Positions 1 through 56,583 of a stretch of DNA of 56,583 nt are shown here, piece by piece. A program made the position numbers and the translations under genes. Each line of letters opens with the position of its first letter. Within the stretch, counting starts at the first letter, position 1. Location: the NCBI GenBank assembly GCA_013388755.1, contig JACAEQ010000130.1, positions 1-56,583 of the forward strand, written 5' to 3'. This stretch comes from Chloroflexota bacterium (GTDB lineage Bacteria > Chloroflexota > Chloroflexia > Chloroflexales > Roseiflexaceae). The notes beneath the pieces were generated by a model. That model ran no database searches. It was not told the origin of the DNA and saw only the letters and a program-made list of their open reading frames with translations.

Positions 1-47
<47 letters not shown>

Positions 48-48
48 C

Positions 49-246
49 CCCTACGGCGCCCTCTCGCATCTTCCTGGTGATTTCAATGCCTGGCGCGGAT
101 ATAATCGCGATATCCCGGCGGCAATAATCGCAATCTTCAATGTCGCTGATCTCGCGCAGCATCGCCAGTTTGTCGGCCATACCGACCAGTTGCGCGCCGT
201 GGGACTCACCCCCGACGGGCGTTACGGTACAAACCGTTCCTGCACC
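49..246 (+). pseudogene. possible WD40-repeat fragment
   Basis: The plus frame running in from the poly-C edge encodes a stretch reading AIIAIFNVADLAQHRQFVGH followed by TDQLRAVGLTPDGRY. This fits a WD40 blade: a hydrophobic strand, a GH dipeptide, then a V-x-SPDGR-like strand. After the PDGR motif the translation loses WD40 character and runs antisense into the deoxynucleoside kinase, so the fragment looks like a truncated or frameshifted 3' piece. Its 5' part is lost in the C run. It could be a chance resemblance, but the order of motif residues is good. Confidence 0.35.
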
Positions 247-875
247 ATGCCGCGCACGCCGAGCGCCTGCGCGATCAACTCGACCACCTCGCGCCGTGCG
301 CCGGCATCATGCGCAAAGTCGAGATCGTCAGTTTCGATGCGCAGCACCGGGCAGAGTTCAAATTTCCGCAGCCACTCGTCATAGCGCTGGTTCAGATGCT
401 CCAGGTAGGCGGAAGGAATGGCGCTCTCCGCCGAACGGGCGCGCCCGTTGATGCGGTGCATCAGCGTCGGAACGGTCGCTTGCAGATAAACGAGAAGCGT
501 TGGCGGAGAAATACTCTGCACCAGCGCATGAAACAACTGCCGGTAGGTGCGGAAGTCGCGGTGGCTGAGGATGCGCTGCTCAAGCAGCCCTTTGACGAAG
601 ACTTCGTAATCTTCGTAGATGCTGCGATCCTGGCAGACCGAAATCGGCGTGTCGGCGATCTCAAGATGCTGCTGGTAGCGCTGGGTGAGAAACCAGATCT
701 GCGAATGAAACCCCCAGCGTTCACGGTCGCGATAGTAATCCTCAAGATACGGATGATCGGCCACAAGCTCGTAGTAGGGCTGCCAGCCGAACTCCTCGGC
801 AAGAATACCGACCAGCGTGCTCTTGCCGACGCCGATATTGCCGGCGATGGTGATATGGTGGCGTCCGTTTTTCAT
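222..875 (-). CDS. deoxynucleoside kinase (dNK/dGK-dCK family)
   Basis: Predicted to phosphorylate deoxynucleosides for salvage of dNTP precursors in the cytoplasm. The P-loop GNIGVGKST lies at residues 12-20. The DRS motif (CQDRSIYED) and an arginine-rich lid (INGRARSAES) follow, as in bacterial dNK/dCK/dGK proteins, and the length of 217 aa is typical. The ATG at 875 is chosen because the P-loop then lies 12 residues from the start; a TTG at 905 would add 10 unremarkable residues. The nucleoside specificity cannot be told from sequence alone. It lies downstream of the phosphohexomutase on the same strand with a 219-bp gap, so it is probably transcribed separately. Confidence 0.85.
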   Translation of the reverse strand: MKNGRHHITIAGNIGVGKSTLVGILAEEFGWQPYYELVADHPYLEDYYRDRERWGFHSQIWFLTQRYQQHLEIADTPISVCQDRSIYEDYEVFVKGLLEQRILSHRDFRTYRQLFHALVQSISPPTLLVYLQATVPTLMHRINGRARSAESAIPSAYLEHLNQRYDEWLRKFELCPVLRIETDDLDFAHDAGARREVVELIAQALGVRGMVQERFVP

Positions 876-1094
876 TGTTGCCTGCCACGGCACCGCATGC
901 CTCAACGACAGGAGTTCCGCGGTCGCCTACGAATCGTCTGTTCCCCGCCCGCGGCGGGAGCGCTGTGGGCGTTTCGCCAGGTGCCTGACCGCCGCGGGCA
1001 GGGAAAGGGGTATCGCACCCTCCACCGCGTACGTCCTATCAATGAAGCAGATGGTGCGCTCCTTGGTGTACGCCGTGTTTACGCCCGGGAGCCG

Positions 1095-2609
1095 TCACCC
1101 CACATAGCGTGGCCCGGCCTGAAAGCGCTGTACCGTCTCTTCGATCAGACGCACGGCTGCCTCCTTGCGTGCCGCCGTACCGGCGGTGACTTCCCAGCGC
1201 GCCAGGCCTTTCTCGCTCTGTGACACTCGTTGGGCCACCTGGGTCCATTCCTCGGTCAGCGGCGTCGCCGCATCAATCACGAAAGGCAATCCATCGCGCA
1301 GCAGTGTCGCCTCCATGTCCATGCCGTCGGCCATGCGGCTCATTGCCTTGCCGCCGCCGCGCACAAACGCTTCTTCAACCGCCGCCAGCGCCGCAGCGCG
1401 CAGGTCGTCATCGGGGAAGTGGTACCCCCATTCACGTTCGCGGTAGGTCGTCTGCTGCAGGTCGAGTAATTCACGGTACAGCCCGGGATCTTCGCGCCAG
1501 GCCTTCGCCGTCAACAGCGCGTAGAAGAGTGTGTTTTCCGAGGGAAACACGGCGTCGCCCTGGCGGAAGTTGAAGTAGTAATGCGACGACTCCTCGACTG
1601 CGGCGATGAAGCCGGCGGCCGCGTTCTTGCCGAGGGTTTCCTTGATCTGTGAGTGGCCGTTGCGAATCACATGGACGCCGAATCCCCGGCGGGCAATGCG
1701 GGTGATTGCCAGCGGATTGGCCTTCAGATCGACAAACAGGCTTGGCTGCGCGATCTCTGGAACGATGGCGCGTAAGCGCGGCGCAAGGGCGATCATGTTG
1801 AACGCCGGGCTGAGTTGCCGCCCGTCCGGCGCGACAAAATCGAGCCGGTCGCCGTCGCCGTCGAAGAACATGGCGAAGTCAAACCCGCCGTCCTGGAGCA
1901 GTTCCAGTGATGGCGCGATAGACGACTGGACGACCGGATTGGGGGCACCGGCGGGAAAGTGCCCATCGGGTACCAGGTTGCGTGGGAAGATGGTCGCTCC
2001 AGCAATGTCAAAGGCCATGATTACTTCCGGCCCTGCCGCACCCGACAGGAAATCCTGCAAGATTCGCAGGCCGGCCAGGTTGCCCGGGCCGACGCCGGCG
2101 AGGCGCAACGAGTCGCGCACATACGTATCGAGGTAATTCACCAGGCGCAGCGCGCCACCAGGTATCGCTGAAGGCCGCTCGCCCTGTTCATAGAGGCGCC
2201 GGATGGCCTGCAGGCCACCACCGGGACCGCACCCCTCGGCGATTGGTTGAACGCCGGGGCCGACAATTTTCTGGCCCGTATCACGGCCGGGGTTGTGCGA
2301 CGCACCATACATAATGCCTGCCGCGTCGGGATGGCGCATGCAGGTGTAATAGAAAAGGCAGGTTGAGCTGATCTGTGGTGCAGCCAGCACCTCGAACCCC
2401 AGATCGCGGAAGATGCGAATCCCCTGTTCGAGATACTGCGGGCCGGAGAGCCGTGCTTCACGGCAGAGAATGACCTTATTGACGCCAAGCTGGTTGCGAA
2501 AATAACTGGCCTCGGCATACGCCAGCCGTTCCGAGAGATCGAGCGTAAGCTGCCTGGCCGGCGTGCGAATGTCGTAGGCTTTGAACATACTGAGGTTCAG
2601 GCCGCTCAT
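1095..2609 (-). CDS. phosphomannomutase/phosphoglucomutase family protein
   Basis: Alpha-D-phosphohexomutase superfamily enzyme that would interconvert hexose 1- and 6-phosphates for sugar-nucleotide synthesis. The phosphoserine loop reads YGASHNP (usually TASHNP), the metal loop is DGDGDRLDF, and the sugar-binding loop is EESSHYYF; all three appear in the expected order. A C-terminal phosphate-binding domain follows. The ATG at 2609 is preferred over an upstream in-frame one because AGGGAG lies seven bases before it. At 504 aa the protein is slightly longer than the usual 450-470. Substrate (mannose or glucose phosphate) is unresolved. Confidence 0.85.
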   Translation of the reverse strand: MSGLNLSMFKAYDIRTPARQLTLDLSERLAYAEASYFRNQLGVNKVILCREARLSGPQYLEQGIRIFRDLGFEVLAAPQISSTCLFYYTCMRHPDAAGIMYGASHNPGRDTGQKIVGPGVQPIAEGCGPGGGLQAIRRLYEQGERPSAIPGGALRLVNYLDTYVRDSLRLAGVGPGNLAGLRILQDFLSGAAGPEVIMAFDIAGATIFPRNLVPDGHFPAGAPNPVVQSSIAPSLELLQDGGFDFAMFFDGDGDRLDFVAPDGRQLSPAFNMIALAPRLRAIVPEIAQPSLFVDLKANPLAITRIARRGFGVHVIRNGHSQIKETLGKNAAAGFIAAVEESSHYYFNFRQGDAVFPSENTLFYALLTAKAWREDPGLYRELLDLQQTTYREREWGYHFPDDDLRAAALAAVEEAFVRGGGKAMSRMADGMDMEATLLRDGLPFVIDAATPLTEEWTQVAQRVSQSEKGLARWEVTAGTAARKEAAVRLIEETVQRFQAGPRYVG

Positions 2610-2722
2610 GGATGGCTCCCTGTATGGCAACAGCGAGATGTACGGTGAGCCAGGCGGTGGACCACCTGCGCCAGGGATTGTCGTGTGTCAGATACCCAGG
2701 GGCTCAGGCGCCCGGGCCTGGA

Positions 2723-2876
2723 GCCTATCCGAAAACCAGATGGTCCATGTCATTGCGAGCGCGAGCGAAGCAATCTCCTCTCGCGCCGGTAGCTTGCTTC
2801 AGCCACGCTTCGCTCGCTGCAGGCTGTCGCTGGCGTTCCTCCCAATGATAGCGTGCCCATAGGTTTTCGGATAGGC
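2723..2876. repeat. 154-bp terminal-inverted-repeat element, copy A
   Basis: The left end gcctatccgaaaac (2723-2736) is the exact reverse complement of the right end at 2863-2876. The body contains the motif cattgcgagcgcgagcg and further self-complementary segments. The same 154-bp layout recurs at 31869-32022, an inverted and expanded relative occurs at 19673-19883, and a copy runs off the window end from 56470. No coding capacity is evident. It looks like a non-autonomous MITE or REP-like element. Confidence 0.85.
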
Positions 2877-3113
2877 ACTTATGATCGCTCCTCCACAGGA
2901 CGCTGAAGCGGGATCAGGCAGAGCGCTCCTCCCACCGCTCAGGCGGATGGATTTCCGCGCCGTCGCAGGCAAGATCAACGCGGAGTCCACGCCACCGCGT
3001 AACTCGTTTCGACTTCTGGATATGCGCGACGGCCACAGCGGCGCCTCTGTTCGCCGCCTGTGAGCGGCAAACAGAACAGCGGGCCGCCTTCCAGAGCAGC
3101 CCGCCGTTCGCAT
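2877..3113. other. intergenic, no convincing gene
   Basis: Between the repeat element and tRNA-Glu I see no reading frame with protein-like composition. A short dyad around 3045-3070 (ctctgttcgccgcctgtgagcggcaaacagaac, abbreviated as gttcgccg/cggcaaac) lies downstream of the tRNA on its strand and could help end that transcript. Confidence 0.4.
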
Positions 3114-3190
3114 TGGTACCCCCGACCGGATTCGAACCGGTGATCTCCACCTTGAAAGGGTGGCGTCCTGGGCCTCTAGACGACGGGGGC
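3114..3190 (-). tRNA. tRNA-Glu (UUC)
   Basis: Read on the minus strand, a seven-pair acceptor stem starts GCCCCCG at 3190 and closes with CGGGGGT, followed by A and an encoded CCA. The anticodon arm is CCACC-CTTTCAA-GGTGG, giving anticodon TTC (Glu). The T arm contains GGTTCGAATCC. The length is 77 nt with CCA. Confidence 0.95.
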
Positions 3191-3201
3191 GCAGCAGACC
3201 T

Positions 3202-3229
3202 ATTATACCAGAGATCCACGCCATGGCAA
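3202..3229 (-). promoter_or_regulatory. sigma-70-type promoter of tRNA-Glu
   Basis: On the minus strand TTGCCA (3229-3224) and a perfect TATAAT (3207-3202) are separated by 16 bp, and the -10 lies 11 bp before the tRNA 5' end. A TATAAT with extended TG (tgctataat, 3235-3243) points the opposite way and may serve serA, 245 bp downstream. Confidence 0.75.
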
Positions 3230-3336
3230 GCGACGTGCTATAATGGTGGCTCCTGCCGCACCGCCGCGGATGTCTCGCCGCCGAGCCGTTTTGTGCCGCG
3301 CTTCGTGGCCGCGTTGCCCGGATGACACACGACCAC

Positions 3337-3435
3337 AGCTTCCCGGAAGTTCGCCTGTTGTTGGCGCCCCTGACATGGTATGCTGACAGGCCATCACTGG
3401 CATGGGCGTACCCTGTTCCAGGTTTCCGGGAAGCT
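3337..3435. repeat. 99-bp element with 12-bp inverted ends; related copy at 42967
   Basis: The 12-mer agcttcccggaa (3337-3348) is exactly inverted at 3424-3435. The left 56 bases (3337-3392) align without gaps to 42967-43022 with 45 of 56 identities by my count. It sits in the serA leader region. A second small mobile-like or palindromic repeat family is the simplest reading. Confidence 0.6.
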
Positions 3436-3487
3436 CGATGCCGAGATCTGCGGACCAGAACATACATCCAGAAAGCTGCACTACCCC

Positions 3488-5062
3488 ATGGATCGTATTC
3501 TTGTCACCGAACCGATCGCCGAAGAAGGCCTGGCCCGCCTGCGCGCCGCAGCCCATGTCGATGTTCGCACCGATTTTGACCGGGCCGGCCTGCTTGCGGC
3601 GCTTCCCGCGTATGACGCACTGATTGTTCGTAGCGCCACGAAGGTCACCGCCGATGTGCTGGCGGCAGGTACGCGCCTGCGCGTGGTGGGGCGCGCCGGA
3701 ACCGGTGTTGACAATATTGATCTCGATGCAGCGACCCGCCAGGGCATTGTCGTGGTGAACGCGCCGGCATCCAATAGCGTCGCCGTCGCCGAGTTGACCA
3801 TCGGCCTGATCCTCAGCCTGGCGCGCCACATCCCGCACGCCCACAGTTCCGTCGTGAGCGGTCAGTGGGAGCGCGGCAGGTTCATGGGGTTTGAGGTGCG
3901 CAACAAGACCCTTGGCCTGGTGGGGTTGGGGCGAATCGGTGCTGAAGTGGCGCGTCGTGCCCGTGGTCTTGAGATGCACGTCCTGGCATATGACCCGGTT
4001 GTTTCCACCGAGCGTGCGGCACAACTCGGCGCGACCCTGGCGGCGCTTGACGATGTTCTGGCCGCGTCCGATATGGTCTCGCTCCATGTGCCGCTGGTTG
4101 AAGCGACACGCAACCTGATCGATGCCACCCGTCTGGCGCAAATGAAACGCGGCGCCTACCTGATCAACGCTGCACGCGGCGGCATCGTTGATGAAGCGGC
4201 GCTGCTCGATGCCCTGGAACGCGGTCACATCGCCGGAGCGGCACTCGATACCTACGCAACCGAGCCACCCTCCGGCAATTCGCTCATCGGCCATCCGCGC
4301 GTGATCACGCTGCCGCACCTCGGCGCATCAACCATGGAGGCGCAGGCGCTGACGGGTGTCGATGTCGCCGAGGGTGTGCTGATTGCGCTTGCCGGCGGTT
4401 CGCCGCATTACGCTGTCAATGCGCCATACATCCCCCCCGAACACGAGGGGATCGTCGCGCCCTATGTTGATCTGGGGCGCCGTCTGGGCGCGCTCTGCGC
4501 CGGCCTGGTCCATGACCCGGTGCGAAACTTCGAGGTTGAATATCGCGGTGAACTCGCCGATGTTGATACCACGCCGGTGCGCCTGGCCGTGTTGCAAGGT
4601 CTGCTCGCCGGTACCCGCGAGGAGCGGGTGACACCGGTGAATGCGCCGCTCCTCGCGCGTGAGCGTGGTCTGAAGCTGACCGAGTATTCAACTGAGGACG
4701 CGGGTAATTATTCCGGCTTGCTCGTGCTGCGCGCCCAGACCGCCGAGGCGCAACGCGAGTTTGCCGGGACGATCCTGCGCGGGCAGCCGCACGTGGTTGA
4801 GGCTGATGGGTTCTGGGTGACATTTGTGCCTGCCGGGCCAATGCTGTTCACCTACCACCGCGACCGGCCGGGCATGATTGGCCGGGTCGGGACACTGCTG
4901 GGCGAAGCCGATGTCAATATCGCCAGCATGGATGTCGGTCGCCTGGCGCCGCGTGAGCAGGCAATGATGGTCCTGCGCTGCGACGACCCGGTGCCGCCCG
5001 AGGTGATTGCGCGCCTGCGCGCCGAGCCGGATATTCAGCACGCAACAACCCTGGTCATCTGA
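3488..5062 (+). CDS. serA: D-3-phosphoglycerate dehydrogenase
   Basis: Catalyses the first step of the phosphorylated serine pathway (3-phosphoglycerate to 3-phosphohydroxypyruvate with NAD). At 524 aa it is the long bacterial form. An N-terminal substrate-binding lobe is followed by the nucleotide loop GLVGLGRIG near residues 143-151 and the catalytic segments INAARGGIVDE and LPHLGAST. An intervening ASB domain comes next, then a C-terminal ACT domain (FTYHRDRPGMIGRVGTLLG) for serine feedback. The start MDRILVTEP at 3488 matches family N-termini; 36 codons upstream overlap the repeat and are not protein-like. It is monocistronic. Confidence 0.95.
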   Translation: MDRILVTEPIAEEGLARLRAAAHVDVRTDFDRAGLLAALPAYDALIVRSATKVTADVLAAGTRLRVVGRAGTGVDNIDLDAATRQGIVVVNAPASNSVAVAELTIGLILSLARHIPHAHSSVVSGQWERGRFMGFEVRNKTLGLVGLGRIGAEVARRARGLEMHVLAYDPVVSTERAAQLGATLAALDDVLAASDMVSLHVPLVEATRNLIDATRLAQMKRGAYLINAARGGIVDEAALLDALERGHIAGAALDTYATEPPSGNSLIGHPRVITLPHLGASTMEAQALTGVDVAEGVLIALAGGSPHYAVNAPYIPPEHEGIVAPYVDLGRRLGALCAGLVHDPVRNFEVEYRGELADVDTTPVRLAVLQGLLAGTREERVTPVNAPLLARERGLKLTEYSTEDAGNYSGLLVLRAQTAEAQREFAGTILRGQPHVVEADGFWVTFVPAGPMLFTYHRDRPGMIGRVGTLLGEADVNIASMDVGRLAPREQAMMVLRCDDPVPPEVIARLRAEPDIQHATTLVI

Positions 5063-5090
5063 GCCGCCGCTCTGGTGTGATGACAGTGTG

Positions 5091-5136
5091 ATACCCGCTT
5101 GCATTCGGACATCCAACCATCGGTAGCGACGGCATG
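5091..5136. repeat. 46-bp dispersed repeat, copy 1
   Basis: The segment beginning atacccgcttgcattc and ending gtagcgacggcatg matches 56282-56327 over exactly 46 bases with about five differences. Both copies lie just downstream of a plus-strand gene. The remainder of the serA/5339 gap shows no gene. Confidence 0.7.
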
Positions 5137-5338
5137 CCCCCGTCGCTACGCCGCTACGCGGCTCCTCGGGGTGCGGTCATCCGGTACGATCGAATCTTCC
5201 TCGGTGCCGATCTGTCAGGTCGTGGCGTCATCGCCCTGATCGGGTCGCGCCGCTGCGCGTTCCCTGAACGAAACGCTCCGGCGGGGTGTCTGGAACGGGC
5301 CTCGGGCCACTCTAATGGGAAGCGCCGCGCAGTTCGCG

Positions 5339-6253
5339 TCATACGAGGCGCTGGCGCAGGTCAAGGATGGCCGCGAGCAGCAATAACAGGAGCAACACCG
5401 CGTCGTATGCCAGGTAGATGCGCGCCCAGTATATGGCAGATGCCCCCTGCGTCGCGCGGTGGAACAACCAGAGCAGGCCTGCAAGTACCACGGGCGGCAA
5501 CCACGCCGCCCATAGTTGATCCATGCGCGTGAGCAATGCCAGCCATGGTATCACTGCCAGAAGGATCAATCCCAGGGTGCGCAACCGTAAGCCGGTGCCG
5601 ATGATTCCTTCATCACTGGTGCCGGAAGCGAACGGTCCCGCATCGAGCAGTGGCGGCAGCGCCAGCGCCAGCGCCGCCACGCCAATCCAGAACCAGGCAG
5701 CATCCGTTATCGCCGCATTGTGTGCCGGCAATCGAAGGAACCCGGCGCTCTCCAGCGTTCCGGTTGCCTGCGCCAGCAGCATCACGGACAGCACCAGCGG
5801 CGGGTAGCCGTTCAGCGCCGCGGCAAGCCGCCGTGTTCCGCTCGTGACGTGCGCCTGGTCGCCATCGCGGAGGTCGGCGGCGATTGCCAGCAGGCGCGGC
5901 CATTCCAGCAACGCTACGGTTGCGACAATATCAATCGGGCGGACAGGCGGCGCAGCGAATGGCAGTGGCAACAGCGCTATGCCGAGCCACGGTGGCACAA
6001 TGGCACTTCCTGTAAGGAGCGCCGGCAGGCGTGCATCGGAGCGAAAGAACCCTGAGACGGCGGCCAGGCATCGTTGATACTCCGCAACGAAGCGAATGCC
6101 GCCATTCTGATCCTCCCGGAGCGGCACAGCGCGGCGGTGCGCCAGGGCGCACTCCGCGAGCGCGACGACAGCGAAAGCGAACAGCCCGCCTGGAAAGATG
6201 AACAGTCGCGACCAGGACAACCCCAGCAACGACAGCAACTCAGCGATCGTCAT
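5339..6253 (-). CDS. polytopic membrane protein, NuoH/HycD-like
   Basis: A 304-residue hydrophobic protein with about eight predicted membrane segments. The middle reads DLRDGDQAHVTSGTRRLAAA followed by a hydrophobic helix. Its layout resembles the NuoH/HycD/EchB subunits (acidic loop, Gly-rich turn, helix), which couple electron transfer to ion movement in complex-I-like machines. The resemblance is distant. Its start overlaps the end of the upstream gene by 14 bp, so translation is probably coupled. No cofactor-binding partner subunits are nearby. An unrelated integral membrane protein remains possible. Confidence 0.45.
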   Translation of the reverse strand: MTIAELLSLLGLSWSRLFIFPGGLFAFAVVALAECALAHRRAVPLREDQNGGIRFVAEYQRCLAAVSGFFRSDARLPALLTGSAIVPPWLGIALLPLPFAAPPVRPIDIVATVALLEWPRLLAIAADLRDGDQAHVTSGTRRLAAALNGYPPLVLSVMLLAQATGTLESAGFLRLPAHNAAITDAAWFWIGVAALALALPPLLDAGPFASGTSDEGIIGTGLRLRTLGLILLAVIPWLALLTRMDQLWAAWLPPVVLAGLLWLFHRATQGASAIYWARIYLAYDAVLLLLLLLAAILDLRQRLV

Positions 6254-7703
6254 GATCCGGCGCCCTCGCGGTATCTCCGCCCAGCCACGGCACGGTGCGG
6301 CGCAATTCGTCCAGCACGTTCTCGCGGGCCGGCACGCCGGATGCCGGTCCGGTCGAAACCGGCGGCTGGAGCAACCGCACCAGCAGGTAGACCATCGCGC
6401 TCAACACGAGCATCAACCCGGCGGCGCCGATTGTTGGTAGCGCCGTTACTCCAGTACGCGCCGAGTCGCCGGTGGCCAGCCCGACCCAGGGCCAGACGTT
6501 CACATCGCCGTACACGCTCAATCCACCCTGTAACTGCTCAATGGACGGCTGGATCAGAATACGCACCACCAGCGGAGCAGCAATGCCGAGCGCCAGACTC
6601 GCAACGCCGGCGAGCCACCACGTGCGCGACATTGCACATGGTGGTTCGAGTACGATTGAGAGCGCAGCAAGCAAGGCGGTGAACCAGGCCGCCGCCGCCA
6701 GCAATGAGATGCCGCCTGCAGCGGCAGCGCCAACCAGCATCCATGTCGCAATGAATGGCGCGGTCAGAGGGATCGCGCCCGACAACAGCCATGTCGGCAG
6801 GGTAGACGGCAAGAATGATACGGAGTCGTCTTGTTCCGCTACCGGGTCCGTGCCGGCCTGGCCGGCATCGGTGACCGCCAGCAACACATAGACCAGCAGC
6901 GCGTAACCTGTTGCAGCGAGACCCGCGCCGCTGCTCAGACCTGTGCCCGCCAGCGCCACGGCGAGGAAGCGGTGGCGGGCATACCCTGAGCGCACCACGT
7001 GATCGCGCGCGGTGAATGCCGTAAGCGACATCCACACCATCGCGCCACCGCCGAGCACCAGGGTTGCGAATGACCATCCTTCGTTCCATGGGCCGAGCGT
7101 ATAGAGTCGCACCAGTGGATACAGCCAGGCAAAGGTCAAGACATGGGTTGCCGCCCCCCGACTCACCGCTATGTCGGGTCGTGTCGCAGTGAGCGGCATG
7201 AGCGGCGTGGATGTGGCCAGCAACACGAACCAGAAGACAAACGAGTCAAGCGCGGCACCTGCCTGGGGCGCATCGATGCGCAGGGCGCCTCGCAGTGCCA
7301 GTGCGCCGTAGCCGAGTGCCAGCGCCGCCACGGCCAGAACGAGCGGCGTCACACGGCGCAAGGCCGCACGGGTTCGCCGGCGGATCGTGCCAGTCATCAA
7401 CAACGTCATTGCCAGATAGGCAACAATGACCAGTGGAGTCAGCGCAGTAACAAAGGCACATGTGAGGAAGAGTGCAGCGCCCAGCATGCGCCATGCAGGT
7501 TGTTGCACCGGCTTGCGCACGAGCAATAAGAGGGCCGACCCGCCCCAGGCAAGTAGCGCGAAGAATGCTCCGGGCGCGTCGAAATAGAAGACCGGCGGCA
7601 TCGCCAGAGTCTGGCGCCGGGTGAGCCAGAGCAATACAAGCGCGCCGAGGGTACCGGCGACCGCAATGATCAGGGGGGCATGCGAACGCAGGCGCGCCAT
7701 CAT
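6240..7703 (-). CDS. polytopic membrane protein, proton-antiporter (NuoM/N-like) candidate
   Basis: A 487-aa protein with about 13-14 membrane segments and very few charged residues inside them. The length, helix number and a central segment (YARHRFLAVALAGTGLSS, then a long helix) resemble the antiporter-like subunits NuoL/M/N and MrpD. However, the diagnostic central Lys-bearing HxxxH/Lys motifs are not clear, so the assignment is tentative. The start ATG overlaps the mobA stop (ATGA). The next gene is NuoH-like, so the two may form a small membrane module lacking hydrogenase or dehydrogenase subunits. Confidence 0.4.
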   Translation of the reverse strand: MMARLRSHAPLIIAVAGTLGALVLLWLTRRQTLAMPPVFYFDAPGAFFALLAWGGSALLLLVRKPVQQPAWRMLGAALFLTCAFVTALTPLVIVAYLAMTLLMTGTIRRRTRAALRRVTPLVLAVAALALGYGALALRGALRIDAPQAGAALDSFVFWFVLLATSTPLMPLTATRPDIAVSRGAATHVLTFAWLYPLVRLYTLGPWNEGWSFATLVLGGGAMVWMSLTAFTARDHVVRSGYARHRFLAVALAGTGLSSGAGLAATGYALLVYVLLAVTDAGQAGTDPVAEQDDSVSFLPSTLPTWLLSGAIPLTAPFIATWMLVGAAAAGGISLLAAAAWFTALLAALSIVLEPPCAMSRTWWLAGVASLALGIAAPLVVRILIQPSIEQLQGGLSVYGDVNVWPWVGLATGDSARTGVTALPTIGAAGLMLVLSAMVYLLVRLLQPPVSTGPASGVPARENVLDELRRTVPWLGGDTARAPDHDDR

Positions 7704-8413
7704 CCCTCCGTGCCTGACAGCGCTGTTACGCGATCGAGATCCGCCGGGCGATTGACATTGACGAATGATAATCCGTCCGGATCATAGCGGCGCCAGACGT
7801 CTGGTGGCAGGCAATGCATGTCAACCAGCGCCAGCGGCGCGACCAGGGCGTGGTCGTGGCGCGCCAGGCAGGCACGGATCGCGCTGAGGTACGACCGCCG
7901 GTAGATGGCAATGAGCGGCTCAACGGCAAGCGCATTACGTGGCCCATCCAGGCATTCCGGGCGGATCGGCGCAAGCGCATCGTAGGGCCGCGGGTACGCC
8001 AGCAGGGCGTTCAGTAGCGCATCCTGCAACAATGGGAGATCACAAGCCAGCGTGAGCGCATACTCATGGCGGCATGCTGCCAGTCCTGCAGCCAGGCCGG
8101 CGAGCGGCCCCGCCTGTACGCACTCGTCAACGACCAGTCGCGCGGCCAATCCTTTCCAGTCGTCCGGGTCGTTCAGCGCGACGATCAGATCATCACTGAA
8201 ACGCGTCGCGCGCGCAACAGTATGTTCCAGAAGCGTCGGGCCATGATCACCCCACAGGCGTAGCCGGCGCTTGTCAACCTTCATGCGCCGGCTCGTTCCG
8301 CCAGCAAGGATGATGCATGAGACAGGTCCAGCAGCGAGCGCAAGGCAAGCGGTCATAGGCGATAACTGAAAGCGCACGGCGCGCGTCGTGTGCATCGTGG
8401 CGTTGTTCGGCAC
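7700..8413 (-). CDS. mobA: molybdenum cofactor guanylyltransferase-like nucleotidyltransferase
   Basis: MobA-like GT-A fold NTP transferase, expected to convert molybdopterin to a dinucleotide form. The signature CIILAGGTSRRMKVDK is followed by the Asp motif ALTLACDLPLL and then by PLIAIYRRS. The 237-aa start is a GTG at 8413; ATG codons at 8395 and 8356 are alternatives, and none has a good Shine-Dalgarno. The ATG at 8356 would put the LAGG loop about 16 residues in, closer to family norms. The window encodes a molybdopterin enzyme of the xanthine-dehydrogenase family at 20.3-24 kb, a possible client. The next gene overlaps by 4 bp. Confidence 0.8.
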   Translation of the reverse strand: MPNNATMHTTRAVRFQLSPMTACLALAAGPVSCIILAGGTSRRMKVDKRRLRLWGDHGPTLLEHTVARATRFSDDLIVALNDPDDWKGLAARLVVDECVQAGPLAGLAAGLAACRHEYALTLACDLPLLQDALLNALLAYPRPYDALAPIRPECLDGPRNALAVEPLIAIYRRSYLSAIRACLARHDHALVAPLALVDMHCLPPDVWRRYDPDGLSFVNVNRPADLDRVTALSGTEG

Positions 8414-8427
8414 GGCCGTGAGGTAGA

Positions 8428-9546
8428 TTACCGCGAAAAGAGATCCCCGAGCAGTTCATCCGGCGACGACTGAAATGACCACAGAATGACCCCGGCCGAA
8501 CGCGCCTCGCGTACCGTTGCCAGCGCAGTGTGCAGGTCGCGGCGCAGATCATCCGGTGTCCGCGTTGTCCCCGGGCCGCTTGGAAAGCCGAGCTCAGTCA
8601 CAACGACCGGCTTGTTGAGGCCCAGTTGATGAAGTTCATCAAGCGCGCGCCGCAGATCGGCGGGGAACCCCTGGCCATAATACCAGTGCTGCCGGTACCG
8701 CCCGCTATTGTACGGCTCGTTGTCGTAATAATGAAACGTGTAAAAATCAACCACGTCCGCCATACGAATGGCGGCTTCCGCCGGCTCAAAGTAGCTCTTG
8801 GCAAACGCCATGCCGACCGTTGTCAGGCGCTCGGGGTCGAGCCGTTTCACCTCGTCATGCACGACGCGCACAAAACGCTGCCGTTCCTCGGCCAGCGGAA
8901 AACAGAGCGGGAAATCCGCGTTATCCCAATCCCAGCAGCGTTCATCGATGGGACTGCCGATATCCGGCTCATTGAACAGATCCCAGGCCAGTATGCCGGG
9001 TTTGCCGGCAAAATGGCGCACCAGCGGGCGAACGTGCAGGTCCAGCGCGCGCTCATAATGCTCAGGGCCAAAGCGATCCTGAGGATACTCGATCAAGAGT
9101 ACCGGCAACACATACATCCCGCGTTGATTGGCTGCGGCAATAAAATCCTCCAGGTGACCCAGAGCGATATCTTTCTCGTATGCCGGATCCACTTTGCGCT
9201 GCCCGCCGAAGACGTAATAGTTGAGAAAGACGCGCACGGTGTTGACGCCACGCGCGCGTAATGCATCGAGGTCGGCTTCGATCGGGGCCATGCTCCATGG
9301 GCAGTTTGGATCAGCGCCGAACTGGAGCGTCCAGCAACGCTGCTCATTGCCGCCAGTGGGACGGATGTAATTCACGCCACGTACCTCGAAGACGCGCCCA
9401 CTGGCGCGCAGGCGCATACCATCGGCAGTGATTGGCGGCAGAGCGCTGCTGGCCGACCCGGGTGCGGGGCCGCATGCTGCCAGGAGCGTTGCTATCAGCA
9501 GCAGCGTGATGATGGCGCGCGCGCCGAGGCGCCAGGTTACGATCAT
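8428..9546 (-). CDS. lipoprotein glycoside hydrolase, GH5-like
   Basis: Exported TIM-barrel glycosidase. The N-terminal region has a basic start, a hydrophobic core and a lipobox LLAAC with the lipidated Cys at residue 25. The barrel carries WDLFNEPD (acid/base Glu) and VVVTELGFPS (nucleophile Glu), separated as in clan GH-A families such as GH5 mannanases. The ATG at 9546 is chosen because it starts the signal peptide and avoids overlap with the J-domain gene ending at 9611. The likely substrate is a beta-linked polysaccharide, but which one is not visible. Fourteen bp separate it from mobA downstream. Confidence 0.8.
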   Translation of the reverse strand: MIVTWRLGARAIITLLLIATLLAACGPAPGSASSALPPITADGMRLRASGRVFEVRGVNYIRPTGGNEQRCWTLQFGADPNCPWSMAPIEADLDALRARGVNTVRVFLNYYVFGGQRKVDPAYEKDIALGHLEDFIAAANQRGMYVLPVLLIEYPQDRFGPEHYERALDLHVRPLVRHFAGKPGILAWDLFNEPDIGSPIDERCWDWDNADFPLCFPLAEERQRFVRVVHDEVKRLDPERLTTVGMAFAKSYFEPAEAAIRMADVVDFYTFHYYDNEPYNSGRYRQHWYYGQGFPADLRRALDELHQLGLNKPVVVTELGFPSGPGTTRTPDDLRRDLHTALATVREARSAGVILWSFQSSPDELLGDLFSR

Positions 9547-9610
9547 GGGAACACGATGTATCGCATATGGTGGGTTACCGTTGCAGAGGCGCAAGCATGC
9601 CACCCCGCTA

Positions 9611-10954
9611 TTACGGCAACGCCCGGATTTCCAGGTTGTCGAACAGCGCCTCGGCGCGCGTCTCGCGCGCAACCACCGCGACGCCAAACCGTGGTGTACT
9701 GGGGATGCCAGCAACGTCTACTTCGGCCATGACCTGACCATTGACTGCCACACGCACCCGGCTGCCGCGCAGAAACGCTTCGATCCGGCTGCGTCCATCG
9801 CCGGTGCGCAATTCTGCACGTGTTCCGCTGACAAGCAGCAGTTGCGTTCCGTCACGAAGTTGTTCAAGGCGAAAATCACCGGTCTGCGGAACCAGGGTGA
9901 ACAGCACATAGTTCTGTTCATTGCGGAAGCGCAGCATGAGACCACCCTCGCCCTCAATGACTTCCATATCAACTGCGATATGCACATCACTCGACGGAAC
10001 GCTACGATAGCTCCAGATCGCCCCGATCTGCGGTGCAGCAATCACACGGTACCGCCCGTCGCGCGGGCCGACGCTCCATGCCGCGCTACGTACCGTCGCC
10101 CAACCGCTCTCAAACGTATCGTCCTGCAACAGGAGCGATCCCGCCGGTGTCGGCGCTGGCACGGGCGAGATTGTTGGCGTGGGATCGGGCGTCATGCGCG
10201 CCTCAGACGCTGGCGGCACAGATGGCGACGGCGTGGTAGAGGGCGCAACAGTGGGCGTTTCAGCCGGTACCGGCGTCGCAGGTAGTGTGGGTGCAACCAG
10301 CACAATCGGCGCGGTCGCCGGCGGGATGGATGCCGTAGCGACTGGAATGGGGCGTTCCTCCTCAGCAACGCCCGGCGCCGCACTACTCCAGCCAAACCAC
10401 CAGATCGACCCACCAGCAAGCACCAGGACAGCGGTCCCCACCATCAGCACCAGGCGCCCGGCAGAGTGGCTCTGCCAGGCCTTTTGCGGCTGTGAGGCAC
10501 CACGATTGCGTAATTGCGCCTCGGTTGACGCCAGTAACTCGGTCACATCGCGATAGAACGGGTTGATCTGCTGAAGCTGGCGGAGCGTCGCAGCCGCCTG
10601 CAGTAACCTGCCGGCATCAATATGGGATCGCGCCTGGTCATAGAGCTCGGCCTGGTGGTCGCGCGACGATGGTGGTGGCGCCGGGCGCGGTACAGATGCG
10701 CGCCGCCGATCGCGCGAGCGCTGATCCAGGTTATACGCGCTGCGCGCGGCAAAATCACTCAGCGTCGCGTAGGCTTCAGTGAGCATCTGGCTACGTCTGC
10801 GCGCATATTCGAGGTCAGCAGCGGAGGCGTTACCGTGGCGATCGGGGTGATATTTCGCAATTTCGCGCCGATAGGCCCGCTTGATCTCCTCGGATGAGGC
10901 CGAACGCGACACGCCAAGCAACTCATAGAAATCTAGCGTCTCGAAATCGTACAC
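9611..10954 (-). CDS. membrane J-domain protein with C-terminal jelly-roll-like domain
   Basis: The N-terminal 70 residues form a J domain (DFYELLGVSRSASSEEIKRA, then YHPDRHG with the HPD tripeptide), so it should stimulate an Hsp70 ATPase. A cytoplasmic helical segment, one transmembrane helix (VLMVGTAVLVLAGG), a long Pro/Thr/Ala-rich linker and a C-terminal beta-rich domain follow (RYRVIAAPQIGAIWSYRS to the end). That last domain resembles the concanavalin-like family-16/LamG-type fold seen in extracytoplasmic proteins. The start is GTG at 10954. The topology suggests a J domain inside and a carbohydrate- or surface-binding module outside, an unusual combination. Confidence 0.75.
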   Translation of the reverse strand: MYDFETLDFYELLGVSRSASSEEIKRAYRREIAKYHPDRHGNASAADLEYARRRSQMLTEAYATLSDFAARSAYNLDQRSRDRRRASVPRPAPPPSSRDHQAELYDQARSHIDAGRLLQAAATLRQLQQINPFYRDVTELLASTEAQLRNRGASQPQKAWQSHSAGRLVLMVGTAVLVLAGGSIWWFGWSSAAPGVAEEERPIPVATASIPPATAPIVLVAPTLPATPVPAETPTVAPSTTPSPSVPPASEARMTPDPTPTISPVPAPTPAGSLLLQDDTFESGWATVRSAAWSVGPRDGRYRVIAAPQIGAIWSYRSVPSSDVHIAVDMEVIEGEGGLMLRFRNEQNYVLFTLVPQTGDFRLEQLRDGTQLLLVSGTRAELRTGDGRSRIEAFLRGSRVRVAVNGQVMAEVDVAGIPSTPRFGVAVVARETRAEALFDNLEIRALP

Positions 10955-11037
10955 GGGCGCACCATAAAGCGATCAAGGGCCAACCTGCCGCGCGCAATGA
11001 ACGCCGGGCTGAATCGCCCCGACCATGACCCTGATCC

Positions 11038-12663
11038 TTATTCGAGGTAATCGCGCAACTTCTTGCCAAGCCGGGGATGGCGCAGTTTGCGTAGCGCCTT
11101 GACTTCTATCTGGCGGATGCGTTCGCGCGTCACGCCGAACTCTTTGCCGACTTCCTCCAGTGTGCGGCTATGCCCATCTTCGAGCCCGAAGCGCAGCTGT
11201 AGCACGCGCCGTTCGCGTTCGGTCAGCTGGTTGAGCACCTGCTCGACCTGTTCACGCAACATCTGGTGGCTGGCGGCATCAGAGGGTGCGAGCACCTTTG
11301 AGTCTTCGATAAAATCACCGAGCTGACTGTCTTCTTCCTGGCCGACCGGCGTCTCGAGTGATACAGGCTCCAGCGATGTCTTGCGGATGGAGCGCACCTT
11401 TTCAACCGGAATGCTCAATGCTCGCGAGAGTTCCTCGTCCGTTGGTTCGCGTCCCAGTTCCTGGAGCATGCGCCGGCTTTCGCGCATGAGCCGGTTGATC
11501 GTCTCAACCATATGCACCGGAATGCGGATCGTCCGCGCCTGGTCGGCAATCGCGCGAGTGATTGCCTGGCGGATCCACCATGTTGCATAGGTCGAGAACT
11601 TGAAGCCTTTGCGATAATCGAACTTCTCAACCGCGCGGATCAGGCCGACATTGCCCTCCTGGATCAGGTCGAGCAATTGCAGGCCACGACCGATATATTT
11701 CTTGGCCACGGAAACCACCAGGCGCAGATTGGCCTGTGTCAGGTCCTCGCGTGCCGTTTTGCCCTGCTCAATCGCCAGTGTCCAGTGGTGCCAGAGCTGG
11801 TCGCGCGCAGCGGCACACGATGCCTCGACTTCTTCGGCTGACGGCCATTCAGACGAGACCGTCAGGCGCTGCTGAATATCAGCCGGTAACAAGGAGAAAA
11901 TAATCGTCGCCTGTGCCACGGTCTGGTCGAACTGTTCCGCCGTCATGCGGTGCTGCTTCATCAGTTCAGTGCGACGTTTCTCAAACGTCTGGCGCTGTTC
12001 GAAGCTCATACGTTCCTGGACCGACGTGACGTCACGAATGGCGCCAGGGGTGAGTGGTTCGGGGAGTGGTTGTTCAGCAACCTGGTAGAGCAAACGTAGC
12101 GCATCTTCCATCACCGGCCAGGTTTTCTGGAAGCGCTGGTACATCTGCAACCCGATAGCTTCCACCTGGTCGCGCCGCCAGTCGGCGGCCAGTTGCGTGC
12201 GGTAGGCTGCAAGGTATTCGCCAACCTCAATCTTCTGCGCCAGGCTGGTTTCCTGGTGTCCGGTGAGTAGCGGCACGCGCCCGATCTCGCGCAGGTACAT
12301 GCGCACAGTATCGTTGACACTGATACCTTCGACATTCAGCTCTTCGAGATCGTTTTCTTCCTCAAAGAGCGCTTCGACCTCTGTACCACCGGCGATCATT
12401 TCGTCGCGCGTTGTGATACCGGCTGCCTGCAGCGCCTGCTGGATCTCGGCAAGCCGATCGCCGTCAGCTTCGCCACCGGGGAGCAACTGGGCAATCTCAC
12501 CCTCGGTGACGAACCCGCGTTGCTTTCCAATAGCGACCAGGTCGGCCAGGCTCTTGATGGTATTCGGCTCTTCCTCGGCTTCCTCGGGAGCGCCGCCGAT
12601 CTCGTCGCTCAGATCGTCAAGCGACAGATCGTCTTCCAGGATTGGTTCGTTCAGGTTCTCCAT
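11038..12663 (-). CDS. rpoD: RNA polymerase primary sigma factor (sigma-70 group 1)
   Basis: Housekeeping sigma factor of 541 aa. A degenerate region 1.1 (residues 30-85) is followed by region 1.2 ([15 protein letters not shown]). Region 2 contains [36 protein letters not shown] and the -10-reading [10 protein letters not shown], and region 3 follows. Region 4 contains the helix-turn-helix [20 protein letters not shown] and the usual basic C-terminus. The start is ATG at 12663 with AGGGAG nine bases upstream. It lies downstream of dnaG after 270 bp, keeping the dnaG-rpoD order common in bacteria. Confidence 0.97.
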
Positions 12664-12933
12664 TGCCCGTGCTCCCTTGTACCGGAAAAGATATTCGCCT
12701 GTTTCAGCAACGCTGCCTGTTGACCATCCGCCTGCGTGCCCTGCATCTCAACGATGAGAGCGCCGATGCTGGTTCCGGGTCCCTGCGCCGAAGAGTCTCT
12801 GCCAGGAGAACATGTCGCCGCCATATCGGTGCGCTTTCAGCACAGGACACAGGTTAAGCGAGGTATGAGGTTTGAGGCAGCCACGCATCTATCGCTTCGC
12901 GCCTGTGAGCCGATGACCTCCCCTGGTCGTGCG

Positions 12934-14889
12934 CTAGCTGGTGTGCAGGGCATGCAGGTCGGTATACGCCGAACTGCGCCGCGGTGTACTGAGTGTATCA
13001 ATGAATTGCTTAATCTGAACCAGTTGTTCAAGTAACATCTCGACATCCACACCTTCGGGTGCATCGGCCTGAAGGCGCGCAATGTGCGTGCGCCAGCGCG
13101 TAGCCGCACCGCGCTGGAGGATTGTAGCACATTCCAGTGCATCATTAATAAGGCGGTACGCCTGGGCCTGTGGCACGTGCAGCGCCAGCACCCGCTGCGC
13201 GAACGAGTCCAGCGGCGCGCCAAGGTTCACCACCCACTCCTCCGGGCTCATGCCGGCCGGCGCCACGATCCAGGCGCGCCAGAGTGCGCGGCTTTCGTCG
13301 CGCACAAACAACTCGTCAATGGTACCAGACATGAGCGCCTGTAGCGCCGGGTACGCGGCAAGGTCGCGATGCACTTTCTCCTCCACCGCAGCACGCACCG
13401 CAGGGTAGCGGATGATCCAGCAGAGCAAGTATTCCTCTTGCACCGGGCCAGCCGACTGGACCTCACTCGCCTGCCCGGGAAGGGCCTGGCGGGATGGCTT
13501 TGCATCACTCCTCCGGATCGCCGCTGCGTGCTGGCCGGCCGGTTGGCGCGCCTCATTGCCCAGCGCCGCAAGAATATACCGCTCCTCGATATCGATCAGT
13601 CGCGCCAGGGTCTGGATATAATGCGCCTGTTCGACCGGGTTGGCAATCTGCGCCAGGAGTGGCGCCAGCCGCTCGACCGCGTCCGCCTTGCCGCGCCCAC
13701 TCGACAGATCGAGGTCGGCGGTCAACGCGTCAATATAGAAATCCATCGCCGGGCGCGCTGCCGCCAGTGCCGCACGCCACTGCTCCGCGTCTTCCTGGAT
13801 GACCTCGTCCGGGTCCTTGCCCGCAGGCAAGGTCAGAATCTTGATGGCGACATCCTGCCGGCGCTGAAAGCCGATCACACCCTGTGGCGAGGCCACTGCC
13901 ACGAGCTCACCTTCCGGCTGCTCCTGGAACGCCTGCAATCCTTTGAGGGTCGCGCGCGTGCCGGCCAGATCGGCGTCAAGCGCCAGGTACACCGTGTGCG
14001 CCAGTTTTTTCACCAGCGCGACGTGATCGGCGGTCAGCGCGGTACCGAGCGGCGCAACGACATTGCGAAAGCCATACTGGTGAGCGATGATGACGTCCAC
14101 ATATCCTTCGACGATCACGGTCGCATCGGCGAGACGAATCGCATCGCGCGCCAGGTCCAGCCCGTAGAGTACCTTTCCTTTGTCAAACAACGGCGTTTGC
14201 GGCGAGTTCATATACTTCGGCTGAATGTCGCCCAGCGCCCGCCCACCAAATGCGATGGTTTCCCCTTTCATGTTGCGGATGGGAAACATGAGCCGGTTAC
14301 GGAAGCGATCGTAATAGCCGCGCGTCTCGTGTTTGATTGCCAGGCCAGCGGCTTCGACGTCGTCGGGTGCAAAGCCGCGCCGATCGGTCAGGTAGCTGAG
14401 CAGCAATCCCCAGTCATCGGGCGCGTACCCGAGCAAGAATGCCTCGCTCGTCGCCTCATCAATGCGGCGTTTTGCCACATAGGCGCGTGCCGCCTCACCA
14501 CGCTGCGACTTGACGAGCATATGGCGGAAGAACGCGGCCGCGGCAGCATTGATGTCCAGCAATCGGGTGCGCTGCTGATCCTGTTGTTCTTCCGCTGCGG
14601 TACGCTCGTGAAGCTGCACCCCGGCGCGCCGTGCCAGCTGTTCGAGCGCATCCTTGAACTCCAGCCCCTCACGGCGCATGAGGAAGTCGAACACTGTGCC
14701 CGACGCCTTACAGCCGAAGCAATGGAAGCTCTGCGTATCGGGAAATACGTTGAACGCCGGCGTCCGACTATTCGGGTGGAACGGGCAGAAGCCGACAAAG
14801 CTCCGGCCCGCTTTCCGCAGCGGCACATACGCCGAAATGAACTCGACAATGTCAATCTTCTCTTTGATCTGGTCGGCAATGGTTGGCAT
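12934..14889 (-). CDS. dnaG: DNA primase
   Basis: Synthesises RNA primers for chromosome replication. The N-terminal CHC2 zinc finger spans CPFHPNSR to FHCFGC. The catalytic core follows, with a Toprim domain (VIVEGYVDVI, then LALDADLAGTRA giving the DxD pair). A C-terminal helicase-interaction region ends the 651-residue protein. The start MPTIADQIKEKIDIVEF at 14889 matches family N-termini; 27 upstream codons are rejected as low-complexity readthrough. No clear Shine-Dalgarno precedes it. It follows dgt on the same strand. Confidence 0.96.
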   Translation of the reverse strand: MPTIADQIKEKIDIVEFISAYVPLRKAGRSFVGFCPFHPNSRTPAFNVFPDTQSFHCFGCKASGTVFDFLMRREGLEFKDALEQLARRAGVQLHERTAAEEQQDQQRTRLLDINAAAAAFFRHMLVKSQRGEAARAYVAKRRIDEATSEAFLLGYAPDDWGLLLSYLTDRRGFAPDDVEAAGLAIKHETRGYYDRFRNRLMFPIRNMKGETIAFGGRALGDIQPKYMNSPQTPLFDKGKVLYGLDLARDAIRLADATVIVEGYVDVIIAHQYGFRNVVAPLGTALTADHVALVKKLAHTVYLALDADLAGTRATLKGLQAFQEQPEGELVAVASPQGVIGFQRRQDVAIKILTLPAGKDPDEVIQEDAEQWRAALAAARPAMDFYIDALTADLDLSSGRGKADAVERLAPLLAQIANPVEQAHYIQTLARLIDIEERYILAALGNEARQPAGQHAAAIRRSDAKPSRQALPGQASEVQSAGPVQEEYLLCWIIRYPAVRAAVEEKVHRDLAAYPALQALMSGTIDELFVRDESRALWRAWIVAPAGMSPEEWVVNLGAPLDSFAQRVLALHVPQAQAYRLINDALECATILQRGAATRWRTHIARLQADAPEGVDVEMLLEQLVQIKQFIDTLSTPRRSSAYTDLHALHTS

Positions 14890-14982
14890 GGGAATCAGGA
14901 ATTGAAATCGAGAACTGGAAACTGGCCACGCTGACAATGCAGCGTCCACCATGCACAATGCAGCATGCACGATCCAGCATGT

Positions 14983-16056
14983 TCACGCGCTCCAGGTGCG
15001 CGGCACATACAGATCGTTGAACACTTTAATGGCAAAACGGTCCGTCATACCGGCGATATAGTCCACCACGGCACGCTCGATCGGCTCGCCACGCGTGCGG
15101 TTGATCTTCAGCAGGTCGGTGGGCAGTTGCTCCGGATGTGTGAGAAAATGGCGATACAGCAGGTCAATCATCAGGCCAACCTTGCCATCGTCGGCTTTGG
15201 CCCGCGAGCCAAGATAGACGTTCTGGTACATAAACTCGCGCAGCATATTGGTTGCTTGCAGAATGGTCGGGCTCATTGAGAGTTCCAGCACCGCGGGTGG
15301 CGATGTTTCGCCGGTTGCCCACCAGTTATGGTCGATCAGGTCGCAGACCATGGTATCGAGGCGTTCGCCGTGACTGGTACCGAGCACGGCAATGGCCTCG
15401 CGCGGCAGGTCATCGAGGGTCAGAAGACCGCCGCGAATCGCATCGTCAATATCATGGTTGATGTATGCCACGGCATCGCACAACTTGATGATCTGGCCTT
15501 CCAGCGTACTGGCATTGCCCCAGGCGCGCGTCGTAATGTCGCGCCGCGCCTTCGAGTGCATATAGATGCCCTCACGCACCTGATCGGTCAGGTTGAGCCC
15601 TTCGCCATTGCGCTCCAGCACGTCCACAACGCGCAGGCTCTGCTCATTGTGGCGAAAGGCACGCCCCATGGCATGCGACAGCGCCGTTTCGCCGGCATGG
15701 CCGAACGGCGTATGGCCGAGATCATGGCCGAGGCCGATTGCTTCCACCAGGTCCTCATTCAGGCGAAGGCCACGTGCCACCGTGCGCGCAATCTGCGTCA
15801 CCTCCAGTGTGTGTGTCAGCCGTGTCCGGTAGTGGTCGCCTTGCGGTGCGATGAACACCTGGGTTTTGTGTTTGAGCCGGCGAAACGGTTTCGAGTGCAG
15901 GATTCGATCGCGATCGCGCTGAAAGCTGCTGCGCACACTCGATGGCTCTTCGGGGCGCGCACGGCGCGCCTGGTCGCTGAATGCGGCCAGAGGCGAGAGC
16001 CGGGCACGCTCATCCGCTTCGATTCGCTCGCGCACGCCAGTGTGAGTTCTGCTCAT
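14983..16056 (-). CDS. dgt: deoxyguanosinetriphosphate triphosphohydrolase-like protein
   Basis: HD-domain dNTPase that cleaves dGTP or related dNTPs to nucleoside and triphosphate. The segment KTQVFIAPQGDHYRTRLTHT carries the first His, IGLGHDLGHTPFGHAGE supplies the HD pair, and YINHDIDDAIRGG supplies a later metal ligand. The 357-aa start at 16056 has GGGAGG seven or eight bases upstream, which decides it over a start 34 codons earlier. Its place before dnaG and rpoD in the same orientation fits a replication and transcription cluster. Confidence 0.93.
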   Translation of the reverse strand: MSRTHTGVRERIEADERARLSPLAAFSDQARRARPEEPSSVRSSFQRDRDRILHSKPFRRLKHKTQVFIAPQGDHYRTRLTHTLEVTQIARTVARGLRLNEDLVEAIGLGHDLGHTPFGHAGETALSHAMGRAFRHNEQSLRVVDVLERNGEGLNLTDQVREGIYMHSKARRDITTRAWGNASTLEGQIIKLCDAVAYINHDIDDAIRGGLLTLDDLPREAIAVLGTSHGERLDTMVCDLIDHNWWATGETSPPAVLELSMSPTILQATNMLREFMYQNVYLGSRAKADDGKVGLMIDLLYRHFLTHPEQLPTDLLKINRTRGEPIERAVVDYIAGMTDRFAIKVFNDLYVPRTWSA

Positions 16057-16144
16057 GCGGAACCTCCCGCTATGGCAGGGCAGGTATGCCTCCACAGGTC
16101 TGCCGAAGTCCTTGAACCTCATTGATGCCGAGCGGTGAGGGCGG

Positions 16145-16627
16145 TCAGGGCGTCTCACCTGCGGGGTGGAGCGGCGCCGGTTGCATTGTACGGCGTTTCA
16201 CCGACCGCTGCAACGCGGTGACCAGTGCGGCGATGAACTGGATGACAACGACCGACTCGAAGTAGATACGATGACCGGCGGCGCCGGCGAGTACCTGCGC
16301 CTGTTCCGTGTCGGTAAAACAACTCACCAGATTGAACGAGCCATTGACCACGGTGCATGTCTCGTAGCGCGCCGCGACAAATGCCGAGAAGAAATAGATG
16401 CAGAAACAGACAAACGCAGCCCACCAGCGTTCGGTGCGGCGGGCAAACAGCCAGCCCCAGAACATGGCAAATGGCGTGGCGAAGACCGTCCAGATCAGTG
16501 CCGGGAGTTGCCCTTCGTCATAGGGCGCAGACGTGGTACCTCGCTGATAACTGGCCCAGACTGCACCGATGAGTGCAGCGCCAACGATGAGCAGGAACGT
16601 GCGGCGATCGAAATGTACGCCCGCCAT
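16145..16627 (-). CDS. small membrane protein, unknown function
   Basis: A 160-residue protein with four predicted membrane helices: residues about 10-27 (FLLIVGAALIGAVWASY), 42-62, 68-90 and 118-140. A basic C-terminal tail rich in Arg and Pro follows. I do not recognise the family. Its start at 16627 has GAGGG ten bases upstream and an extended -10 promoter just before. It lies 88 bp upstream of dgt, so it may lead that operon. Confidence 0.65.
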   Translation of the reverse strand: MAGVHFDRRTFLLIVGAALIGAVWASYQRGTTSAPYDEGQLPALIWTVFATPFAMFWGWLFARRTERWWAAFVCFCIYFFSAFVAARYETCTVVNGSFNLVSCFTDTEQAQVLAGAAGHRIYFESVVVIQFIAALVTALQRSVKRRTMQPAPLHPAGETP

Positions 16628-16662
16628 GCAATCATACCCTCAATGACCGAGATTATTGCAGC

Positions 16663-16671
16663 ATTATAGCA
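16663..16671 (-). promoter_or_regulatory. extended -10 promoter upstream of 16627 gene
   Basis: On the minus strand the sequence reads TGCTATAAT, a perfect -10 with TGn extension. It lies about 36 bases before the ATG at 16627 and has no good -35. It may drive the membrane protein-dgt-dnaG-rpoD string. Confidence 0.55.
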
Positions 16672-16765
16672 TACTGGCGAACTGCACACAGGTATGGCCT
16701 GCCAGCGAGTATGGTGAGCCACTACCTTTCGTGTACCAGAGGTTGTATCCTGCAAAGAACACTAC

Positions 16766-16795
16766 GGGGCGCAGGCCAGTTGCAGCCTGCGCCCC
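16766..16795 (-). terminator. 11-bp perfect hairpin after the ferredoxin gene
   Basis: Ggggcgcaggc (16766-16776) pairs perfectly with gcctgcgcccc (16785-16795) around an 8-nt loop, 32 bp downstream of the ferredoxin stop. On the minus strand it is followed by the moderately T-rich tract gtagtgttcttt. It probably terminates the ferredoxin mRNA, although the T run is weak. Confidence 0.6.
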
Positions 16796-16827
16796 GCGGT
16801 GCACAGAGAGAACGAGACGCCGTTGCG

Positions 16828-17064
16828 TTACCCGCCGAAGAACGCCCTGTTCTTCTCGATAAAGCTCTGCCACTGCTCCGGAACCGAGTCGTCGGCAAAG
16901 ATCGCTTCAACCGGGCATTCCGGCTCGCAGGCGCCACAGTCGATGCACTCGTCCGGGCTGATGTAATACTGATCGTCACCCTCGTAAATACAGTCGACCG
17001 GGCAGACCGCAACACATGCTGCATCTTTGACGCCGATGCACGGCTCCGCGATGATGTAGGCCAT
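16828..17064 (-). CDS. 7Fe ferredoxin (3Fe-4S plus 4Fe-4S)
   Basis: A 78-residue soluble electron carrier. Cys9, Cys17 and Cys50 would bind a 3Fe-4S cluster; Cys21, Cys40, Cys43 and Cys46 would bind a 4Fe-4S cluster, with an extra Cys25. This spacing is that of Azotobacter-type 7Fe ferredoxins. The C-terminal SFIEKNRAFFGG tail is also usual. AAGGAG lies seven bases before the ATG. It has its own gap on both sides and so is likely monocistronic. Confidence 0.93.
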   Translation of the reverse strand: MAYIIAEPCIGVKDAACVAVCPVDCIYEGDDQYYISPDECIDCGACEPECPVEAIFADDSVPEQWQSFIEKNRAFFGG

Positions 17065-17166
17065 GGCTATCTCCTTCCAGGCATGAATCTGATGGGCCGT
17101 GAGGGATCATATCACGTCGCGCGCGCCGGTTCTGTGACTTTGGTTCCATACCGTGCACGGCTCCCA

Positions 17167-17832
17167 TTATGTGTCTGGCTCGCCGTCCCCCACCCGTGCC
17201 AGGCCGGCAGGATCAAGAACAACCACACGGCCGCGTTCCAGGCGTACCAGGCCTTCCTGCGCCAGCTGGCGGAGCGCGCGGCCTGCGATCTCGCGCACAG
17301 TGCCGGTACGCTCGGCCAGTTCCTGGTGGGTCAGTTCGGCCGCGCCTTCACGCGCCTCGCGCAGTAACTCGCGCGCCAGGCGTTCGCGTACCGAGCGAAA
17401 TGCCAGATCCTCGACCAGCACGGCCAGGCTGCGCAGTTGCCCCGCCATTTCGCGCAGCGCCGCCAGCGCCAGATCAGGATGTCGGCGAAGAAGCGTAATC
17501 AGCGCATCACCGGGCAACAGGAGGCAGCGCACCGCACTCATGGCGCGCGCGGTCGTCAGGTTCGGCCGGTCGTCGAACAACGGCACGGCATTGAAATTCT
17601 CGCCAGCGCCAACCATCGCCAGCACCTGCTCGCGCCCATCGGGCGCAGTGCGCGATAGCCGGACCCTGCCGCGCAGCACAAAGTACAGCCCTGCCGGCGG
17701 CTCACCTTCATAGGCGATATATTCGCCCGGCCGGTAGATGCACAGGCGCATGTGACGCGCAGCATCAGCCAGCGCCCGCTCGTCCAGCGTCGCAAATAAC
17801 GGAATACAGCGCAGTTCGTCGGGTGTCGTCAT
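17167..17832 (-). CDS. Crp/Fnr-family transcriptional regulator
   Basis: A cyclic-nucleotide-binding-type effector domain (residues 5-120; EYIAYEGEPPAGLYFVLRG, DGREQVLAMVGAGENF) is followed by a dimerisation helix and a winged helix (LTHQELAERTGTVREIAGRA, then a wing). There is no N-terminal or central Cys set for an Fe-S cluster, so it is Crp-like rather than Fnr-like. The ligand is unknown. The ATG at 17832 gives the usual 221 aa; longer versions overlap the divergent peptidase gene. Its -10 (17861-17866) is placed to give a 20-base leader. Confidence 0.85.
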   Translation of the reverse strand: MTTPDELRCIPLFATLDERALADAARHMRLCIYRPGEYIAYEGEPPAGLYFVLRGRVRLSRTAPDGREQVLAMVGAGENFNAVPLFDDRPNLTTARAMSAVRCLLLPGDALITLLRRHPDLALAALREMAGQLRSLAVLVEDLAFRSVRERLARELLREAREGAAELTHQELAERTGTVREIAGRALRQLAQEGLVRLERGRVVVLDPAGLARVGDGEPDT

Positions 17833-17860
17833 CGGTATTGTGACCAGCTTTAGCGCACGC

Positions 17861-17893
17861 AGTATATCACGCGCGCGCATCTCCGAGTATAAT
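17861..17893. promoter_or_regulatory. divergent promoter pair between crp-like gene and M1 peptidase
   Basis: On the minus strand TGATATACT (extended -10, 17861-17869) faces the Crp-like gene. On the plus strand TATAAT (17888-17893) faces the peptidase gene with a 75-base leader. No convincing -35 is visible for either. The regulator could act on both. Confidence 0.45.
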
Positions 17894-17967
17894 GCGGGCC
17901 GGGATCGTTTCGCGCGGAGCATGCCGCCGGTGCCTTCGGCAGAGCGTACGTATGGGTTCATGCTGTT

Positions 17968-19539
17968 ATGAGTCATCACAGATCACACAGGCGCCGGCGA
18001 CTGACGCGCCTCGGGGCGTCTTCCCTGGCTGAGCGTGCAGGCGCGCGGTGCCGGATCAGGGCTCTGGCCGGGTTGCTGCTGGTTCTGGCATTGATCACAG
18101 GCACTCCTGCCCTGGCTGCGCCACGGGCCGATCCATTTGTATCGCCGCTTGACCCGGGCATGCAGATCAATGCGCTTCTACCGGAGTTCAGTGCCGATCT
18201 CGACGCCGCCGCGCAATGGAATCGCTACACGGTTCAGGCCCGTATCGATCCTGAGGCACGTACCATCGCCGGCGATCTGCGCCTGGAATACACCAACCGC
18301 GCTGCGTCGCCACTCAACCAGATCTATCTGTACCTCTTTCCCAATCTGCCCGATTTTGGCGGCCGCCTCGATATCAACAGTGCTGCCGTTGACGGCCGGC
18401 CCGTGCGTGTGCGTTATGAGGCGTCACGGTTTCTCCTGCGTCTCGACCTCCTCGCGCCATTGTCCCCGGGTGCCGGGGCTGTCGTGGTGCTCAATTTCGC
18501 TGCCCGGGCGCCGCTGGACGCCAGTCAGCGCTTCTATGCCGCCTTCAATCGCGAGCGCGGCGTGCTGGCGCTGGCTTCGGTGCTGCCGATGGAGGCGCGC
18601 TGGAATGGCGACGCCTGGGATCTGGCTGTGCCCATCTCTCGCGGTGATTTCGTTACCAGCGAAACGGCGTTGTATGATGTCACGCTGACCATACCCACGG
18701 CCTGGACCGCTGTCACAACGGGCGTCGCTCTCGAGAGTCGCCGTGAGAGCGGCATGCAGACGACACGCTTTGTCAGCGGGCCGCAACGCGATTTTACAAT
18801 CGTACTCACCCGCTTCCAGTCCATCTCTACCGAGGTGGATGGGACGCGCATCACATCGTATTACCGTCCTGAGAGTGCAGCCGGTGGCCGGGCAGTGCTC
18901 GATACCGCTGCCAACGCGCTACGCGCGTTCAATCGCCGGTTTGGCAGGTATCCTCTTGCCGAACTTGATATCGTGCAGATTGATGCGCGCAAGTTTCTGG
19001 GGGTCGAATACCCCGGCCTGATCATGATTGATCGGCGGCTGTATGATGGCGAACGGGCCGGGCTGGAAATCATCGTGGCTCACGAGGTTGCCCATCAGTG
19101 GTGGTATAGCCTGGTGGGTAATGATGTTCAGAACGAAGCATGGCTCGACGAGGGGCTGGCATCGTTCTCACAGGTCATCTACCAGGAAGAAGTGCACGGT
19201 CTGGCCGCTGCCACACGCGAACTGGACGGGTTTCGCGCCAGTTATACGCGGGCGCGTGATGCGGGCCGCAATGCGCCGTTGCAGCGCCCGGTGGCGGCGT
19301 TTCGTGGCAACTATACTGCGATTGTCTATGCCAAAGGCGCGCTCTTCTTTCAGGCGCTACGCGAACGTATTGGTGAGCCGGCCTTCGATCATTTCCTGCA
19401 TGATTACTATGTCGCGTTCCGCTATCGTCTGGCATCGAGCGATGACGTTCTCGTCACGGCGGAAAATGCCTGTAGCTGTGAACTCGATGACTTCTACCGC
19501 GACTGGGTGACGACGGCTGCGCCGGTGGCAATTCCTTAA
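17968..19539 (+). CDS. secreted M1-family metallopeptidase
   Basis: Zinc aminopeptidase-like protein of 523 aa. A long basic N-terminus and hydrophobic segment (LAGLLLVLALITGTPALAA) form a signal peptide ending near residue 51. A beta-saddle domain follows, then the catalytic core. HEVAH at 372-376 and Glu395 in WLDEG give HExxH-x18-E, and VEYPGLIMID occupies the place of the GAMEN exopeptidase loop. The protein is shorter than PepN and lacks the large C-terminal helical domain, like other compact bacterial M1 peptidases. It is expected outside the membrane. A -10 box lies at 17888. Confidence 0.88.
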   Translation: MSHHRSHRRRRLTRLGASSLAERAGARCRIRALAGLLLVLALITGTPALAAPRADPFVSPLDPGMQINALLPEFSADLDAAAQWNRYTVQARIDPEARTIAGDLRLEYTNRAASPLNQIYLYLFPNLPDFGGRLDINSAAVDGRPVRVRYEASRFLLRLDLLAPLSPGAGAVVVLNFAARAPLDASQRFYAAFNRERGVLALASVLPMEARWNGDAWDLAVPISRGDFVTSETALYDVTLTIPTAWTAVTTGVALESRRESGMQTTRFVSGPQRDFTIVLTRFQSISTEVDGTRITSYYRPESAAGGRAVLDTAANALRAFNRRFGRYPLAELDIVQIDARKFLGVEYPGLIMIDRRLYDGERAGLEIIVAHEVAHQWWYSLVGNDVQNEAWLDEGLASFSQVIYQEEVHGLAAATRELDGFRASYTRARDAGRNAPLQRPVAAFRGNYTAIVYAKGALFFQALRERIGEPAFDHFLHDYYVAFRYRLASSDDVLVTAENACSCELDDFYRDWVTTAAPVAIP

Positions 19540-19672
19540 GGGCATAGACGGCGCGTTCTGCTGAACGTGAACGACGTGCCATGCTTTTCTCCGATTGCCT
19601 TACGTTGCGTGTGCCGACGGCGTCTGGACAATCCTGCGCGTTTGACGCCTGCCCGCTCCAGTGCTAGACTGA
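19540..19672. other. intergenic, nothing recognised
   Basis: Short spacer between the peptidase stop and the inverted repeat element; no gene or clear terminator seen. The whole 19540-20287 gap is otherwise filled by dispersed repeats. Confidence 0.4.
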
Positions 19673-19883
19673 GGCCCATCCGAAACAATGATACGCCTCT
19701 TGTCATGGCGCGGAGCGCGAGCGACAGCGTGTAGCGAGCGAATCGTTGCTGGAGCCATCTCGGCGTTTGATGAGGAGATTGCTTCGCTATTGCTCGCAAT
19801 GACATGGCATCCCTCGTTTGATGAGGAGATTGCTTCGCTATCGCTCGCAATGACATCCAGACCATCCGTTCTTCGGATAGGTA
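19673..19883. repeat. inverted, expanded copy of the 154-bp element (copy D)
   Basis: Ends ggcccatccgaaac and cttcggataggt match the inverted ends of copies A and B. The body reads as their reverse complement (attgcttcgct...ctcgcaatgacat). A 51-bp unit starting cgtttgatgaggag occurs twice in tandem (19764 and 19815), so this copy is about 211 bp instead of 154. It has no coding capacity. Confidence 0.75.
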
Positions 19884-19899
19884 CTTAACTCCTTGCACA

Positions 19900-20287
19900 T
19901 AAGTACACTGGCAACTACGTTTTCTTGCCAGTTGCCGGTGCGAGGGCGGGACGCCTTCGCACGCTGCTGAGAGTGGGACGCCCTCACTCCCGGCGTGACG
20001 GCATGATGAGAAAACATAGTTGACAGACGAATAAGGCTCGACGCACTGCACAGCCCCCTAACCTCTCCCCGCTGGCGGCAGGAACCGGGCTCCCTCCTCC
20101 AGCGGGGGAGAGCCGGGGTTGGGGTGACGGGCGTATGTGAAACGTATTGGTGCCAGACTCGCCATGTTCTTCCAGAATCATGTCGCATAACGTACGCGGC
20201 TGGCATGCCTGACCCGGGGTCGTGGGCGCAACATGCCGTGTCCGTAAGGGCTGCGTTTGAAGCACTCAATGAAGGAGAGGTGCGCCA
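19900..20287. repeat. repeat-rich intergenic region with long dyads
   Basis: Two dyads stand out. First, aactacgttttct near 19911 mirrors agaaaacatagtt near 20010, enclosing two gggacgcc repeats. Second, cccctaacctctccccgctgg near 20055 mirrors ccagcgggggagagccgggg from 20099, then ggttgggg; this C-rich/G-rich palindrome resembles dispersed palindromes found in many bacterial genomes. No gene is seen here before the operon start at 20288. Confidence 0.6.
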
Positions 20288-21163
20288 GTGCAGGCATTCG
20301 ATTATGTGCGCGCCGCAAGCGTCGAGGATGCAGTCGCGCGTCTCGCGGCCAGCGGTGGCCAGGCGTATGTGTTGAGTGGCGGAACGGACCTGATTGTGCA
20401 ACTACGCGAAGGGCGGCGCAGCGCGCGGGTTGTGGTCGATGTGAAAGGGCTGCCCGAGTTCGGCGACCTGAGCTACGACCCGGACATGGGTCTGTTGATT
20501 GGCGCAGCGACGCCATGCTGGCGCATTGCTGCCGATGCGGCGATCGCGTCAGCCTTCCCTGGTCTGGTTGAAGCGATCAGCCTGATTGGCGGCGTGCAGA
20601 TCCAGGGGCGCGCCAGTATCGGCGGCAATCTGTGCAATGCCTCACCCGCCGCCGATAGCATCCCGGCGTTGATTGTTCACGCTGCAGTGTGTGAAATCGC
20701 CGGGCCGTCTGGCCGCCGATCGCTGCCGGTCGAGGAGTTTTGCATTGCGCCGGGGCGAACTGCACTGCAACCGGGAGAGCTCCTGGTGCGTGTGTTCGTC
20801 CCGCCGCCAGCGCAGCATTCCGGCGCAGCATACCTGCGCTTCATTCCACGGAACGAGATGGATATCGCGGTGGTCGGCGCGGGCGCAGCAGTAACGCTGG
20901 ATTCCCATGGTGAGCGATTCGTTGCGGCGCGTATTGCCCTGGGCGCGGTTGCGCCGACACCACTGTATGTGGCCGAAGCCGGCGCGGCCCTTGCCGGCCA
21001 GCCGGTGTCGCCTGATACCATCGCGGAGGCTGCACGCCTCGCACGCGAGGCCGCGCGCCCGATTGATGATCTGCGTGGAACGGCAGCGCAACGCCGCCAC
21101 CTGTCAGGTGTGCTGGTGCGCCGCGCGCTTGAGCGGGCGGTTGAGCGCGCGCGCGCCCGGTAA
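20288..21163 (+). CDS. FAD-binding (medium) subunit, xanthine dehydrogenase/CODH family
   Basis: CoxM/XdhB-type flavoprotein subunit that passes electrons from the Fe-S subunit to an acceptor. The FAD motifs AYVLSGGTDLIVQLR and QIQGRASIGGNLCNASPAAD are both present, then the CO_deh_flav_C domain. At 291 aa the length is normal. The start is GTG at 20288 with GGAGAGG ten or so bases upstream. It is first of a five-gene plus-strand operon whose next genes encode the 2Fe-2S and molybdopterin subunits. Confidence 0.92.
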   Translation: MQAFDYVRAASVEDAVARLAASGGQAYVLSGGTDLIVQLREGRRSARVVVDVKGLPEFGDLSYDPDMGLLIGAATPCWRIAADAAIASAFPGLVEAISLIGGVQIQGRASIGGNLCNASPAADSIPALIVHAAVCEIAGPSGRRSLPVEEFCIAPGRTALQPGELLVRVFVPPPAQHSGAAYLRFIPRNEMDIAVVGAGAAVTLDSHGERFVAARIALGAVAPTPLYVAEAGAALAGQPVSPDTIAEAARLAREAARPIDDLRGTAAQRRHLSGVLVRRALERAVERARAR

Positions 21164-21256
21164 ACGCCCCCTGTGCCGGCTGGCATCCGCGTTGCAAGGT
21201 GCCGATCGCCTGCTATACCCGTTGCCTGTCGCCTACCTGATGTATGGAGCATTGCA

Positions 21257-21739
21257 ATGACATCCAGAGTGCGCGTTGAAGCGCAGATCAATGGTGACCC
21301 GGTCGAGTTCCTCTGTGAGCCGTACCAGAGCTTGCTTGAAGTGCTGCGTGATGTGCTCGGGTTGACCGGAACGAAGGAGGGGTGCAGCAATGGCAACTGT
21401 GGTGCGTGTAATGTGCTGCTCGATGGCGTGCTGGTGAATTCGTGCCTGGTGCTGGCCCCCGAGGTGCATGGCCACGAGGTGACGACGATTGAAGGGATCG
21501 CCGGGTCGGACGGATTGCATCCGATCCAGCGGGCCTTTCTGGACCATGCCGCGTTGCAGTGCGGTATCTGTACTCCCGGCTTCATCGTTGCCGCCAGAGC
21601 GTTGCTTGACCGTACTCCGCACCCGACCGAGCAGCAGGTGCGTCACTGGCTCGCCGGCAATCTGTGCCGTTGCACCGGGTATGACAAGATCGTGCGTGCG
21701 GTGCTTGCCGCCGCTGATACGATGGAGACTGCACGATGA
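21257..21739 (+). CDS. 2Fe-2S (small) subunit, xanthine dehydrogenase/CODH family
   Basis: CoxS/XdhC-type subunit of 160 aa with two 2Fe-2S centres. The plant-type motif GCSNGNCGACNV with a later Cys (NSCLVL) binds the N-terminal cluster. CGICTPGF and NLCRCTGYDKIV bind the C-terminal cluster. The ATG at 21257 (TGGAGC upstream) is chosen over an earlier in-frame start, which would add 28 residues unlike the family. Its stop overlaps the next start by 4 bp. Confidence 0.95.
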   Translation: MTSRVRVEAQINGDPVEFLCEPYQSLLEVLRDVLGLTGTKEGCSNGNCGACNVLLDGVLVNSCLVLAPEVHGHEVTTIEGIAGSDGLHPIQRAFLDHAALQCGICTPGFIVAARALLDRTPHPTEQQVRHWLAGNLCRCTGYDKIVRAVLAAADTMETAR

Positions 21740-24039
21740 CGACAGATACGCTTCCAGCCGATACGGAAACCGTCGAAACGGCAGCGCCGGCCCGCCCCCA
21801 CTACCGCGTCATTGGTACGCGCCCGGTGCGACCAGACGGTGTGGAGAAAGTTGTAGGGCGCGCGCTGTATGGCGCTGATATCTATCTGCCCGGTACGCTC
21901 TACGGCAAGGTGGTGCGTAGCCCGCATGCTCATGCGCGAATCCGCGCGATCGATGTTTCCCGCGCCGCGGCGTTGCCGGGGGTCAAGGCGATCGCCACTG
22001 CCGCGGATCTGCCGCTCGTCGAAGACAAGATCCTGGTGACCGGCGAGGGGTCGGTTAATCAACGCTATCAGAGCATGAATACGCTGGCGCGTGATAAGGT
22101 CCTCTACCACGGCCACGCGGTCGCGGCGGTGGCAGCCGTCAGCCCGCATATTGCCGAAGAAGCCGTCGCGCTGATCGAGGTTGACTATGAGGTGTTGCCC
22201 GCCGTCATTGATGTGCGCGACGCCATGGCCGCGGGAGCGCCAGTTCTGCACGATGATCTGCGCACCGCGGAGGAAGGACGCAAACTCGACGGGCCAACCA
22301 ACGTCGCCGAGCACCTGCGCTATCAGCGCGGCGACCTTGCCCGCGGTTTCGCCGAGGCTGACGTGATTGTCGAGCGCGAGTTCGTGACGGCTACGGTACA
22401 CCAGGGGTATATTGAGCCACACGCGACGACGGTGCTTGCCAATGCTGATGGTCAGATCACGATCTGGTGCAGTACTCAGGGCGCATTCGCGGTACGTGAA
22501 CAGACAGCCGACATTCTTCAGACGCCGATCTCGCGCATTCGCGTGATCCCGACCGAAATCGGCGGCGGGTTCGGTGGCAAGCTGACGGTCTATCTGGAGC
22601 CGATTGCGGCCCTCCTTTCACGCAAGAGCGGCTATCGCCCGGTCAAGATGGCGATGAGTCGCGCGGAGGTATTTGCTGCCACCGGGCCAACCTCGGCTTC
22701 CGTGATTCGCGTCAAACTTGGCGCAACACGTGATGGTCGCATCACCGCGGCGCAGGCCGAACTGATCTATGCCGCCGGTGCGTTCCCCGGCTCGCCGGTT
22801 GGCGCGGGGGCAGGGGTTATTTTTAACTGCTACCGTATCCCCAATCTTCAGATTGATGGCTATGATGTGCTGACCAACCAGCCGCGCGCCGGTGCCTACC
22901 GCGCTCCGGGTGGCACAAATGCCGCGTTTGCTTCCGAAACGGTGATTGATGAGGTGTGTGAACGGATCGGGATGGACCCGATCGAGTTCCGTCTGCGCAA
23001 TGGCGTTCGCGAAGGGGATTATCGCGCCACGGGGCCAGTCTATGCGCGTATCGGCTTGCGTGAAACACTCGAAGCCGCCCGTCGCCATCCGCACTATACC
23101 GCCCCGCTTGGCGGCCCGAATCGCGGTCGCGGCGTGGCTTCTGGCTACTGGGGCAACTGGGACGGCACATCCAGTGCCTCGGCCACGGTCAATCCCGACG
23201 GGGCCGTCAGCCTGTCCGAGGGGTCGCCCGATATCGGCGGCTCGCGCGCTTCGATGGCGATGATCCTGGCCGAAACGCTGGGGATTGACGTGACCGATGT
23301 GCATCCGCGGATCGTTGATACCGACTCGGTCGGCTATAACGATGTGACTGGCGGCAGCCGCACGACTCATGGCACTGGCTGGGCGGTGTACGATCTCGGC
23401 AAGAAACTGATTGCGGCGATGTCGCAGCGCGCAGCGCATCTCTGGGAGGTCGAGCCGGAAGCGATCACCTTTGCTGACGGTGTGTTCAGCTGTGGCGACC
23501 ATGCGCTGAGCTTCAAAGAACTCGCGGGAAGGCTCGGCGAGGCCGGTGGCCCGGTGATGGTCAGTACGACCATGGAAACTACCGGTGCCGGGCCGGGCTT
23601 CGCCACCCATCTCGTTGACGTCGAGGTAGATCCCGAGACGGGAAAGGTGACGATCCTACGGTACACGGCGGTGCAGGACGCCGGCACGGCCATTCATCCG
23701 AGTTACGTCGAAGGCCAGATGCAGGGTGGCGTGGCCCAGGGCATTGGCTGGGCGCTCAACGAGGAGTATGTCTACGATCAGGCCGGTCGCCTGGTGAATG
23801 CCAGCTATCTTGATTATCGCATCCCGACGGCGCTCGATCTGCCAATGATTGACACGGTGATCGTCGAGGCGCCGAATCCTGGCCATCCGCTCGGCGTGCG
23901 CGGTGTCGGTGAGACCCCGATCGTCCCGCCGGCGGCGGCGGTTGCCAACGCGATCTACCATGCAACCGGCATCCGTATGACGACGCTACCGATGTCGCCG
24001 CCACGCCTGCTGGAGGCGATCCTGGCAAAGGAGTCGTGA
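21736..24039 (+). CDS. molybdopterin (large) subunit, xanthine dehydrogenase/CODH family
   Basis: Catalytic hydroxylase subunit of 767 aa. GGGFGGK (from residue 276) binds the cofactor, and the active-site loop reads AYRAPGG (from 387) rather than the AYRCSFR of true aerobic CO dehydrogenase. This is therefore a form-II-like enzyme of unknown substrate, such as an aldehyde or N-heterocycle. GVGE supplies the catalytic Glu at 726. Translation is coupled to the small subunit by an ATGA overlap. MobA at 7.7-8.4 kb could provide the dinucleotide cofactor. Confidence 0.93.
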   Translation: MTTDTLPADTETVETAAPARPHYRVIGTRPVRPDGVEKVVGRALYGADIYLPGTLYGKVVRSPHAHARIRAIDVSRAAALPGVKAIATAADLPLVEDKILVTGEGSVNQRYQSMNTLARDKVLYHGHAVAAVAAVSPHIAEEAVALIEVDYEVLPAVIDVRDAMAAGAPVLHDDLRTAEEGRKLDGPTNVAEHLRYQRGDLARGFAEADVIVEREFVTATVHQGYIEPHATTVLANADGQITIWCSTQGAFAVREQTADILQTPISRIRVIPTEIGGGFGGKLTVYLEPIAALLSRKSGYRPVKMAMSRAEVFAATGPTSASVIRVKLGATRDGRITAAQAELIYAAGAFPGSPVGAGAGVIFNCYRIPNLQIDGYDVLTNQPRAGAYRAPGGTNAAFASETVIDEVCERIGMDPIEFRLRNGVREGDYRATGPVYARIGLRETLEAARRHPHYTAPLGGPNRGRGVASGYWGNWDGTSSASATVNPDGAVSLSEGSPDIGGSRASMAMILAETLGIDVTDVHPRIVDTDSVGYNDVTGGSRTTHGTGWAVYDLGKKLIAAMSQRAAHLWEVEPEAITFADGVFSCGDHALSFKELAGRLGEAGGPVMVSTTMETTGAGPGFATHLVDVEVDPETGKVTILRYTAVQDAGTAIHPSYVEGQMQGGVAQGIGWALNEEYVYDQAGRLVNASYLDYRIPTALDLPMIDTVIVEAPNPGHPLGVRGVGETPIVPPAAAVANAIYHATGIRMTTLPMSPPRLLEAILAKES

Positions 24040-24305
24040 TGATCACGGTCTGGGTGCCGGCGCTGCTGCGCGATCTGACCGGCGGCCAGGAGGTGATCCA
24101 CATGCAGGCTGAGACGGTCAGGCAGGTCATTGAGCAACTGGATGCGCGCTACCCGGGCATTGCAGCGCGCCTGCTCGTCGAGGGGCGACTGCGGCCCGGG
24201 CTGGCCGTCGTCATCAATGGCGAGGTGAGCCGCCAGGGTCTCCGGCGGCGCCTGGCGCCCGGGAGCGAGATCCATTTTCTGCCTGCACTCAGCGGCGGCG
24301 CCTGA
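24039..24305 (+). CDS. MoaD/ThiS-like small protein
   Basis: Ubiquitin-like beta-grasp protein of 88 aa (ITVWVPALLRDLTGGQEVI, VVINGEVSR, PGSEIHFLPALSGGA). MoaD proteins carry sulfur on a C-terminal Gly-Gly in molybdopterin synthesis. Here the tail is GGA, one residue past the canonical end, so it either needs trimming or has another role. The start ATG overlaps the large-subunit TGA, with AAGGAG eight bases before; a GTG three bases earlier is possible. Its place in the molybdoenzyme operon suggests a dedicated cofactor or sulfuration role. Confidence 0.8.
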   Translation: MITVWVPALLRDLTGGQEVIHMQAETVRQVIEQLDARYPGIAARLLVEGRLRPGLAVVINGEVSRQGLRRRLAPGSEIHFLPALSGGA

Positions 24306-25291
24306 TGGGTACGTTGCCTGCCCTCGTTGCCCATGCCGACTGGGGATCGAGCGCGCAGCGCCGGCGTCTGGCACTGGCGTTACGTTGCCCCGATGGCGGA
24401 TATGTGGCGCAGGCGCCTGGCCCGGCCGGCGATGTGGCGACACTGCCGGCGCGATTGCGCGCCCTGGCGCCGGCTGGCGCTATTCTGTTCGGTGTCGACT
24501 TCCCGCTTGGCCTGCCGCAAGATTATGCCGCTCTGGCGGGGGTAACCGATTTTGCGGCCATGCTCCCGCGCTTCGGTACGGGCCAGTGGGCGCACTTCTA
24601 CGATGTTGCCGCCACTCCGCAAGAGATCTCCCTCTTCCGGCCATTTTACCCGCTGCGGCCCGGCGGAGCTCGCCAGGCGCATCTTGTCCGCGCGCTTGGG
24701 GCGACCACAATCGACAATCTGCGGCGTGGCTGCGACCGGGCGACGCCCTGGAGGCGCGCCGCGGCGCCGCTCTTCTGGACGCTTGGCGCACAGCAGGTGG
24801 GCAAGGCGGCAATCATCGGCTGGCGCGATATGCTGGGTGCGGCGCGCCAGAGGCTGCCAGCTGATCACCCGGCATTTCCCTGCCTCTGGCCGTTTGAAGG
24901 GCGGCTGCGCACATTACTGGCGGCCCGGCGTCTGGTGGTCGCCGAAGTCTACCCCGGGGAGTGCTACCATCATCTGGGAGTCACATTGACCGGCAGCAAA
25001 CGGTTGCAGGCGACACGGGCAGCAGCAGGGCCGGCGCTCCTGCGGTGGGCCCGTGTCGTGGGTGTGATGCCTGACCCTGACCTGCGTGCTGCGATTACCG
25101 GTGGTTTTGGACCGTTGTCCGGCGGCGAAGACGATTTTGACGCCGTTGTTGGCCTGTTCGGCGCGCTGAATATCGTCATGGGGCGGCGTGACCCCGGCGA
25201 ACCGGGCAATGAGCCAGCGCGCCGGGTCGAAGGGTGGATTCTGGGCCAGCAAACACCGGATGCCAGAACGTCCAGTGGGCGTGATGGATAG
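24305..25291 (+). CDS. DUF429-like (RNase H-fold) protein
   Basis: A 328-aa protein starting at an ATG that shares its A with the preceding stop (TGATG). HADWGSSAQRR near the start, FGVDFPLGLP, EVYPGECYHHLG and the C-terminal DDFDAVVGLFGAL follow the order of acidic motifs in DUF429 predicted RNase H-like proteins. The function is unknown. Tight coupling to the MoaD-like gene places it in the molybdoenzyme operon, though it may simply be carried along. Confidence 0.55.
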   Translation: MGTLPALVAHADWGSSAQRRRLALALRCPDGGYVAQAPGPAGDVATLPARLRALAPAGAILFGVDFPLGLPQDYAALAGVTDFAAMLPRFGTGQWAHFYDVAATPQEISLFRPFYPLRPGGARQAHLVRALGATTIDNLRRGCDRATPWRRAAAPLFWTLGAQQVGKAAIIGWRDMLGAARQRLPADHPAFPCLWPFEGRLRTLLAARRLVVAEVYPGECYHHLGVTLTGSKRLQATRAAAGPALLRWARVVGVMPDPDLRAAITGGFGPLSGGEDDFDAVVGLFGALNIVMGRRDPGEPGNEPARRVEGWILGQQTPDARTSSGRDG

Positions 25292-25300
25292 ACTGTGCGC

Positions 25301-26452
25301 TTACCGCCCGACGAACTCCCCAAGCACCTGCCGGCCAATGACGACGCGCAGAATCTCTGATGTTCCTTCGCCAATCGTCAGCAAGCGCTGATCGCGATAG
25401 ATCCGTTCCAGCGGATACTCGCTGCTATAGCCGTAGCCGCCGAGTATCTGGATGGCGTCGCGGCAGGTCTTCTCGCCAACTTCTGAGGCGTAGAGTTTGG
25501 CAATCGCCGCTTCGCGGCTGTACTGGCGCCCCTGATCCTTCAGCCACGCTGCCTGGTAGAGCAGAAGGCGCGCTGCTTCGAGCCCTACGGCCATATCGGC
25601 AATCATGTTCGATACTGACTCATATGCGCCAATGAGTTTGCCGAATGCTGTCCGCTCGCGCGCATAGGCGGATGCGGTTTCATATGCTGCCTGCGCCAGC
25701 CCGATCGCCATTGCCGCAATCCCGACCCGCCCGCCATCGAGGACGGCGAGGAACTGCTGCAGCCCGCGACCGCGCCGACCCAGCAGGTTCTCTTCGGGTA
25801 CCCTGACATCCTCAAATGTCACGGCGTTGGTCACCGATCCACGCAGGCCCATCTTGGCCTCAGGCTTGCCGAAACTGAGGCCGGGTGTTCCGGCGGGCAC
25901 GATAATTGCGCTGATCGCGTGGCGCTCCCCCGGATCGGTTACCGCAGTGACAATCAGGTGACCGGCAACCGATGCGCTGGTGATCCACATTTTTGCGCCA
26001 TTGATCACCCAGTGCCCGTTTTCGAGGCGCGCGGTTGTTCGTGTGGCGCCGGCATCGGAACCGGCATGCGGTTCGGTCAGGGCAAAGGCACCCAGGTGGC
26101 GCCCTTCGGCCGCCGGGCGCAGGAAGCGTTGTTTCTGCTCTTCGGTGCCAAACATGGCAATCGGCGCACATCCAAGGCCAAGATGCGCCGAGTAGATCAG
26201 GGCTGTCGAACCGCATGCACGCGCCACTTCCTCGATCGCGATCGCGGCCGACACGCTGTCGGCGCCGGCGCCGCCATACGCTTCGGGGAAGGGCAGGCCC
26301 AGCAATCCCAGATTTGCCATTTTGCGGAACGTCTCGGCAGGAAACTCACCGGTCTCGTCAACATGGCGGGCACGCGGAGCGATTTCCTGTTCGGCGAAAC
26401 GGCGTACCTCAGCGCGAATATGCTGCTGCTCGGGGGTGAGATCGAAGTTCAT
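25301..26452 (-). CDS. acyl-CoA dehydrogenase
   Basis: FAD enzyme that forms the alpha-beta double bond in an acyl-CoA (fatty-acid or branched-chain amino-acid breakdown). The substrate and FAD motifs LTEPHAGSDAGA and WITSASVAGHLIV are followed by GGYGYSSEYPLERIYRD. IGEGTSEILR then carries the catalytic Glu in the short/medium-chain position. At 383 aa it is of normal size from the ATG at 26452; an earlier start would add 26 unlikely residues. It converges with the molybdoenzyme operon, leaving 9 bp between stops. The chain-length preference is not visible. Confidence 0.93.
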   Translation of the reverse strand: MNFDLTPEQQHIRAEVRRFAEQEIAPRARHVDETGEFPAETFRKMANLGLLGLPFPEAYGGAGADSVSAAIAIEEVARACGSTALIYSAHLGLGCAPIAMFGTEEQKQRFLRPAAEGRHLGAFALTEPHAGSDAGATRTTARLENGHWVINGAKMWITSASVAGHLIVTAVTDPGERHAISAIIVPAGTPGLSFGKPEAKMGLRGSVTNAVTFEDVRVPEENLLGRRGRGLQQFLAVLDGGRVGIAAMAIGLAQAAYETASAYARERTAFGKLIGAYESVSNMIADMAVGLEAARLLLYQAAWLKDQGRQYSREAAIAKLYASEVGEKTCRDAIQILGGYGYSSEYPLERIYRDQRLLTIGEGTSEILRVVIGRQVLGEFVGR

Positions 26453-26575
26453 GGTATGGGTCCTGTCTTGTATCTGGCCGTTCACCCTGCTCGTGGAGAG
26501 GTCAAGCGTCGCGCCCACAGTTTGAAACACCTCATCAGGGCGCCTGTCCTTAATCGTGACCCTGATCGTGAACGG

Positions 26576-27142
26576 TTACCCGCTCATGAGCGCGCGCATT
26601 GTGGCGACGAACGCCTCGGTTGCCGCGCAACTGATGCGCGCTGGATGGATCAGCGGAACGATCGTCACGTTGCCGGCGTGGAGAGTCGTTGCGTGCAGGG
26701 CCCGGATCGGGCCTGGATCGCGACCAAGGTATCGCGTTCCTATGGATTGCAGCGCAACTCGCCCGACGGGCACCAGCAAACGTGGCCCGATATGATCCAG
26801 TTCAGCCTCCAGCCAGGAAGCGCAGGCGCGCGTTTCAAGCGCCGTTGGTGTGCGGTTGCCTGGCGGGCAACAGCGTACCGCGTTGGTGATGAAACAGCGC
26901 AATGTTGCAGTCGCCGCATCGGTATCTGCCAGGCCGAGGCGCACCAGCATACGACGGAGTGCCCGCCCTGACCGATCCCCGCAGAACGGGATGCCGGTAC
27001 AGTCAGCACCATGCCGGCCCGGCGCCTCGCCGATGAACACGATACCACTGGCAGGGTTACCATATCCGTGGACAATCCGCCGGCGGCTGGCGACGAGGGC
27101 GGGGCAACGGATACAGTTCTGGTCGTGCAACAGCGTCTGCAT
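26576..27142 (-). CDS. uracil-DNA glycosylase, family 4/5-like
   Basis: DNA-repair glycosylase of 188 aa. N-terminal CIRC and the later RCCPPGNR and RACASW cysteines would hold a 4Fe-4S cluster. Motif A reads GEAPGRHGADCTGIPFCGD: GEAPG is as in family 4, but HGA-x2-TG-x3-GD is as in family 5 (UdgB). The C-terminal motif is PLIHPAR. The hybrid motif A leaves the class open. No good ribosome site precedes the ATG at 27142. Confidence 0.85.
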   Translation of the reverse strand: MQTLLHDQNCIRCPALVASRRRIVHGYGNPASGIVFIGEAPGRHGADCTGIPFCGDRSGRALRRMLVRLGLADTDAATATLRCFITNAVRCCPPGNRTPTALETRACASWLEAELDHIGPRLLVPVGRVALQSIGTRYLGRDPGPIRALHATTLHAGNVTIVPLIHPARISCAATEAFVATMRALMSG

Positions 27143-27366
27143 GGATCACGTGCCATACGTGTGTATCGTCAGGCCAGTGACGGCTGTAACCATTCACCTT
27201 TCTCCCGCGTCCCCCCACATACGGCACGGGCTACCCATCGGCGAGGCGACCGTTCTGGCACGTGTGATGGCCAGCTCGTCACCAGTTCGTGATTCTGCGG
27301 GGCATCCGCCGAATCCCCACGGCACGCGGTGGCCGGGAAAGATGTACCCCAACCGCGCACAGGCGC

Positions 27367-28587
27367 TTACGGCCCGGGAGGCGCCCCGGGTGATACAACC
27401 GGCAGCGCGACGCGTACCGTGGTTCCTTGATCCAGCCGGCTCGCCACCAGCAACTGGCCGCCATGCTGGGTGACAATTCCATAGGCAATCGCCAGGCCCA
27501 GCCCTGATCCCTGCCCAACCGGCCGGGTGGTAATGAATGGCTGAAACAACCGTTCCAGCACATGCGTGGGAATCCCGGGACCATTGTCGGCGACGTCAAA
27601 GCAGACCAGCGCTCCGTCTCCCTGGGGCTCGTATGCCGGCAGGAGCGGTGGCGGATCGCCATCGCCACGTACAACCGCCAGCCGCAGAAAGGGATCGGAT
27701 CTGCCGGAGAGCGCCTGTTCGGCGTTTGACAGCAGGTTGAGCAATACCTGTTGCATCTGCGGCACATCAATCCAGAGCATCGGCAGGTCGGGCTGGCAGG
27801 CGACATCGAAGGCAATGCCGGCTGAGCGTAATGCTGCGCGCTTCAGATCCAGCACACGTTCGACCAGGTCCGAAGGTGCCGTCCATTCCTTTGCCATTGA
27901 TCCGCGACGAGCGAATGTCGCCAGACTCTGAACAACCCGGCGCGCGCGTCTGGTACTTTCAATAATATGCGCAACGGAGCGCTGATCCGCAGGGTCGTGT
28001 TGTGGCGACAATAACTCGGCATTGCCAAGAATGATCGCGAGCGGATTGTTCAGTTCGTGCGCGACTCCGGCCACAAGTTCACCCAGAGCCGCAAGCCTGG
28101 AGTTCTGGACGAGTTGCACCTGCGCGGCGCACAACTGCTCGTTGGCCTCGCGCAGTGCATTGTTCTGTACTTCGAGCGCGGCCATCGCTGCGTCGCGTTC
28201 AAGCTCTGCCTGGCGAATGCGGAGCAGGGCGCGCACACGCGCCAGCAACTCTTCGATGTAAAACGGCTTGGTCAGGTAATCGTCGGCGCCCGCATCAAGC
28301 GCCGTCACCCGGTCGGACACTTCGCCACGGGCTGTCAGCATCAGGACGGGCAGAAAGCCCCGGCCTGCCGTCTCTTTGAGCGTGGAGCAGATCTGGACGC
28401 CCGGGGTGTCGGGCAGCATCCAGTCGAGCACAACAAGATCAATCGTTTCCGCTGCCATGATCGCGAGCGCGTCGGCTGCCGTTGGTGCGACCAGACCGTG
28501 ATATCCCGCCTCTTTCAGGACGATATAGACCAGTTCGGCGATGGCCGGGTCATCTTCGACAATCAGGATGGTGATCTGATTATGCAT
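27367..28587 (-). CDS. receiver-first hybrid histidine kinase
   Basis: A 406-aa cytoplasmic signalling protein without membrane segments. An N-terminal receiver domain (VEDD; phospho-acceptor Asp55 in VVLDWMLPD; Thr and Lys in MLTARG and LTKPF) is joined by a coiled coil (about 125-160) to a kinase. The kinase contains an H box with His177 in GVAHELNNPL, an N box (NLLSNAEQAL) and G boxes DNGPGI and GQGSGLGLAI. Such proteins receive a phosphate from another kinase and modulate their own kinase output. The start has an extended -10 box six bases upstream. Confidence 0.92.
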   Translation of the reverse strand: MHNQITILIVEDDPAIAELVYIVLKEAGYHGLVAPTAADALAIMAAETIDLVVLDWMLPDTPGVQICSTLKETAGRGFLPVLMLTARGEVSDRVTALDAGADDYLTKPFYIEELLARVRALLRIRQAELERDAAMAALEVQNNALREANEQLCAAQVQLVQNSRLAALGELVAGVAHELNNPLAIILGNAELLSPQHDPADQRSVAHIIESTRRARRVVQSLATFARRGSMAKEWTAPSDLVERVLDLKRAALRSAGIAFDVACQPDLPMLWIDVPQMQQVLLNLLSNAEQALSGRSDPFLRLAVVRGDGDPPPLLPAYEPQGDGALVCFDVADNGPGIPTHVLERLFQPFITTRPVGQGSGLGLAIAYGIVTQHGGQLLVASRLDQGTTVRVALPVVSPGAPPGP

Positions 28588-28593
28588 GGCGCC

Positions 28594-28645
28594 ATTGTAC
28601 CATGCTCACTGGAGTGCGTTATTCAGGGCATGGGCATGGTACAAT
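28594..28645. promoter_or_regulatory. divergent extended -10 promoters, probable leaderless starts
   Basis: The sequence gcatggtacaatg occurs on both strands. On the minus strand TGGTACAAT is followed by six bases and the kinase ATG (28587). On the plus strand TGGTACAAT (28637-28645) is followed by seven bases and an in-frame GTG (28653) of tatD. Transcripts beginning about seven bases after the -10 would have little or no leader. No clear -35 is visible. Confidence 0.55.
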
Positions 28646-29429
28646 GCACCCTGTGACAGATACGATTCATCTGATTGATACACACGCCCATCTTGGTTCC
28701 GCCGCCTTCGATGCGGATCGTGCCGAGGCAATCGCCCGCGCGACAGCGGTCGGCGTGACGCGCATCATTGAAATCGGCTATGACCTGGCGAGCTCGCGCG
28801 CAGCTGTGGAACTTGCGGCGCAGCATCCGGAAATCTACGCCGTGGTTGGCGTGCAGCCGAACCATGTCGCCGGCCTTCCATCCGGGTGGCTTGACCAGGT
28901 GCGCGAGCTGGCGGCGCAGCCGAAGGTGGTCGCAATCGGTGAGATCGGGCTCGACTATTACTGGAATGCAGCGCCCGCCGAACTTCAGGAAACATGCTTC
29001 CGGGCGCAGTTGCACCTGGCGCGCGAGCTGGCGTTGCCGGTCGTGATCCATAGTCGTGACGCGCGTGATGATACGGTGCGCGTGTTGCGTGATGCCGCGC
29101 GTGGGCAGCCCGGGATCATGCACTCATTCTCAGGCGACTGGGAGTATGCCAGGGTATGCCTCGACATCGGGTTCCATCTCTCATTCAGCGGGCCCGTCAC
29201 GTTTCCAAAAGCCGCCGACTTGCACGATGTGGCGCGCCGCGCGCCGCTTGATCGCATTCTGACCGAAACCGATAGCCCGTACCTGGCGCCGCATCCGTTT
29301 CGTGGCCGTCGCAATGAACCGGCGCATGTGCGATTGATTGTAGAACGGATTGCGCTACTCCGCGATCTACCGCTCAACGATCTCGCCGCGGCGGTGTGGC
29401 GCAATGCGGAACTGCTGCTGCGCCTGTGA
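28644..29429 (+). CDS. tatD: TatD-family metal-dependent deoxyribonuclease
   Basis: Amidohydrolase-fold nuclease with metal ligands in IDTHAHLG, GEIGLDYYW (Glu), VVIHSRDARDD (His), MHSFSGDW (His) and TETDSPYLAPHPFRG (Asp), all in the usual order. The 261-aa length is typical. The ATG at 28644 lies inside the presumed -10, so a GTG three codons later (28653) may be the real start of a leaderless message. It overlaps or abuts the transglutaminase gene downstream. Confidence 0.9.
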   Translation: MHPVTDTIHLIDTHAHLGSAAFDADRAEAIARATAVGVTRIIEIGYDLASSRAAVELAAQHPEIYAVVGVQPNHVAGLPSGWLDQVRELAAQPKVVAIGEIGLDYYWNAAPAELQETCFRAQLHLARELALPVVIHSRDARDDTVRVLRDAARGQPGIMHSFSGDWEYARVCLDIGFHLSFSGPVTFPKAADLHDVARRAPLDRILTETDSPYLAPHPFRGRRNEPAHVRLIVERIALLRDLPLNDLAAAVWRNAELLLRL

Positions 29430-29434
29430 ACGCT

Positions 29435-31867
29435 ATGGTTGCAACGACCCCCAATCTTGCAGCGCCGCGCCCCTGGTATGCACGCCTTGAATTGACGGCG
29501 TTGATCCCCGCCGCGCTGCTGGCGCTGATCATGATCTGGAGCGTTGTTCGCAGTGTTGAGGCGGCGAACTGGGCCGACGGGCTCACCATGCTGGTGGGGA
29601 TCGGCGCGCTGGCGCTGCTGGTCGGCATACTCTTTGCGCGCCTCGCCTGGCTCCCGGGATGGCTGGCGCATCCGCTTGCCTGCCTGCTCGGAATCGCCTT
29701 CGCCGTGCAGCAGATCAGCCCCCTGGTGACTGCGCAGGTCGCGGCGGAGTCCGGGGTGGCGAAGGCGCAACGCCTGGTGAGCTGGAGCGACTACGGCGCC
29801 GAGATCGCCTTGCGCACGCTGATCTGGTTTCGCACGATACAGGCCGGCGGTCGCGGCGAAGATATCGTTCTGTTCATTGTCACCCTGGCGCTGATTACAT
29901 GGCTGCTAGGTTATGCTACCGGCTGGCTCGTCTTCCGTCTGCGACGGCCATGGCTGGCGGTTGCGCTGAATGCGGCCCTGATCCTGATTAACTATACCTA
30001 TACCTGGCCCAAGCCAACACCCCTGTTCTTTGTCTTTCTTGCTGCGGCGCTGTTGTTGATCGTCCAGCAACACATCACCGGCCGGCAATCTCTCTGGCGC
30101 ACGACCCGCGTCGAGTTTCCCGACTTTCTGGCGGGGCGCTTTATGGTCGCGGCCGGCCTGGCCCTGGTGGCCCTCATGATCAGTACCGCATTTCTTCCCA
30201 ACGAGCCGAATAATGAGCAACTGGCACGCCTGTGGCGCACGATCCGATCACCAATCGTGGCACTGCGCGAGGGATGGCAGGACGCCTTCAGTACCATCAA
30301 TGCCCCACCGGGTTCAACCGGAGGATTCCTTACGCGCAATGCGCGCGTCGGCGGGCCGCGCCAGCTCGGCACCGCGCTGGTGATGACGGTACGGTCCGTA
30401 GAGTATAGCTACTGGCGCGCGACCGCCTTTGATCGCTACACGGGACGAATGTGGCAAAATACCGTCGGTGAACGGGCGCGCGCCGCGCTTGGTGTGGCAA
30501 CGGCAGAAGGTGCACGCACACCACTGGCGGCCGGCGAGCGGATCGATCAGCCGGAGTTGCGTGGTCGCACCCTGATGACGACGACCATCGAGCTGGCGCA
30601 GACACGTACCGATGGCCTGGTGATGAATGGCGGTGCGTTCGTGTCTTCGGGAGTGCCGGTCTTGATTCAGCACGGCTATCTTGAAGCAGCAGGCGAGTTG
30701 TTGCCCAACTTCACCGAAACGGCGACGATCATGACCGAGACGCCGCTTGAAGCAACCCGGACCTATACGGTCGCCGCCTACCTCTCGACGGTTGATGAAC
30801 AGAGCCTGCGCGAGAGCGGGACAACCTATCCCGAATGGGTACGCGGGTTCTACCTGCAACTCCCCGAGACGGTGACGCCGCGCGTGCGTGAGCGCGCGGC
30901 CGCGATTGTCCGTGATGCCGGGGCGACCACGGCGTTCGACAAGGCGCTCGCCATCCAGGATTACCTGCGTGCGTTGCCCTACAACGACCAGCGCCCGATC
31001 CCGCCCGAGAATCGCGACTGGGTGGACTGGTTCCTGTTTGATGCACAGGGTGGCTACTGTGACGATTTTGCGTCGGCGATGGTTGTGATGCTGCGCGCCG
31101 AAGGTGTCCCGTCGCGCTGGGTGCAGGGATACGCTGGTGGCGAGTTTGATCCGGATCGGCGGGTGTATCTGGTGCGCGAGAGTATTGCGCATAGCTGGCC
31201 CGAGGTGTACTTTCCCGGCTATGGCTGGCAGCGCTTCGAGCCGACACCGGCGCCGTATGCGAGTCTCCCGCTGCGTCCCGCGTTCCCGCCATCTGATGCT
31301 GCTGAGCGGCCCGAGATTACGGGCGGCCTTGGTGGTTCGCTCAGTGACCCGGATGCCATGATGCGCGAACTGATGGAACGCAACACCGGGCCGGCCGCTG
31401 GTGATCTCGAGGCGTTGCAGCGCGAGATCGAGGCGCGGCGGGCGCAAGAGCGCCTCCAGCAGATCGCGATCGCTGGAGGGGCGCTGGCGCTGCTGGCAGC
31501 GCTGGCTGGCGCGATCGCACTGTGGCTGCGCTGGGACGTGCGTGGCCTGCCGCCGGCAGCAATGGCCTATGCACGCCTGACACGACTGGCCGGCTGGGCG
31601 GGTATCAGCGCGCCGCTTGATATCACCCCCTATGAATACGCTGCAAGGCTCAAGATGCATCTGCCCTATCAGCGACACGTCGTTGACCGCGTCGTCAGCG
31701 ATTTTGTTGTGGAGCGTTATCATCCCGGCAAGGCGACGTCCAGCCCGCTACCGGTTGAGGACTGGCATGCGTTGCGGCGGGATCTGCTGATGCTTCTGGT
31801 CGTGCGGATCGGCGCGACGCTGCGCCCGCAGGCGCCGGAGACACAGCGGCGTGGACGACAACGCTAA
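29435..31867 (+). CDS. TgpA-type membrane transglutaminase-like protein
   Basis: A membrane-anchored transglutaminase-core protein of about 810 aa. The N-terminal 250 residues contain about six membrane helices. An extracytoplasmic region holds the transglutaminase core, with Cys542 in GGYCDDFASAMV, His in AHSWPEVYF and FEPTPAP at the end. One more membrane helix follows, then a cytoplasmic DUF4129-like tail (YEYAARL, near the C-terminus). Homologues act as peptidases or cross-linkers on the cell surface. A GTG at 29426 would overlap the tatD stop and is an alternative start. It is probably co-transcribed with tatD. Confidence 0.88.
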   Translation: MVATTPNLAAPRPWYARLELTALIPAALLALIMIWSVVRSVEAANWADGLTMLVGIGALALLVGILFARLAWLPGWLAHPLACLLGIAFAVQQISPLVTAQVAAESGVAKAQRLVSWSDYGAEIALRTLIWFRTIQAGGRGEDIVLFIVTLALITWLLGYATGWLVFRLRRPWLAVALNAALILINYTYTWPKPTPLFFVFLAAALLLIVQQHITGRQSLWRTTRVEFPDFLAGRFMVAAGLALVALMISTAFLPNEPNNEQLARLWRTIRSPIVALREGWQDAFSTINAPPGSTGGFLTRNARVGGPRQLGTALVMTVRSVEYSYWRATAFDRYTGRMWQNTVGERARAALGVATAEGARTPLAAGERIDQPELRGRTLMTTTIELAQTRTDGLVMNGGAFVSSGVPVLIQHGYLEAAGELLPNFTETATIMTETPLEATRTYTVAAYLSTVDEQSLRESGTTYPEWVRGFYLQLPETVTPRVRERAAAIVRDAGATTAFDKALAIQDYLRALPYNDQRPIPPENRDWVDWFLFDAQGGYCDDFASAMVVMLRAEGVPSRWVQGYAGGEFDPDRRVYLVRESIAHSWPEVYFPGYGWQRFEPTPAPYASLPLRPAFPPSDAAERPEITGGLGGSLSDPDAMMRELMERNTGPAAGDLEALQREIEARRAQERLQQIAIAGGALALLAALAGAIALWLRWDVRGLPPAAMAYARLTRLAGWAGISAPLDITPYEYAARLKMHLPYQRHVVDRVVSDFVVERYHPGKATSSPLPVEDWHALRRDLLMLLVVRIGATLRPQAPETQRRGRQR

Positions 31868-31868
31868 G

Positions 31869-32022
31869 AGCCTATCCGAACACCAGATGGTCCATGTCAT
31901 TGCGAGCGCGAGCGAAGCAATCTCCGCTCGCGCCGGTTGATTGCTTCAGCCACGCTGCGCTCGCTGCACGCGGTCGCTGGCGCTCCGCGCAATGACCGCA
32001 GGCCCATGGGTGTTCGGAGAGG
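31869..32022. repeat. 154-bp terminal-inverted-repeat element, copy B
   Basis: Same length and orientation as copy A. The ends gcctatccgaacac and gtgttcggagaggt remain complementary apart from one position, although each differs from copy A. A base change in one arm (aaac to acac) is matched by a change in the other (gttt to gtgt). This argues for selection or for conversion between arms. It begins two bases after the transglutaminase stop. Confidence 0.85.
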
Positions 32023-32078
32023 TACTGAGCGGAGGTTCGCCGGCTGTACTAGCCTGATCGCGAGCTGCGCATCCTGGT

Positions 32079-32534
32079 TCACATGATTGAACACACACGC
32101 ATGCCCCAGCGTGTGATCAATGCGCAGTATTCCGCCGTGCCTGGCAACGGTCCCTGCATCACCGCATCTATGAACTCGTCCGGCGGGCAGTAGCCGTGTT
32201 CGGTAACGTAGTGATATACCATTGCGGGAGCAACATAGATCACGTCGCCGCCAGAGACCCATATCTCGCCATTGTCGCACGGAACCTTGCGATTACCATA
32301 CCAGAGCGTTGTGCGTGTCGGTTCGTTGTTGCAGAACTGGCAATGATGGACGCCACACATCAGGCGCAGCACGCCATGCACACAGTGTTCCAGCAGACGC
32401 CTGTGGAACGCCACCGGGGTTGGCCCGGTCACGTACGGTACGGCGATGTCGAGCCAGCCGATGGTTCGCATTGTGAGCTTTTCCGTGCGGGGATCGCACC
32501 ACTGCCCGTATGTGTCAAGATCAGCCTGGTACAT
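32079..32534 (-). CDS. small CxxC protein, DUF7919-like, unknown function
   Basis: A 151-aa soluble protein. It starts MYQADLDTYGQ, has WLDIAVPYVTG, a His-Cys cluster (HHCQFC, residues 63-68), and the segment GGDVIYVAPAMVYHYVTEHG followed by YCPPDEFIDAVM. This pattern recurs in uncharacterised bacterial proteins that I associate with DUF7919, from memory and without a search. GGAGGAG sits five or six bases before the ATG. It follows the candidate caspase-like gene by 105 bp in the same orientation and may be its partner. Confidence 0.7.
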   Translation of the reverse strand: MYQADLDTYGQWCDPRTEKLTMRTIGWLDIAVPYVTGPTPVAFHRRLLEHCVHGVLRLMCGVHHCQFCNNEPTRTTLWYGNRKVPCDNGEIWVSGGDVIYVAPAMVYHYVTEHGYCPPDEFIDAVMQGPLPGTAEYCALITRWGMRVCSIM

Positions 32535-32599
32535 CGTACTCCTCCAAAGTTGTTGCCTGTTGTGCGCATAACGCCAGTAACCACGTAGGGAAAGGGTGT

Positions 32600-32632
32600 G
32601 GCACAGGGGGAGACATCGCTCGCCCCTGTGCC
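32600..32632 (-). promoter_or_regulatory. perfect 10-bp hairpin between the two small genes
   Basis: Ggcacagggg (32600-32609) pairs exactly with cccctgtgcc (32623-32632) around a 13-nt loop, eight bases after the upstream stop. No T run follows on the minus strand, so it is more likely an attenuator or an mRNA-stabilising stem than a simple terminator. It could set unequal expression of the two genes. Confidence 0.5.
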
Positions 32633-32639
32633 GGTCACG

Positions 32640-33077
32640 TCAGTCATCGTAAGTCGGGCGTGGCCAGAAGAAGAGCCAGCGCCCTTCAGGAATATCTGGC
32701 AGGAAGTAATCGGTATCAATCGGCCTGTCGCAAGCGACAACACTCGTCTGTAACAGATCAGCGATCTGTTGCGCCAGGGAGTTTTCCCCGTATCCAGCCC
32801 AGCACATGAGTAACCGGATGGGTTGTCCATGGTAGGCGCGGTGAGAATAGATAATCGCAGCCAGGAGGGGTGCATCGATCGTGCTGCCTTGCATTGTACT
32901 GTCGTCGAGGACATAGGCAAACGTTTCGCCAGACGCGTTCGGCCGTGTACCATGGCACAACACTTCAAAATAGCTTTCGAGGGTGTTGCGGTCCTTGCAG
33001 GAATTGATGGCACGGTCCGGATACCCCAGAACGATACGGTTGGCGAACTTGGATGGCGTGATCGGAATGAAGGACAT
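32640..33077 (-). CDS. candidate clan-CD (caspase-like) small protein
   Basis: A 145-aa protein of unrecognised family. A hydrophobic strand leads to Cys-His-Gly (YFEVLCHG, His42). A second hydrophobic strand leads to Cys (QPIRLLMCWAGYG, Cys92), followed by ENSLAQQIADLLQTSVVACD. Hydrophobic-HG and hydrophobic-C pairs at this spacing mark the catalytic dyad of clan CD peptidases. From memory, a similar LLSC-x-G...AQQLA block occurs at C-termini of bacterial polymorphic toxins. Here it stands alone with no leader or RHS region. AGGAGA lies eight bases before the ATG. The function is inferred only. Confidence 0.5.
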   Translation of the reverse strand: MSFIPITPSKFANRIVLGYPDRAINSCKDRNTLESYFEVLCHGTRPNASGETFAYVLDDSTMQGSTIDAPLLAAIIYSHRAYHGQPIRLLMCWAGYGENSLAQQIADLLQTSVVACDRPIDTDYFLPDIPEGRWLFFWPRPTYDD

Positions 33078-33605
33078 CTTTTGTCTCCTCTGGAGTAAGG
33101 AGCGCAGAAGACGCCACCAGTCCGTGTGCCCCGCTACGGGACACCCCAGAATACTGGTGTGTCCCTGCGCGAGGGCGGAATGTTAAAGATCGTTCGATCG
33201 TGCTGCTACGTGGTGTTTATGGTGTGCCACGTGTCTACGGCGTATGGTTCATCATTCTCCTTTGCTGCGCCGCTGAACGGCGCACGATACGAAGGGCGTG
33301 ACGCGCAGGCGCGTCGCCTCCGGCGGGCCGGTCGGTGGCGTGTCAAGAAGGAACGGATAAGGATCGCGCAGTAGCGCGAGGGTCTGTTCTCTCCGGCGCG
33401 GCCGCATACAAGATGGTGTGACACGCGTCAGAGCGCAAAAGGTGTGGTATAGGCGTTGTCAGGGTGCAGTGCGACGGGTTTCCCCGCCGCCGGCCCCGCC
33501 GGGCCGGTGATACGAGGCCAGCCGACCTGCTCGCCGATGGTGCCGGGGAGCCAGTGGGCCGGCCTGGTCGCGGCGGCCCGGACAACCGACCGCCGGTAAC
33601 CAGCG
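33078..33605. other. 528-bp intergenic region, no convincing gene
   Basis: Short frames occur on both strands, but their composition (Arg- and Pro-rich, shifting) is not protein-like. A dyad at about 33154-33160 (ctggtgtgtcc region) and several G/C palindromes such as gcgccgctgaacggcgc (33269-33285) are present. The region probably holds promoters for the 33077 gene and 3' signals of the 33606 gene, or decayed sequence. Confidence 0.4.
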
Positions 33606-34451
33606 TTACTGGGAATGATGAGATGACGCGCGTCGCTGGATCTCCGCACGGCGTTGTGCCTGCGCCTCGCGTATGCTGGCCGGCGCCCCGTGCAGCAACT
33701 CGACATACCCTGCGATCACGCGGCTCGTTGCCGTGTGTGTGATTTCCCAGCGCCGTCGGGCGCTGGTGCGCTCAATCTCGCGTGCTTCCTCAGGCTCCAT
33801 CGTCCAGGAGAGGCGCTTCCGGGTTGCCTCTTCGAGGGCCGCCAGCGCTTCATCAATCTCGTGCCCGCGCCGCGGGATCGGTACGCGTTCGAGCATCCCT
33901 TCGACGGCGACGCGGTTTCCGGGGCGCAACAGGGCCGGTGCGCCCGTGTGATTCAGCGGGATGACCAGTGGTACACGGATGGTTTCGGTCAACAATGCGC
34001 GGCTGCCGCGGCGCGCGTGGGAGACGCGCACCCGCAATGACAGGTGGGCCAGCACAACACTCTGGCGTAATGGGTGGCGCCCGATGCGCGGGGGTGCGAC
34101 GATCTCGCCACAGAGCCAGACGTCGCAACCGTCTTCTTCCTCCGGGGCCACGATACGTACAGCCTCCGCGGTGAGCGATGGTAATGATGTTGAATCACTG
34201 GCAGGTACGCCCCAGTCAATGCATCCTTCAACCGCAAGGCGCGTACCGTGATATGAACCGTCGAGTAACTCGCTCCCCGGGATCTGGCGCACCACCCGGA
34301 TCGGTAAGACGAAGTCGCCGCCCAGCGGCCCGCTCAACCGGAGCTGTGGTCGTCGGGTGCGCTCGCGTGCCCGGCCGCGCGCCGGAGGCAGGTCGAGGAC
34401 GCCAGTTGCCAGGGCGCGGTATGGATAACCGCCCGCATCAGACTCACTCAT
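33606..34451 (-). CDS. OB-fold-like protein, possible SSB relative
   Basis: A 281-aa soluble protein with two related halves. RLAVEGCIDWG in the first half and CGEIVAPPRIGRHPLRQSVV to LLRPGNRVAVEGMLERV in the second resemble the strands of single-stranded DNA-binding OB folds (strand 1 after a start such as V.L.G.I, and GxRVxVEGxL). A charged helical tail follows. Two tandem OB folds binding nucleic acid is an inference. The ATG at 34451 (GAGGAG upstream) is preferred; frames further upstream are not protein-like. Confidence 0.5.
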   Translation of the reverse strand: MSESDAGGYPYRALATGVLDLPPARGRARERTRRPQLRLSGPLGGDFVLPIRVVRQIPGSELLDGSYHGTRLAVEGCIDWGVPASDSTSLPSLTAEAVRIVAPEEEDGCDVWLCGEIVAPPRIGRHPLRQSVVLAHLSLRVRVSHARRGSRALLTETIRVPLVIPLNHTGAPALLRPGNRVAVEGMLERVPIPRRGHEIDEALAALEEATRKRLSWTMEPEEAREIERTSARRRWEITHTATSRVIAGYVELLHGAPASIREAQAQRRAEIQRRASSHHSQ

Positions 34452-34872
34452 CGTTGTGCTCCTCAGTGTGCGTTCAGCGCAAAGGCCGGATGTCTGAACC
34501 AGACACGTCACCGCATCACTCCGGTCAATGTCACGAGTTCTGTGTGCATCGAGCGGGCGATGCCACAACAGCTCGTCTTGCCTCTGGCAGAGCGGTACAT
34601 ATCTTCTTCGGCGGCGGGGCGTTCCTCCGGAGGCCTCCATTGGCCTCCGCGCGGTTCACCGCGTCACTCGTATCAATTACGGGCACAGTATATGAAGAAG
34701 GCCGATGACAGAGAAGCGCCCGCCGGTCCTGCGCCGGCTGGCCTGATTCGTGGCTATGCAGTGGGACCATGGTGCGAGGAGCAGGGCGATTCTGTTGCCT
34801 GTGCGCACGTGCCGGGGCCGTCTGCTGCGGTAAAGACACAGGGGGCAACAATCATGGCCGGAGGCATGATTA
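34452..34872. other. intergenic region, no convincing gene
   Basis: Between two divergent genes. A short dyad cctccggaggcctccattggcctccg (34624-34650) is visible. Frames here are short and not protein-like. It should hold the promoter of the OB-fold-like gene. Confidence 0.4.
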
Positions 34873-34881
34873 TGCTACAAT
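34873..34881 (+). promoter_or_regulatory. extended -10 of the LLM gene, probable leaderless start
   Basis: TGCTACAAT ends six bases before the ATG at 34888, so a transcript starting at the usual distance would begin at or next to the start codon. The same arrangement is seen at 28594-28645. There is no -35 consensus. Confidence 0.5.
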
Positions 34882-34887
34882 TAAAAG

Positions 34888-35709
34888 ATGCTGACACTAC
34901 CCGTTGGTGTTTGCCTGGGAACATTCGGCGTGACCTATGCGGAACTGCGCCGTACTGCCCGCATGCTGGACGCACTCGGCTTCGACTCGGTATGGCTGTG
35001 GGATCATTACGTTTCCTGGAACGACCCGCGCGAACCGGTGATCGAAGGGTTGACTGCGCCGGCCGGGCTGGCTGAAGCGACCGGGCGCATTCGTCTCGGG
35101 CCGCTGGTGGCCAACAACACCAACCGCCATCCTGGTCGCCTGGCGAAGATTGCCGCGACGTTGCAGGAAATGTCCGGTGGGCGTTTTGAGCTGGGGCTTG
35201 GCGGCGGCGGGTTGCGGGCCGAGCAGGAGTCGTTCGGGATCGACCAGGGAACACTGGCGGAGCGTACCGAGCGCGTCGCTGAGGCGCTGGTCGTGATCAC
35301 GCTGCTATGGAGCGGCGAGCCGGTGACGTTCCACGGGCGCCACTACCGTCTGACCGGTGCCATTGTTGCGCCGCCACCGCATCCCAGGCCGCCGATCATT
35401 GTTGGCGCGCGCGGGCCACAACTTTGCCACATTGCAGGTCGCCTTGCCAATGGTCTCAACTTACAATGGCGCGATCGCGCGCGCCTGGATGAACAGCTTG
35501 CGGCGCTCGATGCCGGTCTGGCGGAGGCCGGGCGCGACCGCGCCGGCTTCGATCTGTCCGTCCATGCTGCGTGGGAATCGCTGGCGCCCGATCCGCATAC
35601 CGCGCTGGCACACTGGGCGGCGCTGGGATTTACCCGCGCAATCATCTATCTGGGCGCACCGTACCCGCATGACGGGCTGCAATGGCTGGCACGCGAGATG
35701 GGTCTTTGA
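34888..35709 (+). CDS. LLM-class flavin/F420-dependent oxidoreductase
   Basis: Luciferase-like TIM-barrel oxidoreductase of 273 aa. ALGFDSVWLWDHY, GPLVANNTNRHPGRLAKIAA and GRFELGLGGG are the standard LLM motifs near the barrel's first, third and fourth strands. RPPIIVGARGPQLCHIAGR follows. Most proteins of this shape use F420, but the cofactor cannot be proved here. The start ATG follows an extended -10 box closely, and no Shine-Dalgarno exists. Confidence 0.88.
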   Translation: MLTLPVGVCLGTFGVTYAELRRTARMLDALGFDSVWLWDHYVSWNDPREPVIEGLTAPAGLAEATGRIRLGPLVANNTNRHPGRLAKIAATLQEMSGGRFELGLGGGGLRAEQESFGIDQGTLAERTERVAEALVVITLLWSGEPVTFHGRHYRLTGAIVAPPPHPRPPIIVGARGPQLCHIAGRLANGLNLQWRDRARLDEQLAALDAGLAEAGRDRAGFDLSVHAAWESLAPDPHTALAHWAALGFTRAIIYLGAPYPHDGLQWLAREMGL

Positions 35710-35748
35710 CACGCTGCCCACGTGGTGCGCATCTGCTGTTGTGAACCA

Positions 35749-36030
35749 TTACCAGACGATCGAGAAGCTCCGCTCGGTACCGGTGGGTGCCTCCCAGCGT
35801 ACCTCGACCTTATCGACTCGCGCGTGCGCCGGCCCGCTATAACACCAGCTGACCATCTTCTGTACCGCCGGCCTGGCCCCCTCGAACACCGCTTCAACGC
35901 GCCCATCATCAAGATTGCGCACCCAGCCGGCGACACCGGCGCCACGGGCATGATCGCGCGCACTGGCACGGAAATTGACGCCCTGCACGCGGCCCGTAAT
36001 CAGCACATGGGCTCGAGCCACGTCCACCAT
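35749..36030 (-). CDS. acyP: acylphosphatase
   Basis: A 93-aa enzyme that hydrolyses carboxyl-phosphate bonds. The signature ITGRVQGVNFRASARDHARG supplies the phosphate-binding loop and catalytic Arg, and WVRNLDDGRVE supplies the catalytic Asn. The start overlaps the phoU stop by one base (TAATG), so the two are translationally coupled. Confidence 0.95.
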   Translation of the reverse strand: MVDVARAHVLITGRVQGVNFRASARDHARGAGVAGWVRNLDDGRVEAVFEGARPAVQKMVSWCYSGPAHARVDKVEVRWEAPTGTERSFSIVW

Positions 36031-36683
36031 TAGTTCAACTCCTCCACCTTCGACGTGGCGATAAAAATGACTCGCTCCCCAATATTGGTCGTGCGGTCAG
36101 CCAGGCGCTCAAGCACATGCGCCACGTCGATGAGCAGCAACGCACAATCGATCTTTCGTGGTTCCTGGCGCGCGATTGCGGTCAGCATCGCGACCACCTC
36201 ATCCTCGAGTGCGTCCACCTTTTCATCCTGTTCGCCCAGCGAGCGCGCCAGAGTGACATCGAGTTGCACAAACGCATCCAGGCTGGTGTGCAACATGGTC
36301 TGTGTCAGTGTGCCGAGGCGGTGTAATTCAATCGGCGACTCGATCAACGATGGGGTTTGCAGGCAACGTTCCACCTTTTTGGCGATACCCTTGGCATAAT
36401 CGGCGGCACGCTCCAGCTCAGTGGCAATCGCGATGGCCGCCATCAGACTGCGCAGATCGGTGGCGACCGGCTGCTGGGTGGCCATCAGTTCCAGCACATG
36501 GTCTTCGATCGCGGTGCGCGCCGCGTCAATCTCACGGTCGCGCGCGATGACCTCCTGCGCGAGCGCCGTATCCAGCCGGTCAAGTGCCTTGACAGCATCG
36601 GCTAGCTGGTGTTCGACCCGGCTACCCATGCGCAGAAGATCGTCGTGAACCTGCTGAAGTTCTTTGTTGTAATGTTCACGCAT
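36030..36683 (-). CDS. phoU: PhoU-family phosphate regulator
   Basis: A helical protein of 217 aa with two PhoU repeats, each bearing an acidic metal-binding signature (ATELERAADYAKGIAK and VLERLADRTTNIGE). PhoU restrains the PstSCAB transporter and PhoR. No pst or phoR gene is in the window, so this copy is separated from its usual neighbours and coupled to acyP instead. Confidence 0.93.
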   Translation of the reverse strand: MREHYNKELQQVHDDLLRMGSRVEHQLADAVKALDRLDTALAQEVIARDREIDAARTAIEDHVLELMATQQPVATDLRSLMAAIAIATELERAADYAKGIAKKVERCLQTPSLIESPIELHRLGTLTQTMLHTSLDAFVQLDVTLARSLGEQDEKVDALEDEVVAMLTAIARQEPRKIDCALLLIDVAHVLERLADRTTNIGERVIFIATSKVEELN

Positions 36684-37159
36684 TGTCTGGTCTCACTATG
36701 TTTCAAACAATTGGCCGGATCGCTGCGGGTTGTGCTCACTACGGGCATTATGCGTCGGGCAACGCAAGGAGTCAACAGAACATGGTAGCTGGCGCATCTG
36801 CCATGATACATCATCAGTGCTAAACATGCGTTAAGAACTGGTAATATCCTGCTTTTCACGCTGCACGCCTGCGGCGCAGTGAACGAACGTTCATCACGAC
36901 GCTCTGTCGTTGTGTTATCTACGACACGGCATCGTTGCTGCCGGCTGGCGGTGTTGTCTGGCCAGAGGTCGTGCATGTACCGTTATGCCGTGGCAGCGCC
37001 AGCCAGGGCATTCCGCAGCGCCACGGCAGCAGGAACCTCCTGCCTGACAGATAGCATTCATCTTCGTCCTCTACACTGCCACCAGGCTTGATCCCTACCA
37101 CACAACGATTCTCCCACCGGCGGCATATCGCCGCTCTGGATGCTGAGAGGCGGATATCC
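36684..37159. other. 476-bp divergent intergenic region
   Basis: It lies between phoU (minus) and a sigma-factor gene (plus). I see a 9-bp stem tgccgtggc (36986-36994)/gccacggca (37020-37028) and a dyad gaacgaacgttc (36881-36892). No gene is supported. The length suggests room for regulation of both neighbours. Confidence 0.45.
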
Positions 37160-37765
37160 ATGACGTGTGTACTGGTGACGCAAGAGGGCCACGAGCCGGC
37201 CTGCGCCGAGAGTGAATCGCAGATTATTGCACGCGCCAAAGCGGGTGACGCTGAAGCCATCGGCCTGTTGTACGAGCGGTATGCTCCACAGGTGCGGCGG
37301 TACATTGCGTCGCGCCTGGGTGATGCGCAGCTTGCTGAAGATGTCTGCAGCGATGTGTTCGTCAAAATGCTGGAAGGGCTGGAGCGTTATGAAGACCGGG
37401 GCTGGCCCTTCTCAGCCTGGTTATACAGAATCGCCTATGCCCGAACGATGGATATGCTGCGGCAGGCGCGTCGCCGCCCGTCGGTTCCGCTCGATGAAAG
37501 TTCGCCGCAGGCCCTTGAACCGCCAGATGAGGCCGTGATTGCGCGGATCGCATACCACGAGATCCAGGGGGTGATGCGTGTACTCACCAGTGATCAACGC
37601 CTGGTGCTGCGGTTACGCTTTGATGAGGATCGTAGCCTGGCCGAGATTGCACAGTCGCTCGGGCGAACCGTTGGTTCGGTCAAAGCGCTGCAGCATCGTG
37701 GTCTGACGCGCCTTGCCCAGGCGCTCGCCGACCGTACACCGGGTCAGGCGATCGCCGTGCTGTAA
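37160..37765 (+). CDS. ECF-type RNA polymerase sigma factor
   Basis: Sigma-70 family regulator of 201 aa with only regions 2 and 4. Region 2 is AIGLLYERYAPQVRRYIASR, AEDVCSDVFVKMLEGL and PFSAWLYRIAYAR. Region 4 is LTSDQRLVLRLRFDEDRS then IAQSLGRTVGSVKALQHRGL. The ATG at 37160 gives a normal N-terminus. No anti-sigma factor gene adjoins it, so its control is unknown. A 300-bp gap follows. Confidence 0.92.
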   Translation: MTCVLVTQEGHEPACAESESQIIARAKAGDAEAIGLLYERYAPQVRRYIASRLGDAQLAEDVCSDVFVKMLEGLERYEDRGWPFSAWLYRIAYARTMDMLRQARRRPSVPLDESSPQALEPPDEAVIARIAYHEIQGVMRVLTSDQRLVLRLRFDEDRSLAEIAQSLGRTVGSVKALQHRGLTRLAQALADRTPGQAIAVL

Positions 37766-38004
37766 CGACGCGGCACGACATCTCGCGGCGTAACTGTTCG
37801 CACTTCACCTGCATGGTGTTTTGCCATCGGTGGGGCGACGCAAACGGGTGCGTGCGGAAGCCTTCTCACCCCACCGATTCCCCGCCCGTGAACCGGTACC
37901 CTGCGGTGGCGCGCGGCCCTCAAGGTTCGCCTCGTTCCAGTGTGTCTGTCACCTCAGGATTGCACTCTTCCCCTACTGTGTTGCGCTCTCGGAGTTCAAA
38001 ACCC
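37766..38004. other. intergenic, nothing recognised
   Basis: With the promoter that follows, this makes a 300-bp gap between the ECF sigma gene and the mini-metalloprotease gene. Frames are short and Ser/Pro/Arg-rich. No terminator with a T run is visible. Confidence 0.4.
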
Positions 38005-38034
38005 TTGACACCCATTCCATCACCCGCGTATAAT
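38005..38034 (+). promoter_or_regulatory. consensus sigma-70 promoter
   Basis: A perfect TTGACA (38005-38010) and a perfect TATAAT (38029-38034) are separated by 18 bp, about 31 bases before the metalloprotease ATG. It is the strongest promoter match in the window and probably drives the genes to 42 kb. Confidence 0.8.
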
Positions 38035-38065
38035 GCCGAGGGGTTCTCTGCATGGCAGGGGGTGT

Positions 38066-38431
38066 ATGGATCGCATCGCGTTTGAAACAATCGTGATCGA
38101 AGCGCTGGACACGTTGCCTGCCGAGTATGCGCGCCTGCTTACGAATGTCGAGATACGTATTGAGCAGCGCCCAACGCGTGAACAGCGCCGCGATCTCGGT
38201 CTGCGCCCGTGGCAGACGCTGTATGGCCTGTATGAAGGTACACCGCTGACCGATCGTCACGGCGGCGATCCGTTGCTCCCTGATGTGATCACGATCTTTC
38301 AGGCACCGCTGATGCGCGATTTTCCCGGGCGCAATGAGTTGCGCGATCAGGTGCGTCGCACGGTGCTGCACGAGATCGCGCACTTTTTTGGTATTAGCGA
38401 CGAACGGCTTCGCGAGCTGGACGCCTACTGA
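38066..38431 (+). CDS. small zincin-like metalloprotease (DUF1025-type)
   Basis: A 121-aa protein with VLHEIAHFFGISDERL at residues 102-117, i.e. HExxHxxGxxD, the metzincin-like zinc motif of the bacterial minimal metalloproteases. The preceding region (LYGLYEGTPL, DVITIFQAPL) is also typical. No signal peptide is present, so it is probably cytoplasmic. AGGGGGT lies five bases before the ATG, which fixes the start. The substrate is unknown. Confidence 0.85.
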   Translation: MDRIAFETIVIEALDTLPAEYARLLTNVEIRIEQRPTREQRRDLGLRPWQTLYGLYEGTPLTDRHGGDPLLPDVITIFQAPLMRDFPGRNELRDQVRRTVLHEIAHFFGISDERLRELDAY

Positions 38432-38457
38432 CCGTTGCGTGTCCGCTTTCATCAACT

Positions 38458-39756
38458 ATGCGCTCTTTGTTTTCGTCTCCGCGCCGCCTGCTGTTTGCCG
38501 CGATCTATGCGTCGTCGCTGGTCGTCTGGGCGTTGCTGGTTCTTGATACGGCGAGCCTTGCCCGGCGGGCCACCGAGCCGCCCGTGTTTCCAACCGCTAC
38601 CGTACCGGTGGTTACCACTCCCACACCAGTTGCGACGCCGCTCCTGCCGACGCCTACCCCGATCCCTGTCGCCCAATCAGGCGACCCTGACCCGCTCGAT
38701 GTGGCGACCGACACCGGTCACGGCGGGTTCCATCCGAAAACCGGGCGCTATATTGCCGCATGGCTGCCCGACTCCTTCGGCTCGGAGAACCGTGATTCGT
38801 TCGAAGCCAATGCCGATATTCTCGACGAGATCAGCCCGTTCTGGTATGCTCCAGGGCCACGCGGCAATCTCCGCTACGGTAGCGAGGCGCGTGACCGCAC
38901 ACTGCTGGAACTTGCGCGTAGTAAAAATGTCCTCGTCGTTCCAACGATCCATAATGTGATTACCGGCGACGATCCTGTGCCGGGTATTTTGCGCAATCCC
39001 ACGACTCGTTCGTACCATGTGCAGCAGATCGTTGATGAGGTGCTGACCTATGGCTACGACGGTATTGATGTGGATTATGAGTTTCTCGATAGCAGCCTGC
39101 GCGACGAATACAGCGCCTTCATGTTCGAACTCGCCGACGCCCTTCACGCGCAAGGCAAACTATTGACGGTTGCCGTCCATGCGAAGGATTGCGACTACTG
39201 CGGCCTGGGCGGTTTTCAGGACTGGGAGGCGATCGGGCAGGTGGTCGACCGGTTGCGCATTATGACGTACGATTACCACTGGCGCGGCGGCGGGCCAGGG
39301 CCGGTGGCGCCGGTATACTGGGTCGAACGTGTTGCCAGGTATGCACAGACCGTGGTGGACCCGGCCAAGGTGGTGATCGGAGTGCCGTTCTATGGCTACA
39401 ACTGGCCGCGCGATGGCAACGGCAATGCGCGTGGGCAGACGTGGGCGATGATCAATGATATCATCCAGACGTACCGCCTGTCGGTCAACCTGATGGAAAG
39501 CAACCAGAACGGGCTGGTGCAGGAGAACTGGATTACCTACAGTTCACGCCAGGAAGGCCGGCGCGAAGTCTGGTTCGCGACCAGTAGCGGGCTTGATGCC
39601 AAGCTGCGCCTGGTTCAGGAGTTTGACCTTGCGGGTATTGCGATCTGGCGGCTCGGCGGCGAAGATCCACGCAACTGGGAGGTCATTCGCGGGCGATTGC
39701 TGCAAGACCCGTTTGAATCACAGCGCGTGTTGAGCAGGTTGTTGCCGGAGCACTAG
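38458..39756 (+). CDS. membrane-anchored GH18-family glycoside hydrolase
   Basis: A 432-aa protein with an N-terminal signal anchor (LLFAAIYASSLVVWALLVL) and a Pro/Thr-rich linker to about residue 75. A GH18 barrel follows, in which YDGIDVDYEFLD gives the DxxDxDxE motif with catalytic Glu. Strands RLRIMTYDYHW and GIAIWRLGGED also fit. Related proteins act on peptidoglycan or chitin; no LysM domain is present. It follows the metalloprotease by 26 bp. Confidence 0.88.
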   Translation: MRSLFSSPRRLLFAAIYASSLVVWALLVLDTASLARRATEPPVFPTATVPVVTTPTPVATPLLPTPTPIPVAQSGDPDPLDVATDTGHGGFHPKTGRYIAAWLPDSFGSENRDSFEANADILDEISPFWYAPGPRGNLRYGSEARDRTLLELARSKNVLVVPTIHNVITGDDPVPGILRNPTTRSYHVQQIVDEVLTYGYDGIDVDYEFLDSSLRDEYSAFMFELADALHAQGKLLTVAVHAKDCDYCGLGGFQDWEAIGQVVDRLRIMTYDYHWRGGGPGPVAPVYWVERVARYAQTVVDPAKVVIGVPFYGYNWPRDGNGNARGQTWAMINDIIQTYRLSVNLMESNQNGLVQENWITYSSRQEGRREVWFATSSGLDAKLRLVQEFDLAGIAIWRLGGEDPRNWEVIRGRLLQDPFESQRVLSRLLPEH

Positions 39757-39760
39757 GGCG

Positions 39761-40939
39761 ATGGTGGACGCTGGTATCAAGTCAAATGAACGCGAGGCGG
39801 CGCGGCTCTTCGAGCGCGGTGTCGCAGCGGCTCGCGGCGGGCAGCGTCGTGTGGCGGCTGTGCTGCTGGCGCGCGTTGTGCAGCTCGACCCGCAACACGA
39901 GCTTGGCTGGCTGTGGCTCTCGGGCGTGCTCGATGAGCCGAAGGAGATCGCGTTCTGTCTCCGATCGGCGCTGACGATCAACCCGCAGAATGATCGCGCG
40001 CGGCGCGGGCTGGCATGGCTGGAGCAGCGTAACCTGCTGCGCCCGGAGGCGACCGCAACTGCCGGCGTGGTGGTGCCTGGGCGTGGGTCGGGCATGGTAG
40101 TTGAGCCATCATGCCCGGTGGAGGCGCCTGCTCCAGTTGCTGATGTGGCGAGCCGCGACAATGGAGCGCCTGCCCGGGTGTCGTGGCACACGCGCCTTTC
40201 GATGGTGTTGCCGGGCAGCAGTCTGCGCCAGGCGCATGATGATGTGCAAGCGCGCCACGACGGCGAGTCATGGTGGGTGAGCTGGCGTCACTCGCGTCGC
40301 GAACTTGGCCGGGCGCGCGTGTTATTGTGGAGCATGCCCCTCCTGCTGTTGCTGTTGACACTGGCACTGAATTATGCGTTGCACGCTGCCATCGAACGGA
40401 ACAATGCGCTTATTGAAGCTGAACTGGTGCAGCGCGCCGTTGCCGCTGAGGCGCCGCCACCGCCGGTACCCGATGATCCGCCGGTTGTGGCGATCATTGA
40501 GCCGGAACTGACCGTCGTGCGCGATGCAGCTACGCTTGCGTATTTGAGCCAGCTCGAAGAGCCGCGCGCCCGTCTGCGCGGTGCGGTCGAATCGTATCGC
40601 AATGCCACCAGCCGGCCTGGCGGCTCGTCGATCGTGCATGCCACCTCGGCGCGGCGCCTGCGCGACGAAGTAGAACGTGCGTACGGCGTGATGGTTGCGC
40701 TGCAGCCACCCGAGTCGCTGGCCGAGGCCCACGCGGCATACTTGCACGGCCTCGAACTTGAGCTTGCGGCGCTCGATGATATGCTGGCGTTCTATAGCAG
40801 TTTCCGTCTCGAAAATGCCAACCGTGCGGCGCTGACGATGGAAGAGGCCGGGCGGCGCCTTGAACAGGCGCGACTGGCGTTTGAGCAACAGCAGACCATG
40901 CTTACGGCTCAGGTGGTGCCAGTGCACAGTATACGTTGA
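39761..40939 (+). CDS. TPR-containing single-pass membrane protein
   Basis: A 392-aa protein of unknown function. The N-terminal 90 residues contain two or three TPR-like helix pairs (AAVLLARVVQLDPQHELGWL, AFCLRSALTINPQNDRARRG). A Pro/Ala-rich linker and one membrane helix (LLWSMPLLLLLLTLALNYAL) come next. A C-terminal region is helical with many Glu and Ala and likely forms a coiled coil outside or under the membrane. It starts five bases after the GH18 stop, so the two are probably in one operon. Confidence 0.75.
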   Translation: MVDAGIKSNEREAARLFERGVAAARGGQRRVAAVLLARVVQLDPQHELGWLWLSGVLDEPKEIAFCLRSALTINPQNDRARRGLAWLEQRNLLRPEATATAGVVVPGRGSGMVVEPSCPVEAPAPVADVASRDNGAPARVSWHTRLSMVLPGSSLRQAHDDVQARHDGESWWVSWRHSRRELGRARVLLWSMPLLLLLLTLALNYALHAAIERNNALIEAELVQRAVAAEAPPPPVPDDPPVVAIIEPELTVVRDAATLAYLSQLEEPRARLRGAVESYRNATSRPGGSSIVHATSARRLRDEVERAYGVMVALQPPESLAEAHAAYLHGLELELAALDDMLAFYSSFRLENANRAALTMEEAGRRLEQARLAFEQQQTMLTAQVVPVHSIR

Positions 40940-40958
40940 CGAAGGTAAGGTTGCCCCC

Positions 40959-42017
40959 ATGCATGACCGTTCGATTGCGTTCCTGAAACACTTGCTTGCA
41001 ACTCCCGGCCCTTCCGGCGATGAGGTCGCTGCCGGGCGCGTGTGGCGCCGTGAAGCTGACACCTTTGCCGATCGAGTGTATGCCGATGTTCGCGGTAACT
41101 CCTATGCCGTCCTGGATGGTGGGGCGCCACGCGTCTTACTTGCCGGGCACATTGACGAGATCGGGCTCATGGTGAACTATATCGATGACGAGGGGTACCT
41201 GTGGTTTGCCCCGATCGGCGGGTGGGACCCGCAGGTGCTGGTGGGCCAGCGGGTGCGGCTCAACGGCCGCGCCGGCGACGTTGTTGGCGTCATCGGCAAG
41301 AAACCGATCCACCAGATGAAACCCGATGAACGGGAGAAGGCGAGCAAAATCGAGGATCTCTGGATCGATATCGGCGCGTCCAATCGAGCGGATGCCGAGG
41401 CGCTGGTGCGCGTCGGCGCTGCCGGTGTGCTTGATGCGCCGATCTATGATCTGCCCGGCGACAAGATCGTGTCACGAAGTATTGACGACCGCATCGGTGC
41501 GTTTACGGTCCTGGAGGCGTTGCGGCTACTGGCGCACGACCGCCCGCACGCTACGGTAGCGGCCGTCGCAACGGCGCAGGAGGAGATCACATTTGCCGGC
41601 GCCCACACGGCGGCCTTCAGTTTCGAGCCGCAGGTTGCCATTGCGGTGGACGTGACCTTTGCCACCGATCATCCGAACGCCGACAAGAAACAGTACGGCA
41701 ATATACACCTGGGTGGCGGCCCGGTGCTGTCGCGCGGTTCGGCCAATAGCCCGCTGGTCTACGAGATGCTGGTGGCGATTGCCGAACGCGAGGCAATACC
41801 CTATGCCATCCAGTCGAATCCCGGCTCTACCGGTACCGATGCCGATGCCATCCATGTGTCGCGCGGCGGTGTGGCAACCGGCGTCATTTCGATCCCCAAT
41901 CGCTACATGCATTCGCCGAATGAAATGATCGCGCTGGCTGACGTCGAACATGCTGCGCGCCTGATTGCCGCGTTTGTGCGCAATCTCGGGCCGGAAACCG
42001 ATTTCGTGCCCTGGTAG
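40959..42017 (+). CDS. M42-family aminopeptidase
   Basis: A cobalt/zinc aminopeptidase of the M42 (FrvX, PepA-like) family, 352 aa. VLLAGHIDEIGLMV gives the first metal His/Asp. ATAQEEITFAGA has the catalytic and metal Glu pair, VAIAVDVTFATDHP the next Asp, and RYMHSPNEM the last His. The insert VVGVIGKKPIHQM is the M42 dodecamer-assembly domain. The ATG at 40959 has AAGG motifs upstream; longer frames overlap the previous gene. It is cytoplasmic. Confidence 0.92.
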   Translation: MHDRSIAFLKHLLATPGPSGDEVAAGRVWRREADTFADRVYADVRGNSYAVLDGGAPRVLLAGHIDEIGLMVNYIDDEGYLWFAPIGGWDPQVLVGQRVRLNGRAGDVVGVIGKKPIHQMKPDEREKASKIEDLWIDIGASNRADAEALVRVGAAGVLDAPIYDLPGDKIVSRSIDDRIGAFTVLEALRLLAHDRPHATVAAVATAQEEITFAGAHTAAFSFEPQVAIAVDVTFATDHPNADKKQYGNIHLGGGPVLSRGSANSPLVYEMLVAIAEREAIPYAIQSNPGSTGTDADAIHVSRGGVATGVISIPNRYMHSPNEMIALADVEHAARLIAAFVRNLGPETDFVPW

Positions 42018-42029
42018 CGTGGTGGTGCG

Positions 42030-42929
42030 TCATCGGGCTGGTGCGATATTCAGATCGCGCGGTGCTTCAGGTAGCGCCGCATAGTATGCTTCGCACTCCG
42101 CCTCGCGCCCGCGCACGATGCGCCTGCCGCGCAGCGCGCCATAACGCGCCGTGATCACCGTCCAGCGCCCGCTGCCATCCTGGTCGTCACGGTAGATGAC
42201 CACCCAGTCATGCGTCATGCCCAGTTCGTGAGCCCGTGGCGTATTCGAGAATAAGGCGGTGTAGTGGGCCGAACCACGGGTTGTATGGAGCACCGGCAAC
42301 CAGGCGGCGCCGGTGGGATTATAACGCCGCGGCGCGATGCGCGCCAGGGTCTTCGTTGCGGCGCGCCGGCGGTATTCGCGGTCAACGTCGAGCAGTTCGC
42401 TGACCGGTGGCTGTCCCATCTGTGGTCGTGCAGCGATCCCTTCCGGCGCATAGCTCCGGCGAAAACGGCCCGCCAGGGTCTCACGCACGCCACGAATGCG
42501 GCTGGTGCCAAACCCCGGCACCCGGTCGAGGCGACCATCGTATGCGGCAGCCTCCAGGTCGGCCAGCGTCTCGATGCCAAGCTGCTCATGGATGCGCGCC
42601 GCAAGCACCGGCCCGATCCCCGGTATCGTGGCAAAAACCTGTTCAGGACCGACGTCGCCGCGCAATTGCTCCAGGAGCTCGATGTTACCCGTGCTCACAA
42701 GCTCTGCAATAGAGCGCGCCAGCGACTCGCCGATAGTCGGCACGCGCCGTAATCCGTCAATACCCTCCGTGGCCAGAATGTCGCAGACGGGACGATCCAG
42801 CGCGCGCAACGTGGCAGCAGCCATACGGTAGGCGCGTACCCGAAATGGATTGGCCGCCTGTGCATCGAGCAACTCTGCCACGCAATCGAGTTGGCGCGCG
42901 ATTTCCTCATTCGTTAGCTCCGGTTGCAT
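42030..42929 (-). CDS. HhH protein: PolX N-terminal-like domain plus unknown C-terminal domain
   Basis: A 299-aa protein. Residues 1-80 match the 8-kDa domain of family-X DNA polymerases (NEEIARQLDCVAELLDAQ, FRVRAYRMAAATLRAL, PTIGESLARSIAELVSTG). Two helix-hairpin-helix motifs (TIPGIGPVLAARI; RVPGFGTSRIRGV) follow. The palm domain and PHP domain are absent. Instead, residues 198-285 form an unrecognised domain (RYNPTGAAWLPVLHTTRGSA, ALFSNTPRAHELG, DWVVIYRDD, WTVITARYG). It should bind DNA. The C-terminal role is unknown and may be nuclease or nucleotide related. Confidence 0.75.
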   Translation of the reverse strand: MQPELTNEEIARQLDCVAELLDAQAANPFRVRAYRMAAATLRALDRPVCDILATEGIDGLRRVPTIGESLARSIAELVSTGNIELLEQLRGDVGPEQVFATIPGIGPVLAARIHEQLGIETLADLEAAAYDGRLDRVPGFGTSRIRGVRETLAGRFRRSYAPEGIAARPQMGQPPVSELLDVDREYRRRAATKTLARIAPRRYNPTGAAWLPVLHTTRGSAHYTALFSNTPRAHELGMTHDWVVIYRDDQDGSGRWTVITARYGALRGRRIVRGREAECEAYYAALPEAPRDLNIAPAR

Positions 42930-42966
42930 GACTCACCTCCCCGGCGTGGCATACCCATGCGACTAT

Positions 42967-43022
42967 AGCTTCCCGGACGTTTGCGCGTTGCTGGCGCCTC
43001 TGTCATGGTGTACCGGCAGGCC
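42967..43022. repeat. 56-bp relative of the 3337-3392 element
   Basis: Gapless alignment to 3337-3392 gives 45 of 56 identities, starting agcttcccgga and ending caggcc. The inverted right end seen at 3424 is not present here, so this copy is incomplete or has decayed. Confidence 0.6.
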
Positions 43023-43514
43023 CCCGCGAGCCTCGCGCGCAGGGTGCATCCTTCCCCACGCAGAACGAAGACCCACCTGCTCCGTCAGTATACGGCGAAA
43101 ACGAGCATTGTGTGGATAAGAATTGACTACAATACAGGAACATCATGCTACACTTTTATTGTGCTCCATGATGGCAAAAAACACTTCTCAGAGAGCCTTG
43201 AACATGTAAAATGATTCGTACAAAGTAGTCGGGTGGTTGGTGGCTTGGGCGGAAGAAAGAGTTTATCACCCACAGGGAGCAGATCTTCTCGCAATCATAC
43301 ACGTGGGCGTAGTATCATGAGCGGTTGAGCAGAGGGAGGGCTGTGACTCAAGCCCGCCGGTGGGGTGTACTTTGCCGGCGCGTACCGGGCGCCATGCCCC
43401 TGCCAGCATGGACCATATCGTCCCGGCACCCCTACGCGCGACACAATCAGGCAACATGATTCATCAGCATACCGGCGTGGTTGCGGCCCACCTCGGAGAA
43501 GGAGGTGCTCAGTT
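43023..43514. other. intergenic region with an AT-rich segment
   Basis: 43105-43240 is much more AT-rich than its surroundings and contains several promoter-like boxes (ttgact, tacaat, tacact, taaaat). This may be a promoter region for the 43515 gene, a small RNA, or a remnant of transferred DNA. I see no protein-coding frame. A strong ribosome site (aaggagg) precedes 43515. Confidence 0.4.
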
Positions 43515-44231
43515 ATGGCAACGTGGCTAGAACGCTATCGCAATGGTGAACATGAGCAGGTGTGGGCCGAAATGATGGCTGCCGGTGAGAGCATCCGCCA
43601 CGAACCGCTCTTCTCTGATGCGCTCGCAGTGGCACGAGAGACCATGCGCCGTGCCAGGCAGAATGTGGAAACGCTGCGTGATCGCCTGGAGCAGAGTGGC
43701 TACCAGTTTGCGTACCCTGACGAGGTAATCACGCCCCCGCGACCGGATGTGCAGCACTGTATTGAGGAGCTTGAGCGTCGCATCGGGCCGCTGCCCCTTG
43801 CCCTGCGCGCCTGGTATGAGGTTGTTGGCGCGGTCAACTTCATGGGGCGGCACCCGGAGTGGGAGACGCATGTCTACACGGACCCGCTGGTGGTGGATCC
43901 TATTGACATGGCGCTTGAGGAGTATCAAGAGTGGCGCGAAGAGTGCCGCGAATACGGCATTGAGGAAATGGGGCCGTACCAGTTGCCAGTCGCGCCCGAT
44001 TACTACCACAAGGCCGACATTGCCAGCGAGCCGCACCACACAATCGCGGTCTATCGCGTCGTTCTGCCGAACCCGGCTGCTGATGCACCAGTGGGTGACG
44101 AACCGCACCATACGACCTTTGTCAACTACCTGCGTACATGCTTCCGCTGGGCCGGACTCCCCGGGCTTGAGCATAGCGAAGAGCACCAGGAGATCGTCAA
44201 TCGGCTGGTGAGCGAACTGCAACCGTTGTAG
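43515..44231 (+). CDS. SUKH (SMI1/KNR4)-like protein, unknown function
   Basis: A 238-aa soluble protein. Residues 75-105 read CIEELERRIGPLPLALRAWY followed by EVVGAVNFMG, which is the core of SUKH-superfamily proteins (I..LE..lg..LP..yr.fl...n). Several SUKH members are immunity proteins to polymorphic toxins; others have housekeeping roles. Conserved-looking segments YTDPLVVDPID, YQLPVAPDYYHKA and EPHHTTFVNYLRTCFRWAG follow. The start is fixed by aaggagg ten bases upstream. No toxin gene adjoins it. Confidence 0.55.
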   Translation: MATWLERYRNGEHEQVWAEMMAAGESIRHEPLFSDALAVARETMRRARQNVETLRDRLEQSGYQFAYPDEVITPPRPDVQHCIEELERRIGPLPLALRAWYEVVGAVNFMGRHPEWETHVYTDPLVVDPIDMALEEYQEWREECREYGIEEMGPYQLPVAPDYYHKADIASEPHHTIAVYRVVLPNPAADAPVGDEPHHTTFVNYLRTCFRWAGLPGLEHSEEHQEIVNRLVSELQPL

Positions 44232-44636
44232 TTCTCGTTGCCAGCGCGACGGGCGTGATCGCCGTGGCGGACGTCTCGAGGCGCTCGTACCGTAGCTGTA
44301 CGGTGCGGGCGCTTCGTGTCGTATGATCGGGTAACCCTGTCGGGGAATACCTGAGCACCACTCAAGATTTCCCTGAGGGTATGTTGCTGATCCCTGATGA
44401 AGACGGCCCATAATGCCTGGTGTACGCCATCCATTGTTCGGGTCATCGACCTGCTGAACAAACGCCAACAATTGCGAAATCTTTACCGTAGCATGCACGA
44501 ACTGCTGCACGACCACGCGTGCGGTGACGGTAGACTCACAAAAGCAGTGCCAGGGCGTCGTTCGCCGGGATGAGCGATGCCGGCTTCACTTCCTTGTCGG
44601 CGCGTGGCGGACCCGCCTGCGCCAGGAGAGGCTGAC
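44232..44636. other. 405-bp intergenic region, possible small ORF
   Basis: A 58-codon frame at 44397-44573 (plus) reads IDLLNKRQQLRNLYRSMHEL in its middle and looks protein-like, but it has no good ribosome site. It may be a fragment of a lost gene. A dyad cgtaccgtagctgtacgg (44287-44304) is visible. Otherwise nothing is recognised. Confidence 0.3.
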
Positions 44637-46556
44637 ATGCCCATTCAGCTTATCGGAGTCCAGGGGCCGCTGGCGGGCCGGCGCTTCCCGCTTGGCGATC
44701 AGCCGCTGACAGTTGGCCGGTCAGCGGATAATCAGGTGGTCATCGCCAGCGCGCGCGCCTCGCGCCACCACGCGCAGGTGCGCCTGGAGAACGGTGTCGC
44801 GGTGGTGTATGACCTCGGCAGCGCCAATGGCACTCTGGTGAATGGCCAGCGGGTACAGCGCGCCGCATTGCGGCCCGGCGACATACTCGAAATCGGCGAT
44901 GAGTTATTCCGCCTGGAAGCGGCGTCAGCGCAGGATGCAACACTGCTGGGTGCGCCAGGGCCGTCGTATCAGCCGCCAGCACAGCTTCCGTCACAACCGC
45001 CGCAGTATCAGCAACCGCCGCAGTATCAGCCGCCGCCGCAGTATCAGCAACCGCCCAGGGCGCGTTCCGGCTCAGGCGGACGCACCTGCCTGCTCGGTAT
45101 TGTCATTCTGCTGGCGCTGGTTTGCGTCGCCGGCGTGGCCGGTGCGGCGCTGCTCCGCGATCGGCTTCGTGATATCGCCGGCGAGTTGCCGTTTGATATC
45201 CCAGACGGCAACTCGCCGGTGATCGCGCCAGGTGCATTTCCTGCCAGCGCCACGATTGGCAGCGGGCAGTCGGGCGGCGTGGCAATGCCGAATGGCGCGA
45301 TGATTCAGGTGCCGCCGGGCGCGGTGCCGCCAAACCCGGACGGCAGCCCCGGATCACTGGAGTTCGCCATCCGGCCGGCGGCCGAACAGCCGGTAAACTT
45401 GCCTGACGGTCTGGCGCTGAGCGGGCCGCTCTATCAACTGGAGCCGGATGGCGTGACCTTTGTCGCGCCGGTCAAGATTACCCTGCCGATCCCCACCGAT
45501 ACCGATCCTGCCCTGGTCATGGGGCTGGTGACGCGCGATCCAACGACGAGTGAATGGACGGCGGTGCGTGGCGTGGTTGATGCCGAGGCGCGCACGATCA
45601 GCGCCGAAGTGACCCACTTCTCGCCCTACGGCATCTACACCTATAGCAGTGGCGATCCCGAAGCCTGGAACCGCGCCCATGGCGGCTGGTTTGTGCTTGA
45701 AAACCGTACGCTGTCTGGCGAGGGCAGTTTCCCGGGTTGCCGCAATCTGCCACGCGAATTGTATGTCAATGTATGTATCAGCGGGTATGTGCTCGATGAC
45801 CCGTCGCTCGAGTCATTTTATCTCAGCCCGGGGAACAATCTGCTGGCGCTCGGGCCGCGCGGTAACGCAGGCGTTCGTTATGAACCATTCAAAGCCTGGT
45901 TGCCCGCGGGAACCTTCTCGGTGGTGCATTACATGTATATGAGTGAAGTCAATCCGGGTTCGATCGATTATTCTCCTTGCGCTGGCTGGTGGGTGCTGCC
46001 GTCACAGAATGTCACCCTGAATCCTGGCGATAGCGTGACATTTGAGCCATTTGCGCCTGATGGCGCGAATGTCACTCGTTACGATAGCTTTGATACCCGT
46101 ACCTGCACCGGGACCATTGCTGAAGGTGAACCAGCGCCAGTGACGCCAGGCCCGCCATCCAGCATGTGCCCGGCTACACTCAACGGCATGTGGGACTCCA
46201 GAGGAACGTTGATTGCGTCAAACAATCCTGAAGCGAGTAGCGGCAATCCTGGCACTGTGTGGGAATCTGCCTTTGAATTCAAGATAACAGCCACGGAGGC
46301 GTTCGTCAATGGCGCGGCGCGCGGTGCATGCACGGTGCAGGGTGATCAATATGTGATTGAACGAACCGTACTAACACTTTACCCGACCCCCATACCAGGC
46401 ACAACCAGCCAGGTGACGCTGGAGGATTTGTTTTATGGCGAGGGTTATCTGTTCAGCCTGCGGTTTGATGGCGACGATCGTCTGGTTGGCCAGCTGACCG
46501 TGACAGATTTGTATGGCTACGAGTATACGTATGATGTCATCTTGACTCGCCGCTGA
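44637..46556 (+). CDS. FHA-domain membrane protein with ZU5-like ectodomain
   Basis: A 639-aa protein. An N-terminal FHA domain (VGRSADNQVVI, ASRHHAQVRLE, DLGSANGTLVNGQRV) would bind phosphothreonine in the cytoplasm. A Pro/Gln/Tyr repeat (PPQYQ units, about 115-140) leads to one membrane helix (CLLGIVILLALVCVAGVAG). Outside, the region VAMPNGAMIQVPPGAVPP to THFSPYGIYTY resembles a ZU5-type beta domain. Further Cys-containing beta-rich segments extend to the C-terminus, with no recognised family. AGGAGAGG precedes the ATG at 44637. It probably links Ser/Thr kinase signalling to the surface. Confidence 0.8.
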   Translation: MPIQLIGVQGPLAGRRFPLGDQPLTVGRSADNQVVIASARASRHHAQVRLENGVAVVYDLGSANGTLVNGQRVQRAALRPGDILEIGDELFRLEAASAQDATLLGAPGPSYQPPAQLPSQPPQYQQPPQYQPPPQYQQPPRARSGSGGRTCLLGIVILLALVCVAGVAGAALLRDRLRDIAGELPFDIPDGNSPVIAPGAFPASATIGSGQSGGVAMPNGAMIQVPPGAVPPNPDGSPGSLEFAIRPAAEQPVNLPDGLALSGPLYQLEPDGVTFVAPVKITLPIPTDTDPALVMGLVTRDPTTSEWTAVRGVVDAEARTISAEVTHFSPYGIYTYSSGDPEAWNRAHGGWFVLENRTLSGEGSFPGCRNLPRELYVNVCISGYVLDDPSLESFYLSPGNNLLALGPRGNAGVRYEPFKAWLPAGTFSVVHYMYMSEVNPGSIDYSPCAGWWVLPSQNVTLNPGDSVTFEPFAPDGANVTRYDSFDTRTCTGTIAEGEPAPVTPGPPSSMCPATLNGMWDSRGTLIASNNPEASSGNPGTVWESAFEFKITATEAFVNGAARGACTVQGDQYVIERTVLTLYPTPIPGTTSQVTLEDLFYGEGYLFSLRFDGDDRLVGQLTVTDLYGYEYTYDVILTRR

Positions 46557-46735
46557 TGCTCATGTTCTTCCAGGGCATTGACACGGTGACTTGATCCCAA
46601 CTCATCCAGGGGCCAGGGAGCGTACTGACAATCCAGGGAGCGGAGGTGAACACGAACCATGGGCATGTAACCACGCGGTGGGTGATCACATCATATCCAC
46701 GATGACACATATTCGCTCTGCAGGAGCTACACCCG

Positions 46736-47758
46736 ATGCAACAGCCCGCCGCCCAGATTCCCGTGGCCGAACACCCAACGACCCGTGCTCAACCACGCCT
46801 GCGTTATCTGCCGATATCGTTTTTCGCCATGGTGCTTGGATTGGCCGGCACGACGATCGCCTTTCAGCGCGCTGAGAAACTGTTGGGGTTGCCGCTAGCG
46901 ATCAGCGGCTATCTGCTGGTTGGCGCAACCACGGCTTTTCTGGTTGTGGCGGCGTTATATATCGCGAAACTGATCCGGCATCCTGATGCCGTCAGACATG
47001 AGTTCGCGCATCCCATCAAGATCAATTTCTTTCCGACCATCTCGATCAGTATGCTGCTGCTCAGCATCGCGTTCCTGCAAATCAACGCGGATGTCTCACG
47101 TTTGCTATGGATGGCCGGGACGATCGTCCAGACGCTTTTCACCATCGTGATCATCTCAAACTGGATGCAGCATACGACGTTCCAGGTGAATCATTCAAAC
47201 CCATCCTGGTTCATTCCGGTTGTCGGGAATGTGATCATCCCGATTACCGGCGTTGAGCATGCACCGATTGATGTTTCGTGGTTCTTCTTCAGCATCGGGT
47301 TGATCTTCTGGATCGCGCTGTTCACGATCTTTCTCAATCGGATCATCTTCCACGCGCCGCTGGCGGAACGCCTGCTGCCGACGTTATTCATCATGATCGC
47401 CCCGCCCGCCGTCGGGTTTGTGGCGTATGTCAAACTGATGGAACATGCGGTGGACGGGTTTGCGCTCGATGCGTTCGCGAAGATCCTGTACTACTTTGCG
47501 CTATTCGTCCTGATCCTGCTGATCGCGCAGTATCGCCAGTTTATTACGATCAAATTCTATCTCTCGTGGTGGGCCTATTCCTTTCCGGTCGCCGCCATCA
47601 CCATCGCGACAATCTTGATCTCCTCCAAGACGGGGGGGGCATTTCATCAGTGGCTTGGCTATGGCCTCCTGGTTTTTCTGAGTATCCTGATCGTAGTGCT
47701 GCTGGTTCGAACCGCCGGCGCGATCATTCAGCGGCAGATCTGTGTTGAAGAAGAATAG
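46736..47758 (+). CDS. SLAC1/TehA-family anion transporter
   Basis: A 340-aa membrane protein with ten predicted helices, beginning LRYLPISFFAMVLGLAGTTI and then FAHPIKINFFPTISISMLLL, which are characteristic of the TehA/SLAC1 tellurite-resistance and dicarboxylate transporter family. The substrate is unknown. A TAG stop is immediately followed by the ATG of the broken vapC. Confidence 0.88.
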   Translation: MQQPAAQIPVAEHPTTRAQPRLRYLPISFFAMVLGLAGTTIAFQRAEKLLGLPLAISGYLLVGATTAFLVVAALYIAKLIRHPDAVRHEFAHPIKINFFPTISISMLLLSIAFLQINADVSRLLWMAGTIVQTLFTIVIISNWMQHTTFQVNHSNPSWFIPVVGNVIIPITGVEHAPIDVSWFFFSIGLIFWIALFTIFLNRIIFHAPLAERLLPTLFIMIAPPAVGFVAYVKLMEHAVDGFALDAFAKILYYFALFVLILLIAQYRQFITIKFYLSWWAYSFPVAAITIATILISSKTGGAFHQWLGYGLLVFLSILIVVLLVRTAGAIIQRQICVEEE

Positions 47759-48077
47759 ATGCTGCTGATTATTGACACCGAATGATTACCTGGCGATTAC
47801 GACCATAACTGAGATGGAACTCTTGATAGGCGCGAGCAATAAGACGGAGCAGCGCGGGATCGAGTGTTTTCTGAAGCGATTTCAGATTATCCGATTCAAC
47901 CCACGGATATCCGATCTGGTGGCGAACCTCATTCGCCAGTGTCGGTTACGCCATGGATTACTGATCGCCGATGCGTTCATAGCAGCGGCAGCGATCATCT
48001 CTGGTGTACCGCTTTCGTCCAGGAACCAGCGCGACTTTCGCTTCATCCTGCAACTAACGTTGCTTCCCTATCTGTAA
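47759..48077 (+). pseudogene. decayed PIN-domain (VapC-like) toxin gene
   Basis: An ATG at 47759 opens with MLLIIDT, the usual PIN start with the first Asp, but stops after eight codons. The next frame then gives a normal PIN remainder (LAITTITEMELLIGASNKTE, HGLLIADAFIAAAAIISG, RNQRDFRFI). About 25-35 codons of the first helix region are missing and the frame is shifted at the join, so an internal deletion has broken the gene. The later acidic residues survive. No antitoxin gene is present upstream. A TTG at 47772 could in principle start a truncated protein. Confidence 0.75.
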
Positions 48078-48138
48078 CGGGATCGTCATCACCGTCACGC
48101 TGCACCCTGTTGGCCAGTGCTGTTACAAGGAGACCTCG

Positions 48139-51100
48139 GTGCCTCCACTCGCCGATGATCAGCGCCGCGACCTGGAAAAGGTGGTGATTGCCGCGCGCGA
48201 CCTGGCTGAGGAAGCGGCGCGCGCCGCGCTTGCGAAACTGGCCGTCGAACGTGCGGAACCCTTTGTCTCCATGGGGCCGGAGCAGCGCCGCTTGCGCAAT
48301 GCGCTCCGCGCCCATGCCCGGCGATCTGGCGGCGGCGCTGAAGGATATGCGCGTCTGGTCGAAGAGATTGCGTATATCCAGTGGCACCGTATGCTCTTCG
48401 CCCGCTTTCTGGCGGAAAATGATCTGCTGATGCACCCGGAAGGCGCGCCGCTCACCATCGAGGAGTGCGCCGATCTGGCGCGTGAAGCAGGCGAAAGCGA
48501 TGCCTGGGAACTGGCGGCGCGTTATGCGTCAACCATGCTTCCCGGCATCTTCGCGCGCCATCATCCTGCTGTGAAGGTACGCTTCGCCCCCGAAGCGCGC
48601 CAGGCGCTCGACGCCATGCTCGCCGATCTGCCACGCGACATGTTCATCGCTGATGACGCCCTCGGCTGGGTCTACCAGTTCTGGCAGGCGCGCCGTAAGA
48701 AGGACGTCAGCGCGCGCGGCGCGAAGATCGGCGCAGGTGATGTGTCGCCGGTGACCCAGCTGTTCACCGAAGATTATATGGTGCAGTTTCTGCTCCATAA
48801 CACCCTCGGCGCATGGTGGGCTGCGCGCCATCCCGTAAGCCCGCTGATCCAGGAGTTCTCCTTCCTGCGTCGCACCGCTGATGGCGTTCCAGTCGCCGGC
48901 ACGTTCCCCGGCTGGCCACAACGTGCCGCCGAGGTAACGGTGATCGATCCCTGCTGCGGTTCGGGCCATTTTCTGGTGGCGGCGTTTGAATTGCTGCGCC
49001 GGATGCGTATCGAAGAGGAAGGGTTGAGCGTCGCCGAGGCCACGGTGGCGGTGATCCGCGATAATCTGTTTGGCCTGGAGCTGGACGCGCGCTGCACCCG
49101 GATTGCGGCCTTTGCGCTGGCGTTCGCCGCCTGGAAGGCCGCCGGCTATCGTCCGTTGCCGCTGCCGAATATCGTCTGTTCGGGCATTCCCATTGCTGGT
49201 TCAATGGAGGAATGGACGCGACTGGCAGGCGACGATCTCGTCGTGCGCACGACGCTGGAACGGCTCCACGTTCTCTTCGGCAACGCGCCCCATCTCGGTA
49301 GCCTGATTAATCCGACGGATGTACCGGTGCAGGGACGCATGTTCATGGCTGATTACCGCCGGGTCGAACCATTGCTCCAGCGCGCGCTGGCTCGCGACCG
49401 CAACAGGGATGATCCGGTCGCCAGCGTTTTCGGTGTGGCGGCGGAAGGTATCGCGCGCGCCGCGCGCCTGCTATCCGGAACCTATACCCTGGTCGCTACC
49501 AATGTGCCCTACCTGGCGCGTGGTAAGCAAGACCAGATCCTCACCGCGTTCTGCGATGTTCATTACCCTGCCTCGCGCACCGATCTGGCGACGGTCTTTG
49601 TCGAGCGCTGTCGCGCGTTTACCATGCCGTGTGGCGCCTATGCGCTGGTCACGCCGCAGAACTGGCTGTTTCTACCTACCTATGAACGATTGCGGCGGCA
49701 ATTCCTTCAGCAGCAGACCTGGAACATGGTCGCGCGGCTTGGCGAGGGCGGCTTTCAGAGCAGCACGGCTGCTGGCGCGTTCACCGCGCTGCTCATCGTC
49801 ACACAATGCCCGCCCGACGAGATGCATACGTTCGCCAGCATCGAAGCTGCCGAACCGCGAACCCCGCAGGGAAAAAGCCTGGCGCTCCAGCGCAACCCGA
49901 TAACGCATGTGGTGCAGTGTGAGCAACTACGGGGTCGCCAGGCGGCGATTGCACTGGCGCGAACGACGGCAGGAGCGCCGCTTGATGCCTACGCGCGGCT
50001 CTATGAAGGGATGAAGCCCGGCCAGACGCAACGGGTGACGCGCAAGTTCTGGGAGATCGACGATTTCGAGCGCTGGTTTCTGCTCTCATCGAGCCCGTCA
50101 GGCGATGCGCCTTACAGCGGCAACAGCGAAGTCATCCTTGACCCGGCGCGCATCCAGGATCAGGGTATCAGTGAAGCAAATACTTCGGGGCGCGACGCCT
50201 GGGGCAAGCGCGGCGTCCTGATCTCAAAGATGCGCCGCCTGCCGGCAGCGCTCTACCTCGGCGCGATCTATGACAACAACACCTTTGCGATCGTGCCACA
50301 CAACGAAGATGATCTGCCGGCACTCTGGGCCTTCGTCTCTTCTGACGCATTTTCCGCTGGCGTACGCGCCATCAATCAAAAACTCGACGCGGCGCTCTCT
50401 TCGGTCGGCGCAGTACACTTCGACCGCAATCACTGGCGCGCCGTCGCCAGTTCCCAGGGCGCACTCCCTGAGCCCGCGTCGAATGACCCGACTCAATGGC
50501 TGTTCCAGGGTCATCCCGCCGGATCGACCACGCCACTGCAGGTCGCGGTCGCCCGTCTGCTCGGCTATCGCTGGCCGGCGCAGCAGGATGTTCCAGTTAT
50601 CCCGGCGCGTAACAGCCCGGAACGACGAAAGCAACTCCGTGAAGCCGCGCCGCAGTATGACAGCCTTGACCGGCTTGCTGACGCCGACGGCATCGTCTGC
50701 CTGCCGGCGATCGCGGGCGAGCGCCCGGCTCACGAGCGGCTGCGCGCCCTGCTGGCCACGGCCTGTGGCGACGGCTGGTCGGTCGCCGTACAGGACGAGC
50801 TGCTGGCCCGGGTCGGGTTCGCGGGCAAGTCGCTGGAGGCCTGGCTGCGCGATGGCTTTTTCAAGCAGCACTGCGAGCTGTTCCACAATCGCCCGTTCAT
50901 CTGGCACATCTGGGACGGCCTGCGCGACGGCTTCGCGGCCCTGGTCAACTACCACCGGCTGGACCGGGCGCGGCTGGAGAAGCTGATCTACACCTGCCTG
51001 GGGGCCTGGATCCGTGACCGGCGCGCCGAGCGCGATGCGGGAGTGCCCGGCGCGGAGGGGAAGCTGGTGGCCGCGCTGGAGCTACAGCAGAAACTCGAAG

Positions 51101-51363
51101 CCATCCTGGAGGGCGAGCCGCCCTACGATATCTATGTACGCTGGAAGCCGCTGGCGCAGCAGCCGATCGGCTGGGAGCCGGACCTCAACGACGGCGTGCG
51201 GCTCAACATCCGGCCGTTTGTGACCGCCGGGGTGCTGCGCAGCAAATTCACCATCAACTGGAACAAGGATCGCGGCACAAACCCTGACGGTAGCGAGCGG
51301 CGCAACGACCTGCACCTGAGCAGCGAGGAGAAGCGGCGGGCGAGAGCGATAGGCGATAGCTGA
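48139..51363 (+). CDS. large adenine-specific DNA methyltransferase, PglX-like (orphan)
   Basis: A 1074-aa protein. Motif I is DPCCGSGHFLVAAFELL from residue 270. Motif IV is NVPYLARGK from 455, where Pro of the usual NPPY is replaced by Val. The N-terminal region (EIAYIQWHRMLFARFLAEND) and C-terminal region (WDGLRDGFAALVNYHRLDRA, NKDRGTNPDGSERRNDLHLS) match the long PglX/Eco57I-like class of BREX, DISARM and related systems. No partner defence gene is present here. The start is GTG with AAGGAG eight bases before. The last codons lie within a heptamer repeat, so the native C-terminus may have been replaced. Confidence 0.8.
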   Translation: MPPLADDQRRDLEKVVIAARDLAEEAARAALAKLAVERAEPFVSMGPEQRRLRNALRAHARRSGGGAEGYARLVEEIAYIQWHRMLFARFLAENDLLMHPEGAPLTIEECADLAREAGESDAWELAARYASTMLPGIFARHHPAVKVRFAPEARQALDAMLADLPRDMFIADDALGWVYQFWQARRKKDVSARGAKIGAGDVSPVTQLFTEDYMVQFLLHNTLGAWWAARHPVSPLIQEFSFLRRTADGVPVAGTFPGWPQRAAEVTVIDPCCGSGHFLVAAFELLRRMRIEEEGLSVAEATVAVIRDNLFGLELDARCTRIAAFALAFAAWKAAGYRPLPLPNIVCSGIPIAGSMEEWTRLAGDDLVVRTTLERLHVLFGNAPHLGSLINPTDVPVQGRMFMADYRRVEPLLQRALARDRNRDDPVASVFGVAAEGIARAARLLSGTYTLVATNVPYLARGKQDQILTAFCDVHYPASRTDLATVFVERCRAFTMPCGAYALVTPQNWLFLPTYERLRRQFLQQQTWNMVARLGEGGFQSSTAAGAFTALLIVTQCPPDEMHTFASIEAAEPRTPQGKSLALQRNPITHVVQCEQLRGRQAAIALARTTAGAPLDAYARLYEGMKPGQTQRVTRKFWEIDDFERWFLLSSSPSGDAPYSGNSEVILDPARIQDQGISEANTSGRDAWGKRGVLISKMRRLPAALYLGAIYDNNTFAIVPHNEDDLPALWAFVSSDAFSAGVRAINQKLDAALSSVGAVHFDRNHWRAVASSQGALPEPASNDPTQWLFQGHPAGSTTPLQVAVARLLGYRWPAQQDVPVIPARNSPERRKQLREAAPQYDSLDRLADADGIVCLPAIAGERPAHERLRALLATACGDGWSVAVQDELLARVGFAGKSLEAWLRDGFFKQHCELFHNRPFIWHIWDGLRDGFAALVNYHRLDRARLEKLIYTCLGAWIRDRRAERDAGVPGAEGKLVAALELQQKLEAILEGEPPYDIYVRWKPLAQQPIGWEPDLNDGVRLNIRPFVTAGVLRSKFTINWNKDRGTNPDGSERRNDLHLSSEEKRRARAIGDS

Positions 51364-51410
51364 TAGCCGAAAGCCGATAGCTGATAGCCGAAAGCCGATA
51401 GGCGATAGCT
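51347..51410. repeat. heptamer tandem repeat (gatagcy/gaaagcc units)
   Basis: About nine 7-bp units in the form gatagc(t/c), gaaagcc or gataggc, arranged as a 21-bp higher unit repeated at least twice. The repeat contains the stop codon of the methyltransferase gene and the bases just upstream of the ribosome site of the higA remnant. Short tandem heptamers of this type are dispersed in many bacterial genomes. Confidence 0.9.
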
Positions 51411-51422
51411 GGAGGCATACCA

Positions 51423-51497
51423 ATGCAGATCTGGGTCATTCGCAATGACGCCGATTATCAGGCAGCGCTTGCGGAAATCGAAACCCCTGCTGCCTGA
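51423..51497 (+). pseudogene. 5' remnant of a HigA-type antitoxin gene
   Basis: A 24-codon frame, MQIWVIRNDADYQAALAEIE then TPAA and stop, with GGAGG eight bases upstream. The sequence matches the first 20 residues of HigA-like antitoxins (I-R-ND-DY-AAL-EI). The rest of the antitoxin, including the helix-turn-helix, is missing, and the frame runs into the 3' end of the opposite-strand WD40 gene at about 51481. The remnant is therefore broken by a deletion or rearrangement. Confidence 0.65.
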
Positions 51498-51928
51498 TGG
51501 CCCGCCAGGGTTTGCTCCAGCGTGCCAGTTGCCGCATCACATGTCCGAATGCCGCCGTCGCGCTTCCTGACAAACAGTGTCTGCCCGTCGGCTGCAATAT
51601 CAAAGGCATGTCGCCCACCATCCGGTTCCATCTGCCAATCGGCAGGCTCGCAGGTAGGTATGGCAATGTTATCGGGGTTTGTGTGCGGGGCGACGGGATG
51701 CAGGCGGGTGCGGGTGCTGCGAATGTAACCGGCGCGTTCCGTGGGTGGAACCATGAGCGTCGCGGCCAGGCGTTCCGCCAGCAACCGCGACAGGCGCAGT
51801 GTGCCCTGCTCAATGCGCTTGATGGTGATGGCCGCACAGTCGGCGTGACGCATCAGTTCAACCTGCGTCAGATCCAGCGCCGTACGCCGCTGGCGCACCA
51901 GGTCGGCAAAGAGTAGCGGATCACTCAT
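51458..51928 (-). pseudogene. truncated XRE-type HTH protein with WD40 start
   Basis: A 156-residue frame. An N-terminal XRE-like helix-turn-helix (FADLVRQRRTALDLTQVELM, then AITIKRIEQGTLRLSRLLAE) leads to a linker with TERAGYIRSTR, and then to the first WD40 blade (HAFDIAADGQTLFVR, IRTCDAATGTLEQTLAGHQA). It breaks off after one blade, whereas complete relatives have seven or more. The end overlaps the higA remnant. The N-terminal HTH may still be made; the start at 51928 has a weak ribosome site. Confidence 0.7.
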
Positions 51929-51954
51929 CTTCGCTTCGCATCAGGAAGCTAGTC

Positions 51955-52030
51955 TGGCGCGGGCGGGGCGACTCGAACGCCCGGCCAACGGTTTAGAAGA
52001 CCGCTGCTCTATCCACTGAGCTACGCCCGC
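51955..52030 (-). tRNA. tRNA-Arg (UCU)
   Basis: Minus-strand cloverleaf. The acceptor GCGGGCG (from 52030) pairs with CGCCCGC, the D arm is GCTC...GAGC, and the anticodon loop CTTCTAA gives TCT (Arg). The T arm is GGGCGTTCGAGTCGCCC, then G and an encoded CCA. It borders the patch of broken defence-type genes, as tRNA genes flanking integration sites often do. Confidence 0.93.
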
Positions 52031-52195
52031 ATCATCACACGTGTGGCCGCCATACACCGCCGCCGTTCACGTGGCTGCCGTATTCCTCTTGAATCTTACC
52101 CTGCCGGCACAGGTGTGTCAAGCGTGACCACCGGCGATTCAGGGCACAGGTGCGGTCGTGCAGTGGCGGCCATATTGCTGTCAGACACCCGGCGC
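52031..52195. other. intergenic, upstream of tRNA-Arg
   Basis: Should contain the tRNA-Arg promoter on the minus strand, although no -35/-10 pair is obvious. No gene is seen. The 543-bp gap from 52031 to 52573 is mostly filled by the repeats listed next. Confidence 0.4.
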
Positions 52196-52284
52196 TAATG
52201 AAGATTAACAATGTAACCCGGTCTAGCGAACGACCACGCCGGCGGGCTGATGAAGATTAAAAAATAAAGCCAGTATACCGAACG
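52196..52284. repeat. 52-bp tandem duplication with atgaagatta core
   Basis: Two 37-bp units (52196-52232 and 52248-52284) begin t(a/g)atgaagattaa and end cgaacg with a period of 52 bp. They differ at several positions, so the duplication is not recent. Their AT content is higher than nearby. Confidence 0.65.
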
Positions 52285-52294
52285 TTCTGGTCGT

Positions 52295-52396
52295 GGGGCT
52301 GAAGCCCGCGGCTATGCGGTACGAAGCCCGCCTACGCGGGCTCACCACCAGGCCGCGCAGGCGGCCTTTGCCGAACGAAGCCGAGCCCTTCAGGGC
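52295..52396. repeat. cluster of GC-rich palindromes (REP-like)
   Basis: Four short stems follow each other: gggct/agccc (52296-52307), agcccgc/gcgggct (52325-52342), ggccgc/gcggcc (52351-52366) and gccct/agggc (52385-52396). Such clusters are typical of REP-like dispersed repeats. The remaining 52397-52573 up to the STAS gene shows no gene. Confidence 0.6.
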
Positions 52397-52573
52397 AACG
52401 GCGGAGCGTCGTCTACCGGTTGTAATACTGAATGTTCATATGCTGCCGGACTTCCCGCCCTAAAGGGTAAACATCCGTGAGAGGGGTACAGACCCTGGAT
52501 GTGCCGGTGCGGAACCGGGCCGGGCGCCCACAGGTGTACACAATTCCCGTGATGATGCAACCTGTATACGGAA

Positions 52574-53536
52574 TCAGCCGACGAATCGAGCAAGCGCCGT
52601 TTGCAGGTCCTGGTGCGTCTGCATGGCGCGCAGGTCAACCCCAAGACTGACCAGCGTCTGGGCGACTTCCGGGCGAATGCCAATCAGTATGACCTGGGCG
52701 CCAAGTAACCGCGCTGCATGCGTCACCTCCAGGAGTCCACGCGACACGTGGGTGTCTACGACCGGGACGCCGGTGAGATCGATGAGTAAGTGCCGGGCTT
52801 TGCGTTGTTGGATTGCCGTAAGCGCCTGTTCGCGCATCTGCTGTAACCGGCTGCTGTCCAGCGCGCCGACAAGCGGCATGACCAGTGCGGTACGTGCGAC
52901 GGGAAGGATCGGGACGCTCAGTTCGCGGATTGCTTCGCGCTGCTGGGCCAGTTCCGCCAGAAGGGCGCGCTGTTCTGCCTCACGCTCCGTTACCCGAGAT
53001 AGCGCATCTTGCAACTCGGCTGTTCGCGCGGCCACCTGTTGCTCCAGGCCGGATTGAGCCTCGACCAGCGCAGTGTTTGTGCGGAGTGCCTGGTGAAGCG
53101 CCTCGTTGAGCTGGACATGGAACTGGAGCAGCAGCCAGAGGCTTATGCCCATGACCAGCAGGTTGCCGAAGATGTTCAGGATGTCGGCAACCTGCTCAGG
53201 AAGGGGATCAACGACAGTAAGATAACGTGCCGACACGGTAACGAACAGGGTGGTAGCCAGGCCGAGAAGGCCAAGGGTGCGTAAGCCACGCCCGTCAACA
53301 TAGGGCAATGCCAATGTAATTGACAGGAAAACACTGGCGACCAGTGGTGAGTACATATCGGGAAACAGCACGCCCAAAACGGCAATCAACCCCATCATTG
53401 AGATGCCGACGAGCAAACCAGGCATTGCCAGGGATGTCCGCCCGATCAAGCGACCGATGCCGATGAATATCAGTCCTTCGACTAGAATAGCGCCAACCAG
53501 AATCCAGAGAATGGGGAGAGAAAAACCAATTGCCAT
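52574..53536 (-). CDS. membrane STAS-domain (RsbR-like) protein
   Basis: A 320-aa protein with about six N-terminal membrane helices to residue 140, a coiled coil (about 150-200, LEQQVAARTAELQDALSRVT) and a C-terminal STAS domain. The STAS domain begins at about residue 205 (LSVPILPVARTALVMPLVGA, LLIDLTGVPVVDTHVSRGLL). Its layout resembles RsbR-type stressosome proteins, with Thr in VVDTHV where a phosphorylation site is expected, but it is a membrane form. The frame stays open for 57 codons upstream of the ATG at 53536, including another hydrophobic stretch (TWLIGISFSTAVIYGL), so the true start may be an upstream non-ATG codon. Confidence 0.8.
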   Translation of the reverse strand: MAIGFSLPILWILVGAILVEGLIFIGIGRLIGRTSLAMPGLLVGISMMGLIAVLGVLFPDMYSPLVASVFLSITLALPYVDGRGLRTLGLLGLATTLFVTVSARYLTVVDPLPEQVADILNIFGNLLVMGISLWLLLQFHVQLNEALHQALRTNTALVEAQSGLEQQVAARTAELQDALSRVTEREAEQRALLAELAQQREAIRELSVPILPVARTALVMPLVGALDSSRLQQMREQALTAIQQRKARHLLIDLTGVPVVDTHVSRGLLEVTHAARLLGAQVILIGIRPEVAQTLVSLGVDLRAMQTHQDLQTALARFVG

Positions 53537-54091
53537 CAGACCGTAGATGACTGCGGTGCTAAAGCTGATCCCAATCAGCCATGTGAGAGTTCGGCGAAAG
53601 CGATGTGTCCGGTCATCGTGGTCACTGGTGATGATCTGCGCTGCGGTATGGCGCTTGCTCCCTGGCGGAAAATACGTGCAATATTGTGCCGGCGTGGCGG
53701 TTCCTGGCTAAATCACGGTGATTGTGTGATCGGGCTTCACCTCATTGCAATGAAACGATCCCATACAATCACTGTGTAGTGGCAAGTGCAACGATCATGG
53801 AGCACTAGATGGCCATCTGGCGTCAGACGACGGGGTCTATAACGTATGATAAAGTGTATCGTGGTATGCCGGGCGGCAGTATTGCAATTGTGTGTCGAGA
53901 TCAGACCAGAATGAGAGCATAGCAGGGTGACATCAGCGACATCCCTGTGCCACTGGCCTCAGAGGATGGTTACCATGGGAGGCCCCCCATGACACACATC
54001 CTTATTCGGGTAATGGAACTCGCCAGGATACCTTTGTATCGGACATTCATCCTGTTGCGGGAAATCAGAAGTAGACCATGGAGGATACGCC
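53537..54091. other. 555-bp divergent intergenic region
   Basis: The first 170 bases probably encode an N-terminal extension of the STAS protein (open, coding-like). The rest shows no convincing gene. A dyad with gtgacatcagcgacatccctgtgccac lies near 53927. GGAGG at about 54080 serves the macrodomain gene. Confidence 0.4.
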
Positions 54092-54637
54092 ATGCGCTTT
54101 GCAGTCGGTAATTCCATCCTGGAGTTGCTCCCGGGCAATATTGTGCTGCAGGATGTTGATGCCATCGTCAATGCCGCCAATGAAACCCTGGCCCCCGGCG
54201 GCGGCGTCAGCGGCGCCATCCATCGCGCCGCGGGGCCGCAGCTTGCGGAAGAGTGCGCCCGCATCGGCCACTGCCCGACCGGCGAGGCGCGGATGACCGC
54301 CGGGTATCGCCTGAAGGCGCGCCATGTCATTCACGCCGTTGGCCCTCGGTATGGCGCTCACCCGCGTGATGCCGAGTTACTCGCTTCTGCCTATCGCCAC
54401 GCGTTGCAACTGGCGGAGCAACACGGCCTCAGGAGTATCGCGTTCCCCTCCATCAGCACCGGAATCTATGGCTACCCGCTCGATCTGGCGGCACCAATTG
54501 CGCTGGCGACCTGCCGCGACTTTCTGCATAGTCATCCCGCTGTTGCGCTGGTGCGGTTCGTCCTCTTCGACGAGGAGACGCGCCTTGCCTACGAACATGC
54601 CGCGCGAACGATCGGCCTTGCGCCTGAGCCGGAGTAG
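54092..54637 (+). CDS. macrodomain protein (ADP-ribose binding or O-acetyl-ADP-ribose deacetylase)
   Basis: A 181-aa single macrodomain. DAIVNAANETLAPGGGVSGA carries the ligand-binding Asn and the glycine loop. ARHVIHAVGPRYG and FPSISTGIYGYPL are the other ribose- and phosphate-contacting strands. Members of this YmdB-like class hydrolyse O-acetyl-ADP-ribose or ADP-ribosyl groups; the exact substrate is unknown. GGAGG lies seven bases before the ATG. Confidence 0.93.
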   Translation: MRFAVGNSILELLPGNIVLQDVDAIVNAANETLAPGGGVSGAIHRAAGPQLAEECARIGHCPTGEARMTAGYRLKARHVIHAVGPRYGAHPRDAELLASAYRHALQLAEQHGLRSIAFPSISTGIYGYPLDLAAPIALATCRDFLHSHPAVALVRFVLFDEETRLAYEHAARTIGLAPEPE

Positions 54638-54825
54638 CCGTGGCACGCGGTTTGCCGGCGATGAAAAGGAACGTTGACCGCTCTGACGTTCAACGTTCCA
54701 CCGCCGGAAGCGTATAATACCCGTGCACTGTGTGTCCTCCGGCGTGCGGGACCTCTTGCGGGTGGGGTTTGCGTCGTGCGACGGGTGTACCGCCACAGGA
54801 GCGAAAGAAACGGGAGAGCGGCACC

Positions 54826-56250
54826 ATGAAGATCTATCGCAACCATATCGGCGGAACCTGGATGGAATCGCTGGCGCGCCGGCACGTGCCAAACAACAAT
54901 CCCGCCGACACGCGCGACATTGTTGGCGAGGTACCGCTCTCAACGGCCGACGAGGCGACTGCCGCCGTTGAAGTTGCCGCCCATGCCTTCCTTGCCTGGC
55001 GTCGTGTTCCTGTGCCAGAACGTGGCGCGATCATTGCGCGTGTGGCACTCCTGCTGGCGGCGCGTGCCGATCACGTGGCGTGCGCGCTTACGCGCGAGCA
55101 GGGCAAGATCCTGGCCGAGGCGCGTGCCGAAGTGCAACGCGCCGTTCGTTACGCCGAGCAGTGCGCCGCCATGGCTACCTCTTCCAGTGGCGTTACGGTT
55201 CCACACCGTACCGTCGAATGTCTCGGCTATACCACACGCCGCCCGGCCGGCGTCGTAGCCTTGCTGGCCTCGTGGGCAATGCCGGTGGCTCAGCCGCTCC
55301 TGCACCTGGCAGCGGCACTGGCAGCCGGTAATACGGTGGTGCTGAAGCCGGATCTGCGCACGCCGGAAACGGCTGAAATGCTGGTGCAGTGCTTCGTTGA
55401 CGCTGGCGCACCCTCTGGTGTCGTGAATCTGGTGCATGGCGCGGATGACGAGGTCGCCGCAACATTGATCGACCACCCTGTGGTGCGCATTGTAACCTTC
55501 AGTGGCGCACGCGCCGGCGCCGTGGCAGTGCAACGCCGTGCCGCCGCGCGCGGCGTTCGCGTGCTGTGTGAGAGTGACAGCGCCAATCCGGTGGTCGTTC
55601 TGGAAGATGCCGATCTTGACCGTGCGCTGGCAGCGGTACTGGCCGGCGCCTATGGCAATGCCGGCCAGTCGATCACGGCTACGAAGCGTGTCGTGCTGCT
55701 GCACCCGGTCGCGGACGCGTTTCTTGAGGCCCTTGTGGCGCGTGCCGGCGCATTGCGCCTGGGCAGCGGTCTGGATGAAGGTGTCACGATGGGTCCGTGC
55801 ATTGATGAGGCGCAGCTGCAGCAGGCGCTCGCCAGCGTGCGCAACGCGCAGGAAAAGGGCGCCGAATTGCTCTGCGGTGGTACGCGGGTCGTTGATGGGC
55901 CGCTGGCGAATGGCTTCTTTCTCCGCCCGACCGTGCTCGATCGCGTCCAACCGGAGATGCGTGTCGTCCATACGCCAGCCCCTGGCCCGGTCCTGGCGGT
56001 GACGCGCGTCGAGAGCTTCGCCGAGGTGGTTGCGCTCGTTAATCAGCCGCCCGGCAGCACCGTGGCCGGTGTCCATACCCGCGACGGCGCGCGCATGTTC
56101 CGCTCCATCGATGCCATTGACGCCGTTGCCGTTGCCGTCAACGCGCCTACGACGATTGATGACCTGGCATCACCACCAGTTGAGTTCCTGCTCGATTTCT
56201 TCAGCGCGACGCGCACCGTCTCGATTGATTATGGCGAGTCGCGCTTCTGA
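54826..56250 (+). CDS. aldehyde dehydrogenase homologue lacking catalytic Cys
   Basis: A 474-aa ALDH-superfamily protein with the overall order intact: NNNPADTRDIVG, ALTREQGKIL, AAGNTVVLKP (NAD-binding Lys174), CES (Glu249 at the general-base position), and VVLEDADLDRA. The nucleophile motif GQ-x-C-x-A reads GQSITA, so the Cys is Ile283. The oxyanion Asn of W-N-x-P is Ala151 (SWAMP). Both changes should abolish normal ALDH activity. The rest is not decayed. It may have a binding or regulatory role or a changed chemistry. The ATG at 54826 is preferred. Confidence 0.85.
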   Translation: MKIYRNHIGGTWMESLARRHVPNNNPADTRDIVGEVPLSTADEATAAVEVAAHAFLAWRRVPVPERGAIIARVALLLAARADHVACALTREQGKILAEARAEVQRAVRYAEQCAAMATSSSGVTVPHRTVECLGYTTRRPAGVVALLASWAMPVAQPLLHLAAALAAGNTVVLKPDLRTPETAEMLVQCFVDAGAPSGVVNLVHGADDEVAATLIDHPVVRIVTFSGARAGAVAVQRRAAARGVRVLCESDSANPVVVLEDADLDRALAAVLAGAYGNAGQSITATKRVVLLHPVADAFLEALVARAGALRLGSGLDEGVTMGPCIDEAQLQQALASVRNAQEKGAELLCGGTRVVDGPLANGFFLRPTVLDRVQPEMRVVHTPAPGPVLAVTRVESFAEVVALVNQPPGSTVAGVHTRDGARMFRSIDAIDAVAVAVNAPTTIDDLASPPVEFLLDFFSATRTVSIDYGESRF

Positions 56251-56281
56251 TATGCATACGTGCCTGCTTTCATGGCGCGTC

Positions 56282-56327
56282 ATACCCGGTTGCATTCAGA
56301 CATACAACTATCAGTAGCGACGGCATG
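56282..56327. repeat. 46-bp dispersed repeat, copy 2
   Basis: Matches 5091-5136 over 46 bases with about five differences and lies 31 bp after the ALDH-like stop. Confidence 0.7.
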
Positions 56328-56469
56328 ATACTGCTGGCAGATCCGGGTACGCGGGCCTCTGGCCCGCATGCGTCCAGGGCGCGCCGCGCCGGGCGTTGGC
56401 CCGGAGGCGCGAAATCATTCGCCGCGCTCATACCGGATGTTATTCTTAAAGACCATCAACCGCTTTAGA
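56328..56469. other. intergenic with 7-bp hairpin
   Basis: Gcgggcc (56351-56357) and ggcccgc (56361-56367) form a short stem with a 3-nt loop, a possible weak terminator for the ALDH-like gene. The region from 56251 to the window end contains no gene. Confidence 0.45.
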
Positions 56470-56583
56470 GCCTATCCGAAAACCAGATGGTCAATGTCAT
56501 TGCGAGCGCGAGCGAAGCAATCTCCTCTCGCGCCGGTAGATTGCTTCAGCCACGCTGCGCTCGCTGCAGGCTGTCGCTGGCGC
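56470..56583. repeat. 154-bp element, copy C, cut by window end
   Basis: Starts gcctatccgaaaac like copy A and matches it closely for the available 114 bases, including the cattgcgagcgcgagcg body. The right end lies beyond the window. Confidence 0.85.

What the first reader, a model, noticed from the sequence alone, without database searches (positions are those of the whole stretch)
54826..56250. Aldehyde dehydrogenase that has lost both nucleophile and oxyanion residues
Seen directly: GQSITA in place of GQ-x-C-x-A (Cys to Ile) and SWAMP in place of W-N-x-P (Asn to Ala), in an otherwise full-length, uninterrupted ORF with Lys174 and Glu249 retained. Established: the Cys thiol is essential for ALDH catalysis and the Asn stabilises the oxyanion. 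Paired loss with an intact frame argues for a retained non-enzymatic role or different chemistry rather than decay.
Basis: partly seen in the sequence, partly recalled or inferred. Interest (0 to 1): 0.62.

Follow-up and report, generated by a model that had tools for sequence, protein, structure and literature searches.

The report
Conserved catalytically dead aldehyde dehydrogenase
A gene that looks like an aldehyde-oxidising enzyme has lost essentially its whole active site, yet at least seven related bacterial species have kept it intact for a long time, so the protein is probably doing a job other than catalysis.

Summary
In detail: window 54826-56250 (+) encodes a 474-aa ALDH-fold protein with GQSITA (Cys to Ile) and SWAMP (Asn to Ala). 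Orthologues in six genomes of a sister genus (60-63% identity) are dead too, but with different residues (His/Tyr for Cys, Trp for Asn). More distant orthologues (45-51%) keep Cys, Asn and the loop; several lie next to a class-III aminotransferase gene that is missing from every genome with a dead copy. dN/dS within the sister genus is 0.11-0.18, against 0.05-0.14 for intact flanking genes and 0.02-0.03 for an active ALDH paralogue. Former active-site columns drifted independently in the two genera (3 of 24 changed columns agree, against 56 of 99 ordinary ones). This fits a pseudoenzyme under fold-level selection, not new chemistry and not decay. Its non-catalytic task is inferred, not shown. 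ALDH pseudoenzymes are known (ALDH16A1; second AldDH of GRM1 microcompartments), so this is a new lineage of a known kind.

The parts
54826..56250 (+). ALDH-superfamily pseudoenzyme gene, 474 aa
   Evidence: orthologues
55273..55284 (+). Former oxyanion motif, Trp150-Ala151-Met152-Pro153 (W-N-x-P in active enzymes); Asn lost
55345..55347 (+). Lys174 codon (cofactor-contact Lys192 of mammalian ALDH numbering), retained in all seven dead copies and in G006
55570..55581 (+). Glu249-Ser-Asp-Ser: general-base Glu retained, the following Gly-Gly of E-L-G-G lost
55663..55680 (+). G-Q-S-I-T-A, former nucleophile segment; Ile283 in place of the catalytic Cys
55972..55989 (+). T-P-A-P-G-P in place of E-E-I-F-G-P; nicotinamide-contact Glu (Pro384) and Phe (Pro386) lost
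56158..56178 (+). Approximate site of the deletion of the C-terminal PFGGxKxTGxG loop
54092..54637 (+). Upstream macro-domain gene; relatives are also found upstream of the ALDH in several related genomes with dead or active copies (positional anchor, not shown to be functionally linked)

Best explanation
The gene encodes a pseudoenzyme. The common ancestor of this genus and its sister genus (g4, probably Roseiflexus) carried a KGSADH-like aldehyde dehydrogenase that in related genera lies next to a class-III aminotransferase. The aminotransferase was lost and the ALDH lost its catalytic apparatus, including deletion of the loop that lines the substrate tunnel (shown: presence and absence of the parts, one well-supported clade on a long stem branch; the order of the two losses is not known). 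Since then the open frame and fold core have been under purifying selection while the old active-site columns drifted freely (shown: dN/dS and column analysis). The protein therefore most likely works without catalysis, as a binding or scaffold protein (inferred). The segments best conserved between the genera are residues 91-105, the Rossmann-core region 166-210 with Lys174, and 256-300. The segments that by homology correspond to the ALDH dimer helix and oligomerisation strands are among the least conserved, so a simple 'dead subunit in a mixed ALDH tetramer' is not the favoured form of this role (inferred).
For: Six g4 genomes with 60-63% identical, uninterrupted orthologues, all without Cys, Asn, Gly-Gly, EIFGP Glu/Phe and the loop. 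Dead clade 100/100 with stem branch 0.56, nested among active members. dN/dS within g4: pseudo-ALDH 0.11-0.18 (NG86), flanking macro-domain 0.05-0.10, SirB1-like 0.10-0.14, metallophosphoesterase 0.09-0.11, active KGSADH paralogue 0.02-0.03, all in g4 genome pairs. Neutral simulation gives on average 5-11 stop codons where none is seen. 48 of 84 comparable near-invariant columns are kept in the window protein and all five full-length g4 copies. Ex-catalytic columns changed in both genera agree in 3 of 24 cases against 56 of 99 ordinary changed columns, Fisher p = 8e-5. The aminotransferase is found in the genomes with the active orthologue and not in G000, the six g4 genomes or G006, with no remnant at the locus. 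At least six other ALDH genes of this genome keep Cys, Asn and E-x-GG.
Against: No function is demonstrated and no partner gene is specific to the dead state. The upstream region is barely conserved and no consensus promoter was found, so expression is untested. Constraint is about five times weaker than on an active ALDH. Selection was measured mainly within g4; only one genome of the window's own genus is held, and its NG86 dS against g4 is 1.07-1.75. Glu249 is kept in all dead g1/g4 copies, which a purely structural role does not obviously require.
Confidence: 0.66

Rival explanations
1. Slow decay: after loss of the aminotransferase the ALDH became dispensable and is drifting to a pseudogene; the intact frame is residual.
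For: Constraint is about five times weaker than on active ALDH; long stem branch; active-site columns unconstrained.
Against: Seven uninterrupted frames across two genera (one cut by a contig end); dN/dS 0.11-0.18, similar to intact neighbours; neutral simulation never gives zero stops; structural invariants kept.
Confidence: 0.14
2. New chemistry: the pocket was rebuilt for a different reaction using the retained Glu249 and Lys174.
For: Glu249 and Lys174 kept in all seven copies; ex-catalytic columns are partly conserved within g4 (0.73 identity).
Against: Pocket residues differ between the two genera (3 of 24 agree) and vary within g4 (His/Tyr at the nucleophile position); nicotinamide contacts and substrate-tunnel loop lost.
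Confidence: 0.1
3. Regulatory or stabilising subunit that co-assembles with an active ALDH paralogue of the same cell (such as the KGSADH on contig C61), as inactive ALDH2 subunits do in mixed tetramers (PMC10211241).
For: ALDH fold retained; active paralogues present; precedent for inactive ALDH subunits acting in heterotetramers.
Against: Segments corresponding by homology to the dimer helix (226-240, 28% between genera) and to the oligomerisation strands (121-135, 51%; 451-465, 45%) are below the average conservation; no genetic linkage to an active ALDH was seen.
Confidence: 0.1

Closest known systems
Active KGSADH-like ALDH orthologues in related genera (g3, g6, g8, g9)
   Same: Shared phylogenetic group (100/100 against the outgroup), 45-51% identity; in several of them shared macro-domain and SirB1-like neighbours
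   Different: They have Cys, Asn, E-x-GG and the PFGG loop; several lie next to a class-III aminotransferase
ALDH16A1 (human pseudoenzyme)
   Same: ALDH-fold protein lacking catalytic residues, retained with a proposed binding role (PMC10650815, PMC8160307)
   Different: ALDH16 proteins are described as having an additional C-terminal ALDH-like domain, and ALDH16A1 as lacking all catalytic residues; the window protein is single-domain, keeps Glu and Lys, and has a deleted loop. No sequence comparison was made here
Second AldDH of GRM1 bacterial microcompartment loci
   Same: Bacterial ALDH with Cys replaced (Ser or Pro), proposed scaffold or regulator (PMC4207490)
   Different: Encoded in a microcompartment locus beside an active AldDH; none of the neighbours identified here is a microcompartment gene
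G006 (genus g7) orthologue
   Same: Same flanking genes, no aminotransferase, Cys lost (Ala)
   Different: Keeps Asn; loses Glu (to Asn); loop present but degenerate (LFDD); relationship to the g1/g4 loss unresolved

Membership tests
ALDH superfamily (PF00171) | Significant match to the family profile | tested here: met
   2.7e-116, 389 bits against a cut-off of 23; the Foldseek hits shown are ALDH-superfamily structures, on a model of mean pLDDT 72
Catalytically active ALDH | Catalytic Cys in GQ-x-C | tested here: not met
   Ile283
Catalytically active ALDH | Oxyanion Asn in W-N-x-P | tested here: not met
   Ala151
Catalytically active ALDH | General-base Glu of E-L-G-G | tested here: met
   Glu249 retained, but the Gly-Gly is lost
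Catalytically active ALDH | Nicotinamide contacts Glu/Phe in EIFGP and the PFGG loop | tested here: not met
   Pro384, Pro386; loop deleted
alpha-ketoglutaric semialdehyde dehydrogenase (NF042993) | Curated equivalog score of 770 bits | tested here: not met
   373 bits; the active orthologue of g8 scores 598, also below
Pseudoenzyme (fold kept, catalytic motif lost, gene retained) | Loss of catalytic motif with purifying selection on the gene | tested here: met
Pseudoenzyme | Protein expressed, inactive, with a non-catalytic function | not testable with these tools
   needs protein and cells

The most novel reading that the evidence does not exclude
The active ALDH of this locus already had a second, non-catalytic job in the ancestor, and each time a lineage lost the aminotransferase (g1/g4, and separately g7) the enzyme was stripped of catalysis while that second job kept the protein: a repeated, naturally replicated conversion of an enzyme into a pseudoenzyme driven by pathway loss.
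Probability: 0.2. Interest if true: 0.65.

Novelty: new variant of a known kind. Interest (0 to 1): 0.42.

Why it matters
Bacterial ALDH pseudoenzymes appear little documented: the literature searches here turned up only the GRM1 microcompartment case. This one sits in a clade with orthologues in three states (active, often with an aminotransferase; dead with the loop deleted; dead by other lesions), so when and why an enzyme stops catalysing but is kept can be followed. It is also a caution for annotation: profile searches call it an aldehyde dehydrogenase, and it would be counted in pathway reconstructions although it cannot carry out the reaction by the known mechanism.

Tried and rejected
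Recent null allele or sequencing error: rejected, seven independent assemblies share the loss. Replacement Cys near the old position: none seen in the alignment; Cys248, Cys325 and Cys350 are also found in some active orthologues. Aminotransferase remnant at the locus: none by tblastn. A genome-contig scan with the single sequence gave only 28-32% ALDHs and no named close relatives. Species order from rpoB: g1 and g4 lie close together, but the places of g7 and of the partial g6 sequence are weakly supported; the ALDH tree joins G006 to the dead clade at only 68/75, so one or two inactivation events cannot be told apart. Structure: AlphaFold with a four-sequence alignment gave pLDDT 72, with the lowest confidence in the former active-site segments, residues 119-139 and the C-terminus; too shallow to read the pocket. 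Promoter and Rfam scans gave nothing at the gene. The search for Roseiflexus with aldehyde dehydrogenase returned ten papers, none of whose titles or abstracts concerns this gene.

Full report
What is there. The ORF at 54826-56250 (+) is intact, 474 aa, and matches PF00171 at 2.7e-116, ending at profile position 430 of 461. Against 30 Cys-bearing ALDHs (orthologues, KGSADH-like relatives and paralogues), 88 columns are near-invariant. The window protein has lost 35 of them, full-length active members of its own group 0-2. Losses include Gly251-Gly252, the Glu and Phe of EIFGP (Pro384, Pro386), residues of the FTGSxxxG turn, and the PFGGxKxTGxG loop, which is deleted.

Relatives. The window lies in a 5.08-Mb genome (G000). 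All six g4 genomes have an uninterrupted orthologue at 60-63% identity (that of G019 cut by a contig end), all with the catalytic set lost but with other residues: His or Tyr for Cys, Trp for Asn, Ile/Met/Arg-Asp for Gly-Gly, Pro or Ala for the EIFGP Glu. Genera g3, g6, g8 and g9 have orthologues at 45-51% identity with Cys, Asn, Gly-Gly and the loop. G006 (g7) has lost Cys (Ala) and Glu (Asn) but keeps Asn. The window protein and the g4 proteins form one clade (100/100) on a stem of 0.56 changes per column. A sample of 300 genomes of the phylum showed no close relative outside the family at E <= 1e-100 except one at 41%, with an intact Cys.

Locus. A macro-domain gene lies upstream in the window, in several g4 genomes, in g7 and in several g8 genomes; a SirB1-like (Transglut_core2) gene lies downstream in g4, g7 and most g8 loci read (the window ends before it). 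In g8, g3 and g9 loci a class-III aminotransferase (PF00202) lies just upstream of or near the active ALDH. It is absent at E <= 1e-100 from G000, all six g4 genomes and G006, and no remnant was found at the locus. Two genera (g2, g5) have the aminotransferase with no such ALDH beside it, so the pair is not obligatory.

Selection. In g4 genome pairs NG86 dN/dS is 0.11-0.18 for the dead ALDH (0.11-0.16 on the recomputed set), 0.05-0.10 for the macro gene, 0.10-0.14 for the SirB1-like gene, 0.09-0.11 for the metallophosphoesterase, and 0.02-0.03 for the active KGSADH paralogue (its rows for G017 and G015 picked up the pseudo-ALDH instead and are not used). Active orthologues of close g8 genomes give 0.02-0.04. 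Neutral simulation gives on average 5-11 stops over comparable divergence, never zero; none is seen. The gene is under purifying selection, weaker than on a working ALDH. The estimate rests on g4; with a single g1 genome the window's own branch is covered only through the comparison with g4, where dS is above 1.

Pocket versus fold. Where both genera have changed an ex-invariant column they agree in 3 of 24 cases; for ordinary columns where both left the active repertoire they agree in 56 of 99 (Fisher p = 8e-5). 48 of 84 comparable ex-invariant columns are kept in the window protein and the five full-length g4 copies. So the fold core is held and the old pocket is free, which argues against a new shared chemistry. 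Best conserved between genera are 91-105, 166-210 and 256-300. The region corresponding by homology to the dimer helix (226-240, 28%) and the oligomerisation segments are poorly conserved, which makes a mixed ALDH tetramer less likely; this mapping rests on family knowledge, not on a structure examined here. The AlphaFold model (pLDDT 72, four sequences) finds ALDHs as its nearest solved structures but is too weak to describe the pocket.

Comparison. Human ALDH16A1 is described as a pseudoenzyme lacking the catalytic residues (PMC10650815, PMC8160307). In GRM1 microcompartment loci a second AldDH has Ser or Pro for Cys and was proposed to be a scaffold or regulator (PMC4207490). Inactive ALDH2 subunits can act on active ones in heterotetramers (PMC10211241). 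The window protein is the same kind of thing, in a new lineage, with a deleted loop and a link to the absence of an aminotransferase. Not every reading is closed: function is not shown, expression is untested, and one versus two inactivation events (g1/g4 and g7) cannot be separated.

Noticed in passing
window 2751, 19827 (-), 31898, 56498: Dispersed repeat CATTGCGAGCGNNNGCGAAGCAATCT, 42 exact copies in the genome against 0 for the reversed control pattern.
   Followed up: partly
L047:1985-2073 (genome G017): Two 28-nt near-identical repeats (CGC[T/G]ACACCCGTGAGCACGGGGGATGAG, start-to-start spacing 61) resembling CRISPR repeats, in the gap between the macro gene and the dead ALDH.
   Followed up: no
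window 48139-51363 (+): 1074-aa protein with MmeI/Eco57I-type DNA methyltransferase matches, possibly a restriction-modification gene.
   Followed up: no
window 52574-53536 (-): 320-aa STAS-domain protein with a hydrophobic N-terminal part.
   Followed up: no
window 51958-52030 (-): tRNA gene (Rfam RF00005).
   Followed up: no
L021:1501-2955 (genome G006): A second dead ALDH state: Cys to Ala and Glu to Asn but Asn kept, with the aminotransferase also missing and a patatin-like ORF (my reading of the translation, L052:8669-9703) between the macro gene and the ALDH; it may be an independent inactivation.
   Followed up: partly
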